Shown piece by piece: positions 1-48,589 of a stretch of 48,589 nt of DNA. Position numbers and translations under genes: made by a program. Numbering within the stretch: the stretch's first letter is position 1; every line of letters begins with the position of its first letter. Origin of the DNA: an uncultured Clostridia bacterium (GTDB taxonomy: Bacteria; Bacillota; Clostridia; UBA1212; SIG427); contig CAMFNB010000007.1 in assembly GCA_945965275.1 (NCBI GenBank), positions 1-48,589 on the forward strand. The letters run 5' to 3'. The notes under the pieces are model-generated. The model saw nothing but the letters and a program-made list of their open reading frames with translations, was not told where the DNA came from and did not search any database.

Positions 1-1
1 T

Positions 2-97
2 GGTGACTATGATGCGGTTGATCGAGCTGTTAAAGAAATGAACAGTCGATATGGAATAAAAGAGGAAATGAAATTTAATTTTATTAAATATAGATAA
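2..97 (+). CDS. C-terminal end of an unidentified protein (partial)
   Basis: An open frame enters from the left edge and stops with TAA just before the AGGAGG of the next gene. The visible 31 residues (ending KFNFIKYR) are charged, with nothing diagnostic. The 17-nt gap to the next start suggests it belongs to the same operon. No function can be assigned. It is too short for the ORF track, and only the stop and the reading frame support it. Confidence 0.5.
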   Translation, partial: GDYDAVDRAVKEMNSRYGIKEEMKFNFIKYR

Positions 98-114
98 TCT
101 AGGAGGAAACTATT

Positions 115-750
115 ATGGATTACGGAAAAGTAGTTGGAGATTCAATTAATAAGGCTGTGGATGCCGCAAATGCAGCAACAGGCGGAGCAATAGCTTCTGC
201 GCTGGGTGCAGCAGGTTTTTTCAGTTACATTACACCACTTTTGATTGTTGCGGGAGTGCTTGCCATAGCTGCGGCAATACTTGCAATTATCTTTATTTTA
301 CCGGATGAGAAGAAAGCCAAAATGCCTAAATTTATTCAAATTGCAGCAGACATTTTGAATGCAAAGAAGTCATTCTTAAAAGCAATGTTAAGAATATTAT
401 ATATTGTTCTTACTTTGTTCTGTGTTATTGCAGGAGTATTGCTTCTTCTTATCGGAACAATAATGACAGCCAGCATCGGAATGGCAAGACAGACTGCATT
501 ATACGGAATAATTGTATTAATTGGCGGTCCTATTGCTGTAAGAATTATCTACGAGGTATTAATACTTTTGGTTAATATTTCAGAAGATGTTAAGTCTTTG
601 AAAAACGGACAGACAGGCACTTGCGGATGCAAAGAGGAAGAACACAAAGAACCGCAGGAAACAAAGAAACCTGTAAAGTATGTTTTCTGCAGACAGTGCG
701 GAACTAAGTATGATGAGAACAGCGAAGTCTGCCCGAACTGTAACAGATAA
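115..750 (+). CDS. DUF4282-like membrane protein with C-terminal zinc ribbon
   Basis: A 211-residue protein that follows an AGGAGG ribosome binding site. I see three hydrophobic segments (about residues 38-62, 92-122 and 130-153). The last two, ending in a pattern like IIYEVLILLVNISEDVKSLK, resemble DUF4282 membrane domains. The C-terminus is a four-cysteine zinc ribbon (CRQCGTKY...CPNC), expected to be cytosolic. The next gene starts 5 nt after its stop, so the two are probably translationally coupled. Function is unknown; the neighbours with zinc-ribbon anchors and extracellular stalks point to a cell-envelope role. The DUF4282 call is by eye. Confidence 0.7.
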   Translation: MDYGKVVGDSINKAVDAANAATGGAIASALGAAGFFSYITPLLIVAGVLAIAAAILAIIFILPDEKKAKMPKFIQIAADILNAKKSFLKAMLRILYIVLTLFCVIAGVLLLLIGTIMTASIGMARQTALYGIIVLIGGPIAVRIIYEVLILLVNISEDVKSLKNGQTGTCGCKEEEHKEPQETKKPVKYVFCRQCGTKYDENSEVCPNCNR

Positions 751-755
751 AATAT

Positions 756-827
756 ATGTATTGTTTAAAATGTGGAAATAAACTGGAAGACAGTGATAAA
801 TTTTGTCACAAGTGTGGCTTTCCTGTT
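756..827 (+). repeat. Direct repeat copy 1: duplicated zinc-ribbon coding segment
   Basis: These 72 bases match 1525-1596 at about 83 percent by hand alignment, with most differences at third codon positions. Similarity weakens but continues through the transmembrane anchor. It marks an intra-operon duplication of the membrane anchor module. Confidence 0.75.
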
Positions 828-1493
828 GACGGTACAAGCGATGACATCCCGGAAGAAGCTCCAAAGAAATCAAAGAGGGGTTTATGGATTGGAATAGGAT
901 GTACTCTGGCAGTTGTAATTGTTGCAGTTGTCGTTATTGTTGTTATGACAGACAAATCCCCTGCTTTAATACTTGGTGGTACTGTTCCTGATGAAAGTGG
1001 AGAAAAGACAACGATTGCGGAAACTGCTGAGCCTTCTGAAACACCAGCCGAGGAACCATCACCTGAGCCGACAGAGGTACCGACCCCAGAACCTACTCAG
1101 GCACCAACACCTGCACCAACTGCCGTCCCGACTAAACCGTATAAAGTCGGAACGTTAACTGTAAAAATTATTTGTAATTTTTCTTCTGATGACGGAGTAT
1201 GGCGCGGCGGCTGGACAAGCCTTCATTTCGCAGGTGAAGATCAAGATCCGTCACTTCATGATTATGATGGGGGAATTGGGGCTGTTGATATAGTCTCAGG
1301 TCAAACCAAAACATTAACTTATGATATTATATACAATCCTAAATATAATGATATAGACAGGGCAGACTATGGGATAGGCTGGCAACCATTTGATGACGGA
1401 TTTGAAACACATAATGTCATAAGAAATGAAAAATACAGTACATACAATGGACTTAGATATTTATCGGAACTCACAATTACGTTAAACAATTAG
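756..1493 (+). CDS. Zinc-ribbon / single-TM / stalk protein with unknown extracellular domain
   Basis: The N-terminus is a zinc ribbon (MYCLKCGNKL...FCHKCGF), followed by one transmembrane helix (about residues 44-66), a Pro/Glu/Thr-rich stalk with repeated PTEVPTPEPT-type units, and a C-terminal domain of about 115 residues (from YKVGTLTVKI) that I do not recognise but which looks beta-rich. Expected topology: ribbon inside, stalk and head outside. The first 65 codons are closely similar to those of the next gene, so the pair arose by duplication with exchange of the outer domain. It has no independent ribosome binding site and starts 5 nt after the previous stop. Confidence 0.75.
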   Translation: MYCLKCGNKLEDSDKFCHKCGFPVDGTSDDIPEEAPKKSKRGLWIGIGCTLAVVIVAVVVIVVMTDKSPALILGGTVPDESGEKTTIAETAEPSETPAEEPSPEPTEVPTPEPTQAPTPAPTAVPTKPYKVGTLTVKIICNFSSDDGVWRGGWTSLHFAGEDQDPSLHDYDGGIGAVDIVSGQTKTLTYDIIYNPKYNDIDRADYGIGWQPFDDGFETHNVIRNEKYSTYNGLRYLSELTITLNN

Positions 1494-1524
1494 AAAAGTT
1501 TATGAGAAAAAGGAGCATATAGGC

Positions 1525-1596
1525 ATGTATTGTTTAAAATGCGGAAATAAACTGGATGACGGGGATAAGTTCTGCCATAAGTGTGGTTTTTCTGCA
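1525..1596 (+). repeat. Direct repeat copy 2: duplicated zinc-ribbon coding segment
   Basis: Second copy of the duplicated anchor-coding segment at 756-827. Both copies begin exactly at the start codon (ATGTATTGTTTAAAATG), so the duplication unit is in register with translation. Confidence 0.75.
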
Positions 1597-2343
1597 GAAG
1601 GCACAAGTGATGAAATCAAAGCGGAAGAACCCCAACAAGCAGATCAGCCTAAGAAGTCCAAAAAAGGATTGTGGATAGGAATCGGATGTGCAATAGCGGC
1701 AACTTTGATTGGAATTGTTGTTACTGTTGTTGCTACAAGTCCGACAGGAGTAATAAACCCTTTTGGCACCGTAAATGTTAGCGCAGGGAACAACGGTAGT
1801 GAAAAAGATATGCCAACAATGCAATCCTCAGAGACAACGGAGGAACCAACCGAAGAACCGACTGCAGAACCTACAGAAGAACCTACTCCAAAACCAACCC
1901 CTGTAAAAGCACAATATACTGCATATATTAATGGCGGCTTTAAAGGCGCAGATGTAGAAAACGATAACGGAAAAGTTATCGCACACTTGGAAAATGGCTC
2001 ACTAGTTAACTGCATTGAATCGAGAACAGTAGGACCATATAACGACCAGGCAACTCAGTGGAAAATTGAGTGCAACGGTGTCGTAGGTTGGGTATGGTGG
2101 GCTTTTATGGACACAGATTTAATTGGCTTGACTGAAAATGTCGGAACGGAAAATGGTCTGAACCTGAGAAGCGGCCCGGGAACACAGTATAGCGCGGTGA
2201 CTTTATTGCCTTATTACTCAAGTGTTAAAATTTTATCATTCAACGGACAACATACGAGTGATGGTTATTGGGCATATGTTCAATCAGAAGACGGATACAC
2301 GGGATATGTTGTACTGAACTATTTGATGATTGCGCGAGATTAA
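1525..2343 (+). CDS. Zinc-ribbon / single-TM / stalk protein with SH3b domain
   Basis: A paralogue of the preceding gene: zinc ribbon (residues 1-22), Lys-rich linker, transmembrane helix (about 50-72), a stalk of PTEEPT/PTPKPT units, then about 140 extracellular residues. The last 70 residues fit a bacterial SH3 domain (ENGLNLRSGPGTQYSAV...GYTGYVVLNYL), a fold that usually binds peptidoglycan; the preceding 70 (QYTAYINGGF...GVVGWVWWAF) may be a second, divergent SH3-like unit. A GGAG site lies about 9 nt before the ATG. A plausible role is tethering a cytosolic signal or partner to the wall; this is inference. Confidence 0.8.
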   Translation: MYCLKCGNKLDDGDKFCHKCGFSAEGTSDEIKAEEPQQADQPKKSKKGLWIGIGCAIAATLIGIVVTVVATSPTGVINPFGTVNVSAGNNGSEKDMPTMQSSETTEEPTEEPTAEPTEEPTPKPTPVKAQYTAYINGGFKGADVENDNGKVIAHLENGSLVNCIESRTVGPYNDQATQWKIECNGVVGWVWWAFMDTDLIGLTENVGTENGLNLRSGPGTQYSAVTLLPYYSSVKILSFNGQHTSDGYWAYVQSEDGYTGYVVLNYLMIARD

Positions 2344-2358
2344 GGCAAGGAACGCACA

Positions 2359-3249
2359 ATGACCAAAAAGGCTAAATTTATAATTGGCACTATTATTGCT
2401 CTCTGCATGCTTCTTATCACATATAAGGTGGTTGAGGCAAGCGTGCTGCGTCTTTCTTATGATGATGTTAAAGATGTAGATTCTTCTTCTGAAACAGCTG
2501 AAAAACATGAAGTAACGCCTACACATATGCCGACAAACAGCCCAATGCCTGAGCCGACAGAGACACCAACTCCGGAACCGACTGCAACACCATACGATGG
2601 ACCGGAGCCTTATGTTGCGACAGAAAAGAACATCTCTTATACGAGAGAGTCTCATCATTACAGCGTGAGTGAAAGCTTTGGAAGCAGCTTCAGCTATGAT
2701 AATACCTATTATGTAAAAGTTGATTTAAATGCACAGATTGTATTTGTGTATAAAAGAGATTCGAATGGCAATCCAGCTGGAGACCCGGTAAAAACATTTA
2801 TTTGTTCAACAGGACTCAAGAGCAATAAATCTATGGCGACTCCCGTTGCCAAGTTTGTTATCTTGGACAATAATGTAAAAGATGTAAGTAAGTATCGTTG
2901 GTGTGATGTTTCAACAGCATATGTGCAATATGCAACGAGACTTTACTATATTACTAATCTGAAAGAATCTGGATTTGATGGGTATTTTACAGGATTTATG
3001 TTCCATTCGGAACTGTATTCGACAACGAATACAAATACATTAAATGCAACAGAGTGGAATACGCTAGGGTATCCGAGATCTCACGGCTGCATAAGAATGC
3101 AGGTTGCAGATGCGAAATGGATATATGATAACTGCCACAGCGGAACAATTGTGGAGTGCATCGACGGAAAATCAAATTCTGAACTTTGGAAGGCACTTAA
3201 GCCTGCAATGATACCAAATAATCAGACATACGATCCGACAGAACAATAG
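2359..3249 (+). CDS. L,D-transpeptidase (YkuD family), membrane-anchored
   Basis: A 296-residue protein with an N-terminal signal-anchor helix (about residues 5-28), a Thr/Pro/Glu stalk (about 50-80), then a YkuD catalytic domain. The active-site signature YPRSHGCIRM contains the expected Ser-His-Gly-Cys catalytic cysteine, and an upstream His (FMFHSEL) fits the second family motif. YkuD enzymes make 3-3 peptidoglycan cross-links or attach proteins to the wall. An AAGGAACG site precedes the start and the gap to the previous gene is 15 nt, so it closes the zinc-ribbon operon. No clear terminator follows. Confidence 0.9.
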   Translation: MTKKAKFIIGTIIALCMLLITYKVVEASVLRLSYDDVKDVDSSSETAEKHEVTPTHMPTNSPMPEPTETPTPEPTATPYDGPEPYVATEKNISYTRESHHYSVSESFGSSFSYDNTYYVKVDLNAQIVFVYKRDSNGNPAGDPVKTFICSTGLKSNKSMATPVAKFVILDNNVKDVSKYRWCDVSTAYVQYATRLYYITNLKESGFDGYFTGFMFHSELYSTTNTNTLNATEWNTLGYPRSHGCIRMQVADAKWIYDNCHSGTIVECIDGKSNSELWKALKPAMIPNNQTYDPTEQ

Positions 3250-3457
3250 AATTCAAGAACACACAAAAACGGACTTGACTCGCTACAACGCCAAGCACAG
3301 CCAAAATCGCATTTATTTCTTCCAAGCTCGTTTCCAGAAGATTTTTTGCTTGCTCGCACAAATTACAATATGCATTTCTTGCTTTATTGGCAGCAAGATT
3401 TGATTCCGAAGAAACAGCGGAAACGGGAGTCAATGCTAATGATTTTTGAGCAGACAT
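3197..3457 (-). CDS. Small protein of unknown function, tail overlapping the transpeptidase gene
   Basis: An 86-residue ORF starting at the ATG of MSAQKSLAL; the track's TTG start three codons earlier is less likely because AAAGG sits about 9 nt before this ATG. A very good promoter precedes it (TTGACA, 17 nt, TATAAC), embedded in the last codons of nadE. The predicted protein is Ala/Leu-rich, probably helical, with three scattered cysteines. Its last 53 nt are antisense to the end of the L,D-transpeptidase gene. I do not recognise the family. It could be a real small gene, or one whose 3' end was remodelled when the neighbouring operon arrived. Confidence 0.45.
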   Translation of the reverse strand: MSAQKSLALTPVSAVSSESNLAANKARNAYCNLCEQAKNLLETSLEEINAILAVLGVVASQVRFCVFLNSIVLSDRMSDYLVSLQA

Positions 3458-3491
3458 AATAATCAACCTTTCACAATTTTGTTATGTGGAT

Positions 3492-3520
3492 GTTATATGC
3501 ACTCAGATTTTATTTGTCAA
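3492..3520 (-). promoter_or_regulatory. Sigma-A type promoter for the small ORF
   Basis: On the minus strand TTGACA (3515-3520) and TATAAC (3492-3497) are separated by exactly 17 nt. The -35 box overlaps the nadE stop region, so it fires downstream of nadE towards the small ORF. Confidence 0.55.
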
Positions 3521-5441
3521 GATTTTCCGATTGCTTTCTTTCCAGCTCCTCCAACCAAACCCTTCCGCAGGCATCGCTCGGCATTCTGAGATCACCGCGC
3601 GGTGACACGGCAACAGAACCGACTTTCGGTCCGTCCGGCAGACAGCTTCTCTTAAAGTGCTGCCGGAAGAATCTCTTATAGAAATTCTTTTCCCACTTCA
3701 AAATAAACTCCGCATCATACTTATCCTTAAATGCAATCTGTGCTAAGCGATAAATCTTCAGCGGATTTTCCATAAGTCTCAGCATATGATACAGGAAGAA
3801 ATCGTGTAGCTCGTAAGGGCCCACCAAATCCTCTGTTTTCTGAGAAATCTTACCGTCCTCCGGCGGAAGCAATTCCGGAGAAACAGGTGTGTCAAGGATA
3901 TCATAAAGCGTCGAAGACAGAGCAGAATCGTTGCATATATCCGCGTAATATCTGACTAAATATCTGACAAGTGTTTTCGGAACTGATGCATTTACCGCAT
4001 ACATGGACATGTGATCTCCGTTGTATGTTGCCCAGCCCAGTGCAAGCTCTGACAAATCTCCGGTACCGATTACAATTCCTCTGCACTGGTTTGCAATATC
4101 CATAAGAATTTGCGTTCTTTCTCTTGCCTGGCAGTTCTCGTATGTGACATCATGCACGGAGGCATCATGACGTATGTCTGCAAAGTGCTGCATAACAGAC
4201 GAAGCTATATTCACTTCGCGGAATTCGGCACCAAGCGCCTTAATCAGAGATACTGCATTGTCGTATGTTCTGTCAGTTGTTCCGAAGCCCGGCATGGTAA
4301 CAGCAATAATGTCAGAATGATTGAGACCCAATAAATCACAGGCCTTTACTGTTACAAGCAAAGCGAGCGTCGAATCCAGACCTCCCGATATACCTATAAC
4401 GGTTTTCCTGCATCCTATATGCTCGAGTCTTTTCTTAAGACCCATCGCCTGAATCATGAAAATTTCACCGCAGCGTTTTTCACGGGCCGCACCGGAAGAG
4501 GGTACAAAAGGCGATGCATCAACAAAGCGTGTCAAAGTAACATCCTCAATCCGCAAATCAAAGCCGACATGAACATATTCGCTTTTACCGCAAATATCAA
4601 AGGTTGTCATTCTTCGTCGGTCAGCTTCTAAATGTTTAACATCAAATTCGGAACAAATCATTCCCGTTGTAAATTGTTCGGATTCGGCAAGAACTGAACC
4701 GTTTTCGCATATCAGATTATGTCCGCTGTATACAACGTCCTGGGTGGATTCACCGTTCCCTGCAGAACAGTAAACATAGCCGCAGACAAGACGGGCAGAC
4801 TGGCCGCGCACCAAATCTTTTCGATAGTCGCTTTTACCGGTAATCTCATCAGATGCCGACAGATTCACTATAACAGTGGCGCCGCTTGTTGCATGAGAAA
4901 TCGAAGGCGGATTCGGAACCCAGAGATCTTCGCAGAGTTCAACCGCAATTTTAAGTTCAGGCAAATCTGAACACTCAAAGATGATGTCTGTTCCGACATG
5001 AACAAGGTCAGCACCAAGCGTGATATCACAACACAAATCTTTTCCTGAACAGAAGTGTCTTGCTTCGTAAAATTCATTGTAGTTCGGTAAAAAGCTCTTT
5101 GGCACCACTCCCAAAATTTTTCCTCGCGATACTGCAGCTGCCGTGTTATACAGCTTACCGTTTATCGCCAGGGGAAGACCGACAAAGATGATTGCATCAA
5201 GTGTCTTGCTTGCATCTGCTATTCTCTTTAAACCGTCTTTTGCAGCGCTAAGCAGTTTATCCTGCCAAAACAAATCCTGACAGGTGTATCCGGTTATGCA
5301 GAGTTCAGGAAAAACACAAACCTTCACACCGGCAGCAGCTGCCTTTTTCATGTACTCGCAAATTTTACAGCAGTTGTATTCAACATCAGCAACTCTTATC
5401 TCCGGCGTTACAGCCGCTGTTTTAATAAATCCGTCTTTCAT
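3510..5441 (-). CDS. nadE: Glutamine-dependent NAD+ synthetase
   Basis: This enzyme amidates nicotinic acid adenine dinucleotide to NAD+ with glutamine as nitrogen donor. The N-terminal half is a nitrilase-type glutaminase: Glu in FPELCITGY, Lys in PKSFLPNYNEFYE, and catalytic Cys in ELCEDLWVP. The C-terminal half is the synthetase with the P-loop ISGGLDSTLAL. From the ATG at 5441 (GGTGACGAGG just upstream) it is 643 residues, normal for the two-domain type. The track start at 5492 is rejected because those 17 codons run through a terminator-like hairpin. It lies downstream of the metalloregulator on the same strand, separated by that hairpin. Confidence 0.95.
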   Translation of the reverse strand: MKDGFIKTAAVTPEIRVADVEYNCCKICEYMKKAAAAGVKVCVFPELCITGYTCQDLFWQDKLLSAAKDGLKRIADASKTLDAIIFVGLPLAINGKLYNTAAAVSRGKILGVVPKSFLPNYNEFYEARHFCSGKDLCCDITLGADLVHVGTDIIFECSDLPELKIAVELCEDLWVPNPPSISHATSGATVIVNLSASDEITGKSDYRKDLVRGQSARLVCGYVYCSAGNGESTQDVVYSGHNLICENGSVLAESEQFTTGMICSEFDVKHLEADRRRMTTFDICGKSEYVHVGFDLRIEDVTLTRFVDASPFVPSSGAAREKRCGEIFMIQAMGLKKRLEHIGCRKTVIGISGGLDSTLALLVTVKACDLLGLNHSDIIAVTMPGFGTTDRTYDNAVSLIKALGAEFREVNIASSVMQHFADIRHDASVHDVTYENCQARERTQILMDIANQCRGIVIGTGDLSELALGWATYNGDHMSMYAVNASVPKTLVRYLVRYYADICNDSALSSTLYDILDTPVSPELLPPEDGKISQKTEDLVGPYELHDFFLYHMLRLMENPLKIYRLAQIAFKDKYDAEFILKWEKNFYKRFFRQHFKRSCLPDGPKVGSVAVSPRGDLRMPSDACGRVWLEELERKQSENLDK

Positions 5442-5461
5442 AACCTCGTCACCTTTCAAAT

Positions 5462-5511
5462 AAAAAAAGAAGCAGACAAGGTCCTTTAGCAAGGCGCCTT
5501 TGTCTGCTTCA
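5462..5511 (-). terminator. Intrinsic terminator / leader hairpin in front of nadE
   Basis: The minus strand reads GAAGCAGACAA, a loop of about 20 nt, TTGTCTGCTTC, then seven T. The arms pair over 11 bp. It could end the upstream regulator gene, but a promoter-like pair lies just before it and the nadE ribosome binding site follows the T-run directly, so it could also be a nadE attenuator. Confidence 0.75.
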
Positions 5512-5517
5512 AAATAT

Positions 5518-5546
5518 ATTTTAAGTCTGATTGAAAAATATTACAA
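5518..5546 (-). promoter_or_regulatory. Candidate nadE promoter upstream of the hairpin
   Basis: TTGTAA (5541-5546), a 17-nt spacer and TAAAAT (5518-5523) on the minus strand. A transcript from here would begin at the base of the 5462-5511 hairpin. The AT-rich context makes chance matches possible. Confidence 0.35.
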
Positions 5547-5553
5547 GAACATA

Positions 5554-6321
5554 TTATGAATGTTTATGCTCGCATTTTCTGCTGCAGGTTTTCGGATTTC
5601 TTTCGCTGCATCCGCCGCATTTGTGTAAAATACCCTCCGGATTTTTTCTGTAATCTTTCGGAAGAACGCCGAAGTGAGTTTTAAATGTTGCTGTAAATTT
5701 GCTTTGACTCTCATAGCCGACTCTCTGACAAATTTCCGAAATCGAAAGATCTGTTTCCTTCAGAAGCCGCGAAGCTTCTTCCATTCTGTGCTCATTAATA
5801 TGAGCAGCCAGTGAATCACCGTATACATTTTTAAAAGCGGCCTTAAGCGTTGTTGCACTTACGGCAAATTCTTTTGACAGTTCTTCTATGGTAATGCGAC
5901 GCCCCATATCGGAAAGAAGTCGGTCATGAACCTCATGCACAATTTCATCCATCTCTGACCGGTAATCGGGGCAGGCTGTTTTCATAACCTGCTCAATAAT
6001 TTTATGCAGAAGCTGCGCCTGCTGATTGTCAGCTGCCTTATAGAACATCTCTTTTCCGTCACGCCTGCAGGATATAAGGCCGGCAGCTTTGAGCGGACGC
6101 AAATGATGAGAAACGGCAGGTGAGGACATGTTCATCATTGCGGAAATATTCACAACGCATTCCTCACAGTGGCAGAGAAGCCAGAAGATTCTGATTCTCG
6201 TTGTGTCGCTGAGTTGTTTGAAAATATCCGCCACCGTAGAAAACTCCTTAACGGCGCCCAGCGTTTCCATTGTTTTCTTTGTATCTTCGCTGTGCTGATG
6301 CGGTAAATACGCGGTACTCAT
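5554..6321 (-). CDS. ArsR-AraC fusion metalloregulator
   Basis: A 255-residue two-domain regulator. Residues about 25-110 are an ArsR/SmtB winged helix (SSPAVSHHLRPLKAAGLISCRR), with Cys/His residues before the recognition helix (LLCHCEECVVNIS), the position of the metal site in CadC/ArsR proteins. Residues about 145-235 form an AraC-type double helix-turn-helix (ITIEELSKEFAVSATTL...LSISEICQRVGYESQSKF). The tail is rich in Cys and His (HKCGGCSERNPKTCSRKCEHKH) and may be a further metal site. It is divergent from the HMA protein and P1B ATPase genes, so it most likely controls metal efflux in response to a soft metal. Which metal is unknown. Confidence 0.85.
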   Translation of the reverse strand: MSTAYLPHQHSEDTKKTMETLGAVKEFSTVADIFKQLSDTTRIRIFWLLCHCEECVVNISAMMNMSSPAVSHHLRPLKAAGLISCRRDGKEMFYKAADNQQAQLLHKIIEQVMKTACPDYRSEMDEIVHEVHDRLLSDMGRRITIEELSKEFAVSATTLKAAFKNVYGDSLAAHINEHRMEEASRLLKETDLSISEICQRVGYESQSKFTATFKTHFGVLPKDYRKNPEGILHKCGGCSERNPKTCSRKCEHKHS

Positions 6322-6381
6322 AATATATTCTCCTGTTTAGTCGTGATTTTAGCCCTTTTGGAAAAGAATGCTGAAAATCCG

Positions 6382-6411
6382 TTGACCTCTTAAATATATT
6401 CAAATTATACT
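6382..6411 (+). promoter_or_regulatory. Promoter of the metal-efflux operon
   Basis: TTGACC (6382-6387), an 18-nt spacer and TATACT (6406-6411), placing the start of transcription at the left edge of the palindromic operator. Confidence 0.65.
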
Positions 6412-6419
6412 CTTAACGT

Positions 6420-6445
6420 AACAATTAAACAAATGCTTAATTGTT
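6420..6445. promoter_or_regulatory. Palindromic operator, probably for the ArsR-AraC regulator
   Basis: AACAATTAA and TTAATTGTT form perfect 9-bp arms around an 8-bp centre. A second copy of AATTAAACA follows at about 6447. The site sits at the transcription start of the efflux operon, the usual place for an ArsR/SmtB repressor site. Confidence 0.6.
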
Positions 6446-6479
6446 CAATTAAACATTTTACACATGGAGGGAAACCGAA

Positions 6480-6698
6480 ATGAAGAAAGTATATAAAGTG
6501 GAAGTTGACTGCGCAAACTGTGCAAATCTCATGGAGATTGCTTCAAACAAAGTCGAAGGCATCGCAAATGCAAATATCAATTTCATGACTCAGAAGATGG
6601 GTGTTGAATTCGAAGAGGGCGCGGATGAGAAAAAAGTCATGAAGGCTGTTCTCAAAGCATGCAGAAAAGTTGAACCTGACTGTGAGATTGAAATCTGA
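6480..6698 (+). CDS. Stand-alone heavy-metal-associated (HMA) domain protein
   Basis: A 72-residue protein that is a single HMA/ferredoxin-like fold domain. The metal-binding loop reads DCANCAN, a CxxC as in CopZ-like chaperones and the N-termini of CadA/ZntA ATPases. GGAGGG lies 8 nt before the ATG. The ATPase encoded 9 nt downstream has no HMA domain of its own, so this protein probably supplies it in trans. The acidic C-terminus (EPDCEIEI) carries an extra cysteine. Confidence 0.9.
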   Translation: MKKVYKVEVDCANCANLMEIASNKVEGIANANINFMTQKMGVEFEEGADEKKVMKAVLKACRKVEPDCEIEI

Positions 6699-6707
6699 GA
6701 CCGAACC

Positions 6708-8636
6708 ATGACACGTAAGCAAAAGAAAATGCTCATACGAATAATCGTATCCGGAGCCCTTCTCGCAGGACTTCAGTTTTTGCCGAATGAGGCACTTTCG
6801 TTCCTGGATGACAAGCTGTTCCCCTATGCAGGCAGAATCGCCGGATTCGCGCTGTATTTCGTCGATTATCTGATTATAGGACACGATATTCTTCGAAAAG
6901 CCGCGAAAGGCATAGTAAACGGTCGTGTTTTCGACGAAAACTTCCTGATGGCCATTGCAACAATAGGTGCCATGGCCATTGCAATTTACGAAAACGGAGA
7001 CTATGTTGAGGCAATTGCGGTAATGCTTTTTTACCAGACGGGCGAATGGCTGCAGAGCTACGCAGTCGGTAAAAGCAGAAAGAACATTTCCGAGCTTATG
7101 GATATCAGACCGGATTATGCCAATGTTGAAAGAGACGGTGAAGTTGTTCAGGTTGATCCGGAGAAAATCGAAATCGGAACTGTCATTATTGTCCGTCCCG
7201 GAGAGAAGGTTCCGATTGACGGTATTGTGGTTGAAGGAAAATCATCTCTTAACACCAGTGCGCTTACAGGAGAAAGTCTTCCAAGAGAAACTTCAGAGGG
7301 CGATGAAGTCATCAGCGGCTGTATAAACATGACAGGCGTTCTGAAAATAAAAACAACAAAAGCATTTGGTGAGTCAACTGCATCCAAAATTCTTGAGCTT
7401 GTTGAAAACGCAAGCTCACGTAAATCAAAATCAGAAAATTTCATTTCGAAATTCGCAAGAATTTATACACCGGCGGTTTGCGGAAGTGCACTTGCGCTTG
7501 CAGTGATTCCTCCTATCGTGAATTTACTTATTCTCGGTAATGCAGCAGAATGGGGAACATGGATTTACAGAGCTCTCACATTTCTTGTAATCAGTTGCCC
7601 GTGTGCTCTTGTCATCAGCATACCGCTAAGCTTCTTTGCAGGAATCGGCGGGGCAAGCCGCGAGGGTATTCTGATAAAGGGTTCAAACTACCTTGAGGCA
7701 CTTTCCAAGACCGCTACGATGGTCTTCGACAAAACGGGAACGCTTACACAGGGTGTGTTTGAAGTGAGCGGAATTCATCACAACGAACTCGAAGATAAAA
7801 TGATAATCGAGTATGCTGCTCACGCCGAGAGCGCTTCATCGCATCCGATCAGCAAAAGCATTCAAAAGGCGTACGGAAAGCATATTGATCTTTCAAGAGT
7901 AAGTGACATTCAGGAAATAAGCGGCGAGGGAATAGTTGCAAAGGTTGACGGCAGGAATATTGCCGTGGGTAACGACAAACTGATGAAGCATCTCGGAATC
8001 ACTCACATAGACTGTCATCACACAGGCACGATAATTCACGTGGGCATCGACGGTGAATATGCGGGACACATCCTGATTTCGGATGTTATTAAACCGACAT
8101 CAAAGGAAGCAATAGCCGCTCTGAAAAAAGCAGGCGTTAAGAAAACGGTAATGCTTACCGGTGACTCATCAAGGGTTGCAACTGCTGTTGCGGAAGAACT
8201 GGAGCTTGATGAGTATTACAGTGAACTTTTACCGGGTGACAAGGTAAAGAAAACTGAGGAACTTTTGGCTCGGAATGAAAGCGAAAATTCAAAGCTTGCA
8301 TTTGTCGGAGACGGTATAAACGATGCTCCGGTTTTATCAAGAGCAGACATAGGAATTGCGATGGGTGCAATGGGATCGGATGCGGCAATAGAGGCTGCAG
8401 ACATTGTGCTGACGGATGACGATCCGCTTAAGGCCGCAAAGGCAATTCGCATTTCGAAAAAGTGCATGAGAATAGTAAGGCAGAACATTGCTTTTGCTTT
8501 GGGTGTAAAAGCGATTTGTCTGGTGCTGGGAGCACTGGGAATAACGGGAATGTATATTGCAATATTCGCGGACGTGGGAGTAATGCTGATTGCTGTTCTG
8601 AATGCAATGAGATGTATGCTTGTAAAAAGGCTGTAA
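6708..8636 (+). CDS. P1B-type heavy-metal exporting ATPase (CadA/ZntA-like)
   Basis: A 642-residue metal pump. Motifs in order: actuator loop TGES, transmembrane metal site SCPCALVIS, phosphorylation site DKTGT, the HP dipeptide (SASSHPIS), and hinge GDGINDAPV. The CPC motif plus an Asp-Gly pair in the last helices (FADVGVMLIAVLNAMR) fit the P1B-2 group that exports Zn, Cd or Pb. It starts straight at the first transmembrane helix, without the usual N-terminal HMA domain, which the upstream gene encodes separately. Its stop codon lies inside a terminator hairpin. Confidence 0.93.
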   Translation: MTRKQKKMLIRIIVSGALLAGLQFLPNEALSFLDDKLFPYAGRIAGFALYFVDYLIIGHDILRKAAKGIVNGRVFDENFLMAIATIGAMAIAIYENGDYVEAIAVMLFYQTGEWLQSYAVGKSRKNISELMDIRPDYANVERDGEVVQVDPEKIEIGTVIIVRPGEKVPIDGIVVEGKSSLNTSALTGESLPRETSEGDEVISGCINMTGVLKIKTTKAFGESTASKILELVENASSRKSKSENFISKFARIYTPAVCGSALALAVIPPIVNLLILGNAAEWGTWIYRALTFLVISCPCALVISIPLSFFAGIGGASREGILIKGSNYLEALSKTATMVFDKTGTLTQGVFEVSGIHHNELEDKMIIEYAAHAESASSHPISKSIQKAYGKHIDLSRVSDIQEISGEGIVAKVDGRNIAVGNDKLMKHLGITHIDCHHTGTIIHVGIDGEYAGHILISDVIKPTSKEAIAALKKAGVKKTVMLTGDSSRVATAVAEELELDEYYSELLPGDKVKKTEELLARNESENSKLAFVGDGINDAPVLSRADIGIAMGAMGSDAAIEAADIVLTDDDPLKAAKAIRISKKCMRIVRQNIAFALGVKAICLVLGALGITGMYIAIFADVGVMLIAVLNAMRCMLVKRL

Positions 8637-8655
8637 TTTCTTACAGCCTTTTTTC
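8624..8655. terminator. Bidirectional intrinsic terminator
   Basis: AAGGCTGTAA, loop TTTC, TTACAGCCTT followed by T on the plus strand, and flanked by A on the left so that it also works on the minus strand. It serves the P1B ATPase operon and possibly the convergent glycyl-radical activase operon. Confidence 0.85.
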
Positions 8656-8711
8656 TTACGGGACTCTGCTGCTGTCAACATAGGACACAGCGATTTTATG
8701 AAATTTTCTGA

Positions 8712-9590
8712 TTATAATACCGTTATTCCCTTGTTTTGCAAATATTTCTTTGCTTCGTCAATCTGCCCTTTAGACGGGATCCATTTATCGCTTCCTAAAT
8801 AAATTTCCCCTAATGCAACAGTTTTTGCTCCTCCGTACGAATGATAAGGAATAAACTCAACGCCCTCGCAATATTTTAATCGACTGACAATGCCCGCAAC
8901 GTTTTTATAGTGCTGTTCTTTGGAGTTTAAACCGTTTATCAAAATACAACGGATTCGCGTTTTTGCTCCCAGGGAATCTGCCAAGATCAAGTTGTTAATT
9001 ATTCTCTCATTTGAAACTCCCGTATAGTCTTTGTGCCTTTGGGAATCCGTATCCTTAATGTCCCACAAAAACAAATCGGTTGCCGGCACAGCGCGACTCA
9101 GAATATCAGAGGAAAAATATCCACACGTTTCAACAGCAGTGTGTATACCTTTTTTCTTACACTGCTCCAGAAGCAAAAAGGCTTCCTCTGACTGCATGAA
9201 GGGTTCGCCGCCGGACAATGTGACTCCGCCGTTTTTACCGTAAAAAGCGCGATCTTTCTCTATGATTTTCAAAAGTTCCTGTATGGTGTAATCTTTTCCG
9301 ATGATTTCCAATGCGCCCGTAGGACATTCCGTTACACATTTCCCACAGCCTATACACAAATCACGCTGAATTGTGTGATAATCGGAGAATTCGTGTGCAT
9401 TTTGATTACAAACACCACATGCACCGCACCCGATACACTTGGTTTCATAATATAAAAGTTCTCTTTTATTGCTTTGCGTTTCGGGATTATGACACCATGC
9501 ACAGCGAAGAGGACACCCCTTTAAAAATACCGTTGTTCTGATACCTGGTCCGTCGCGCATGCAGAAGCGTTGAATATCTGCCACTCTCAT
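8712..9590 (-). CDS. Glycyl-radical enzyme activating enzyme (radical SAM)
   Basis: A 292-residue PflA-type activase that installs the glycyl radical on its partner. The radical SAM cluster motif is GCPLRCAWCHNPE (CxxxCxxC). Two further 4Fe-4S motifs follow (CIGCGACGVCNQN and CIGCGKCVTECP), the ferredoxin-like insert of non-PFL activases such as those for glycerol or choline lyases. The SAM-binding TLSGGEPFMQ is present. Its ATG overlaps the stop of the glycyl-radical enzyme by one base (TAATG), so the two are coupled. One CGGTAAAA octamer lies inside, at 9233. Confidence 0.93.
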   Translation of the reverse strand: MRVADIQRFCMRDGPGIRTTVFLKGCPLRCAWCHNPETQSNKRELLYYETKCIGCGACGVCNQNAHEFSDYHTIQRDLCIGCGKCVTECPTGALEIIGKDYTIQELLKIIEKDRAFYGKNGGVTLSGGEPFMQSEEAFLLLEQCKKKGIHTAVETCGYFSSDILSRAVPATDLFLWDIKDTDSQRHKDYTGVSNERIINNLILADSLGAKTRIRCILINGLNSKEQHYKNVAGIVSRLKYCEGVEFIPYHSYGGAKTVALGEIYLGSDKWIPSKGQIDEAKKYLQNKGITVL

Positions 9591-11725
9591 TAAAATTCAT
9601 TTCCTGTCTGGGCGATGATCATATCCTGCCATTCTTTATTAAGGGTAACAAAACGGGCATTCCAACCGGAAACACGTACCGACAGGTTTTGATAATTTTC
9701 AGGATGCAGCTGTGCTTCCTTCAGCAGTTCAGCATCTGCAATATCAAGCTGCATAAAATGTCCGCCGAGCGCAACAAAGCCTGTAATGAGAGATATAATA
9801 GCCTCTATACCATTTTCACCGTTTACAGCTGATGGTAAGAGTTTAATGTCAAGCGCCGCTCCTGAAACCGTTCGTTTCAAATCAGCTTTACAGTATGACT
9901 TGATAATAGCGGTTGCTCCCTCCTTATCCGTACCCGGCGTAGGGGAGAAATTACCCGACAATATATCGTGTGCTTTTTTTCCATAAGGCGTAGCCATACG
10001 ATGAGGCGACCATTCTAACTGTCTGCCAAAAGTGCTGATACCGGCAGGCGTATTGTAGGCACTGTAACTGCTTGCATTATCACAGATATCGGAAAAATCG
10101 TTGATAATATTTTTTGCGATCATATCAACTTCATCATTGTCATTTCCAAAGTAAGCATATTTATTAAGCGCATACTGTCTTAACTGCTCGTAACCTTCCC
10201 AATTGTTTTTCAGTATATTCATCAATTCGGAAAAAGACACCTTTTGCTCATCAAAAACCAATTTTTTTATAGCATATAGGCTGTTTGCCGTATCAGGCAA
10301 TCCGCCAATATGCGGTGAAAAAATATTATATATCGGACCGCCCTCTAAATATGAAGCTCCTTTTTCAATACACCCCTGTTCGAAAAGGGATACGACTGTA
10401 CACGGAATATTCGGCTTCCAGTTCCAATCCCTTGTAGGTACACCTGTACAAATAAAGCTGTTGGTATTCCGTGTGGTAATCAGGTTTTCCACCGTACTTT
10501 TCAAATCACGTATAAATTTGTCATATAATGCTTTGAAATCCGTAAAGGATATGTCGTTATTGTAGTTTGCAAGTGTCTCACCTTGCAAAATTTGCAGACT
10601 GTCAAACGGAATATACATGAAAAATGTTTTTCCGGGTATCTGCACTTCCCAACAGCCATCATTAGCAAATTTTCTGGCATCTTTCAGCCCGTAACCGTAC
10701 TCAACAAGTGATTCAATAATTAAATCCTCATTGTATACAGCAATAACACCGCCGCCTAAGCGGATAACTTCAGCCACACGCTTTAAAAGTTTATTATCCG
10801 TGTTTTTGTTTATCCTTACGGTTGTCGGAAAGTCGCTGATGCCGAGTTCTTCCAATATATCTAACACAAGATATGTAACCTGGTTGGTAGTATCTTTACC
10901 GTCTTCGTCAATGCCGCCAAGCACAATGTTCTGATAGTGCTGTGCATCGCCGCTGCCGCACTCTTCACCGCGTATCCATTCACATCCCTTAATAAAAAAA
11001 TGTGCTAATATTTCCCGTGCCTCATCAAGAGTTAATGTACCATCAGCAAGGTCTTTCTCCAGATAATCACCCAATAACCAGTCTATTCTTCCTATTCCCG
11101 GCCAGTTTCCGCAAAGACGTACAAACGCAAAAGTGAACCAAATGCTTTGAACCGCTTCATAAAAGTTTTTTGCAGGTTCAAACGGCACATTTTTAAGGTT
11201 TTCATAATTAGCTTTATACTGTGATTTATTCTCTAACTGCTGCAAATATCGATTATGCCAAGTCCTGATACAGCCAATGCAGTGAAGACAGCTTTGAATA
11301 AACATTTCCTTTTCGGTGCCCTTATATTTTTTCAATGCTTCCTCGGCTTGTTTTTGAATAAAATTAACACCCTTTTTCAAAACAGTTTCAAAATCTATTG
11401 TTAAATGACTTATCGAGGAGTATAAGGTGTCACCGTTAAATGTAGCGGGAATAGTATGCCTGATTGCTATTCCTAAGGTTGCGGCGCCGCTGATTTTTTC
11501 ACCCTCGCAAATTCTAATCGGTGCAGTACTTGATATTTTCGCTATCATTGCATCGTACTTTTGAAGCGGAGTCAGGGATTCGAAGTTATCGTAATCATCC
11601 ATAGAAACCGCAGGTGTGTTCCAGGTATCTTTTCCGTATTTATGATTGAGCGATTCAAAAGCAAATTTTCTTGTTTCCTCACTCAATCTTATTGGTCTTG
11701 TCCCATTAACTGCAAAAAACTTCAT
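9590..11725 (-). CDS. Glycyl-radical enzyme of unknown substrate (PFL-like)
   Basis: A 711-residue member of the glycyl-radical superfamily. The glycyl loop RVSGWNARF sits near the C-terminus (Gly about 687) and the thiyl cysteine in NDGCWEVQ (Cys about 357). The Cys-x-Glu arrangement matches the eliminase/decarboxylase branches, which usually read CVE or CIE, rather than pyruvate formate-lyase (CC); here the middle residue is Trp. QNIVLGG is a shared superfamily motif. At 711 residues it is shorter than most characterised members (roughly 760-850). A GAGGTGATT site precedes the start. No microcompartment, transporter or downstream enzyme is adjacent, so the substrate cannot be inferred from context. 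Confidence 0.9.
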   Translation of the reverse strand: MKFFAVNGTRPIRLSEETRKFAFESLNHKYGKDTWNTPAVSMDDYDNFESLTPLQKYDAMIAKISSTAPIRICEGEKISGAATLGIAIRHTIPATFNGDTLYSSISHLTIDFETVLKKGVNFIQKQAEEALKKYKGTEKEMFIQSCLHCIGCIRTWHNRYLQQLENKSQYKANYENLKNVPFEPAKNFYEAVQSIWFTFAFVRLCGNWPGIGRIDWLLGDYLEKDLADGTLTLDEAREILAHFFIKGCEWIRGEECGSGDAQHYQNIVLGGIDEDGKDTTNQVTYLVLDILEELGISDFPTTVRINKNTDNKLLKRVAEVIRLGGGVIAVYNEDLIIESLVEYGYGLKDARKFANDGCWEVQIPGKTFFMYIPFDSLQILQGETLANYNNDISFTDFKALYDKFIRDLKSTVENLITTRNTNSFICTGVPTRDWNWKPNIPCTVVSLFEQGCIEKGASYLEGGPIYNIFSPHIGGLPDTANSLYAIKKLVFDEQKVSFSELMNILKNNWEGYEQLRQYALNKYAYFGNDNDEVDMIAKNIINDFSDICDNASSYSAYNTPAGISTFGRQLEWSPHRMATPYGKKAHDILSGNFSPTPGTDKEGATAIIKSYCKADLKRTVSGAALDIKLLPSAVNGENGIEAIISLITGFVALGGHFMQLDIADAELLKEAQLHPENYQNLSVRVSGWNARFVTLNKEWQDMIIAQTGNEF

Positions 11726-11742
11726 AAACCAATCACCTCAAT

Positions 11743-11810
11743 GATATTATAGTAAAATAAAACTATTGAAAACATAGATAATTCTACTGTTTTTTAGTAT
11801 AATACTATTG
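11743..11810. promoter_or_regulatory. Divergent control region of the glycyl-radical operon and AraC gene
   Basis: Two related sites about 45 bp apart: TAGTAAAATAAAACTATTG (11750-11768) and TAGTATAATACTATTG (11795-11810). Each has TAGT/ACTA inverted ends and finishes ACTATTG. A TATAAT-like -10 faces each direction (plus: 11798-11803), but the minus promoter lacks a good -35, as expected for activator dependence. They are candidate AraC-regulator sites. Confidence 0.45.
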
Positions 11811-11820
11811 GTGAAGAAAA

Positions 11821-12615
11821 ATGAAGTTTAAAAAAATCGAATTAGACTATGTCGAAAAAAATGGATTCAGTTCCGTTTCGTTTGACGGCATCTGCCACAT
11901 AAAGACGTTACCATATCTGTCCGTTGTGCAGGCGGTCGAAGGAAATTACGATATTCAGCTTGGCAAAGGTGAAATGTATAATACCGGAACCGGCGGTTTT
12001 TTCGTTGCGCCCTCTGATGTACAGCAAACCATCACACACAATGCCGATAAAACGAGTGAAAACATAGTTTGTCGTTGGGTGTTTCTGAAAATTAAGATCA
12101 ATGATTTATATGACTTAGACGATTTATATGATTTTCCTGTCATTATTCCTGAAACTCACAAATATGAAATGAATTTAGTGTTTGACCGATTATTTGCTTC
12201 CCATAATTTATTCGAGGAATATGTATGCTATTATGAAATTATAAGGATACTTTCCCTAATTTCAAAAAAGAAAGAGCATAAACTTTCGATGCATTCAGAC
12301 AATGCAATTACTTATATCAGAGATAATTTCAGAAACAGAATTACCGTGAAGAATATTGCAGAAGGCGTCAATTTATCCGAATCACATTTGTTTTCAGTTT
12401 TCAAAAAAGAAACAGGCGTTTCCCCGATCACCTATTTAAACAATTATCGTTTATCTGTTGCGGCGGATGAACTAATCAAGACCAATAAAACAATTATCGA
12501 AATTGCGGACATGGTTGGGATCAATGATTCTGTATATTTCAACAAGCTCTTTCGTAAAAGCTATCAGATGTCGCCGAGCAAATATCGCGAAGTATATAAG
12601 AACGGCAGAGAGTAA
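11821..12615 (+). CDS. AraC-family transcriptional regulator of the glycyl-radical operon
   Basis: A 264-residue protein with an N-terminal cupin-like sensing region (about 1-140) and a C-terminal AraC double helix-turn-helix (about 160-262: ITVKNIAEGVNLSESHLFSVFKK and TIIEIADMVGINDSVYFNKLFRK, ending SPSKYRE). It is divergent from the glycyl-radical enzyme and is the only regulator in this section, so it probably activates that operon when the substrate is present. GGTGAAG lies a few bases before the ATG; the leader is short. Confidence 0.88.
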   Translation: MKFKKIELDYVEKNGFSSVSFDGICHIKTLPYLSVVQAVEGNYDIQLGKGEMYNTGTGGFFVAPSDVQQTITHNADKTSENIVCRWVFLKIKINDLYDLDDLYDFPVIIPETHKYEMNLVFDRLFASHNLFEEYVCYYEIIRILSLISKKKEHKLSMHSDNAITYIRDNFRNRITVKNIAEGVNLSESHLFSVFKKETGVSPITYLNNYRLSVAADELIKTNKTIIEIADMVGINDSVYFNKLFRKSYQMSPSKYREVYKNGRE

Positions 12616-12632
12616 AACAAGTTCTCTGCCGT
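12600..12632 (+). terminator. Intrinsic terminator after the AraC gene
   Basis: ACGGCAGAGA and TCTCTGCCGT pair around a loop that contains the stop codon, followed by TTTTCATTT. Confidence 0.8.
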
Positions 12633-12656
12633 TTTCATTTAATTCATCAAATGTCG

Positions 12657-13835
12657 TTATTTAAAAAACTCTGTTGTGTTGATTTTCTGATAACCGCCGA
12701 AGCTTGCTTTGCATCCGAAAATGTCACTTGCAAGTTCCGTACCTAAGAAGGCTTTTGTTATCTCATTTGTTTTTGCAGTCATGTCAATGTCGGTAAAATG
12801 ATCAGGATAAACCGTCTTTGCGATGTACCATGCATTTGCAAGTGCAATTTCATAGTTTGTGTAGTATGCGTTGTACGGCATCTCAAGATATACTTCGCCG
12901 TTTTCCCAGGCCTTGTTTCCGTCAAACATTTTGCTGTCTTCTGCGTAAAGAGGCTTGATGTTTTTTACCGCTGCTCCGTCAATGAACATTATGTCGGTTT
13001 CAGGACCCAGCGCAACGAATTTTTCTTCTTCGATTTCACCGACGCCCTTCATTCCCAAACCGGAAACAACGTTTTTAATGTTTGCAACTTTAAAAGTCGA
13101 ATATGTTTCTGATGTCATGAGATGGTTTGTTGTTCCCCAGTTGCCGAGACCGCAGATATACACGGACGGCTTGTCATCATCTGCAATGTCTTTTGTCCTG
13201 TTGCTGATGTCAGCTGTTTCTTTTTCGATGAATGAGATGAGTTCATCAGCTCTTTCTGTCTTATCAAAAATCTGTCCCAGAAGTTTAAGACTGTCTGAAA
13301 ATTCTTCGGCAAAAACTCCGGCAGGACCTGACTTAAGTGTGATTACCGGAACACCAAGCTGCTTTTGAAGTGCATCTTCTTTCTCAACGTCTTGATATTC
13401 TGAAATGACAATGTCGGGTTCACAGGTCAAAATCTTTTCTGCTTCTGCAGCCTGTGCATTAGGTCCGCCCACACCACAGGAGGGAAGAGTGTTGAATGTT
13501 TCACCAAAGGCAAGCACATAAGGTCTTGCGGCGGCGTCAAACATTTTCGGCCTTTCTTCAAGTGTTGTGTTTTCGATGTCTTCAACTCCCGCAAGAAGAG
13601 CGACATCGCCGACATAGCAATACATACGAAGTGCGCCTGCTCCGATGCAGACTACTTTTTTGTACCTGCCGGGCGTGACTGTAACTTCACGGCCTATCAT
13701 ATCAGTTACAACAATTTCACTGCCCGGCGCATCAGTCGGCTGTACAACCGGATCAGTCTCAGGCACTCCGCAGGCTGCAAAGGATAGTGCCATGCAAAGC
13801 ACAAGCATAAAGGATAATAAGTTTTTTAATTTCAT
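12657..13835 (-). CDS. ABC transporter substrate-binding lipoprotein (Fe/siderophore/corrinoid type)
   Basis: A 392-residue protein with a lipoprotein signal peptide (MKLKNLLSFMLVLCMALSFAACG, lipobox cysteine at 22) and a periplasmic-binding-protein fold of the BtuF/FepB/FhuD class: VTDMIGREVTV near the N-terminus, KVVCIGAGALRM, and PDIVISEYQD. It would capture a metal chelate outside the cell for the permease and ATPase encoded upstream. Its ATG overlaps the ATPase stop by 4 bp. The ligand (siderophore, haem or cobalamin) cannot be decided from the sequence. Confidence 0.88.
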   Translation of the reverse strand: MKLKNLLSFMLVLCMALSFAACGVPETDPVVQPTDAPGSEIVVTDMIGREVTVTPGRYKKVVCIGAGALRMYCYVGDVALLAGVEDIENTTLEERPKMFDAAARPYVLAFGETFNTLPSCGVGGPNAQAAEAEKILTCEPDIVISEYQDVEKEDALQKQLGVPVITLKSGPAGVFAEEFSDSLKLLGQIFDKTERADELISFIEKETADISNRTKDIADDDKPSVYICGLGNWGTTNHLMTSETYSTFKVANIKNVVSGLGMKGVGEIEEEKFVALGPETDIMFIDGAAVKNIKPLYAEDSKMFDGNKAWENGEVYLEMPYNAYYTNYEIALANAWYIAKTVYPDHFTDIDMTAKTNEITKAFLGTELASDIFGCKASFGGYQKINTTEFFK

Positions 13836-14572
13836 AATATGTTTCTCCCTGTTATGTTTATTCTCACACCGAAAACATCTTCAATTACATCCTCGGTAAA
13901 AATATCTTTTCCTCCGGCATGTGCAACCACGCCGTTTTTCATAAAGAAGAATCTGTCGCCAAGCTCTTTTGCTTCGTAAATATTGTGAAGAGAGCAGAGG
14001 ATTGTTATTCCTCTTTCCTTCGCGAGTTTTTTCATTTCGCAAATCAAAAGCATTTCGTTTGCGAGGTCCAGATTTCCCGTGGGTTCATCAAATACAATCA
14101 AAGAAGGGTTGCCGACGATGGCCCTTGCAATTGCGACCTTTTGTTTTTCTCCTCCGGACAGTCTGTCTGCCGAGCGCTCTGCAAAATCGGCAAGGCCCAT
14201 TTCTTCAAGTATTTCGTTTACGACTTCTCTGTCAGCTTCTCCTGCCGAAAGTCCGAAATGTGCAAGTCTTCCGGTAAGCACGGTGTCAAATACAGACAAA
14301 TCTCCGAAAGTGACTGACTGGGGAACGTACGCCACCTGCTTTGCTCTTTCGCGGGGTGATATTGCAGCTAAATTGCAGCTGTTTAAAACTATACTGCCGG
14401 AAGAGGGCCTCTCAAGACCGGTGAGAATTTTGAAAAGTGTTGACTTTCCGGCACCGTTTTTACCGAGAAGAACGCCAATCTCTCCGTCTCCCAAGGTAAG
14501 CTTCAAACCGTCCAAAACAATCGGCAAGCGCCTGCCGTATCTGAAAGTCAAATTATTAATTTCAAGCATCAC
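13832..14572 (-). CDS. ABC transporter ATP-binding protein (FepC/BtuD type)
   Basis: A 246-residue ATPase with Walker A GKNGAGKST, Q-loop YVPQS, signature LSGGEKQKVAIARA, Walker B SLIVFDEPTGNLD and switch His in CSLHNIYEA. It energises the FecCD-type permease encoded just upstream, whose gene it overlaps by 11 bp. The signature carries GEKQ rather than the GEQQ or GERQ common in FepC proteins. Confidence 0.93.
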   Translation of the reverse strand: MMLEINNLTFRYGRRLPIVLDGLKLTLGDGEIGVLLGKNGAGKSTLFKILTGLERPSSGSIVLNSCNLAAISPRERAKQVAYVPQSVTFGDLSVFDTVLTGRLAHFGLSAGEADREVVNEILEEMGLADFAERSADRLSGGEKQKVAIARAIVGNPSLIVFDEPTGNLDLANEMLLICEMKKLAKERGITILCSLHNIYEAKELGDRFFFMKNGVVAHAGGKDIFTEDVIEDVFGVRINITGRNIL

Positions 14573-15602
14573 GATGCCTCCATCCTCCGAGTATTACTGC
14601 GATGAAGAAGGGTGCACCGAGCAGTGATGTCACTGCGCCGACAGGGAGCGCGGAACCGCTTCCTATGCTTCTTGAAAGTGTATCGGCTGCAAGCAAAAGC
14701 AGACTGCCTGTGAGTGCAGAAGCGGGGATTGAGATACGATGATCCTGCCCCAAAAGCTTTTTCGCAATATGCGGACAAATTATTCCGACGAATCCGATTA
14801 TTCCTAAGTATGAAACGCATACTGCGGTAATGAGGGATGCGAGCAGCAATGATAAAAATCTTAATCTTTCAACATTAACGCCGAGGCTTGCAGCTGTTGA
14901 TGAGCCTGAAAGCAAGGCGTTGTATTTCCATGACATGAGAATAAAGAAGAGGAGTGATGCAAGAACGACAAGCAACATTATGATGTCTGTCTCATAGGTG
15001 GCACGTCCCAAATCTCCGAAGCTCCAGATTACTGCTGCAGACAGTCCCACGTCTGTTGCATAGAACTGAAGTATTGTTGTTGCTGCTGTCCAAACGGAAC
15101 CCATTGCAATTCCCGCAAGTACAACTACACTCGGTGAAAACGAACGAAGTCTGCAGAGTCCTAAAATCAAAAGGACGGAGCCAACGGAAAATATGAAAGC
15201 CAAAAGGCTTGTTGCATACGGATTTGTTCCCGTGGAATAGAATGAGATATTTTTACCGGCAGTGAGAAATCCTCCTGCCAATGCAATTATTGAAAGGTTT
15301 GCGCCGAACACGGCTGCGTTTGAAACACCCAGTGTAGAGGGCGAGGCCATTCTGTTGCCAAGAGTTGTCTGCATTATGAGACCGGAAACGGAAAGCCCGG
15401 CACCGGCAATAAGGGCAGCAAGGATACGGGGAATTCTTATGCTGTAAATAATTCTTACGGCAGATGCAGAGCCTTTTCTGAACAGAGCATCGAAGCATTC
15501 TCCGGGAGTCATGTGTGAGGAGCCCACGAAAAGACAGAACAGTGCCATTGCAAACACTGTCGCAGCCAAAAGAATCAGAATCAATGTATTCTTCTTTTTC
15601 AT
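14562..15602 (-). CDS. FecCD-family ABC permease
   Basis: A 346-residue polytopic membrane protein. Recognisable FecCD segments: RIPRILAALIAGAGLSVSGLIMQ, NRMASPSTLGVSNAAVFGA, and FVGIICPHIAKKLLGQDHR. It is the channel for an iron-chelate or cobalamin importer and probably acts as a homodimer, since only one permease gene is present. It is the first gene of the permease-ATPase-binding-protein operon, with an AGGAG site placed immediately after a leader terminator. Confidence 0.93.
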   Translation of the reverse strand: MKKKNTLILILLAATVFAMALFCLFVGSSHMTPGECFDALFRKGSASAVRIIYSIRIPRILAALIAGAGLSVSGLIMQTTLGNRMASPSTLGVSNAAVFGANLSIIALAGGFLTAGKNISFYSTGTNPYATSLLAFIFSVGSVLLILGLCRLRSFSPSVVVLAGIAMGSVWTAATTILQFYATDVGLSAAVIWSFGDLGRATYETDIIMLLVVLASLLFFILMSWKYNALLSGSSTAASLGVNVERLRFLSLLLASLITAVCVSYLGIIGFVGIICPHIAKKLLGQDHRISIPASALTGSLLLLAADTLSRSIGSGSALPVGAVTSLLGAPFFIAVILGGWRHRDA

Positions 15603-15612
15603 GTTTTCTCCT

Positions 15613-15658
15613 GTAAAAAAATACTGTCGTAATACGCCTTCTGGCGCATCACGACAGC
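15613..15658 (-). terminator. Leader terminator in front of the FecCD permease
   Basis: On the minus strand CTGTCGTGATGCGCC, loop AGAA, GGCGTATTACGACAG, then TATTTTTTT: a 15-bp arm with few mismatches. The permease ribosome binding site begins about 4 nt after the T-run, so read-through is needed unless an internal promoter exists. Confidence 0.85.
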
Positions 15659-15750
15659 TTCATTCTGTCAATGTGGAAATTCCTTTTTACCGAAAGTAAC
15701 AACCCGCTTCTGCGAATTCACACCGACTTCAGTCGGCGGCTTTTTACGGC
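15659..15750 (-). promoter_or_regulatory. Candidate riboswitch-like leader of the FecCD importer
   Basis: About 92 nt between the DUF3842 stop and the leader terminator, without a clear promoter. The minus strand has a CCGACT-GAAGTCGG hairpin followed by GGTGTGAATTCG and GCGGGTTGTTACT, which loosely recalls the GGUG-GAA-UC and GCGG...ACU core of cobalamin aptamers. The match is incomplete and I could not fold a convincing aptamer. The plus strand of the same hairpin also ends in CTTTTT and could act as a terminator. Confidence 0.3.
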
Positions 15751-16155
15751 TCAGGAAAATGATTTGATTTTAGAAATGCAGTCGTCAATAAGTGTTGAGA
15801 CTGCTGCATCAGTTATTCCGGCAATGTAATTGTCGCAAAGGTTTGTGGGAATGAGTACTCTTCTTGCGTTACTTTGTGCAACTGCCAAAGCCATTGCGGG
15901 AGTGATTTCGCCGTAGAGCGAATCGGCAATCACAATTCCGACAGGTCCTGCTATTACATCTGCTGTGCGGCAACCCACAACCACGGCATTCTCTCCGGTT
16001 GCGGCATGGTCGGCACCTGCCTTAAGCATTGCCTGAACAGCAAAAGAATTCGTTCCGGCTGCTGTGATTTCTGCATCCGGGATATTTTCTTTAAGCCTGC
16101 TTATAAGCTGCTTTCCGATTCCTCCGCCTTGACCATCAATAACTAAAATTTTCAT
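15751..16155 (-). CDS. DUF3842 family protein
   Basis: A 134-residue protein that begins MKILVIDGQGGGIGKQLISRL, a Rossmann-like nucleotide-binding opening, followed by conserved-looking segments (GADHAATGENAVVVGCRTADVIAGP, AVAQSNARRVLIPTNLC). I recall these as DUF3842, a family of Firmicutes with no known function. It lies directly upstream of the FecCD importer and may share its transcript. It has no Shine-Dalgarno: TTGCGA, 17 nt, TAATAT ends 6 nt before the ATG, which suggests a leaderless mRNA. Confidence 0.75.
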   Translation of the reverse strand: MKILVIDGQGGGIGKQLISRLKENIPDAEITAAGTNSFAVQAMLKAGADHAATGENAVVVGCRTADVIAGPVGIVIADSLYGEITPAMALAVAQSNARRVLIPTNLCDNYIAGITDAAVSTLIDDCISKIKSFS

Positions 16156-16161
16156 ACGGAT

Positions 16162-16190
16162 ATATTATCAAAAAAACTCTGCATTCGCAA
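16162..16190 (-). promoter_or_regulatory. Promoter of the DUF3842 gene (leaderless configuration)
   Basis: TTGCGA (16185-16190), 17-nt spacer, TAATAT (16162-16167), then only 6 nt to the ATG. Transcription should begin at or next to the start codon. Confidence 0.5.
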
Positions 16191-16202
16191 TAAATACACA
16201 GT

Positions 16203-16231
16203 AAAAGAGGTTGTCCGGCAGGACAACCTCT
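16203..16231 (-). terminator. Intrinsic terminator of fucO
   Basis: AGAGGTTGTCC and GGACAACCTCT form perfect 11-bp arms with a 4-nt loop; the minus strand continues with TTTTAC. Confidence 0.8.
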
Positions 16232-16270
16232 CTTACTAAAAGAATATGAAAAAACATACTGCCTTATATT

Positions 16271-17416
16271 TTACATTAACTGGCGGAACATCTTTTCAAA
16301 GTCTGCGATTTCAGCATGTCTCGGGTTACCGGGTGCACATGCATCAGCTGCAGCTGATTCGCAGAGGAAAGGAAGATCTTCTTCCTGAAGCTTCTCGAGC
16401 TTTGTAGGAATTCCCACGTCAACTGAAAGCTGACGAACTGCATCAATTGCTGCCTTGCGGTAAGCAGGTGCATCCATTCCTGTTGTGTCTACGCCGAAAG
16501 CTTCTGCGATTGCTTTGAATTTTTCGCCTGTGTATTCCTGGTTGAATTCCATAACGATAGGAAGCATCATTGCGCAGGCAACACCATGAGGAGTGTCATA
16601 AACAGCTCCTAATGTGTGAGCCATTGAGTGAGCAATTCCGAGACCTACGTTTGAGTAAGCCATGGCAGTTACGTACTGAGCAAGAGCCATTCCTTCACGT
16701 CCGTCAGGATCGTTTTTAACTGCCTTGCGAAGATTCTTTGCGATAAGCCGGATTGCCTCTAAGTTAAGAACGTCTGCAAGTTCCCAAGCAGCACCGGTTG
16801 TGTAGCCCTCGATTGCATGTGTGAGAGCATCCATACCTGTTGAAGCTGTAAGTCCCTTAGGCATTGAAGCCATCATGTCAGGGTCAACAACTGCGATGTC
16901 AGGAATATCGTTAGGGTCTACGCAAACGAACTTACGCTTTCTTTCAACGTCAGTGATTACGTAGTTGATTGTTGATTCAGCGCCTGTTCCGCCTGTTGTC
17001 GGAACTGCGATTGTGAATACTGTGCGCTTCTTTGTGGGAGCAACGCCCTCAAGTGAGCGAACATCGGCAAACTCAGGGTTGTTTACAATGATACCGATTG
17101 CCTTGCCTGTGTCCATTGATGAACCGCCGCCGATTGTAATCATCATGTCTGCACCTGAAGCTTTGAATGCTTCAACACCGTGCTGAACATTTTCGATTGT
17201 CGGATTTGGTTTGATATCTGAATAAATTTCAAAAGCAATGCCGTTCTTCTCAAGAAGATCGGTAACTTTCTGTGTTACGCCGAATTTAATGAGGTCAGGG
17301 TCAGAAGCAACAAATGCTTTTGTGTAGCCTCTTGATGTGATAAGAGCAGGAATTTCGTTAATTGCACCATGTCCATGGTATGAAATTCCGTTTAATACGA
17401 AACGATTAACTGCCAT
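16271..17416 (-). CDS. fucO: Iron-dependent alcohol dehydrogenase, lactaldehyde reductase (FucO) type
   Basis: A 381-residue group III alcohol dehydrogenase that closely follows E. coli FucO as I recall it: IGGGSSMDTGKAIGIIVNNPEFADVRSLEG, INYVITD, KFVCVDPNDIP. Metal ligands are visible in GMDALTHAIEGY (Asp, His) and GIAHSMAHTLGAVYDTPHG (His, His). It reduces lactaldehyde to 1,2-propanediol, or related small aldehydes, with NAD(P)H. No fucose or rhamnose genes are nearby, so the physiological substrate is open. It is a single gene with its own promoter region (GGAGG site) and terminator. Confidence 0.85.
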   Translation of the reverse strand: MAVNRFVLNGISYHGHGAINEIPALITSRGYTKAFVASDPDLIKFGVTQKVTDLLEKNGIAFEIYSDIKPNPTIENVQHGVEAFKASGADMMITIGGGSSMDTGKAIGIIVNNPEFADVRSLEGVAPTKKRTVFTIAVPTTGGTGAESTINYVITDVERKRKFVCVDPNDIPDIAVVDPDMMASMPKGLTASTGMDALTHAIEGYTTGAAWELADVLNLEAIRLIAKNLRKAVKNDPDGREGMALAQYVTAMAYSNVGLGIAHSMAHTLGAVYDTPHGVACAMMLPIVMEFNQEYTGEKFKAIAEAFGVDTTGMDAPAYRKAAIDAVRQLSVDVGIPTKLEKLQEEDLPFLCESAAADACAPGNPRHAEIADFEKMFRQLM

Positions 17417-17452
17417 AATATACCTCCAAATTTATTCTATGTATAAAGTGTA

Positions 17453-17472
17453 CCCGTTTTTTGAAAATCGGG
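17453..17472. promoter_or_regulatory. Imperfect palindrome in the fucO promoter region
   Basis: CCCGTTTTTTGAAAATCGGG pairs at 8 of 10 positions. It lies between a possible -35 (TTGCCC on the minus strand) and -10 (TACACT), the right place for an operator. The regulator is unknown. Confidence 0.35.
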
Positions 17473-17507
17473 CAATGGTAAAAATCTTTTATTGAGGGTA
17501 GTTTTTT

Positions 17508-17543
17508 AATATAAAGATGCCCGTGGATTTTCACCACGGGCAC
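17508..17543 (-). terminator. Intrinsic terminator of the superoxide reductase operon
   Basis: TGCCCGTGG and CCACGGGCA pair around a 7-nt loop; the minus strand continues TCTTTATATT, a weak T-run, just after the TspO-like gene stop. Confidence 0.6.
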
Positions 17544-17547
17544 CTCC

Positions 17548-18342
17548 TTACTTTATGCGGCACTTTTTTCTGAACGGATCTCTGATAATGTCAACAAAAA
17601 TGAAGACGATTATCAGAAAGATGCAGATTGCAGCAACTGCAATTACACGGGAATACTTTCCGTCGTAGTGGTCCGGAGATATGTGACGAATTAATATGCC
17701 GATGTATGCCCATACTACTGCCAGGGCAGCTGCACGCCTGTGCTTTACAAAGGCAAGTACCGAAGCAATTCCCGCGCCCACGCATAACACCACTACCATC
17801 CAAAAGACTTCGGAAAGGCCGAATCTGTCCCAGTTTAACCAAGTGAGAAACACGCTCACATTGGCAATTGTGGCGGCAATTATCCAGCCGAAATAGATTT
17901 CAAAACCAATACAGCTTCCGAGCTTTCCGGAAGAAGAAACCTTTTCCGAATTAAGCCTGTTGGTAATCATGATAAGTGAGAACAGCAGACCCAGCATACA
18001 GAGCAGGGACAGCCAAATGACATCAAAGTGCCAGGCGAATATCCATCCTGTATTGAGACAGCAGCTCACAACAAACCAGATTCCGATGCGTTTTACAATT
18101 GCATCACTGTTTTTCCTTCCGTCAAGGAGTCCCCACTGATACAAAACGAAAACCAGCAGCAGAAGGTAGATGAGGCCCCATACAATAAATGTTACGGGAG
18201 CGGGGGTAAAAAGATTCGGGTACTTCTCAGACACGTCACCCGTTGAGCCTATGCCGAGCGGCAAAACATTTGCCAGAAAATTGACTGTGACCATTATTAC
18301 GAAGGCGATGCTGTTCAGTATTTTCAGTGGAATTGAATTCAT
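17548..18342 (-). CDS. TspO/MBR-like (tryptophan-rich sensory type) membrane protein
   Basis: A 264-residue protein with about seven or eight hydrophobic segments. The opening (NFLANVLPLGIGSTGDVSEKYPNLFTPAPVTFIVWGLIYLLL) matches my memory of the longer TspO-related proteins annotated as tryptophan-rich sensory proteins. Classical TspO binds porphyrins and is tied to stress or photo-oxidative responses; the longer relatives are uncharacterised. It lies 15 nt after the DapB-like oxidoreductase gene and is the last gene of the superoxide reductase operon. An AAGGAAG site precedes the ATG. Confidence 0.65.
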   Translation of the reverse strand: MNSIPLKILNSIAFVIMVTVNFLANVLPLGIGSTGDVSEKYPNLFTPAPVTFIVWGLIYLLLLVFVLYQWGLLDGRKNSDAIVKRIGIWFVVSCCLNTGWIFAWHFDVIWLSLLCMLGLLFSLIMITNRLNSEKVSSSGKLGSCIGFEIYFGWIIAATIANVSVFLTWLNWDRFGLSEVFWMVVVLCVGAGIASVLAFVKHRRAAALAVVWAYIGILIRHISPDHYDGKYSRVIAVAAICIFLIIVFIFVDIIRDPFRKKCRIK

Positions 18343-18357
18343 GCCAGCAACTTCCTT

Positions 18358-19401
18358 TCAGTCATGGTCCGTACGATAAACATAGTTTTCAAGCGGATAA
18401 GTCAGGTGTCGGATTTCTTCCAACTCATCCACGGTAACAAGTCCCCAAGGTGCTCTCAGCACTGAAGGAATTCTTGCAACGATTGTTGCACAGGTATGCT
18501 CAACAGTTGCAGGTTTTACTACGTGGAATGAAGTATCGGGTTCGCCTTTGATTTTCCAGTCGCACATGTCGCCGTCGGTCTCTCCGTATACCTTGCCGAC
18601 ACATTGTGTTTCCAAAACAGGTCCCTGAAATGTCTCCGTAGTGACAACAGCAGCCATTCCGATACAATTTCCTTCCGGAATCCACTTGTCCAATGTGGAA
18701 GAAAACATTTTACCGTCATGAAAATACGGAACACATTTCTGCGTCTGTTTTTTAACGGTAAGTCCGAGCTTTGCGGCGAGGGCCTCATTAGAGTTCCAAA
18801 CATAAGAGGGTTCGATCGTTTCAGGGTGGGCGATTTGTGCTTCGAACTCTTCGGGTGTGAGACCCACGCCGTGCGCCTTTGCAAGCGCAAGCCCGTAGTC
18901 TTCGACATTGTATGAAACAATGCCTTCTATTTTGTCTATTCTGTTACAGCCTGCGGCAACCATTGCCACCATGTTGACCCAGAATATATCTTCCATGCCG
19001 CTGCCGACAAATGTGCATTTGTTTTCACGTGCGGTTTTATCCAACTGATTTGCATGTGCCGGGTCGGTGGTACGGCAATATGTGGCTTCTTCACATGTGG
19101 TGATTACGCTTATTCCTCTGGACAGGCATCTCATGAAATGAATGAAGCAGTCAGATACTGTGCTGAAAAGGGTTACTACGGCAATATCCGGAGCTGTTTC
19201 GTCGAGGACCGTCTCTGCATCATCTCTGATTAAGATGCCTGTCTTTATACCGAGGTTGGCGTAATCTCCTATATCCATTCCGACTATTTCCGGATTTATG
19301 TCAATGGCGCCGACTATCTCTGCGCCGTGTTCCCATAAATATCTGATGATGTATTTGCTCATTTTACCGCAACCGTATTGAACAACTTTTACTTTTTTCA
19401 T
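18358..19401 (-). CDS. DapB-like / 2,4-diaminopentanoate dehydrogenase-type oxidoreductase
   Basis: A 347-residue NAD(P)-dependent oxidoreductase. The N-terminus is a Rossmann nucleotide site ([19 protein letters not shown], with acidic VGAIDINPE after strand two). Length and overall look fit the dihydrodipicolinate-reductase-like group that contains 2,4-diaminopentanoate dehydrogenase (Ord) of the ornithine pathway. No other ornithine-fermentation genes are present here, so the substrate is uncertain. The true start is the ATG at 19401, which overlaps the superoxide reductase stop by 4 bp (ATGA); the track's longer frame runs back through that gene. Confidence 0.7.
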
Positions 19402-19787
19402 TTTGAAATCTCCTTTTTCCATAAACCGTGAATATTGCAGTATGCATATGCTGCTTCGATTTTTTCTTCGAGGCAAAGTCTGAAGAAAGCCCTCGGTGAG
19501 TCCTCCGGATTGAGCTCCTTTACATGCATGCCGCTGTCTGTTACCAGAACAATCCATTCAATATAGTGCTTGTCAGTCATGGGATGATTGTCGGAGCCTA
19601 CATTAACAAGAACATCATTTCCGCATCGGTCGATAACCGGAACATGCTTCTCCTGAGCTGCATCAACTGTATTCGGATAAATCTCCTCCATGTCCTGTCC
19701 GCAACAAAGGGGAACAACACCTGAATCTTCAACTGTATAGAAAAGGTTTCCGCAAATGTTGCATTTGTAAAGTTTGAATTCTTTCAT
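19398..19787 (-). CDS. Superoxide reductase (desulfoferrodoxin, 2Fe type)
   Basis: A 129-residue protein that reduces superoxide to peroxide in the cytosol without releasing oxygen, typical of anaerobes. The N-terminal desulforedoxin domain has CNICG and CC cysteines. The active iron site has the EKH motif (QEKHVPV), further His in [14 protein letters not shown], and the Cys-x-x-His pair CNIHG, so all ligands appear intact. AGGAGG precedes the ATG. It heads an operon with a DapB-like oxidoreductase and a TspO-like protein. Confidence 0.93.
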
Positions 19788-19968
19788 TTTTTTGTCCTCC
19801 TGTTTCTTCCCGAATATGGGAATTGTGATATAATAAAGTCAGAATTATTCGTGACCTTTATATAAAAAACTTAACCCGTAAAAAAATGTAGGGCAATAGT
19901 ATGGTTTACAAAGTTTTATGTATTTTTATTTTTCGGATTTTTTCATGATTTAACAGGAGGAAATTCTT

Positions 19969-20535
19969 ATGAATGATCTGTTAGGTAAAACGGCAAAGGC
20001 TATGTACAAACTCAGCGGTAAAACGCTGCAGCAGCTTTCGGATGAAACCGGTAAAACAGTAGACTGCATCAACAATCTGTTCTATGCCAGGATACAAAAA
20101 CCGGACATGTTCGGTGTGGCCGCCTTCGTTGAAGCAACAGGATACACAATGGACCAGCTGATGGGCTTTTTGAAGCATGCAAAAAAGATTCCGGCAGGTG
20201 CGGATTTCACTGCGGAATTCACAAAATACATAGATTTTGTAAAAGATACAGAGGACTTTGTAAATCCTGCAGTGAATAATCTGAATGAAGATATGATGGA
20301 AAAGCTTCATGAAAGTTATCGTGAGCAGATTGATCAGATGCAGAATTCTTTCACCAGGCTGAAAAATCATTATGATCACAGCGTGGAACAAATCAAAAAG
20401 ACCCACGCTGAAATGCTGGAACAGCAGGACAGGGAAATCCGTCGTCTGAGAATTGAACGGCTGGCGCTGCTGGTTGGTGTATTTTTACTTTCGGTTGCTG
20501 CCGTTGTTTTCGGCTGTTTGTATTTTATTCCGTAA
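19969..20535 (+). CDS. Membrane-anchored HTH / coiled-coil protein
   Basis: A 188-residue protein I do not recognise as a named family. Residues about 5-65 look like an Xre-type helix-turn-helix (GKTLQQLSDETGKTVDCINNLFYAR...ATGYTMDQLM). Residues about 95-160 are charged and heptad-like (coiled coil), and the C-terminus is one transmembrane helix (LLVGVFLLSVAAVVFGCLYF). An AGGAGG site is present. A membrane-tethered DNA-binding protein is suggested; the downstream repeats are possible targets. Two CGGTAAAA octamers lie within its first 30 codons. Confidence 0.65.
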   Translation: MNDLLGKTAKAMYKLSGKTLQQLSDETGKTVDCINNLFYARIQKPDMFGVAAFVEATGYTMDQLMGFLKHAKKIPAGADFTAEFTKYIDFVKDTEDFVNPAVNNLNEDMMEKLHESYREQIDQMQNSFTRLKNHYDHSVEQIKKTHAEMLEQQDREIRRLRIERLALLVGVFLLSVAAVVFGCLYFIP

Positions 20536-20832
20536 AAAAACTGATCACGGCAAGGACGGCTTTAAAAGCAAAGTGATAAACCGGGTGCAGGGAAAATGTA
20601 TTGTCTGAAATGTCAGTATGCGAAAAAAAGACAATATTTATGATGTCTTTTTTACCGAAAGCTTTATATAAAGACAATACAAATCGGTGCAAAACCGGGG
20701 TTTAAGGCAGATTTATGATGTCTTTTTGATTCTCAGACTGGGAAAAAGACAATAAAAATATGTCTGTTTTCACTCGGATTTAAAATAAGACAATACAGCC
20801 TCTTCCCAAACAGAGCCCTCCATGATATACTC
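20536..20832. repeat. Intergenic repeats: four AAGACAATA motifs and two TTTATGATGTCTTTTT motifs
   Basis: About 297 nt without a gene. AAGACAATA occurs at about 20628, 20671, 20746 and 20788; TTTATGATGTCTTTTT at 20637-20652 and 20712-20727, exactly 75 bp apart. The two motifs are partly complementary (AAAGACA/TGTCTTT), so each 75-bp unit can form a hairpin. The layout resembles a multi-site operator or structured leader upstream of the PTS-like permease. Confidence 0.6.
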
Positions 20833-20847
20833 TTGTGTATATACACA
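20826..20847 (+). promoter_or_regulatory. -10 box and 14-bp perfect palindrome before the permease
   Basis: TATACT (20826-20831) is followed by TGTGTATATACACA (20834-20847), a perfect 14-bp palindrome spanning the likely transcription start. No clear -35 is seen. It is a candidate repressor site. Confidence 0.4.
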
Positions 20848-20874
20848 TATATACATAGAAAAGAGGGCATAGAA

Positions 20875-21936
20875 GTGGGAAAGTTTAAAGCCTTTCTGAA
20901 AAGAAAGAATATTGAAATCTCAGCAAAGAGATATTTCATTGATGCACTGGGTGCTATGGCTCAGGGATTATTCGCATCTCTTCTCATCGGAACAATTATT
21001 AAGACAATAGGTGTCCAGACGGGCATCCAGTACATTACAGACATCGGTGCATATGCGATGGCAATCGCAGGACCGGCAATGGCAGTGGCAATCGGCTATG
21101 CTCTCAAGGCAGATCCCCTTGTACTCTTCTCGTTGGTAGCCGTAGGCTGGGCAGCCAATGCCGAAGGCGGAGCAGGCGGCCCTCTTGCAGTTTTGGTAAT
21201 TGCAATCGTTGCCTGTGAAATCGGTAAAATGGTTTCCAAGGAAACAAAGGTGGATATTCTTGTTACACCTGCCGTTACGATTCTGGTCGGTGTTGCACTT
21301 GCAAAGCTCATCGCTCCTCCGATCGGTACGGCAGCACAGGCATTCGGCAATCTCATCAAGGCAGCAACAGAGCTTCAGCCCTTCCTCATGGGTATTGTTG
21401 TATCAGTGCTTGTGGGTATCGCACTTACGCTTCCGATTTCTTCGGCAGCAATTTGTGCGGCTCTCGGTCTTACGGGACTTGCAGGCGGAGCAGCTGTTGC
21501 GGGATGCTGCGCACAGATGGTTGGTTTTGCAGTAATGAGCTTCAAAGAAAACAAATGGGGCGGACTTGTTTCTCAGGGACTGGGAACATCAATGCTTCAG
21601 ATGCCCAATATCATAAAGAATCCGAGGGTTTGGATAGCACCCACACTTACGTCGGCAATCACCGGACCTATTGCAACCTGCGTGTTCAGACTTCAAATGA
21701 ACGGCGCCGCAATCAACTCAGGCATGGGTACCTGCGGTATGTGCGGACCGATAGGTGTAATCACGGGCTGGTTCACTCCTTCTGTTGAGGGCGTTGCGGC
21801 AATCGTGCCAACAGCAATAGACTGGATCGGACTTGTTCTTGTTTCCGTGGTTCTTCCTGCAGTTATTTGCCCGCTTATCAATCTCGTACTCAGAAAAATC
21901 AAATGGGTTAAAGAGGGCGACCTTAAGCTGGGATAA
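20875..21936 (+). CDS. PTS IIC-like permease (EIIC_2 family)
   Basis: A polytopic membrane protein, 354 residues from the GTG at 20875. AAGAGGG lies 7 nt upstream of that GTG; the track's TTG start is rejected because it would translate the promoter palindrome. The sequence (ISAKRYFIDALGAMAQGLFASLLIGTIIKTIG, GLGTSMLQMPNIIKNPRVWIAPTL, MGTCGMCGPIG) fits the stand-alone PTS_EIIC_2 family, which lacks IIA and IIB partners here. Substrate and energy coupling are unknown. A strong terminator follows, so it is a single-gene unit. Confidence 0.78.
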   Translation: MGKFKAFLKRKNIEISAKRYFIDALGAMAQGLFASLLIGTIIKTIGVQTGIQYITDIGAYAMAIAGPAMAVAIGYALKADPLVLFSLVAVGWAANAEGGAGGPLAVLVIAIVACEIGKMVSKETKVDILVTPAVTILVGVALAKLIAPPIGTAAQAFGNLIKAATELQPFLMGIVVSVLVGIALTLPISSAAICAALGLTGLAGGAAVAGCCAQMVGFAVMSFKENKWGGLVSQGLGTSMLQMPNIIKNPRVWIAPTLTSAITGPIATCVFRLQMNGAAINSGMGTCGMCGPIGVITGWFTPSVEGVAAIVPTAIDWIGLVLVSVVLPAVICPLINLVLRKIKWVKEGDLKLG

Positions 21937-21963
21937 AATAAAAATAACAAATTTAAGTTCTGT

Positions 21964-21995
21964 AAAAACCTGCACTTCCTGAGTGCAGGTTTTTT
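21964..21995 (+). terminator. Intrinsic terminator after the IIC-like gene
   Basis: AAAAACCTGCACT, 5-nt loop, AGTGCAGGTTTTTT: a 13-bp arm ending in a T-run. Confidence 0.9.
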
Positions 21996-22007
21996 GATTC
22001 TCATCTG

Positions 22008-22036
22008 TTAAACAACAGGAAAAGTATGATATAATC
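22008..22036 (+). promoter_or_regulatory. Promoter of the DUF853 ATPase gene
   Basis: TTAAAC (22008-22013), 17-nt spacer, TATAAT (22031-22036), leader of about 27 nt, with GGAGGAG before the ATG at 22070. Confidence 0.5.
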
Positions 22037-22069
22037 AAAGACAGTGAAAACGACTACGGAGGAGACAGA

Positions 22070-23629
22070 ATGTTTTACGACAACAAAATCCTTATTGCGC
22101 AAAATGAAAACCCTGTTTACATTTTACCGAAAATGTTAAACAGACACGGTCTTGTGGCAGGTGCTACCGGAACCGGTAAAACAGTCACACTCAAGGTTCT
22201 TGCAGAAAGCTTAAGTGACGCAGGCGTTCCGACTTTTGTTACTGATATAAAAGGTGACTTGTCAGGTCTTATACAGCCCGGCACTGAAAACAAAAGAGCA
22301 GCAAACCTTTTGGACAAAGGATTTGAATATAAAGCATATCCCACATTCTTCTGGGATGTTTTCGGCGAATCCGGTACTCCGGTAAGAACAACCGTTTCCG
22401 ACATGGGTCCTCTCCTTATTTCAAGAATCATGGGACTTAATGACATTCAGGAAGGTGTTCTTCACATCGCATTCAGAGTGGCGGACGATAACGGATGGCC
22501 GCTTCTCGATTTGAAGGATTTAAGAGCAATCATTCAATATACGGGAGACAATGCAAATGAGCTTCGCATGAAGTACGGCAATGTTTCTCCCACAAGCATC
22601 GGTGCAATCCAAAGAGAAATCTTAAAGCTTGAAGAAAACAGAGCCGACTTATTCTTCGGAGAACCGGCCCTTGATATTAAGGACTGGATAATTCAGGATG
22701 TGAGCGGTCGCGGTATCATCAATGTAATGGAATGCGACAAGTTATTCTTAAAGCCTGACCTCTATGCAGCGTTCATGCTTTGGATGATTTCCGAGCTTTA
22801 TGAAGCACTTCCCGAAGTCGGAGACCTTGAAAAGCCGAAGGCAGTGTTCTTCTTTGATGAAGCACATCTTCTTTTCAAAGATACATCAAAAGAGCTTCTT
22901 TCAAAACTTGAACAGGTTGTAAGACTTATCAGATCAAAAGGCGTGGGTATTTTCTTCTGCACACAGAAGCCGACAGATATTCCTGAAAGCATTTTGGGAC
23001 AGCTCGGAAACAAGATACAACATGCACTTCGTGCCTTCACACCGGCAGAGCTTAAAGTCGTAAAAGCAGTAAGCGATACATTCAGAGTAAATCCTGCTTT
23101 TGACACTGCAGAGGCAATTACAGGTCTTGAAATCGGAGAAGCTCTTGTTTCAACACTCGATGAGAACGGAACACCTTCTGTTGTTGAGCGTGCTTTTGTT
23201 TCATGCCCGCAGAGTTTAATCGGAACCTGCGACCCGGCAACATTTGAGCAGAGAATTTCCGCAAGTCTTATGAATACCAAATACGGCACTGCAGTTGATA
23301 ATGAATCTGCTTATGAGATTCTCACCGCAAGAATGGAAGCATCTCTCAAGGAAAAAGAAGATGCCGAAAGAGCAGCACAGGAAGAGAAGGAAGCCAAAGA
23401 AGCAGAAAAGCTTAAAGAGAAAGAAGAGAAAGAAAGAACTAAGGCTGAGGCTGAAGAAGCTAAGCGCAGAGAGAAAGAGGCAAAAGAAAAAGAGAAAGCG
23501 GAAAAGGCTGCAAAGAAAGCCAGCGAAAACACTTTCGGAAAATCTCTTGCAAGATCAATCACACGTACTGCAAGTACAACAGTAACCAGAAGCATTATGG
23601 GCAGCCTGGTAAAAAATCTTTTCAAGTAA
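22070..23629 (+). CDS. DUF853 / HerA-type ATPase (YjgR-like)
   Basis: A 519-residue ATPase of the HerA/FtsK superfamily. Walker A is GATGTGKTV and Walker B is AVFFFDEAHLLF. Other DUF853 marks are FVTDIKGDLSGL, FWDVFGESGTPVR and the sensor-like FFCTQKPTDIPESILGQLGNK. Residues about 430-490 are a long Lys/Glu/Ala coiled coil, a common tail in this family. Relatives are hexameric DNA-translocase-like proteins; the cellular role of YjgR is not established. The gene is followed 14 nt later by a membrane protein, so they may be cotranscribed. Confidence 0.88.
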   Translation: MFYDNKILIAQNENPVYILPKMLNRHGLVAGATGTGKTVTLKVLAESLSDAGVPTFVTDIKGDLSGLIQPGTENKRAANLLDKGFEYKAYPTFFWDVFGESGTPVRTTVSDMGPLLISRIMGLNDIQEGVLHIAFRVADDNGWPLLDLKDLRAIIQYTGDNANELRMKYGNVSPTSIGAIQREILKLEENRADLFFGEPALDIKDWIIQDVSGRGIINVMECDKLFLKPDLYAAFMLWMISELYEALPEVGDLEKPKAVFFFDEAHLLFKDTSKELLSKLEQVVRLIRSKGVGIFFCTQKPTDIPESILGQLGNKIQHALRAFTPAELKVVKAVSDTFRVNPAFDTAEAITGLEIGEALVSTLDENGTPSVVERAFVSCPQSLIGTCDPATFEQRISASLMNTKYGTAVDNESAYEILTARMEASLKEKEDAERAAQEEKEAKEAEKLKEKEEKERTKAEAEEAKRREKEAKEKEKAEKAAKKASENTFGKSLARSITRTASTTVTRSIMGSLVKNLFK

Positions 23630-23643
23630 AAAGGAATAAATAA

Positions 23644-24135
23644 ATGAAGCTAATATGGAAATATTTAATTTGTTTTTTGGTATCAATGGTTCCGCTTATC
23701 GAACTTCGAGGAGCCATACCCATGGCCGTGGGATTCAATCTCAATATGGTGTGGGCATACATAATCTGTATCATCGGAAATATGCTTCCGGTTCCCGTTA
23801 TTTTCTTCTTTGCAAGAAAAGTTCTTGAATGGGGACGCGACAAGAAGTTTATAGGAAAATTTTTCACCTTCTGTATCGAGAAGGGAGAAAAGGGCGGTAA
23901 AAAATTACAAGCCAAGGCAGGCCGTGGCTTGTATGTTGCGCTTTTATTATTCGTGGGAATTCCGATTCCCGGAACGGGCGCCTGGACAGGCACTCTCGCA
24001 GCAAGCTTCCTTAACATGGATTTCAAGAAAACAGTCATCGCGGTTATGGGTGGCGTTGTTCTTGCAGGCGTGTTAATGGGCCTTGCATCACTCGGAGTGT
24101 TCGGAGCAATCGGAGCTATTTTTGCGGTGTCTTAG
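23644..24135 (+). CDS. Small multidrug export-like membrane protein
   Basis: A 163-residue membrane protein with about four hydrophobic segments. PLIELRGAIPMAVGFNLNMVWAY and LFVGIPIPGTGAWTGTLAASFL are the two conserved blocks of the Sm_multidrug_ex family (COG2426). Function in the family is poorly established despite the name. AAAAGG lies before the ATG. The end overlaps the convergent two-helix protein gene by 20 bp. Confidence 0.82.
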   Translation: MKLIWKYLICFLVSMVPLIELRGAIPMAVGFNLNMVWAYIICIIGNMLPVPVIFFFARKVLEWGRDKKFIGKFFTFCIEKGEKGGKKLQAKAGRGLYVALLLFVGIPIPGTGAWTGTLAASFLNMDFKKTVIAVMGGVVLAGVLMGLASLGVFGAIGAIFAVS

Positions 24136-24418
24136 GAGTCTTGGGTTTTCTGACCAAAACATACACAATGACAACCACCAATATAACATCAATCAGTACA
24201 AACGCCGTATCGACCCAAAGCTCGTTCGGCGTTTTTTCTGTAGGAACTTCAACGTCGGAGCTTACGAACTCACTGTTATCCGGGGTGGCCGTAGGAGACG
24301 CATTGTTGGTGAACCCTTTTATCAGAAAATATGAGAATGCAACTGCCAGGCCGAGAACGGCAACTGCCAGTACAAGACAGATAATTCTTTTTGCTGTGGT
24401 TGTTTTCTTTTCTTCCAT
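24116..24418 (-). CDS. Two-helix membrane protein of unknown function
   Basis: A 100-residue protein: Lys-rich start, transmembrane helix (about 12-34), an outside linker with TATPDNSE and VPTEKTPNE, a second helix (about 69-88), and a basic tail (RKPKTPKTPQK). I do not recognise a family. GGAG lies before the ATG and a terminator hairpin separates it from the upstream lipoprotein gene, so it depends on read-through or a promoter of its own. Confidence 0.6.
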   Translation of the reverse strand: MEEKKTTTAKRIICLVLAVAVLGLAVAFSYFLIKGFTNNASPTATPDNSEFVSSDVEVPTEKTPNELWVDTAFVLIDVILVVVIVYVLVRKPKTPKTPQK

Positions 24419-24432
24419 TTTTTCTCCGCTGT

Positions 24433-24459
24433 AAAAAAAGCCTCTGATCAGAGAGGCTT
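24433..24459 (-). terminator. Intrinsic terminator of the thioredoxin operon
   Basis: AAGCCTCT and AGAGGCTT pair over 8 bp with a 6-nt loop, followed on the minus strand by TTTTTTT. The lipoprotein stop codon lies in the hairpin. Confidence 0.8.
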
Positions 24460-24990
24460 GATTGATCCAAGAATGTCTGTATAAGCAGCGTCGTCAAGCT
24501 CAAGTGTGAAGCTGGTTATATAGAAAGTTTTACCGCTAACATCTCCGAAGAGAGCATATGCAACAAGACCGTCAGCTTTGTATGTAACGCCTGACCAGGT
24601 TGTGCTGCCGATTGTGAATCTCTCAATTTCAGTTGCACCCTTCTGTGCCTTGAGAACACTGACCTTGTTATCAACCTCTGACTGAGTTGTGATTTTTACA
24701 GTGACTCTCTTATTAATGTCATGTGAATCCATAATGATACAGCCGTCAGGGTTTTCTCCGTCACCCGGAAGTCCGCCTGAAAGCTCGAATCCTTCAGGAA
24801 CATAGATTGAAATATTACCCCAGGTAATGTTTTCATTGCCCTGTGGTGCAGGTTCTGTGGGATCAGCCGGTTCATCTGTCGGGTTAACAACTTCGGGAAT
24901 CTGTGTAGGTGCGGCTGTCGGTTCGCTGCCGCATGCGGCAAAGCAAAGACAAAGTGATAAAACTAATAAAACAGAAATGAATTTTTTCAT
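24448..24990 (-). CDS. Lipoprotein of unknown function in the thioredoxin operon
   Basis: A 180-residue protein with a lipoprotein signal (MKKFISVLLVLSLCLCFAACG), a short Pro/Thr/Glu linker and a domain of about 125 residues (ITWGNISIYVPEGFELSGG...YTDILGSIKPL) that looks beta-rich and resembles generic substrate-sensing lipoprotein heads, but no family is recognised. Its ATG overlaps the trxA stop by 4 bp, so it is translated with thioredoxin. Confidence 0.7.
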   Translation of the reverse strand: MKKFISVLLVLSLCLCFAACGSEPTAAPTQIPEVVNPTDEPADPTEPAPQGNENITWGNISIYVPEGFELSGGLPGDGENPDGCIIMDSHDINKRVTVKITTQSEVDNKVSVLKAQKGATEIERFTIGSTTWSGVTYKADGLVAYALFGDVSGKTFYITSFTLELDDAAYTDILGSIKPL

Positions 24991-25298
24991 TTAATAAATG
25001 CCTCTACTTCTTCTTTCGGCATATATCCGAGTGATTTTTTTACAACCTCTCCGTCTTTAAAGAGCATGAGAGTGGGGATGCTGCCGACCTGGAATTCAAT
25101 GGCAAGCTTCGGATAATCATCTACGTTGATTTTACCGACTTTTATAATACCTTCCTGTTCTTTTGCAACTTCCTCGATTACAGGTCCGAGCATCTGACAC
25201 GGTCCGCACCATGTTGCCCAAAAGTCAACGAGCACAGGGAGCTCAGAGTTCAGAACCTCATCTTCAAAATTATCTTCAGTGATTATAATCTCGCTCAT
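24987..25298 (-). CDS. trxA: Thioredoxin
   Basis: A 103-residue classic thioredoxin with active site WCGPC (FWATWCGPCQMLGP) and the cis-Pro region GSIPTLMLFKDGE. It reduces protein disulphides in the cytosol. It lies 9 nt after the FTR-like gene, which suggests the pair works together: ferredoxin to FTR-like protein to thioredoxin. AGGAGG precedes the ATG. Confidence 0.95.
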   Translation of the reverse strand: MSEIIITEDNFEDEVLNSELPVLVDFWATWCGPCQMLGPVIEEVAKEQEGIIKVGKINVDDYPKLAIEFQVGSIPTLMLFKDGEVVKKSLGYMPKEEVEAFIK

Positions 25299-25307
25299 AA
25301 TGTCCTC

Positions 25308-25505
25308 CTATTTCTCTTTGTAATAAAGCATACAATGACAATAACCCTCGTAATCGGGGTCTTTGATTTGATCTCTGAATTCCTTGCACATACACTTGTT
25401 ATCTTCAGTGCGTTCGAGTCTGCAGGGGCAGTAGCCGCCTTTTTTCTCGAGGCCTTCTTTGATCATTTTTACCACTTTTTCATCTTCATTAAATCTTATC
25501 TTCAT
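25308..25505 (-). CDS. Ferredoxin:thioredoxin reductase catalytic-subunit-like protein
   Basis: A 65-residue protein with the FTR cysteine pattern GYCPCRLE, NKCMCKEF and GYCHCMLYY, which in plant FTR holds a 4Fe-4S cluster next to a redox disulphide. The start is the ATG at 25505; the track's 180-residue version is a read-through of the opposite gene. There is no FTR variable subunit here, as is common in anaerobes. TATAAT ends 6 nt before the ATG and no Shine-Dalgarno is present, so the mRNA may be leaderless. It heads the trxA operon. Confidence 0.85.
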   Translation of the reverse strand: MKIRFNEDEKVVKMIKEGLEKKGGYCPCRLERTEDNKCMCKEFRDQIKDPDYEGYCHCMLYYKEK

Positions 25506-25511
25506 AATTGT

Positions 25512-25544
25512 ATTATACCATAATAAAAAATCATATGGTACAAT
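25512..25544. promoter_or_regulatory. Divergent -10 boxes, both 6 nt from their start codons
   Basis: Minus: TATAAT at 25512-25517, ATG at 25505. Plus: TACAAT at 25539-25544, ATG at 25551. ACCATAATAAAAAATCATAT and the following GGTA give partial symmetry between them. Neither gene has a ribosome binding site. Confidence 0.5.
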
Positions 25545-25550
25545 GAACTT

Positions 25551-26501
25551 ATGATTTTCGAAACAAAAAGACTGCTCCTCCGTCCCTGGATGATTGAGGA
25601 CGCGGAAAAACTGTATAACATCGCAAAGGATCCTCTTGTCGGCCCAAGCACGGGATGGGCTGTTCATGAAAATGCTGAACAGAGCAGGGAGGTTATTGAA
25701 AATATACTTTCCAAGCCCGGCAATTATGCTGTTGTTCTGAAAGACACCGACGAAATAATCGGCGATGTGGGAGTAAAGTACAAGGGAGCTTCCGAGGTTG
25801 TCAGAAATGACAAGGAAATTGAATTCGGGTGCTGGCTCAGCTCGAAACACTGGGGAAACGGATATATTCCGGAAGCCATTGAAAGCCTCCAGTCTTTCTT
25901 AATTACGGTAAAAGGAATCCGCGGATTCTGGTACGGCTTCTACGAAGGTAATGAAAAGTCCAGGCGCGTTGCGGAAAAACTGGGATTTACATACAGTCAT
26001 GTTTTGCGCAGTCACTATGTAAAAAATCTGGATATGAAAACAGACGCATACTATTGGTATGCAAAAGCGGAAGCAATAAGAAACCGATTGATTGAGAAAA
26101 CAGAAAACAGAAGCCGTGAACTTTTTGCTGAAAAAAGCAATAAGTCAGACAAAACCGCTATGGTTCTTGAATACGGCGCGGAGCGCAACTGGCAGCCGGA
26201 CGCAGAAATCATAGTTACAAAGCGTTCGGAAGAGAAGTGCGTATACTATAAAGCGACACGCGGCGAAGATACAGTAGGAAGTCTTTGTGCTTTTTGTGAT
26301 TTTAACTGTCTTATGATAAAGGATATCTTTGTCAAAGATAAAAAAACCGCAACCACCTTGCTGAAGGCAGTTGCGTCGACTTTTAAAGGAATTGTATTTC
26401 TTTATATTGATAAAGATGATCCGATGAAGAACACATACAAGAGTCTGTGTTTCGATGAGATCTTCGGAAGACACTCGTTTTTCAGAAGGCTTCTTCCATA
26501 A
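25551..26501 (+). CDS. GNAT acetyltransferase (RimJ/RimL type) with degenerate second domain
   Basis: Residues 1-170 fit the RimJ/RimL branch of GNAT acetyltransferases: FETKRLLLRPW, IGDVGV, EFGCWLSSKHWGNGYIPEA (acetyl-CoA region) and NEKSRRVAEKLGF. Residues about 185-316 look like a second, degenerate GNAT-like half (GSLCAFCDF...IKDIFVKDKKTATTLLKAVAS). The acceptor substrate is unknown. It appears leaderless (TACAAT, 6 nt, ATG) and is divergent from the FTR-like gene. Confidence 0.78.
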   Translation: MIFETKRLLLRPWMIEDAEKLYNIAKDPLVGPSTGWAVHENAEQSREVIENILSKPGNYAVVLKDTDEIIGDVGVKYKGASEVVRNDKEIEFGCWLSSKHWGNGYIPEAIESLQSFLITVKGIRGFWYGFYEGNEKSRRVAEKLGFTYSHVLRSHYVKNLDMKTDAYYWYAKAEAIRNRLIEKTENRSRELFAEKSNKSDKTAMVLEYGAERNWQPDAEIIVTKRSEEKCVYYKATRGEDTVGSLCAFCDFNCLMIKDIFVKDKKTATTLLKAVASTFKGIVFLYIDKDDPMKNTYKSLCFDEIFGRHSFFRRLLP

Positions 26502-27639
26502 AAATAAGTTCCATAACAAATGTTGCGGTCCAGCCGTAATCGATTGCGCCGAGACCTTCGCCTGTTCTTGAATTGTAATATTCGAACAGGCCTCTTTTTT
26601 CATTCGCACACATGTCAAGAATTCTTTCGCGATATTCCAAAGCAAGCTTTGTATATCCCATTCTGTAAAGCCCCATTATTGCCATTGCAGCAATGTTAAT
26701 CCAACACGGTCCGCGCCAGTACTGGTCGGGAGTGTATGCGGGACTGTCGTATGACACAGCAGGCATAAGAGGGAAGAACTTATTTTCGTCCTCTGCCATC
26801 TTTGCCATGGCAGCTGCGTGTTCGCTGCTTGAAATGCCGGCAAACAGCGGCATGAATGAAGCAGGTGAGAAGATATCGGTAAAACCGCGTCCGTCTTTGA
26901 AGCAGTCGCTGTATCCGCCTGCGTTGTGGTCAAAAAGAGTTGATTCGATTCTTTGTGCAAGCGCATCACGTTCTTTCATATATACAGCCGCATCGTCGCT
27001 GTGTCCAAGTGTCTCTGCGATATATGCCATTGACTCATATGCGATTACCATGTAGCAACATAAATCAACAGACCAAATATCAGATGTGATGTCTCCGTCA
27101 AAACGAGGAGAGTTGTCCCAGCCGCTTTCCCACTTCGGAGCCTGAGCTTTGTTACTCTCACTGTCTACAGAATAGAAGTAGAGACCTCCCTCTAAGCGCT
27201 TCTCATTCCAGAAAGCGAGTCCCTTCTGAAGACGAGGATACTTGTCGCGGAGCCACTCCATATCATGTGTGGCATCGTAAATTCTTTTTACAGCCCAGAA
27301 TATCACAGGAGGCTTTGAAATTGTGTCTGAGTATGATCCACCTAGCTCGGTGCAGTCGATGAAACAACCGTCCTCTCTCTGTGAATCAAAGAAAAACTGA
27401 ATCTGATTCTTTGAAAATTCCGGATTGTATCTTGCGATGCCCATGGCATGGAAGCAACTGTCCCAGTTCCATACGCCTCGGTATACTTTCCAGGAAGGGC
27501 AGCAGGCGGGGTAATCACCCCAGCCGTTTGTTTCGTCTTCACGGGGAATAAGTGTGTTCTTTTCAAATGTGTATTTTGCGCGCCGGATTAAATCAAAGTC
27601 GCGTTCTGAAAGATTTTGCATAAAACTTCTCGCTTTCAA
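26482..27639 (-). CDS. Trehalase-like (alpha/alpha)6 glycosidase (GH37/GH63 type)
   Basis: A 385-residue cytosolic enzyme without signal peptide. Motifs such as YRGVWNWDSCFHAMG, PPVIFWAVKRIYD and KWESGWDNSPRFDGD are typical of the GH37/GH63/MGH clan, where the Asp in GWDNSPRFD and a Glu near the C-terminal YN(S)RTGEG region act as catalytic acids. The C-terminal YGWTATFVMEL is also characteristic. The substrate could be an alpha-glucoside or a related sugar. It overlaps the convergent GNAT gene by 20 bp; TATAAT lies about 12-17 nt upstream of the start region. Confidence 0.75.
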   Translation of the reverse strand: MKARSFMQNLSERDFDLIRRAKYTFEKNTLIPREDETNGWGDYPACCPSWKVYRGVWNWDSCFHAMGIARYNPEFSKNQIQFFFDSQREDGCFIDCTELGGSYSDTISKPPVIFWAVKRIYDATHDMEWLRDKYPRLQKGLAFWNEKRLEGGLYFYSVDSESNKAQAPKWESGWDNSPRFDGDITSDIWSVDLCCYMVIAYESMAYIAETLGHSDDAAVYMKERDALAQRIESTLFDHNAGGYSDCFKDGRGFTDIFSPASFMPLFAGISSSEHAAAMAKMAEDENKFFPLMPAVSYDSPAYTPDQYWRGPCWINIAAMAIMGLYRMGYTKLALEYRERILDMCANEKRGLFEYYNSRTGEGLGAIDYGWTATFVMELIFMEEAF

Positions 27640-27681
27640 AAATTCTTTTTTCTAATTATATCAAATAATACAATAAAGGGG

Positions 27682-27709
27682 TTGACAAATTTTTATGCAT
27701 AAATATAAT
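27682..27709 (+). promoter_or_regulatory. argGH promoter
   Basis: TTGACA (27682-27687), 16-nt spacer, TATAAT (27704-27709). The track's first ATG (27695) lies inside this promoter, which is why the later start is chosen. Confidence 0.8.
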
Positions 27710-27731
27710 AGTTCTTGCATAAATATTCAAA
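27694..27731. promoter_or_regulatory. Tandem ARG boxes (ArgR operator)
   Basis: CTTGCATAAATATTCAAA (27714-27731) matches the ArgR/AhrC consensus WNTGAATWWWWATTCANW at 16 of 18 positions. A weaker box, TATGCATAAATATAATAG (27694-27711), lies 20 bp upstream over the -10. The 20-21 bp spacing on one DNA face is typical for hexameric ArgR. Repression of argGH by arginine is predicted. Confidence 0.75.
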
Positions 27732-27745
27732 AAGAGGTAATAAAA

Positions 27746-28966
27746 ATGGCTAACAAAGAAATCAAAAAAATCGTACTCGCTTATTCAGGCGGACTCGACA
27801 CATCAATTATTATTCCTTGGCTCAAGGAAAACTACAATAACCCTGAAATCATTGCGGTGGCAGGTAACGTAGGACAGGCTGACGAACTTGAGGGTCTTGA
27901 AGAAAAGGCTATAAAGACAGGTGCTTCAAAACTCATCGTAGCTGACCTTGTTGATGAGATGGTAGACGACATCATCATTCCGGCGCTTAAAATGGATGCA
28001 AAATACGAGACATACCTTTTAGGTACTGCATTTGCCCGTCCTGTTATCGGTAAAAAGCTTGCTGAAATTGCAAAGGCTGAAGGCGCAGACGCAATCTGTC
28101 ACGGCGCAACAGGTAAGGGTAATGACCAGGTTCGTTTCGAACTTGCAATCAAGCGTTTCGCCCCTGACATCAAGATTATCGCTCCATGGCGTGAATGGTC
28201 AATCAAGTCACGTGAAGAAGAAATCGACTACGCAGAGGCACACAACATTCCGCTTAAGATTTCACGTGAGACAAACTACTCAAAAGACAAGAACCTGTGG
28301 CATCTTTCACACGAAGGCCTCGATCTCGAAGATCCTTCAAACGAACCACAGTACGATAAACCGGGATTCCTTGAAATGGGCGTATCGCCTGTTATGGCTC
28401 CCGATGTTCCGACTTATGTAACAATCAGCTTTGAAGCAGGCGCTCCTGTTGCAATTGACGGCGAGAAGATGAAGGCTTCAAAGATTATCGAAAAGCTCAA
28501 CAAGCTTGGCGGTGAGAATGGTATCGGTATCATCGACATCGTAGAGAACCGTCTCGTAGGTATGAAGGACCGTGGCGTTTATGAAACTCCCGGCGGAACA
28601 ATACTTTATGCAGCACATGAGCAGCTTGAGATGATTACAATCGACAAAGACACACTTCACGAGAAGCAGAAGCTTGCAGTTGACTATGCAGATCTTATTT
28701 ACAACGGCAAGTGGTATTCACCTCTCCAGGAAGCTCTCACAGCTTTTGCAAATGAGTCAAACAAGTACGTAACAGGTGATGTTAAACTAAAGCTTTACAA
28801 AGGAAACATCATTCCTGCAGGAACAACATCTCCTTACTCACTTTACTCAGAAGATCTCGTAACATTCGATGAGAGTGATTACGACCAGAAGCAGGCTGAG
28901 GGATTCATCAATCTTTGGGGACTTCCGACAACTGTTCAGGCTCTTCGTGAACAGGGCAAGCTTTAA
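27746..28966 (+). CDS. argG: Argininosuccinate synthase
   Basis: This enzyme joins citrulline and aspartate with ATP to argininosuccinate. The N-terminal PP-loop [16 protein letters not shown] is diagnostic, with [13 protein letters not shown] and GVYETPGGT further on. From the ATG at 27746 (AGAGG upstream, MANKEIKK) it is 406 residues, normal for the family. It is followed by argH 26 nt after the stop. Two ARG boxes overlap its promoter. Confidence 0.97.
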
Positions 28967-28992
28967 TTGCTGATTCAGACGGAGATACTGTA

Positions 28993-30363
28993 ATGGCAAA
29001 AATGTGGGCCGGACGTACAGCCGGCGAAGTAAACAAAACAGCAGATGATTTCAACTCATCAATTTCAGTTGACTGCCGTATGTATGCACAGGACATTCAG
29101 GGCAGCATTGCTCATGCAACAATGCTCGGAATGCAGGGAATCATCGGACAGGATGATGCCGAAAAAATCATTGAGGGGCTGAAGGATATTTTACAGGGAA
29201 TAGACAGCGGAGCAATTGCAATTGATCCCGATGCCGAAGATATTCACATGTTTGTTGAGCAGGTCCTCACTGAAAAAATCGGTGATGTGGGTAAAAAGCT
29301 TCATACCGCAAGAAGTCGTAATGACCAGGTTGCGCTTGACACAAGACTTTACCTGATAACCGAAATTGATGATATTTCAGCAAAGCTCAAAGGGCTTCTG
29401 AAGGTTATCGCAAATGTGGCGGAAGAGAATAACGGCGTTATTATGCCGGGATATACGCATCTCCAGCACGCACAGCCAATTCTTTTCTCTCATCAGATTT
29501 TGGCGTATGCCATGATGTTCTCGCGTGATGTTGAAAGACTTGCAGACTGTAAAAAGCGTACAAGGGTTTCGCCGATAGGATCATGCGCACTTGCAGGAAC
29601 AACATACAACACAAATCGTGAATATGAGGCAGAGCTTCTCGGACTTCCTGAGATTGCACTTAACAGTATTGACGGAGTATCTGACAGAGATTTCTGCGTT
29701 GAATTTTTAAGTGCCGCTTCACTTATCATGATGCACCTGTCACGTTTTTCAGAGGAAATTATTCTCTGGTCTTCATCTGAGTTTTCATTTATTGAGCTCA
29801 GTGATGATTACACGACCGGTTCATCAATAATGCCTCAGAAAAAGAATCCTGACATGGCAGAGTTATGTCGTGGCAAGACAGGTCGTGTATACGGAGATCT
29901 TGTGGGACTTCTTACAACACTTAAAGGTCTTCCTCTTGCATACAACAAGGACATGCAGGAAGACAAAGAAGGTGTATTTGATGCAATCGACACTGTAAAA
30001 ATGTGTCTCGACGTATTTACTCCGATGCTTTCTAAGATGAAGGTGAAGAAGGATTCAATGTATGCCGCAGCCCAAAAGGGCTTTATGAATGCAACTGATC
30101 TTGCTGACTATCTTGTTAAAAAGGGAATGGCATTCCGTGATGCATACAAGCTTTCCGGTAAAATAGTTGCTCTTTGCATTGCAAAGGACTGCATTTTGGA
30201 AACACTGCCTCTTGAGGAATACAAGGCGGCATGTGAACTCTTTGACGAAGATGTTTATGAAGCCATCGCACTTGAGACATGCGTTGCAAAGCGTATCTCA
30301 GCCGGAGGCACTTCGAAGGAATCTGTGGAAAAACAGATTGAATACATTAAGAATTTAATTTAA
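28993..30363 (+). CDS. argH: Argininosuccinate lyase
   Basis: A 456-residue enzyme that splits argininosuccinate to arginine and fumarate. The fumarase/aspartase superfamily signature GSSIMPQKKNPDMAEL is intact, as are HTARSRNDQVALDTRL and PGYTHLQHAQP. GGAG lies about 9 nt before the ATG. It forms an operon with argG; no other arginine genes are in the window. Confidence 0.97.
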   Translation: MAKMWAGRTAGEVNKTADDFNSSISVDCRMYAQDIQGSIAHATMLGMQGIIGQDDAEKIIEGLKDILQGIDSGAIAIDPDAEDIHMFVEQVLTEKIGDVGKKLHTARSRNDQVALDTRLYLITEIDDISAKLKGLLKVIANVAEENNGVIMPGYTHLQHAQPILFSHQILAYAMMFSRDVERLADCKKRTRVSPIGSCALAGTTYNTNREYEAELLGLPEIALNSIDGVSDRDFCVEFLSAASLIMMHLSRFSEEIILWSSSEFSFIELSDDYTTGSSIMPQKKNPDMAELCRGKTGRVYGDLVGLLTTLKGLPLAYNKDMQEDKEGVFDAIDTVKMCLDVFTPMLSKMKVKKDSMYAAAQKGFMNATDLADYLVKKGMAFRDAYKLSGKIVALCIAKDCILETLPLEEYKAACELFDEDVYEAIALETCVAKRISAGGTSKESVEKQIEYIKNLI

Positions 30364-30404
30364 GTTTTTTTAGTAGCAAACCCGGATTTTGTTATTTATG
30401 CGAA

Positions 30405-30442
30405 GTAGGAGCAGCCTTCGGGCTGCTCTTACTTTATTTCTG
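30405..30442 (+). terminator. Intrinsic terminator of argGH
   Basis: GAGCAGCC, a TTCG tetraloop, GGCTGCTC, then TTACTTTATTTC. The UUCG loop is unusually stable, while the T-run is broken. Confidence 0.75.
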
Positions 30443-30458
30443 AGTGTAACACCTTAAA

Positions 30459-30499
30459 CACCATAAAGAATCCATAAAAAACACCATAAACTTATGGTG
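30459..30499. promoter_or_regulatory. Upstream hicAB operator cluster
   Basis: CACCATAAacTTATGGTG (30482-30499) is a perfect palindrome with 8-bp arms. Half-sites CACCATAAAG (30459-30468), TCCATAAAA (about 30471) and TTATGGTAAC (about 30515) surround it. They lie just upstream of the hicAB -35 and are candidate HicB sites. Confidence 0.55.
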
Positions 30500-30534
30500 A
30501 AAAACAGAAAGTTCTTATGGTAACAGGTTTAAAT

Positions 30535-30563
30535 TTGACAAAAAAATAAGTTAAAGGTATAAT
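30535..30563 (+). promoter_or_regulatory. hicAB promoter
   Basis: A consensus promoter: TTGACA (30535-30540), 17-nt spacer, TATAAT (30558-30563). Confidence 0.85.
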
Positions 30564-30582
30564 GTAACTGAAAATCAGTTAC
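30564..30582. promoter_or_regulatory. Palindromic operator at the hicAB transcription start
   Basis: GTAACTGAaaaTCAGTTAC has perfect 8-bp arms and lies directly after the -10 box, spanning the expected start. Binding here would block initiation. Confidence 0.6.
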
Positions 30583-30603
30583 AAAACCGGAGACATAAAA
30601 TAG

Positions 30604-30864
30604 ATGAGCAAAGAAGAAAAACTCATAGAAAGGCTAAAAAGTCTGCCTTTGGATTTTACTTTTTCTGAAGCCCGTACAATTTTAACAAGGCTGGGATATG
30701 AAGAAAAACAAAAAGGAAAAACCTCAGGTTCGCGTTTGATGTTTATAAGGCAAAAAGACAACCATAAAATATTACTTCATAAGCCTCACCCCGGAGACAT
30801 AATGAAATTATATTCAGTAAAAGATTTATTAAATTCACTGAAAGGAAACGGAGACATAAAATGA
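30604..30864 (+). CDS. hicA: HicA-type toxin (mRNA interferase)
   Basis: An 86-residue protein with the double-stranded-RNA-binding-like fold of HicA. GSRLMFIR, then HKPHPGDIMKLYSVKDLLN corresponds to the family's catalytic-His segment (usually HPHP) and C-terminal helix. HicA toxins cleave mRNA. It precedes hicB with a 4-bp ATGA overlap, the usual gene order. The strong promoter with palindromic sites fits autoregulation by the antitoxin. GGAG lies 11 nt from the ATG, a rather long spacing that could keep toxin synthesis low. Confidence 0.85.
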   Translation: MSKEEKLIERLKSLPLDFTFSEARTILTRLGYEEKQKGKTSGSRLMFIRQKDNHKILLHKPHPGDIMKLYSVKDLLNSLKGNGDIK

Positions 30865-31202
30865 AAAATGTTCTTGAATACAAGGGATATTATACTAAAG
30901 TCGAATACAGTGCAGAAGATAAAGTTCTTCACGGAAAAATAGAAGGCATAAATGATCTTGTTACTTTTGAATGCAAAAATGCAAAGGATGTTGAAAAAGA
31001 ATTTCATACAGCTGTTGATGATTATCTTATTTTTTGTGAAGAAAACAACACACCTCCGAATAAACCATACAGAGGTGTGTTTAATGTGAGAATTAATCCT
31101 GAACTTCATAAACTTGCTGCAATGGAAGCTGCAATGGAAGGCATTACACTTAACCAGTTTGTAGCTCAGGCAGTCGAGGAGAAGTGTGCACATAAGGCTT
31201 AA
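30861..31202 (+). CDS. hicB: HicB-type antitoxin
   Basis: A 113-residue protein. The N-terminal half is the HicB RNase-H-like domain (YKGYYTKVEYSAEDKVLHGKIEGINDLVTFE), and the C-terminal half a ribbon-helix-helix DNA-binding domain (GVFNVRINPELHKLAAMEAAMEGITLNQFVAQAVEE). It binds HicA and should repress the operon through the palindromes upstream. Its ribosome binding sequence CGGAGACATAAA is almost identical to that of hicA, and the same string also occurs inside hicA. Confidence 0.9.
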   Translation: MKNVLEYKGYYTKVEYSAEDKVLHGKIEGINDLVTFECKNAKDVEKEFHTAVDDYLIFCEENNTPPNKPYRGVFNVRINPELHKLAAMEAAMEGITLNQFVAQAVEEKCAHKA

Positions 31203-31239
31203 TTTATTTTTCTGACAAATCGAAAAATGTCGAATAAAT

Positions 31240-32382
31240 CTATGCCTTTTCTTCTTTCTTTCCTTTGAACAATCCTTTTATTTTTTGCCTGGACTTATAT
31301 ATTTCAAGTTCAGCGCGGAGCTTTGCCCCGCTCGTAAGATAACCTATGAATACACTTTGAACTTTGTCCAGAATTTCTTTCTCTTCAACAGACAAATTAT
31401 TTCCCGTCTTTATAATCGCAGGAAGATTTTTCACTAGCATTTTCAGAACCTCGTCTGATCTTGTGCACTCACTTGCTTCTAATATCTTGAACAGTGCGAG
31501 TATGAAAACTTTTCTTTCTTCGACTGAAATTTCTCTCAAAAGTCCGTGCACTGCTTTGCTGAGAAGCACACTGGAGGTAGTGAGGTTTTCCGCTTCTTTA
31601 AAGTGAGGTCCGTCCAGCCTCCAGTTAAAATTATTGTGCTGTAAAATAGAAATGCTGTCGGCGTCAACAATCGTATAATTAAGGGCATATCCAAGAAGCA
31701 TTCCGACGACGGATGCCTCGGGAACAAAGGACTTTAATTTCTTTTCAGCCTGTTTCCAACCCTTTGACTGCAATGTGTCATCATCAAGTCCGGGTCCGTC
31801 GAAATTATATATTTCTTTAATGCGGGCTTTCTTTTTACAGTGCGAAGCGGCATACATAGCAAGGTTTCCGCCCTTACTGTGTCCGCAAAGATATACTGCA
31901 GTATATTTTTCAGGAAGCTTATTCAAATACTCAACCGCAAGGGACTGAGCCGGAACAGGACTTTCATATCCCAGGCGGAAGTTTTCTCTCCAACCTACAA
32001 TTGAAAGGTCTGTGCCGCGGTAGGCAACAATGGCTGTTGTGCCTATTGCAAATGTGGCGACAGCAAACTGAGTGTCTTCTTCAGGTTTGAAAACAGACTT
32101 GAAATCCGCAAGCTTCAAATTCGCATATCGCGGACAATTCGGAATCTCCTTCCAGAGTAAGCGAAGCTTCTTTTGCCACTCCCACGGACTGTCGGTTTTA
32201 TCTTCCGTGTAGAGAAGCGGATTTATTTTACCGAGAGTTTTTCCTTTGAAGCCCTTTTCAAGCTTTTCAAAAGGGCAGTATGCAATCTGTGCAAGAATCG
32301 CATAATCAATTTCGTTTGCGGGAACGGCTGTAAAACTTAAGTCACCGCGCCATTTCAGGTAGTCAAAAATACAGTCACTCAT
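31240..32382 (-). CDS. DUF2974 (Mbeg1-like) alpha/beta hydrolase
   Basis: A 380-residue protein with a lipase-like core: FAIGTTAIVAYRGTD (oxyanion side), YLCGHSKGGNLAMYAA (nucleophile elbow GHSKG) and YNFDGPGLDD. This arrangement matches DUF2974/Mbeg1-like proteins of Firmicutes, of unknown substrate. No signal peptide is seen. It begins 9 nt after the MFS-spermidine synthase-like gene, so the two form a small operon. Confidence 0.82.
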   Translation of the reverse strand: MSDCIFDYLKWRGDLSFTAVPANEIDYAILAQIAYCPFEKLEKGFKGKTLGKINPLLYTEDKTDSPWEWQKKLRLLWKEIPNCPRYANLKLADFKSVFKPEEDTQFAVATFAIGTTAIVAYRGTDLSIVGWRENFRLGYESPVPAQSLAVEYLNKLPEKYTAVYLCGHSKGGNLAMYAASHCKKKARIKEIYNFDGPGLDDDTLQSKGWKQAEKKLKSFVPEASVVGMLLGYALNYTIVDADSISILQHNNFNWRLDGPHFKEAENLTTSSVLLSKAVHGLLREISVEERKVFILALFKILEASECTRSDEVLKMLVKNLPAIIKTGNNLSVEEKEILDKVQSVFIGYLTSGAKLRAELEIYKSRQKIKGLFKGKKEEKA

Positions 32383-32391
32383 AATTCAAAA

Positions 32392-34017
32392 TTAAAGGTA
32401 TTTAATGAGGCCTTTGAATCCTTCCTTATCATAGATTTCTTTAAATGATTTTACTTCCGTACTGATTATATCGTCAATTGCTTTCATGCCAAGCAACTCC
32501 ACGGGAGCCTTGTCATCTGTCATTATTCTGTCACCGGGTACATAAGTTATAAGTCTTTCTGCCACGTATCCGCTGAAAGGAAGAAGTTCACCATCCTCCG
32601 TCATTGCATTCAGTATCATGCGTTCTTTAATATCAGGATTACAGGATGCAAAAACCTCACGATTTGTTGTGTTCTGTACATCAATCATATACACAGTCGG
32701 AAAAACAGCGGCAATTGTATCGGCAAGATAATCATTGATGTTATTCTCACCGCTTGCTTTCATGTTCATATTTACAAGCATAACACCGTCTTCCTTCAAA
32801 TGATTTTTTACGAGGGTAAAAAATTCAACGGAGGACATATGGAACGGAATGGTAATGTCCTGGTATGCGTCCACCATAATGAGATCATATTTTTTATCAA
32901 TTGAGTTTAGATAGGCGCGTCCGTCGTAGGTAGTAACCTTAACATCATCTGACATGTCGAAATATTTGCGTGCAAGATTCGTAATCTTTTCATCAATTTC
33001 AACGCCTTCGATATTTGTACCGGTAAAATATCTTTGAATCTGTGTGGCAAATGTTCCTGCGCCATTGCCCAAAATCAAAATATCAAAGTTGTCGGTTTCC
33101 TTTATGCCTGCCATAAGACAGGAGGGGAGGGCGTAATCGTAGAACAGTCCGGTAATGCCCTTTTCTTTCATATATACTGATTGTACGCCGAAAAGAACAT
33201 TGGTTGAAAGAATTGTTTTGTTGCCCTGTTCATATACCTGAAGATAGTTATATACCGATTCATCCTCGTATATCAGATCGCTCTGCCAAAACGCAAAGCT
33301 GCTGTTTGAACCGAAGGCACAACAGAGAATGAATATAACAATTGAAACAGGAAGTTTCTTTATTTTTTTAATGCTGATTTTTGAAGTAATGAAGTATACG
33401 GCACAAAGTGCAAGAAGTATTCCTGCGAAAATAAGGAATGTGATATTTGTTCCGACAGCAGGGATGCTTATAAACGTAGGGACAAAGGTTCCTATGATAC
33501 TTCCGATTGTGTTTGAGGCATTCAGCTTTCCGACAATGCTTGCACTGTCATCGAGACTATCAATTGTATATTTTACAAGAGACGGTGTGACCGTTCCCAA
33601 AAGGAACAGCGGAAACACAAATAAAACCATACAGGCTGCGAAGCCCGCTATTACAAGGAAGTTGCTGTTTACCGCAAATACAAGAAGTGCAGAGATTCCG
33701 ATGATGATGTATTTTCCGACAACGGGAATCAGACCAATCCATATTCCTGCGATGATGATACGTCCGTAGAGCTTGTCCGGATTCGGATTTCTGTCTGCCT
33801 TTTTACCGCCATAAAGATTGCCCAGTGCCATGGCAATCATAATCGTACCGATGATGATTGTCCACACAATTTGGGAGGAACTGAAATACGGAGCAAGAAG
33901 TCTGCTGGCACCGAGTTCAACGGCCATAACAGACATACCTGCAAAAAACTCCGTCAAATAAAGAAAAACCTTGTTCTTTAAAATTCGACGCGGATAAGTG
34001 CTTCCTTTTTCATCCAT
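32392..34017 (-). CDS. Membrane-fused spermidine synthase-like protein
   Basis: A 541-residue fusion. The N-terminal ~240 residues hold six to eight hydrophobic segments of the MFS-like type (FFAGMSVMAVELGASRLLAPYF, TIMIAMALGNLYGGKKADR). The C-terminal part is a spermidine-synthase-like methyltransferase fold: ILILGNGAGTFATQIQR (decarboxy-SAM/SAM site), EGVEIDEKI, DGRAYL and DLIMVDAYQD. Family members are widespread but poorly understood; they may make polyamines or related products at the membrane. GGAGG precedes the ATG. Confidence 0.88.
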   Translation of the reverse strand: MDEKGSTYPRRILKNKVFLYLTEFFAGMSVMAVELGASRLLAPYFSSSQIVWTIIIGTIMIAMALGNLYGGKKADRNPNPDKLYGRIIIAGIWIGLIPVVGKYIIIGISALLVFAVNSNFLVIAGFAACMVLFVFPLFLLGTVTPSLVKYTIDSLDDSASIVGKLNASNTIGSIIGTFVPTFISIPAVGTNITFLIFAGILLALCAVYFITSKISIKKIKKLPVSIVIFILCCAFGSNSSFAFWQSDLIYEDESVYNYLQVYEQGNKTILSTNVLFGVQSVYMKEKGITGLFYDYALPSCLMAGIKETDNFDILILGNGAGTFATQIQRYFTGTNIEGVEIDEKITNLARKYFDMSDDVKVTTYDGRAYLNSIDKKYDLIMVDAYQDITIPFHMSSVEFFTLVKNHLKEDGVMLVNMNMKASGENNINDYLADTIAAVFPTVYMIDVQNTTNREVFASCNPDIKERMILNAMTEDGELLPFSGYVAERLITYVPGDRIMTDDKAPVELLGMKAIDDIISTEVKSFKEIYDKEGFKGLIKYL

Positions 34018-34077
34018 AAACTACCTCCGGATATATAAGCATATGAATTAAAAATATTCTGTTTTGATAATTTAAGA

Positions 34078-35184
34078 TTATAGCAGAGATGCTTTGAATT
34101 GCTTGTCCCTGTAAAGCTCCTTGTCGGCATTTGCAATACACTGACTGAGAGTCAGTTCTTTTTTGTCGAATTCTGTCGCACCACAGCTGATGGAGAGCTT
34201 TACGTTGTCTCCTATGTTGGTTTCAAGTACAGCCCTCTTGATTGTGCCGACAAAGGCAGAAACTTCAGTATAATTATTTGTCTTAAGAACAATTATAAAC
34301 TCATCTCCGCCGTATCTTGCAAGAAATGCGGCCTTGTTTGCACACGCAGCTTTAAGGACCTTCGCAACCCTTATGAGAGCATTGTCACCTGCTATGTGTC
34401 CGAAGGCATCGTTGATTATTTTAAAGTTGTCGATATCAATCAAAATAAGAGAAGCAGGTTCGTTATCATCAAGAGCTTTGGCGTACTTTTCCAATTCTCT
34501 TCTGTTGTTTGTTCCGGTAAGACTGTCTGTGGAAATCATTTCGCTCTGCAGAGCCATAAACATTACCATAAGCAGGATGCATACACAGGGCGGAATCAAA
34601 GGAACACCGGTAATAAATATTTCACCGACTCCTGCAAGAATAGGTACGATTCCGAGAATATACAACCTTGCCATGGTTCTTGATGCACGTTCATCGCCCT
34701 TAATTGCTTTGAATAAAAACAAAGCGGTGGGAACGAACAAGTAAAAGGCGGATATTACAGGCTGAATGAAGTAAAGAACACTTCTGTGATATTCGTCAAA
34801 TTCGTCAATATAGAAGAACCATTTTGTAAGCGGACTCAGTAATATTACCGCAACAGCAACAAGGCCCGGTATGAGAAACAGTATTTTCTTGCTCATATTA
34901 TGATGTATTCTGAGCTTTGCCAGGATATATCTGAACCAGAAAAACGGTACTGCAATTGCGGTTATGTAATACATTATGTCAACTGTATAATGCAAAGGAA
35001 TTGAAATTCCGGAGCCTTCGAGAAAGTAGTCAAGCCAGTCGAGAATCGTGAATCCGGCAACTCCGAAGTATACAATAAGAAGCCTGCGGTTTGCTGTGGT
35101 TTTACTGAGACCGAGCAGCTTAAACGACAGGATTGTAATAATAAACAAACATATTAGGTTTATTTCTAAATACATTAATCGCAT
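34078..35184 (-). CDS. Membrane diguanylate cyclase
   Basis: A 368-residue protein with about seven transmembrane segments (residues 1-210) and a GGDEF domain (about 215-368). The signature RYGGDEFIIVL is intact, so c-di-GMP synthesis is expected, with DSLTGTNNRREL and LIDIDNFKIINDAFGH as further marks. The inhibitory RxxD I-site upstream of GGDEF is absent (ANKAAFLARY), so product inhibition through that site is unlikely. It appears leaderless: TTGATA, 17 nt, TAGAAT, 8 nt, ATG, with no ribosome binding site. Confidence 0.9.
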   Translation of the reverse strand: MRLMYLEINLICLFIITILSFKLLGLSKTTANRRLLIVYFGVAGFTILDWLDYFLEGSGISIPLHYTVDIMYYITAIAVPFFWFRYILAKLRIHHNMSKKILFLIPGLVAVAVILLSPLTKWFFYIDEFDEYHRSVLYFIQPVISAFYLFVPTALFLFKAIKGDERASRTMARLYILGIVPILAGVGEIFITGVPLIPPCVCILLMVMFMALQSEMISTDSLTGTNNRRELEKYAKALDDNEPASLILIDIDNFKIINDAFGHIAGDNALIRVAKVLKAACANKAAFLARYGGDEFIIVLKTNNYTEVSAFVGTIKRAVLETNIGDNVKLSISCGATEFDKKELTLSQCIANADKELYRDKQFKASLL

Positions 35185-35192
35185 ACGTTTCT

Positions 35193-35221
35193 ATTCTATA
35201 TTAAATATTGTTAATTATCAA
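35193..35221 (-). promoter_or_regulatory. Promoter of the diguanylate cyclase (leaderless configuration)
   Basis: TTGATA (35216-35221), exact 17-nt spacer, TAGAAT (35193-35198), 8 nt to the ATG at 35184. Confidence 0.55.
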
Positions 35222-35240
35222 CAATTTATGACAAATTGAT

Positions 35241-36254
35241 TCAGCAAAGTTCATGCCTTAAAGAGAAGGTGTTGCCTTTTGCGAAAACTTTTGCATATGC
35301 ACCTGATATGAGAGGCATCATAGGAGGAAGATGTCCGATGTCGAGATCAAGCAAAACAGGAACCCCGAATTCTTCGAGAGATTCTGCAAAGCCCAGGTCC
35401 GCGTTTGTATATGTTCCCGCGCGTCCGACTAAGAAACCTTTTGCACTGTCGAACCAACCGGCGTTTTTGAGTTGCCAAAGAGCACGGCGTGCCGCAAAAG
35501 GATTCAGTTCACAGCTTTCAAGGAACCAGACAATTCCGTCATCTGCATATTTTTCATTGAATGCTTTTACGTTATCAAACTTTGTTCCGCATAAACAAAC
35601 AAGCACGTCGAGGCAGCCACCGATGAGGCGTCCTTCGAATTGCGTTCCGTTTTCTGAAGTATACGGACCGTATTTGATATTAAACGGTTCTGTCACATTA
35701 TATGAAACGAAGGGGTTTTCAGGTGTTTTAAGAGATTCCTTTTCCCATTTGTCATAATTCGTTACGGTCAGTTTTTTTCCTGACAGAATCTCAAGAGCAT
35801 CATCAACTGCAGGGTGAAGCACTTCCTGTCCGAAGGCAGGAGCACAGGGACCGTAAATCGCTGCCGTGTCGCAGAGAGTGGGAAGCACAAATGTAAGATT
35901 TGTGTTGTCGGAATAACCCATATACCACTTTGGTTTTGCTTTTGATATTTTATCGAAATCAACGAATGTGAGATCTTCGCACATTGTCTCACCGCCGCCG
36001 CAGGAAATAATTGCGGAGAGGCTTTCGTCGGTAAAAAATTCATTTATTTCGGCGGCACAGGCTTCAGGTGTATTGCTTTTACCGAAACCGTTATCCGAAA
36101 AACAATTCGGACCCTGTACACATTTATATGATTTTTTGGTAAAATAATCTAATGATGAATTGAAACATGATTTGTACGGCTCATTGTTACAGCCGAAGGA
36201 CGGTGCAATGAAACCGATTGAGTCATTTGGTTTTAGAAATTCAGGATATCTCAT
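35241..36254 (-). CDS. S66-family serine peptidase (LD-carboxypeptidase / MccF-like)
   Basis: A 337-residue cytosolic enzyme. S66 marks: IGFIAPSFG at the start, ISCGGGETM, nucleophile serine in MGYSDNTNL, catalytic Glu in LESCELNP and His in DIGHLPPMMPL, so the Ser-Glu-His triad looks complete. Relatives cleave L,D-peptide bonds in recycled murein or detoxify microcin C-like compounds; which applies here is open. The start is the ATG at 36254, not the TTG at 36275. TATACT ends 9 nt before the ATG and no Shine-Dalgarno is present. Confidence 0.85.
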   Translation of the reverse strand: MRYPEFLKPNDSIGFIAPSFGCNNEPYKSCFNSSLDYFTKKSYKCVQGPNCFSDNGFGKSNTPEACAAEINEFFTDESLSAIISCGGGETMCEDLTFVDFDKISKAKPKWYMGYSDNTNLTFVLPTLCDTAAIYGPCAPAFGQEVLHPAVDDALEILSGKKLTVTNYDKWEKESLKTPENPFVSYNVTEPFNIKYGPYTSENGTQFEGRLIGGCLDVLVCLCGTKFDNVKAFNEKYADDGIVWFLESCELNPFAARRALWQLKNAGWFDSAKGFLVGRAGTYTNADLGFAESLEEFGVPVLLDLDIGHLPPMMPLISGAYAKVFAKGNTFSLRHELC

Positions 36255-36310
36255 AATGTTTTCAGTATAAAACAAATTGAGAAAGAATTAAAGCAAAAAA
36301 GGTTAAACAA

Positions 36311-37648
36311 ATGAGTATGGCGAAAAAAAGCAAACCCAAACTCTCTACGTTTCAGATTATCATATTCAGTTTTGCGGCATTGATTCTTGCGGGTACAATG
36401 CTGCTTATGCTTCCGTTTGCGTCAAAGAGCGGAGAAGTGACCCCGTTTAGTGACGCACTTTTTACAGCAACATCGGCAGTCTGTGTAACCGGGCTTGTAG
36501 TTCAGGATACGGCCACATACTGGTCAATCTTCGGACAGGGAACAATACTTTTCCTTCTCCAAATCGGAGGACTGGGAATTATCACAATCGTGACTACGTT
36601 CTCTCTTTTGTCAGGAAGAAAGATTTCATTACTTGAGAGAAGCACTATTCAGGATGCACTTTCAACCCCTCAGGTCGGCGGTGTTGTAAAACTGATCAGA
36701 TTTGTGATTATTTCAGTCGGTATTTTTGAAGTTGCAGGCGCACTTGCAATGTTGCCGTCATTCTGCAGACACTTCGGTCTTAAGGGAATATGGATGTCAT
36801 TTTTCCATTCTGTATCGGCATTCTGCAATGCCGGCTTTGACATAATGGGTGAGTGCACCGGAAAGTATTCTTCCCTTACGTTTTTTCATGATGACATTCT
36901 TGTTGTAACAGTTGTATGTCTGCTCATCATCATCGGCGGTATCGGCTTCCTCACATGGGACGATTTTGCAGCTCACAAATTCCGTTTCAAAAAATACAGA
37001 ATGCAGAGCAAAATCGTGCTTGTCACAAGTGCGGCTCTTATCGCAGTTCCGTTTATCATTTTGTTTTTCACAGAATACCAGAACCTTCCGATGAAGGACA
37101 GAATATGCAGCGCACTGTTCCAGACAGTAACAACGAGAACAGCAGGAATGAACACACAGGACCTTACAACAATGACTCCTGCATCAACAGGACTTATGAT
37201 AGGACTTATGCTTACGGGTGGTTCACCGGGGTCAACAGCCGGCGGTATGAAGACGACAACAATTGCCATTCTTCTGATTAATGCGGTTTGCGTATTCAGA
37301 AGAAAGAAGAGCGTTGAAGCATTCGGAAGAAGAATTGAGGACGGCGTTGTAAGACTTGCTGCAACAATTATAACCTTGTATGTTACATTGGCAGGCGTTG
37401 GTGCTATAATTATCAGTATTATCGAGGGACTCCCGATTTCCGTATGTCTGTTTGAAACGGCATCGGCAGTGGGTACGGTGGGACTTTCCCTCGGAATTAC
37501 ACCTGCTCTCAGCATAGTGCCGAGAATAATACTCATCGCACTTATGTTCTTCGGCAGAGTGGGCGGATTGACATTGATTTATGCGGCAGTTTCAACCAGG
37601 GGCGCGGATATGAGTCATTACCCTGTAGAAAAAATAACTGTCGGCTGA
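36311..37648 (+). CDS. ktrB: Ktr/Trk potassium uptake channel subunit
   Basis: A 445-residue membrane protein of the TrkH/KtrB superfamily with four M1-P-M2 repeats. Selectivity-loop regions are visible: TATSAVCVTGL, SVSAFCNAGFD, TVTTRTAGMNTQDL and ETASAVGTVGLSLG, each with the filter glycine. The GGSPGSTAGGMKTTT segment is the intramembrane gate loop of KtrB. It takes up K+ with Na+ or the membrane potential. AAAGG lies 8 nt before the ATG, and ktrA follows 10 nt after the stop. Confidence 0.93.
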   Translation: MSMAKKSKPKLSTFQIIIFSFAALILAGTMLLMLPFASKSGEVTPFSDALFTATSAVCVTGLVVQDTATYWSIFGQGTILFLLQIGGLGIITIVTTFSLLSGRKISLLERSTIQDALSTPQVGGVVKLIRFVIISVGIFEVAGALAMLPSFCRHFGLKGIWMSFFHSVSAFCNAGFDIMGECTGKYSSLTFFHDDILVVTVVCLLIIIGGIGFLTWDDFAAHKFRFKKYRMQSKIVLVTSAALIAVPFIILFFTEYQNLPMKDRICSALFQTVTTRTAGMNTQDLTTMTPASTGLMIGLMLTGGSPGSTAGGMKTTTIAILLINAVCVFRRKKSVEAFGRRIEDGVVRLAATIITLYVTLAGVGAIIISIIEGLPISVCLFETASAVGTVGLSLGITPALSIVPRIILIALMFFGRVGGLTLIYAAVSTRGADMSHYPVEKITVG

Positions 37649-37658
37649 AGGAGAAAAT

Positions 37659-38306
37659 ATGAAACAGGTATTATTAATCGGTCTCGGATATTTCGGCAGG
37701 ATGGTTGCAAAACAGCTTGATGTGCTCGGACATGAGGTAATGGTGGTTGACCGCCATGAGGATCGTGTAAATGAAATTCTGCCTTATGTAACAAGCGCAC
37801 AAATCGGCGATTCAACCAGCGAGGCATTTTTGAAATCTCTCGGAGTAAACAACTTTGATGTGTGTATCGTTGCAATCGGAGAAAACTTCCAGAGTTCACT
37901 TGAGACCACATCACTTTTAAAGGAACTCGGAGCTAAGATGGTTGTTGCAAGAGCTCACAGTGAACCGCAGGAAAAATTCCTTCTTCGCAACGGTGCGGAT
38001 GAGGTTGTAAACCCTGAAAAGCAGAATGCCGTCTGGACTGCAAGAAGATTTACGACAGACCATATTTTAGACTACATAAAGCTCGACAACGAGCATGCGA
38101 TTTTCGAAGTCAGTATTCCGAAGAACTGGCTCGGAAAAACACTTAAGGAAGTTGATGTTCGTAAGAATCACGAAATTAACATTCTTGCGTTTAAGAAGAA
38201 CGGTAAAATGATTCTCACCTTCTCGCCTGATGACATATTCGAAAACGGCAGCACACTTCTTGTCCTCGGTTCTCACAAGGCAATTCAGAAAACCTTCAGA
38301 GAGTGA
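37659..38306 (+). CDS. ktrA: Potassium uptake regulatory subunit (RCK/TrkA-N)
   Basis: A 215-residue cytosolic RCK protein. The N-terminal Rossmann motif is VLLIGLGYFGRMVAKQL, with the acidic residue in VVDRHEDR, so it binds adenine nucleotides (ATP/ADP, NAD). The C-terminal ~70 residues are a TrkA-C domain (VSIPKNWLGKTLKEVDVRK), in other species a c-di-AMP sensor. It gates the KtrB channel as an octameric ring. A terminator follows. Confidence 0.93.
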   Translation: MKQVLLIGLGYFGRMVAKQLDVLGHEVMVVDRHEDRVNEILPYVTSAQIGDSTSEAFLKSLGVNNFDVCIVAIGENFQSSLETTSLLKELGAKMVVARAHSEPQEKFLLRNGADEVVNPEKQNAVWTARRFTTDHILDYIKLDNEHAIFEVSIPKNWLGKTLKEVDVRKNHEINILAFKKNGKMILTFSPDDIFENGSTLLVLGSHKAIQKTFRE

Positions 38307-38319
38307 AAAAAAGACAGAC

Positions 38320-38348
38320 AGGCGTGGCTTTGAGTCACGCCTTTTTTT
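38320..38348 (+). terminator. Intrinsic terminator of ktrBA
   Basis: AGGCGTG and CACGCCT pair around GCTTTGAGT, followed by seven T. Confidence 0.85.
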
Positions 38349-38444
38349 ATCTTTTTCAGAATACCTGTAAAAACGAGGGAAACAACAGGTTGCTTTTTTA
38401 AATGCACGTCAGGTGATATGATATCTGCATCGGAGGTGAACGAG

Positions 38445-39209
38445 ATGGAAACAAAGGATATTATTTTAAAACTTCGAAATGAAAAAGGATTGTCGCAGGA
38501 TGAGTTGGCAAAAAGAATTATGGTTACACGGCAGGCCGTTTCTCGTTGGGAAAACGGAGAAACGATTCCCAATACGGATACATTAAAATTATTATCAAAG
38601 GTATTTAATGTTACCATTAATACACTTTTGGGAGCGCCGAAACAGCTGATATGTCAGTGCTGCGGCATGCCGCTTGAGGATGAAATAGTCGGTCGTGACA
38701 GTGACGGATTTTTGAACCAGGACTACTGCAAATGGTGCTACGCTGACGGTACCTACACCTACAGCAATATGAATGATTTGATTGATGTATGTGTAAAGCA
38801 TTTGATGAACGAGGGATTCACTGAAGAGCAGGCTCGCGACCACATGAAAGCCACTCTCCCGACGCTTGATTACTGGAAGAAATATGAGGAGTTAAGTGAC
38901 AACGGACAGTTTGAGTCATTCAAGGAACAGCTTATCAGTGAGATAAACGAGCTTCATATAGAGGGAATGCCAAAGGTTGAAAAGCTGAACGCCCTGGTTG
39001 GCGGGTATGTCAATTTGGCATATCCGTTGCCAAGCGGCGTGAGTGTAAAATTTCTGAATGATCAGACAACATACCTCGGAAACCAACTGGAATCTGAATT
39101 TGACAGTGAGCGATGCTTTGGTGTTCTTGCAAATATGGATTTTATAATGGTTTGCACATATGAAGCAGAAGGTGCAAATCCGGAACTGCTTCTCTATAAA
39201 AAAAGATAA
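38445..39209 (+). CDS. Xre-type regulator with zinc ribbon and ligand-like C-terminal domain
   Basis: 254 residues from the ATG at 38445, which has GGAGGTGA a few bases upstream; the track's start nine codons earlier is not preferred. Residues 1-62 are an Xre helix-turn-helix (GLSQDELAKRIMVTRQAVSRWENGETIPN). Residues about 65-110 form a cysteine-rich ribbon (ICQCCGMPL...QDYCKWCYADG) typical of the putative zinc-ribbon proteins fused to Xre domains. The remainder (about 160-254) is an unrecognised domain that could sense a ligand. The regulated genes are unknown. An ACCTGT/ACAGGT repeat at 38363-38390 could be its site. Confidence 0.8.
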   Translation: METKDIILKLRNEKGLSQDELAKRIMVTRQAVSRWENGETIPNTDTLKLLSKVFNVTINTLLGAPKQLICQCCGMPLEDEIVGRDSDGFLNQDYCKWCYADGTYTYSNMNDLIDVCVKHLMNEGFTEEQARDHMKATLPTLDYWKKYEELSDNGQFESFKEQLISEINELHIEGMPKVEKLNALVGGYVNLAYPLPSGVSVKFLNDQTTYLGNQLESEFDSERCFGVLANMDFIMVCTYEAEGANPELLLYKKR

Positions 39210-39222
39210 GAAAAATATTTTT

Positions 39223-39250
39223 GAGCCTGTGTCGATGCACAGGCTCTTTC
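39223..39250 (+). terminator. Intrinsic terminator after the Xre-type gene
   Basis: GAGCCTGTG, 6-nt loop, CACAGGCTC, then TTTCTATTTT. The opposite strand has no T-run. Confidence 0.8.
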
Positions 39251-39825
39251 TATTTTACATGGAATATTTTCGTTATTTCGTTTTTGAAATTTGATTTCAT
39301 TATTATCAGACATTCAATCAGCACTGCTATGGAAAGGCTGAACGCAACAATTACCTGCCAGATAACATCCTGCTTTTGATTTATGAAAATAATTGACGAG
39401 CCCACGAGAGTGATAACGGCAAATATTATGAGCGGAAGCATGTTATGACGCTGTCTCTCAAAATCGGTATAGAGCAGAACGCAGACTCCGATAAGGACAC
39501 CGAAGCATACAATTGAAACAACGCCCACTGCCCAGCCGGAAACAAGAAGCCTGTCTATCAGGATAATCATAATGCAGGAATACACAGCAATTTTTACAGA
39601 CTGTCTTATTCTGTTGAACTCAATGACATCCGGTGAGATGGTCAGCGAGTAAACCATGAATAAGCCCCAGCATGCAATCGCACTCCATGCCTTTCCGCCT
39701 ACGCAGATGTTTACGATAATCGAGGCAATGCCAAGAACTGCAAAAGCAAGGAGACACACATACTGTGCCTTGCGTCTTGTCCTTATTTTCTTTTCGGGAA
39801 CGGGATATGTATAATCAATCTTCAA
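39250..39825 (-). CDS. DUF6320-like membrane protein
   Basis: A 191-residue protein with about six transmembrane segments after a basic N-terminus (MKIDYTYPVPEKKIRTRRKAQ). From memory it resembles DUF6320 proteins, which are often encoded beside alcohol-acetyltransferase-like proteins as here. It overlaps the acyltransferase gene by 11 bp and is the last gene of a five-gene operon. Function unknown. Confidence 0.6.
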   Translation of the reverse strand: MKIDYTYPVPEKKIRTRRKAQYVCLLAFAVLGIASIIVNICVGGKAWSAIACWGLFMVYSLTISPDVIEFNRIRQSVKIAVYSCIMIILIDRLLVSGWAVGVVSIVCFGVLIGVCVLLYTDFERQRHNMLPLIIFAVITLVGSSIIFINQKQDVIWQVIVAFSLSIAVLIECLIIMKSNFKNEITKIFHVK

Positions 39826-41314
39826 TCAAAACACTTCCTTCCACAACAGGATCAAGGCCGTCTGCACAAAGCAGCTCATAAAAACAGTCTTCAAAAGAAG
39901 AATCCGCAGTATTCTTTGAAACGGAGAATGTGCATGTGTTTCCGAATGTAACGGAAGAACATGCCAGGCGATTTGTGCTGACTGTTCCCAATACAAAATC
40001 CAGACTTTCTATTTTATCTTCAATTTCCGCAGGAAATTTCACAACTCCCAGATTTGAAAGGGTGGTGGAGAAAATCTTTTCTCCCAAAACACCGTAAACT
40101 CTTTTGGCAACGGGTGCCATCAGAAAAAGCGGAATAAACCTGAGCAGCTTAATCATGTTGTTTGTTGAAGCCACCATCTTGGTCATGCTTTCCTTTGATG
40201 CTTTCTTTTCCAGCTGAGCCGTAATGTCGGGAATAAGATCATCCGCATTTTTTATGTCAGTCAGCGGTTCTCTGATTCCGCAGTACATTGAAAAATTCCG
40301 AAGTGTTTCAGACGGATAGTATTTTCTCATATTCACGGGAACCATAACACTGAATTCTCCGCTTATTTCGTCACAGGCATTTCTTCCCGCCGCAAACATT
40401 CTTGAGAGGAGATATGCGGTTACAGTGGCATTTCTGCTTTTCGCAACTTTTTTGAGTTTTGCGGCATCCAGTTTAAAATGCAGAACCTGACACGGTCTTA
40501 CCTTGGAAAGTTTTCCCCCGAACTGCATTGCGGTTTTATCCATAAAGCCCGCGGGTTTGCCTTCTGTCGGCACATTGGGAAACTCGTTTGTAAGCTCACC
40601 TGCGGAGACGATTCCGTTTACCGGAAGAACTCCGTTTGTGCTTTCGCAGGGAGTGCCGAGAATCCTGAAGTATTCCGCAACGATTGTCTTCAGAAAGGCC
40701 ATACCTCCGGTTCCGTCGGACAGTATGTGGAACAGTTCCACGCTGATTCTGTTTTTGTAACACATGAGGCGGAATGTCTGAGATCCGCTGGCACCGACTT
40801 TTATGTGATGACACGGAACGCCCGTATCCGGAAGCGCAACATATCTTCTCTTTGTGGTTTCAAGATAGTGCCAGAAGATACCCTTTTTTACAGATGTGGC
40901 AAAGGTCGGGAAACGCTTTATTGTAAAGGTAAGGGCCATCTGCAGAATTTCCGGAATAACATCTTCTTTAAGATAAACAGAAAGCCTGAAAAGGGCCATA
41001 TTATCGCTGCTCATGGAAACAGGGTAAATCTTTGCCGCATTGTCAATGGGGAACCATGTGGTGGCAGGACGGCTGTAAAAACCGCCTAAGTTTACCACAT
41101 CAAGACGATGCATTGCCTCTTCAAAGGAAACCCCGGATGCATTGAGCATGATAAGAGCCTTGTCGAAGTCTTCCAGCATTGCCTTTTTTTCGCGTTTGGG
41201 CAGATTTATCTGTTTTGAAATCCGGTCGAAGAAGGGAATTGTTTTTTCATTTATCTGCTCTGAAACAAAAGGTACTTTCTTGTTCTTATTTTGCTTTTTG
41301 TTTTTCTTACTCAT
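39815..41314 (-). CDS. Condensation-domain-like acyltransferase (alcohol acetyltransferase type)
   Basis: A 499-residue cytosolic protein of the CoA-dependent acyltransferase / condensation fold. The active-site pattern HHxxxDG appears as ELFHILSDGTGGMAFLK, with one of the two His replaced by Phe, as is common outside NRPS domains. NMRKYYPSETLRNFSMYCGIRE and STTLSNLGVVKFP correspond to structural motifs of the second half. A Lys-rich N-terminus precedes the domain. It probably transfers an acyl group to an alcohol or amine, with an alpha/beta hydrolase and two membrane proteins in the same operon. Confidence 0.78.
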   Translation of the reverse strand: MSKKNKKQNKNKKVPFVSEQINEKTIPFFDRISKQINLPKREKKAMLEDFDKALIMLNASGVSFEEAMHRLDVVNLGGFYSRPATTWFPIDNAAKIYPVSMSSDNMALFRLSVYLKEDVIPEILQMALTFTIKRFPTFATSVKKGIFWHYLETTKRRYVALPDTGVPCHHIKVGASGSQTFRLMCYKNRISVELFHILSDGTGGMAFLKTIVAEYFRILGTPCESTNGVLPVNGIVSAGELTNEFPNVPTEGKPAGFMDKTAMQFGGKLSKVRPCQVLHFKLDAAKLKKVAKSRNATVTAYLLSRMFAAGRNACDEISGEFSVMVPVNMRKYYPSETLRNFSMYCGIREPLTDIKNADDLIPDITAQLEKKASKESMTKMVASTNNMIKLLRFIPLFLMAPVAKRVYGVLGEKIFSTTLSNLGVVKFPAEIEDKIESLDFVLGTVSTNRLACSSVTFGNTCTFSVSKNTADSSFEDCFYELLCADGLDPVVEGSVLIED

Positions 41315-41351
41315 AAAGTGTATTTTAAGTGATTACTGTTGATGTGTAAAC

Positions 41352-42116
41352 CTAAGAGTGCTGCAGATTAAAGAATTCCAGAATAATCTTTGTGGCAAGA
41401 TCCATATCCGTGAGATTTGAAAATCTGTGGTCTGCTGTCTCAAACGGGTAGAACTCTATAAGATTATCGTCTGCAAATTTCTTTGATTCTTCAAAAGGAA
41501 TAACTTCATCCTTAGCACCGTGCAGGATGCATATGTCGTACGCCTGGTCTAAGTAGTCATGGGTTCTGACATCAAAGCTTTCCAGGTCTTTTAAAAACTG
41601 AAGGTTCATGTCAACTTTTCTGTCGAAGCCCACACTGCATGGCTTGCCTTTTTCCAGCTTTTCAAAATCGGCATCCTTCATGATTGTTTTGGTCATTGCC
41701 TCGTGCATTGTGATTGCAGGGCATCTTAAGGCAATTCGCTTAAACGGGTTCTTGTGTTCGATAATGTATTTTAAAATCATATATCCGCCGAAGCTTGTGC
41801 CGTAGGCATATATGTCTTCGGTGTGAAATTGCTTTTTCACATATTCAAGAACCAAAGTGAGGTATTCGGTGCAGTCATCCATTAAAAGTTTTTTCTTTAC
41901 GTCATCTCCGTGACATGGCCAGTTGAAAGTGACAATTGCTGTGTCCTTATGCTTGGACACGGTCTTTTCCGCAAAACGCTGCGCGGATTTGTTGTCCTTG
42001 TGACCTGCAAAACCATGACAGAAAACCACGACCTTTTTAATATCCGGTATTTTACCGAAATAGAGTTTACAACGGATATTATGACCTTTTTCGTTAATCT
42101 CAAAATACTTTTCCAT
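41352..42116 (-). CDS. Alpha/beta hydrolase
   Basis: 254 residues from the ATG at 42116, which overlaps the DUF1576 stop by one base (TGATG); the track's start 7 codons earlier is less likely. VVVFCHGFAGHKDN is the oxyanion region, YGTSFGGYM the nucleophile elbow, and HGAKDEVIP and ADHRFSN supply Asp and His, giving an intact triad. It looks like a serine esterase or acyl-hydrolase without signal peptide. Its neighbours suggest it works on the same acyl compound as the acyltransferase. Confidence 0.83.
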   Translation of the reverse strand: MEKYFEINEKGHNIRCKLYFGKIPDIKKVVVFCHGFAGHKDNKSAQRFAEKTVSKHKDTAIVTFNWPCHGDDVKKKLLMDDCTEYLTLVLEYVKKQFHTEDIYAYGTSFGGYMILKYIIEHKNPFKRIALRCPAITMHEAMTKTIMKDADFEKLEKGKPCSVGFDRKVDMNLQFLKDLESFDVRTHDYLDQAYDICILHGAKDEVIPFEESKKFADDNLIEFYPFETADHRFSNLTDMDLATKIILEFFNLQHS

Positions 42117-43513
42117 CAGTCGTCTGTACGCCCCCATTTTTCACTGTGAGTTTTGTATGTATCGAGTAAAGGCAAAAGTATCAATGCCGTGATACCTGCC
42201 GTAAGTCCTCCGTTGTATAAAACAAAGCCGCCTGTCATGGCGCTGGTTGTTGTGCACATTACCGCACTGATAAAGCCTGCAAGAACACCGGTTTTCCAAC
42301 CGAATTTTCCTGCGAAGGGACAAAGCCCTGTTGCGAAAGCAAGTCCGTTCATATAGCCCTGTGTTGAAAGAGTCCACGGAATGTCTCTTCCGGCCATGAG
42401 ACTTATTCCCGATACGCCGACCGAGAGAAGAGCATATCCGATGAGTATGGGCCAGACATTCTTCGGATGCTGTCCGCCTGCAGCAAAAGTCATGGCAGCC
42501 AGAATGATGCCGAATGTCGCACCGGTAAAACCGGCACCTTCGGTGAGAAGAATCACTATGTCAAAATATGCGAGCATCATGAGGCAGTAAAGGCCGAAGT
42601 TAATCCATGTGAGACCGAGGCCGTAGTCCTTCAGGAAATTTGCTCTGTATCCCGAGTCCTTTAAAAGCATGCTGTAGCCCCTGAAGCTTTTACCGTTAAT
42701 GTACCAACCGTGGCAGATACTGATCAGCGACACGACGATAAAGAAAACAGAACCGAACAGCATATACGACTCACCGTGCGCCGTATATACCGGATTCTCA
42801 ATTTCAAGGGGGCCCTCAAGGGGAACACCCATTGTTTTAAACATAAGCGCATAAATGAAAAGACCGAGAAGTCCGGTGGCAAGTCCGCCGTTGTATAAGT
42901 TGTATCCTCTGTGAAGCTTTGTTGTTCCCGGTAAAATGGCAGGAAGAGTAAATCCGACAAAGACAGCGAGAAGAAGACATGCTATACATGAAAGAGGGTC
43001 GAATCTGACGCCGAAAACGCTCCAGCGCACATCGTAAGGCATGGGATATCTGAAAAGGATTTCACTGAAAAACGGCGCAAATGATGTGATGAACATTGCC
43101 CAGTCAAGGTTGTCCCGGAAGCGCAGTTTGTGAAGTCTGCAGTAGATAAAGAAGCCTACCATGGGAGGCCACATATTCAGGAAGTTTAGTCCGTAGAAGC
43201 AATGTGCAATTACAAGAAAATATCCTGCCCAGACACTTGGTCTGAATTTTCCTCCTCTTATAAAGAGAAGGACAGCACAGGCAGCACCGCATATTCCCGC
43301 ATTGAAAAGAGCTGCGGAGAGGCTTCCGAGTCTGAAGTAATCCGTTACAAGAGGACAGGGTGATGTGAGAATTTTAAACCATGCATGAAACACGTCCGAT
43401 GGGGATTCGTGCATTACAACAGCTGCAATTAAAGATGCGGCTAAGAGACAGGCAGACATGAATATGCCCATCCTTCTTATTACATTATTTATGTCGTGTC
43501 TTAAGTCTGACAT
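42116..43513 (-). CDS. DUF1576 integral membrane protein
   Basis: A 465-residue protein with about twelve hydrophobic segments; I recall this sequence type (GLATGLLGLFIYALMFKTMG, YMNGLAFATGLCPFAGKFGWKTG, GGFVLYNGGLTAGITALIL) as DUF1576, uncharacterised. Two halves carry similar YNGGL(A/T) turns, which suggests an internal duplication as in transporters. AAGGGAG precedes the ATG, 15 nt after the degenerate MocR stop, so it is the second gene of that operon. A transport role is inference. Confidence 0.78.
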   Translation of the reverse strand: MSDLRHDINNVIRRMGIFMSACLLAASLIAAVVMHESPSDVFHAWFKILTSPCPLVTDYFRLGSLSAALFNAGICGAACAVLLFIRGGKFRPSVWAGYFLVIAHCFYGLNFLNMWPPMVGFFIYCRLHKLRFRDNLDWAMFITSFAPFFSEILFRYPMPYDVRWSVFGVRFDPLSCIACLLLAVFVGFTLPAILPGTTKLHRGYNLYNGGLATGLLGLFIYALMFKTMGVPLEGPLEIENPVYTAHGESYMLFGSVFFIVVSLISICHGWYINGKSFRGYSMLLKDSGYRANFLKDYGLGLTWINFGLYCLMMLAYFDIVILLTEGAGFTGATFGIILAAMTFAAGGQHPKNVWPILIGYALLSVGVSGISLMAGRDIPWTLSTQGYMNGLAFATGLCPFAGKFGWKTGVLAGFISAVMCTTTSAMTGGFVLYNGGLTAGITALILLPLLDTYKTHSEKWGRTDD

Positions 43514-43528
43514 TGTTTCTCCCTTAAA

Positions 43529-44608
43529 TCAGTTCAGCTCTCTGCGCTTCTTTCTGCGAACTCTGTTTATGTGTCGTTCAAAATCCCCGCTTCGCAGCAG
43601 CTCAGCCAGAACATACTGGCTCAGCACCGGAACCGTGCAGGAATAGAAGCCGAGCTTTTCGTTGAATGTTTTTACCATGTCAGAGGGAAGTATCATATAT
43701 CCGACTCTGACTGACGGGGCAACCGTCATTGAAAATGTGTTCAGGTATATTACGTTTTTACCGCCTGACATTGCAAAGAGAGTATCCTCTGCTTTACTTG
43801 AAACAGTAAGCTCCGAGTCGTAGTTATCCTCGATTATCAGCGCGTTGTGTTTCTTTGCCCAGGAAAGATATTCGTGTTTCTTTCTCGCTCCCACACTTGT
43901 TCCGGTGGGGAAGCTGTTGAAAGGTGTGGTGTGAAGAACCGTTGCTTTTGTTTTCCTCAGGGCATCGGAATCTATGCCGTCCGGTAAAAGTTTAAGCATG
44001 TCGCATTTGATGCAGTGTGCTTCATAAACTTTTCGTATTTTATCATAAGAAGGGTATTCAAGTGCAAAAATTTTTTTTGAATATAATTGTGCAATCAGAG
44101 AATAAAGATATTCAGCTCCTGCACCGATGATCACCTGGGAAGGTTTAACACGTATGCCTCTGCTGCGTGCAAGATAAGAACATATTTCTTCCCTCAGTTC
44201 CGTACATCCGTGGTTCGGGGCCTTTATGAGAATCTTTTCTCCGTAATCAAGCAATACACGTCTTATTGTTTTCGAAAGAATATCATATGAGAAATCTCCC
44301 ACGGTGTGGGGCTGAAGTTTTTTCGGAGAAGCTTTTTTTGCTGTTGCGGGAACTCCCTGAAAATCACCTTCTCTGAATATTACGAACAGTCCGCTTCGCT
44401 GCTTTGCTTCGACATAACCTTCGTCACACAGGAGCGCTATTGCATGCTGTACGGTAATGACACTTACACCCGTTTCGGCTGTAATTGTTCTCTTCGAAGG
44501 CAGCTTGCTTCCGCAGGGATACACTCCGCTGATTATGTCACGGCGGAGACACTCATAAAGCTGAAGGTATGCGGGTGTGTTTGATTTTGTGTCAATTTTG
44601 TAATTCAT
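43529..44608 (-). CDS. MocR-type regulator lacking the PLP lysine and C-terminal subdomain
   Basis: Residues 1-75 are a GntR winged helix (YLQLYECLRRDIISGVYPCGSKLPSKRTITAETGVS). The rest is a fold-type-I aminotransferase-like domain with GAGAEYLYSL, EYPSYDKIRK and IIEDNYDSEL. The position that carries the PLP Schiff-base lysine in MocR proteins (TFSK) reads NTFSMTVAPSVRVGY, codon ATG. The protein stops after HINRVRRKKRRELN, about 100 residues earlier than the usual ~460. It is divergent from an ECF S component and leads the DUF1576 operon; no ribosome binding site is seen. It may sense something other than covalent PLP, or be decaying. Confidence 0.85.
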   Translation of the reverse strand: MNYKIDTKSNTPAYLQLYECLRRDIISGVYPCGSKLPSKRTITAETGVSVITVQHAIALLCDEGYVEAKQRSGLFVIFREGDFQGVPATAKKASPKKLQPHTVGDFSYDILSKTIRRVLLDYGEKILIKAPNHGCTELREEICSYLARSRGIRVKPSQVIIGAGAEYLYSLIAQLYSKKIFALEYPSYDKIRKVYEAHCIKCDMLKLLPDGIDSDALRKTKATVLHTTPFNSFPTGTSVGARKKHEYLSWAKKHNALIIEDNYDSELTVSSKAEDTLFAMSGGKNVIYLNTFSMTVAPSVRVGYMILPSDMVKTFNEKLGFYSCTVPVLSQYVLAELLRSGDFERHINRVRRKKRRELN

Positions 44609-44609
44609 C

Positions 44610-44648
44610 TGGTTATATTAAAAACTCTGTTTTTGGTTATTTTAATAT
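44610..44648. promoter_or_regulatory. Direct-repeat operator between the MocR and ECF genes
   Basis: TGGTTATaTTAAAA (from 44610) and TGGTTATtTTAATA (from 44634) are near-identical direct repeats 24 bp apart. Direct repeats are the usual binding sites of MocR/PdxR regulators. They overlap the minus-strand -10 (TAATAT, 44615-44620), consistent with autoregulation. Confidence 0.55.
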
Positions 44649-44705
44649 GTTCAGCTGAATTGTATTCTTTTGCACATAAAAAGTAAAGTATGGAGGTACC
44701 CGAAA

Positions 44706-45272
44706 ATGGCAGGTACATATGGCGGAAGAAAAACCGTAATAAGATTAACATTAACAGCAATGTTTATGGCATTAAATATAGTACTCAGTTCATTCTCCGT
44801 TCCGGTTCCGGGCGGTCACTTATATCTCAACGATGTTGCAATTTGTTTTGCGGCAATCCTGCTTAACCCGTTTGAAGCATTTGTTGTGGGAGGTATCGGA
44901 GCATTCCTCGGAGACTTGTTCTTCTATCCTGCACCCATGTTCGTATCTCTTGTTGTTCACGGACTTCAGGCAGTTGTGATTTCGCTGTTTGCACATTATA
45001 TTATGAAAAAGCATCCTGTTGTTTCCTCCGGAATCGGTGTTACAATCGGTGCAATTATCATGGTTGTTGGTTATACCTTCGGACGTGTGTACATTTACGG
45101 AGTCGGAGATGATGTATCCGCATTGTGGGTGGGTTCAATTGCAAAGCTTCCGTTCCAGTGTCTTCAGGCCGGTGTCGGTGCCGTACTCGGTATGATTCTT
45201 GCTTATCCGAGCCAGCTCAGAAAGGTATTTCAGAAGATCGTCGGCGAGAAACCGTATGCGATTTCAAAATAA
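44706..45272 (+). CDS. ECF transporter S component (vitamin or precursor uptake)
   Basis: A 188-residue membrane protein with about six helices, from the ATG at 44706 (GGAGG upstream, MAGTYGGRK); the track's start is 12 codons too early. RLTLTAMFMALNIVLSSFSVPVPGG and GGIGAFLGDLFFYPAPMFVSLVVHGLQA are typical of ECF S components, including the Ala-rich helix 1 that contacts the shared T subunit. No EcfA or EcfT genes are near, so it must use a shared module. The divergent MocR-type gene suggests vitamin B6-related cargo, a guess from context. Confidence 0.85.
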   Translation: MAGTYGGRKTVIRLTLTAMFMALNIVLSSFSVPVPGGHLYLNDVAICFAAILLNPFEAFVVGGIGAFLGDLFFYPAPMFVSLVVHGLQAVVISLFAHYIMKKHPVVSSGIGVTIGAIIMVVGYTFGRVYIYGVGDDVSALWVGSIAKLPFQCLQAGVGAVLGMILAYPSQLRKVFQKIVGEKPYAISK

Positions 45273-45293
45273 GAAAAGAACAGGGTAACTGTT

Positions 45294-45713
45294 TTATTTG
45301 TCTTCTTTTTTGTTGGTGTCAATACTTTTACCGAATACGAAGAATCTCTGATAAAGGAATTCCGTAACAAAGTTGATTACCATGTTGATTGCCGTTACAA
45401 GATATTCGTTCCAACCTATACCGGTCAGAAAGTGTTCAAGCAGTGTTGATGCCGGTGTGAAGACCGCGTAATATGCGAGAACCTTCAGCATTGCAACCGG
45501 AACATTCGCAGCCGACTTGAAGGTGAACTTTCTGTTGAAAGTGAAATTCCAAACAACTGACAATACAAGAGCAATCAGATATGAACACCAGTACGGAAGA
45601 TGAAGAACCTCGTTCAGAAGGGCGAAGGAACCCATCTGAATAACGCCGGCGCTTATTGAGAAAAACAGAAATTTTATTCCGCGGATCAGTTCTTTGCGTT
45701 TTGTGTTTTCCAT
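45294..45713 (-). CDS. GtrA-like membrane protein
   Basis: 139 residues from the ATG at 45713 (AAAGGA 9 nt upstream; the track start overlaps the patatin gene). Four hydrophobic segments: FLFFSISAGVIQMGSFALLNE, YLIALVLSVVWNFTFNRKFTF, VLAYYAVFTPASTLLEHFL and YLVTAINMVINFVTEFLYQRFFVF. The NFTFNRKFTF and FLYQRFFVF patterns are GtrA/DPMS-like hallmarks. Such proteins help flip or position lipid-linked sugars for cell-wall or teichoic-acid glycosylation. It lies 28 nt after the patatin gene. Confidence 0.85.
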   Translation of the reverse strand: MENTKRKELIRGIKFLFFSISAGVIQMGSFALLNEVLHLPYWCSYLIALVLSVVWNFTFNRKFTFKSAANVPVAMLKVLAYYAVFTPASTLLEHFLTGIGWNEYLVTAINMVINFVTEFLYQRFFVFGKSIDTNKKEDK

Positions 45714-45741
45714 AGATTTCATTCCTTTGCAAAAGCTCTCC

Positions 45742-46605
45742 TTAGTTTTCAAGGTAATTGCAAAGCTCTTTATATCGGGCTGTTGCATCTTTAACTCCGA
45801 GGTCGTATACGTACTGAAGGTTCTCTGGGTTTCTTTCTGTCTTACTGATTTTTATTGGCTCGGACGGTCTGAAAACAAAAGCTTTTCCTTCCGCTTCAAG
45901 TGTTTTGAGTTTTTCTGTCTGTCTGTTGTATTTCTCATGTCTGTGAATAATAGCATTTGCGACTGCAGGAAGCTTTCTCTTATAGAAAAGATTGGCAATG
46001 AATTTGTTTGCCGGCTTTTTCAAATAGTTAATATCCTGCGTAAGAATGACGATTGTTTTGTCTGTTCCTTTATTCATCATCCATTCGTACGGAATACTGT
46101 CTCCCAAAGCACCGTCAAGATAACTGTTGTCTCCGATTTTAACGGGCTTTGAAACAAGAGGCATTGAGCCAGATGCACGAAGGGTGTCCATCTGGTCAAA
46201 CACGCTGGTTATCTTCACATATTCGGGAAGTCCGGTAGCCACGTTTGTTATAACAGCATAAAACTCAACGGGAGATTTTTTGTATGTTTTATCGTCAAAG
46301 GGATCAAGCTCGCGGGGAACTCTTCTGTATGCATAATCCGTATTTATTATATTTCCTTCGCGAAGAAGCGGGCGAGGCCCCATGTAATTCTTATCTGAAT
46401 TGTATTTTTTATTATATCTGATTACGCGGCCTGCCTGACCTGAAACATAGTTCACACCGAAGAGTGCACCTGCGGAAACCCCTACCGCAATATCCGCTTT
46501 AACTCCGAGCTTTAAAAATGTATCCAGTATTCCTGCGGTGTACATGCCGCGCATTGCACCGCCTTCTAAGACAAGTCCGACTTTTTTAACGTTTGTGTTT
46601 TCCAT
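45742..46605 (-). CDS. Patatin-like phospholipase
   Basis: A 287-residue cytosolic lipase of the bacterial RssA/YjjU type. Oxyanion Gly-rich turn LVLEGGAMRGMY, nucleophile GVSAGALFG (GxSxG) and Asp of the dyad in SYLDGALGDSIP are intact. It would hydrolyse acyl esters of membrane lipids. It is in an operon with a CrtO-like acyltransferase, DUF3784 and GtrA-like proteins, so lipid or glycolipid turnover is suggested. Confidence 0.9.
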   Translation of the reverse strand: MENTNVKKVGLVLEGGAMRGMYTAGILDTFLKLGVKADIAVGVSAGALFGVNYVSGQAGRVIRYNKKYNSDKNYMGPRPLLREGNIINTDYAYRRVPRELDPFDDKTYKKSPVEFYAVITNVATGLPEYVKITSVFDQMDTLRASGSMPLVSKPVKIGDNSYLDGALGDSIPYEWMMNKGTDKTIVILTQDINYLKKPANKFIANLFYKRKLPAVANAIIHRHEKYNRQTEKLKTLEAEGKAFVFRPSEPIKISKTERNPENLQYVYDLGVKDATARYKELCNYLEN

Positions 46606-46622
46606 GATTTTTTACTTCAGAC

Positions 46623-47183
46623 TTATAAGACCGAACGAGATTCACCTCCCTTTTTGCTTTCCGAAATGTGTTTTATAATACGAGGTCTGTTATACCTCTG
46701 AACTGTTGCAAGATAAAGATCAAACAATGCCGCAAGAACCGATGTTATAATGAAAACCGGGAACTCACCAAACCATACTCCCGCAATTATCGGAAGAAAA
46801 CTTAAAACGGCGATTGTCTCATGGACAAGCTCTGCCTGGCACATTGCCTCTGCAATTTCCTGCCAGGTATGACTTCGCGGATCAAACAGACTTCGGTCAT
46901 ATGTAGGAACATTTTTCTTGAGTTTCCTTATTTTCAGAAAATCATAAAGCTTCTTTTCAAATTCGTAACCATGATACCATTTTTTTGAAAGATCTGCTTT
47001 GTTTCCCATAAAAATATTGAATGCAAAACCCACAATAAGACGCATCACAAAATGATATGCGGTTGTGCCGAAAGTTATTGACAGAGTAAGGAATATGCCT
47101 AAACCGAAACACAGCCAAGCCCAAACGGAAATGCCCGTTAAAATCACAAATATGGGTGCTGTGATAAGCAAAAACTTTTTCAT
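46623..47183 (-). CDS. CrtO-like membrane acyltransferase (diaponeurosporenoate acyltransferase family)
   Basis: A 186-residue protein with four or five hydrophobic segments. KKWYHGYEFEKKLYDFLKIRKLKKNVP, CQAELVHETI and the terminal ATVQRYNRPRI match the signature of the glycosyl-4,4'-diaponeurosporenoate acyltransferase (CrtO) family, whose founding member acylates the sugar of staphyloxanthin. No carotenoid genes are near, so another glycolipid is more likely as substrate. It starts 6 nt after the DUF3784 gene. Confidence 0.65.
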   Translation of the reverse strand: MKKFLLITAPIFVILTGISVWAWLCFGLGIFLTLSITFGTTAYHFVMRLIVGFAFNIFMGNKADLSKKWYHGYEFEKKLYDFLKIRKLKKNVPTYDRSLFDPRSHTWQEIAEAMCQAELVHETIAVLSFLPIIAGVWFGEFPVFIITSVLAALFDLYLATVQRYNRPRIIKHISESKKGGESRSVL

Positions 47184-47189
47184 GATATT

Positions 47190-47528
47190 TTATTTGGAAT
47201 TGTTCAAATTTTCTTTTTTTATTCTGGATGTTGATGATACAGCAAAAAACAAAAGCAGTGCGGTAATTCCTATTATGGGATAGAAGAGCCAGTCCATTTT
47301 CAGAAGGACCTCAATGGTACCCAATGTAAAAATAAGACCGAGCCCTAAAAATACGATGCCCGTCTGTCTGTAATAAGGCTTCTTGTTTATCTTCTGACGA
47401 TCTTCTTTTGTTGCATATAAATATGCATTATTAAACAGAGGCCCTTTTTCCAAAAGGGAAAGGACTCCGAATATGTAACAAAATGCAGCCATGGCCGCTA
47501 TGGCAATTATAAAAGTTGTTTCTGTCAT
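47190..47528 (-). CDS. DUF3784 membrane protein
   Basis: A 112-residue protein with three transmembrane helices. The block LEKGPLFNNAYLYATKEDRQKINKKPYYRQTGIVFLGLGLIF is what I remember as DUF3784. Function unknown. Its ATG overlaps by 4 bp the stop of a short open frame that follows cysK. It is the first complete gene of the patatin/CrtO-like set. Confidence 0.78.
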   Translation of the reverse strand: MTETTFIIAIAAMAAFCYIFGVLSLLEKGPLFNNAYLYATKEDRQKINKKPYYRQTGIVFLGLGLIFTLGTIEVLLKMDWLFYPIIGITALLLFFAVSSTSRIKKENLNNSK

Positions 47529-47611
47529 GCTTTTTCGTATTCCTTTACAATATCAGGAAGGGATGCTTTGTCCCAATCAAGCCTTGATGCCGCTTTGACT
47601 TTATCGGAAAT
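47525..47611 (-). pseudogene. Short open frame between cysK and DUF3784, possible gene remnant
   Basis: About 28 codons (ISDKVKAASRLDWDKASLPD...) run from the cysK stop to a TGA that overlaps the DUF3784 ATG (ATGA). Composition and the overlap look coding, but there is no normal start codon: the frame simply continues into the cysK gene in another phase. It may be the 3' remnant of a deleted gene, or a frameshifted or read-through extension. Confidence 0.3.
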
Positions 47612-48540
47612 CAGCCTCCGAAGAGGGGAGTGGAATAATATCTTTCGCCTGTGTCGGGAAGAACGGTTACAACTCTTTTACCGGGACCGAGCTTCTCGGC
47701 GAGCTTGATTGCTGCCGCAACATTTGTTCCGCTGGAGATTCCGCAGAGGAGTCCTTCTTCTTTTGCAAGACGTTTTGAAACCTCAAGAGCTTCTTCATCT
47801 GTGATGATATATATGTCGTCGTAGATTTCTCTGTTTAAGATATCGGGGATGATTCCGTCGCCGATACCCATCTGAATATGAGTTCCGATTGTACCGCCTG
47901 CAAGAACTGCGGCATTCTCGGGCTCAACCGCCCAGATTATCATTTCGGGATTGTGCTCTTTAAGAACTTCACCGATGCCTGTGATGGTTCCGCCGGTTCC
48001 GATTCCTGAACAGAAACCGTCAATTGGTCCGTCCGTCTGTTCCAGGATTTCAGCGGCTGTGTGATTCTTCTGGGCAAGAGTGTTATTCGGATTTGTAAAC
48101 TGCTGGGGAACAAAAACCCTCGGATCTTTTTCCTGCATACGGAGGGCAGTCTTAAGACATTCCTCGATACATGCGCCGATGTCGCCTGCGTCATGAACAA
48201 GCTTAACCTGTGCGCCATACTGACGTACGAGTTTGCGTCTTTCTTCGCTTACCGAGTCCGGCATAATGATGATTGTACGATATCCTTTTACCGCGCCGAC
48301 GAGTGCAAGTCCGATTCCCTGGTTTCCGCTTGTGGGTTCAACGATAATGGAATCCTTGTTTATTACACCTTCGCGCTCAGCAGTTTCAATCATATTAAGA
48401 GCCGTTCTTGTCTTGATTGAACCGCCGATGTTTACGGCTTCGAACTTAACGAAAATTTCTGCTCCGTCCTTCGGTGCCATTCTGTTTAATCGAACCATGG
48501 GAGTATTTCCCACAGCTTCTAAAATATTATTGTAAACCAT
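47611..48540 (-). CDS. cysK: Cysteine synthase (O-acetylserine sulfhydrylase)
   Basis: A 309-residue PLP enzyme that makes cysteine from O-acetylserine and sulfide. The PLP lysine is in GGSIKTRTA, the substrate loop is PTSGNQGIGLA (Gln instead of the commoner Thr), the phosphate-binding loop is GTGGTITGIG, and GISSGTN is near the C-terminus. An AAGGGAAAT site precedes the ATG. It follows closely after another gene on the same strand whose end is visible at the window edge. Confidence 0.93.
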   Translation of the reverse strand: MVYNNILEAVGNTPMVRLNRMAPKDGAEIFVKFEAVNIGGSIKTRTALNMIETAEREGVINKDSIIVEPTSGNQGIGLALVGAVKGYRTIIIMPDSVSEERRKLVRQYGAQVKLVHDAGDIGACIEECLKTALRMQEKDPRVFVPQQFTNPNNTLAQKNHTAAEILEQTDGPIDGFCSGIGTGGTITGIGEVLKEHNPEMIIWAVEPENAAVLAGGTIGTHIQMGIGDGIIPDILNREIYDDIYIITDEEALEVSKRLAKEEGLLCGISSGTNVAAAIKLAEKLGPGKRVVTVLPDTGERYYSTPLFGG

Positions 48541-48542
48541 AA

Positions 48543-48589
48543 TTATTTCCCTTCAATTTCCGTGCAGACATCTGTCCACTCTTTGTAAT
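48543..48589 (-). CDS. C-terminal end of an unidentified protein (partial)
   Basis: On the minus strand an open frame ends YKEWTDVCTEIEGK and a TAA just before the cysK ribosome binding site. Only about 14 residues are visible. The 2-nt gap to the cysK ATG suggests a shared operon. Identity unknown. Confidence 0.45.
   Translation of the reverse strand, partial: YKEWTDVCTEIEGK

Follow-up and report, generated by a model that had tools for sequence, protein, structure and literature searches.

According to PMC6677901, every cluster of MocR regulators conserves Asp279 and Lys312 (in the numbering of GabR). The window, by which we mean the whole stretch of 48,589 nucleotides of DNA from an uncultured Clostridia bacterium that was analysed, encodes a PdxR-type MocR regulator with a methionine at the Schiff-base Lys position and without the C-terminal small subdomain. 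Is such a protein still a functional regulator, and how could it sense vitamin B6? Our reading, to which we assign a probability of about 0.55, is that it belongs to a Clostridia PdxR clade with truncated C-termini and works as a transcription factor that controls B6 salvage, and that the Lys-less members of this clade sense their ligand non-covalently. That the regulator works and is conserved is strongly supported; the identity of the ligand, the non-covalent mode and the sign of regulation are what we infer.

The gene (43529..44608, minus strand) runs from ATG to stop without internal stop codons and encodes 359 aa. The GntR winged helix-turn-helix DNA-binding domain of MocR proteins is present at residues 14-76 (44381..44569, minus strand; Pfam PF00392, 60.1 bits). 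Residues from about 108 to 359 (43532..44287, minus strand) form the large domain of a fold type I aminotransferase together with the connecting helix. The PF00155 match at residues 108-346 (60.7 bits) covers positions 13-270 of the 361 positions of the Aminotran_1_2 profile and is hence incomplete. The protein passes the curated NCBIfam model of PdxR, NF052282, with 347.8 bits (cut-off 320), and the match stops at position 360 of the profile (1-360 of 448), where the small C-terminal subdomain is absent. By these profiles the protein is short by about 90-105 residues at its C-terminus. In the alignment, Met294 of the motif NTFSM (codon ATG, 43727..43729, minus strand, within NTFSMTVAPSVRVGY) falls in the column of the PLP Schiff-base Lys (Lys312 of GabR). 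The first-pass annotation, which had read TFSM in place of TFSK, a protein about 100 residues short and an otherwise intact fold with its GntR domain, was borne out on each of these points.

The AlphaFold2 model of the regulator had a mean pLDDT of 89.9, and only the linker at residues 84-94 fell below 50. Foldseek superposed the model on PdxR of B. clausii (7pq9) with 2.0 Å over 256 columns, and GabR was also matched. In the model, the chain stops inside the helix by which the large aminotransferase subdomain is normally connected to the small one. The basic C-terminal end of this connecting helix (RHINRVRRKKRRELN; 43532..43576, minus strand), in which R345 and R351 are invariant in the truncated clade, is predicted to occupy the place of the basic patch Lys362-Lys368 in the connecting helix of GabR (PMC6677901). 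A minimal functional MocR core composed of the PLP site and the connecting helix has been proposed (PMC6677901), and the truncated clade comes close to a natural version of it.

The shortness of the protein is not peculiar to this gene. Homologues of at least about 42% identity from many Clostridia share its end point (..ERHINRVRRKKRK). Among 391 genomes of Clostridia species, the open frames are 349-410 aa long for matches above about 42% identity and 436-509 aa below, and the short form is found in about 40 of these genomes, spanning 18 families. We built a maximum-likelihood tree from the shared part of 115 proteins, mostly from MAGs (91 truncated sequences and 24 full-length relatives), with the Lys column left out. 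In this tree, obtained by a quick search and with SH-aLRT values as the only branch support, a single branch separates all 91 short sequences from the rest (SH-aLRT 100), and one change accounts for the truncation. A single loss of the small subdomain is therefore the likeliest history, after which the short form would have spread and diversified. The first-pass annotation was thus right that the protein is short, but this length is typical of an entire clade and is not specific to this strain. We also considered a split gene, with the small subdomain encoded elsewhere. When the 97 C-terminal residues of a full-length relative were searched once against the source genome, no detached subdomain came up (without a positive control, in an assembly that is 83% complete), and this candidate was set aside.

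The Lys column has changed repeatedly. Lys is present in 60 of the 91 truncated sequences, and the other 31 carry R, V, M, Q, T, L or H. The tree requires at least 18 changes of Lys within the truncated clade, corresponding to about 18 separate losses, and most of the Lys-less branches are single tips. This pattern shows, as far as evolutionary comparison goes, that Lys is dispensable in the truncated frame. Some full-length PdxR/MocR-like relatives in Clostridia (L022, L023, L024 and L026) are also without the Schiff-base Lys, having R, Q, T and S, so the loss of Lys reaches beyond the truncated clade.

The methionine of the window regulator is private, since the seven nearest relatives (L031, L035, L036, L080-L082 and L084) have Lys. 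Met arose separately in L058 and in L077/L094. We rejected the idea that Met is a conserved new function, given that no near relative shares it and that R, V, Q, T, L or H stands in its place in other lineages. Of the two features whose conservation the first-pass annotation had taken as a sign of neofunctionalisation, the length is conserved and the Met is not; the recurrent event is the loss of Lys to many residues, so there is no neofunctionalisation specific to Met. It had also taken close relatives with both Lys and full length as evidence against its proposal; the nearest relatives do have Lys, yet they are equally short.

It is worth considering whether the gene is decaying, or whether the assembly is wrong at the Met codon. 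Met294 hangs on a single base of a draft MAG assembly (86 contigs, 83% complete), and a base error is possible. The private Met could be such an error, which counts against our main reading, and the Lys of the nearest relatives points the same way. If the error is real, the finding at the level of the clade is unchanged. On the other side, the truncation is ancient and shared, the terminal branch of the window gene (0.38) is close to the median (0.34), there is no internal stop, only 15 bp separate the stop codon from the next gene, the operator described below is intact with a second site at pdxK, and Met has arisen independently elsewhere. Relatives are also under purifying selection: in close pairs, dN/dS estimated by the crude NG86 method was 0.06-0.16 for Lys-less pairs and 0.04-0.10 for Lys pairs, although the window gene itself is too distant from its relatives for an estimate of dS. 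The Lys-less pairs are thus under purifying selection by this measure. We consider decay or error very unlikely, and the first-pass suggestion of a decaying gene was rejected on these grounds, as was a frameshift.

If the protein is maintained, what does its pocket hold? Tyr188, Arg301 and Asp261 of the window regulator align with GabR Tyr205 (stacking), Arg319 (phosphate) and Asp279 (ring nitrogen). The roles of GabR Tyr205, Phe250, Asp279, Tyr281 and Lys312 are taken from PMC6677901. All 31 Lys-less members keep Tyr188, Asp261, Thr/Ser291, Arg301 and Gly164, and residue 291 is always Thr or Ser in the truncated clade. We presume that Arg301 and Thr/Ser291 bind the phosphate, by likeness to Arg266 and Ser255 of aspartate aminotransferase. 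Fitch counting gave 19 changes for the Lys column, none for Gly164, Tyr188 and Arg301, and one for Asp261, in a Lys-bearing sequence. Over a branch length of at least 4.5 substitutions per site strictly after the loss of Lys, the contacts G164, Y188, R301 and D261 remained intact. The conservation of all other contacts in the Lys-less lineages is the main reason why we prefer non-covalent binding, and it lends support to the earlier suggestion of a sensor with PLP or another vitamer as a possible non-covalent ligand. The conserved residues could instead be kept for folding and not for a ligand, which counts against our main reading.

The main rival explanation is that the Lys-less members are blind to PLP and act as DNA-binding autoregulators of B6 genes, either constitutive or tuned by a signal other than B6. 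Two laboratory-made MocRs resemble the window regulator in their missing Lys. EnuR K302H represses constitutively and is devoid of PLP, and MpaR K314A has no activity, so that removal of Lys abolished PLP retention and/or function (PMC8739950, PMC10790758), which counts against our main reading. One truncated Lys-less member, L099, carries exactly the His of EnuR K302H, and the residues that replace Lys are chemically diverse. The two mutants, however, are full-length proteins with disabled sensing, whereas the loss of Lys in the truncated clade is natural, recurrent and under purifying selection. A blind sensor should also shed some of the remaining contacts, and they are invariant through 18 losses; linkage to B6 genes is, moreover, retained in 24 of the 31 Lys-less loci. 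We regard PLP-blindness as possible but doubtful.

PdxR-like linkage to B6 genes is seen at the level of the clade: pdxK, pdxS/pdxT or an ECF S gene lies within 2.5 kb in 76 of the 91 truncated loci, and NCBIfam confirmed pyridoxamine kinase, PdxT and PdxS among representative neighbours. The 76 comprise 52 of the 60 loci with Lys and the 24 Lys-less loci. This difference is not significant (p 0.37), and a link between the loss of Lys and the loss of B6 linkage was rejected. Adjacent pdxST was found in 14 of the 24 full-length loci (L017-L028, L111-L122) versus 9 of the 91 truncated ones (Fisher p 2e-6, with kinship ignored). The short form thus goes with B6 salvage genes. Several Arg-bearing truncated members (L033, L039, L045, L034 and L043) lie downstream of ABC transporter genes (an ATPase of 193-236 aa with partners) and have no divergent B6 gene.

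In the window, the divergent gene (44709..45272, plus strand) encodes a predicted ECF S component for B6 vitamer uptake like HmpT/PdxU2. It matches PF07155 (95.5 bits), the Pfam family of PdxU and PdxU2/HmpT (PMC9997740), and its sole PDB match is HmpT (4hzu_S, E 4.7e-9), reported to bind pyridoxamine (PMC4860826). In the alignment with 4hzu_S, His84, Gln87 and Tyr120 of HmpT are kept and Glu41 is replaced by Asp. The protein would presumably carry pyridoxamine or another B6 vitamer. The source genome also contains pdxK, unlinked to the regulator, and EcfA ATPases; pdxS was not found in this 83% complete genome. This gene content is consistent with a salvage lifestyle. Two other loci of the window deserve mention. 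A 499-aa protein (39815-41314, minus strand), which has no Pfam or NCBIfam match and by eye resembles an alcohol acetyltransferase or condensation-type enzyme, is encoded beside an alpha/beta hydrolase and a DUF1576 membrane protein. A patatin-like phospholipase with DUF6363 (45742-46605, minus strand) overlaps the ORF of a GtrA-type membrane protein (45294-45788, minus strand) by about 47 bp; genes for a CrtO-type acyltransferase-family protein and a DUF3784 protein lie upstream of it.

The presence of this S component bears on another interpretation, in which the truncated pocket takes another phosphorylated ligand, such as PMP/PNP or a PLP-amine adduct, because an internal aldimine does not form. 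An internal aldimine is impossible in the Lys-less pockets, the phosphate-site residues are invariant, and the S component is of the kind reported to carry pyridoxamine. However, the 60 truncated members with Lys have the same operator and targets as the Lys-less ones, which argues for a common ligand. We consider a different ligand improbable.

Between the regulator and the ECF S gene lie three predicted operator boxes. Box A (CTGGTTATAT; 44609..44618, plus strand) abuts the start codon of the regulator, box B (TTGGTTATTT; 44633..44642, plus strand) is a direct repeat of box A at a pitch of 24 bp, and box C (44645..44654, minus strand) is inverted, reading ATATGTTCAG on the plus strand and CTGAACATAT on the minus strand. 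Two direct boxes and one inverted box constitute the commonest MocR operator layout (PMC5320631). A putative promoter of the regulator, TTTACT-17-TACAAT (approximately 44659..44687, minus strand; matched to the consensus by eye), adjoins box C. The direct repeats on which the first-pass annotation had based its suggestion of active regulation were thus found again, together with the inverted box.

The upstream regions of the clade have the consensus CTGRTNATAT-n-AAATAAYCA ... TATATAACCAG, followed by ATG. Of 90 upstream regions, 54 contain boxes 1 and 2 together and 44 contain box 3, where mononucleotide shuffles predict 0.8 and 0.15, respectively. Operators are absent or partial in some members, several Arg lineages included, which counts against our main reading; members inside operons are often without them. 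In many members (e.g. L052, L060 and L090, and the window at 44609-44624), an SD-like GGAG precedes the ATG by about 16 nt. Box 3 (TATAACCAG) fills the gap between them, abutting the ATG, so the long spacing is explained by the operator box. The unusually long spacing may keep translation low.

A scan of the genome for the A-B repeat with up to 3 mismatches gave 12 sites, versus 6 for a reversed control pattern; the only exact one is in the window. A second A-B-like site, at C13:18766-18797, is located directly upstream of pdxK, and its box B is 65 nt from the ATG, compared with 68 nt at the ECF S gene. Given the 11 other sites in 1.5 Mb, we estimate a chance of about 0.001 that one falls within the 200 bp before pdxK.

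These observations can be arranged into a mechanism in line with non-covalent sensing. The truncated chain would retain the winged helix, the linker, the large domain that holds PLP and the basic helix end. The apo-regulator would bind the direct repeats A and B and the inverted box C. Once bound, it would limit its own transcription, as box C adjoins the putative -10 element and box A abuts the start codon. Under B6 scarcity, it would turn on the ECF S uptake gene and, in trans, pdxK. PdxR of S. pyogenes without PLP represses itself and activates pdxKU (PMC11619246). Binding of the ligand would release or rearrange the regulator on the DNA and reverse the regulation, as in known PdxRs. The Lys-less members would hold PLP or PMP/PNP non-covalently, with Arg301 and Thr/Ser291 at the phosphate, Asp261 at the ring nitrogen and Tyr188 stacking. 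Covalent attachment may be needless in the truncated regulator, because it has no lobe for an amino-acid effector and requires no external aldimine. By an extension of this mechanism, for which we see even odds, the loss of the small subdomain created a minimal B6 sensor without covalent chemistry, after which Lys was lost by drift on about 18 occasions from an otherwise unchanged cofactor site, giving a natural family of non-covalent sensors of PLP or another phosphorylated vitamer.

Among known systems, PdxR of B. clausii is the best PDB sequence match (7pq9, E 4.3e-58; DNA complexes 7zla, 7zn5, 7zpa and 7zth). It shares the GntR and aminotransferase fold, the B6 targets and the operator of two direct boxes and one inverted box; it has 478 aa with the small subdomain and Lys, whereas the window regulator has 359 aa and Met. 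About a third of the truncated clade lacks this Lys. In the PdxR regulons of Firmicutes (Suvorova and Rodionov 2016, PMC5320631), pdxST, pdxK and pdxU are regulated through the same box arrangement; unlike them, the truncated members favour salvage genes. Word searches of the main text of that paper gave no mention of truncated members or the lysine. GabR of B. subtilis is similar in architecture, in the equivalents of Asp279, Tyr205 and Arg319 and in the basic patch of the connecting helix (PMC6677901). GabR, however, holds PLP on Lys312 and binds GABA also via Arg430 of the small subdomain that the window regulator lacks. In the open-access literature we found no relevant paper on truncation and non-covalent binding, and the novelty of the truncated Lys-less clade is provisional.

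The truncated clade contrasts with the picture of MocR proteins in which PLP dependence goes through one invariant lysine. It has lost the substrate lobe and, repeatedly, the lysine, and it keeps the operator, the B6 targets and the other PLP contacts. It allows the role of the aldimine in a transcription factor to be tested directly, and the truncated regulator offers a compact scaffold for B6 biosensing. The finding also improves the annotation of B6 salvage, namely pdxK and PdxU2-like S components, in Clostridia of the gut and rumen.
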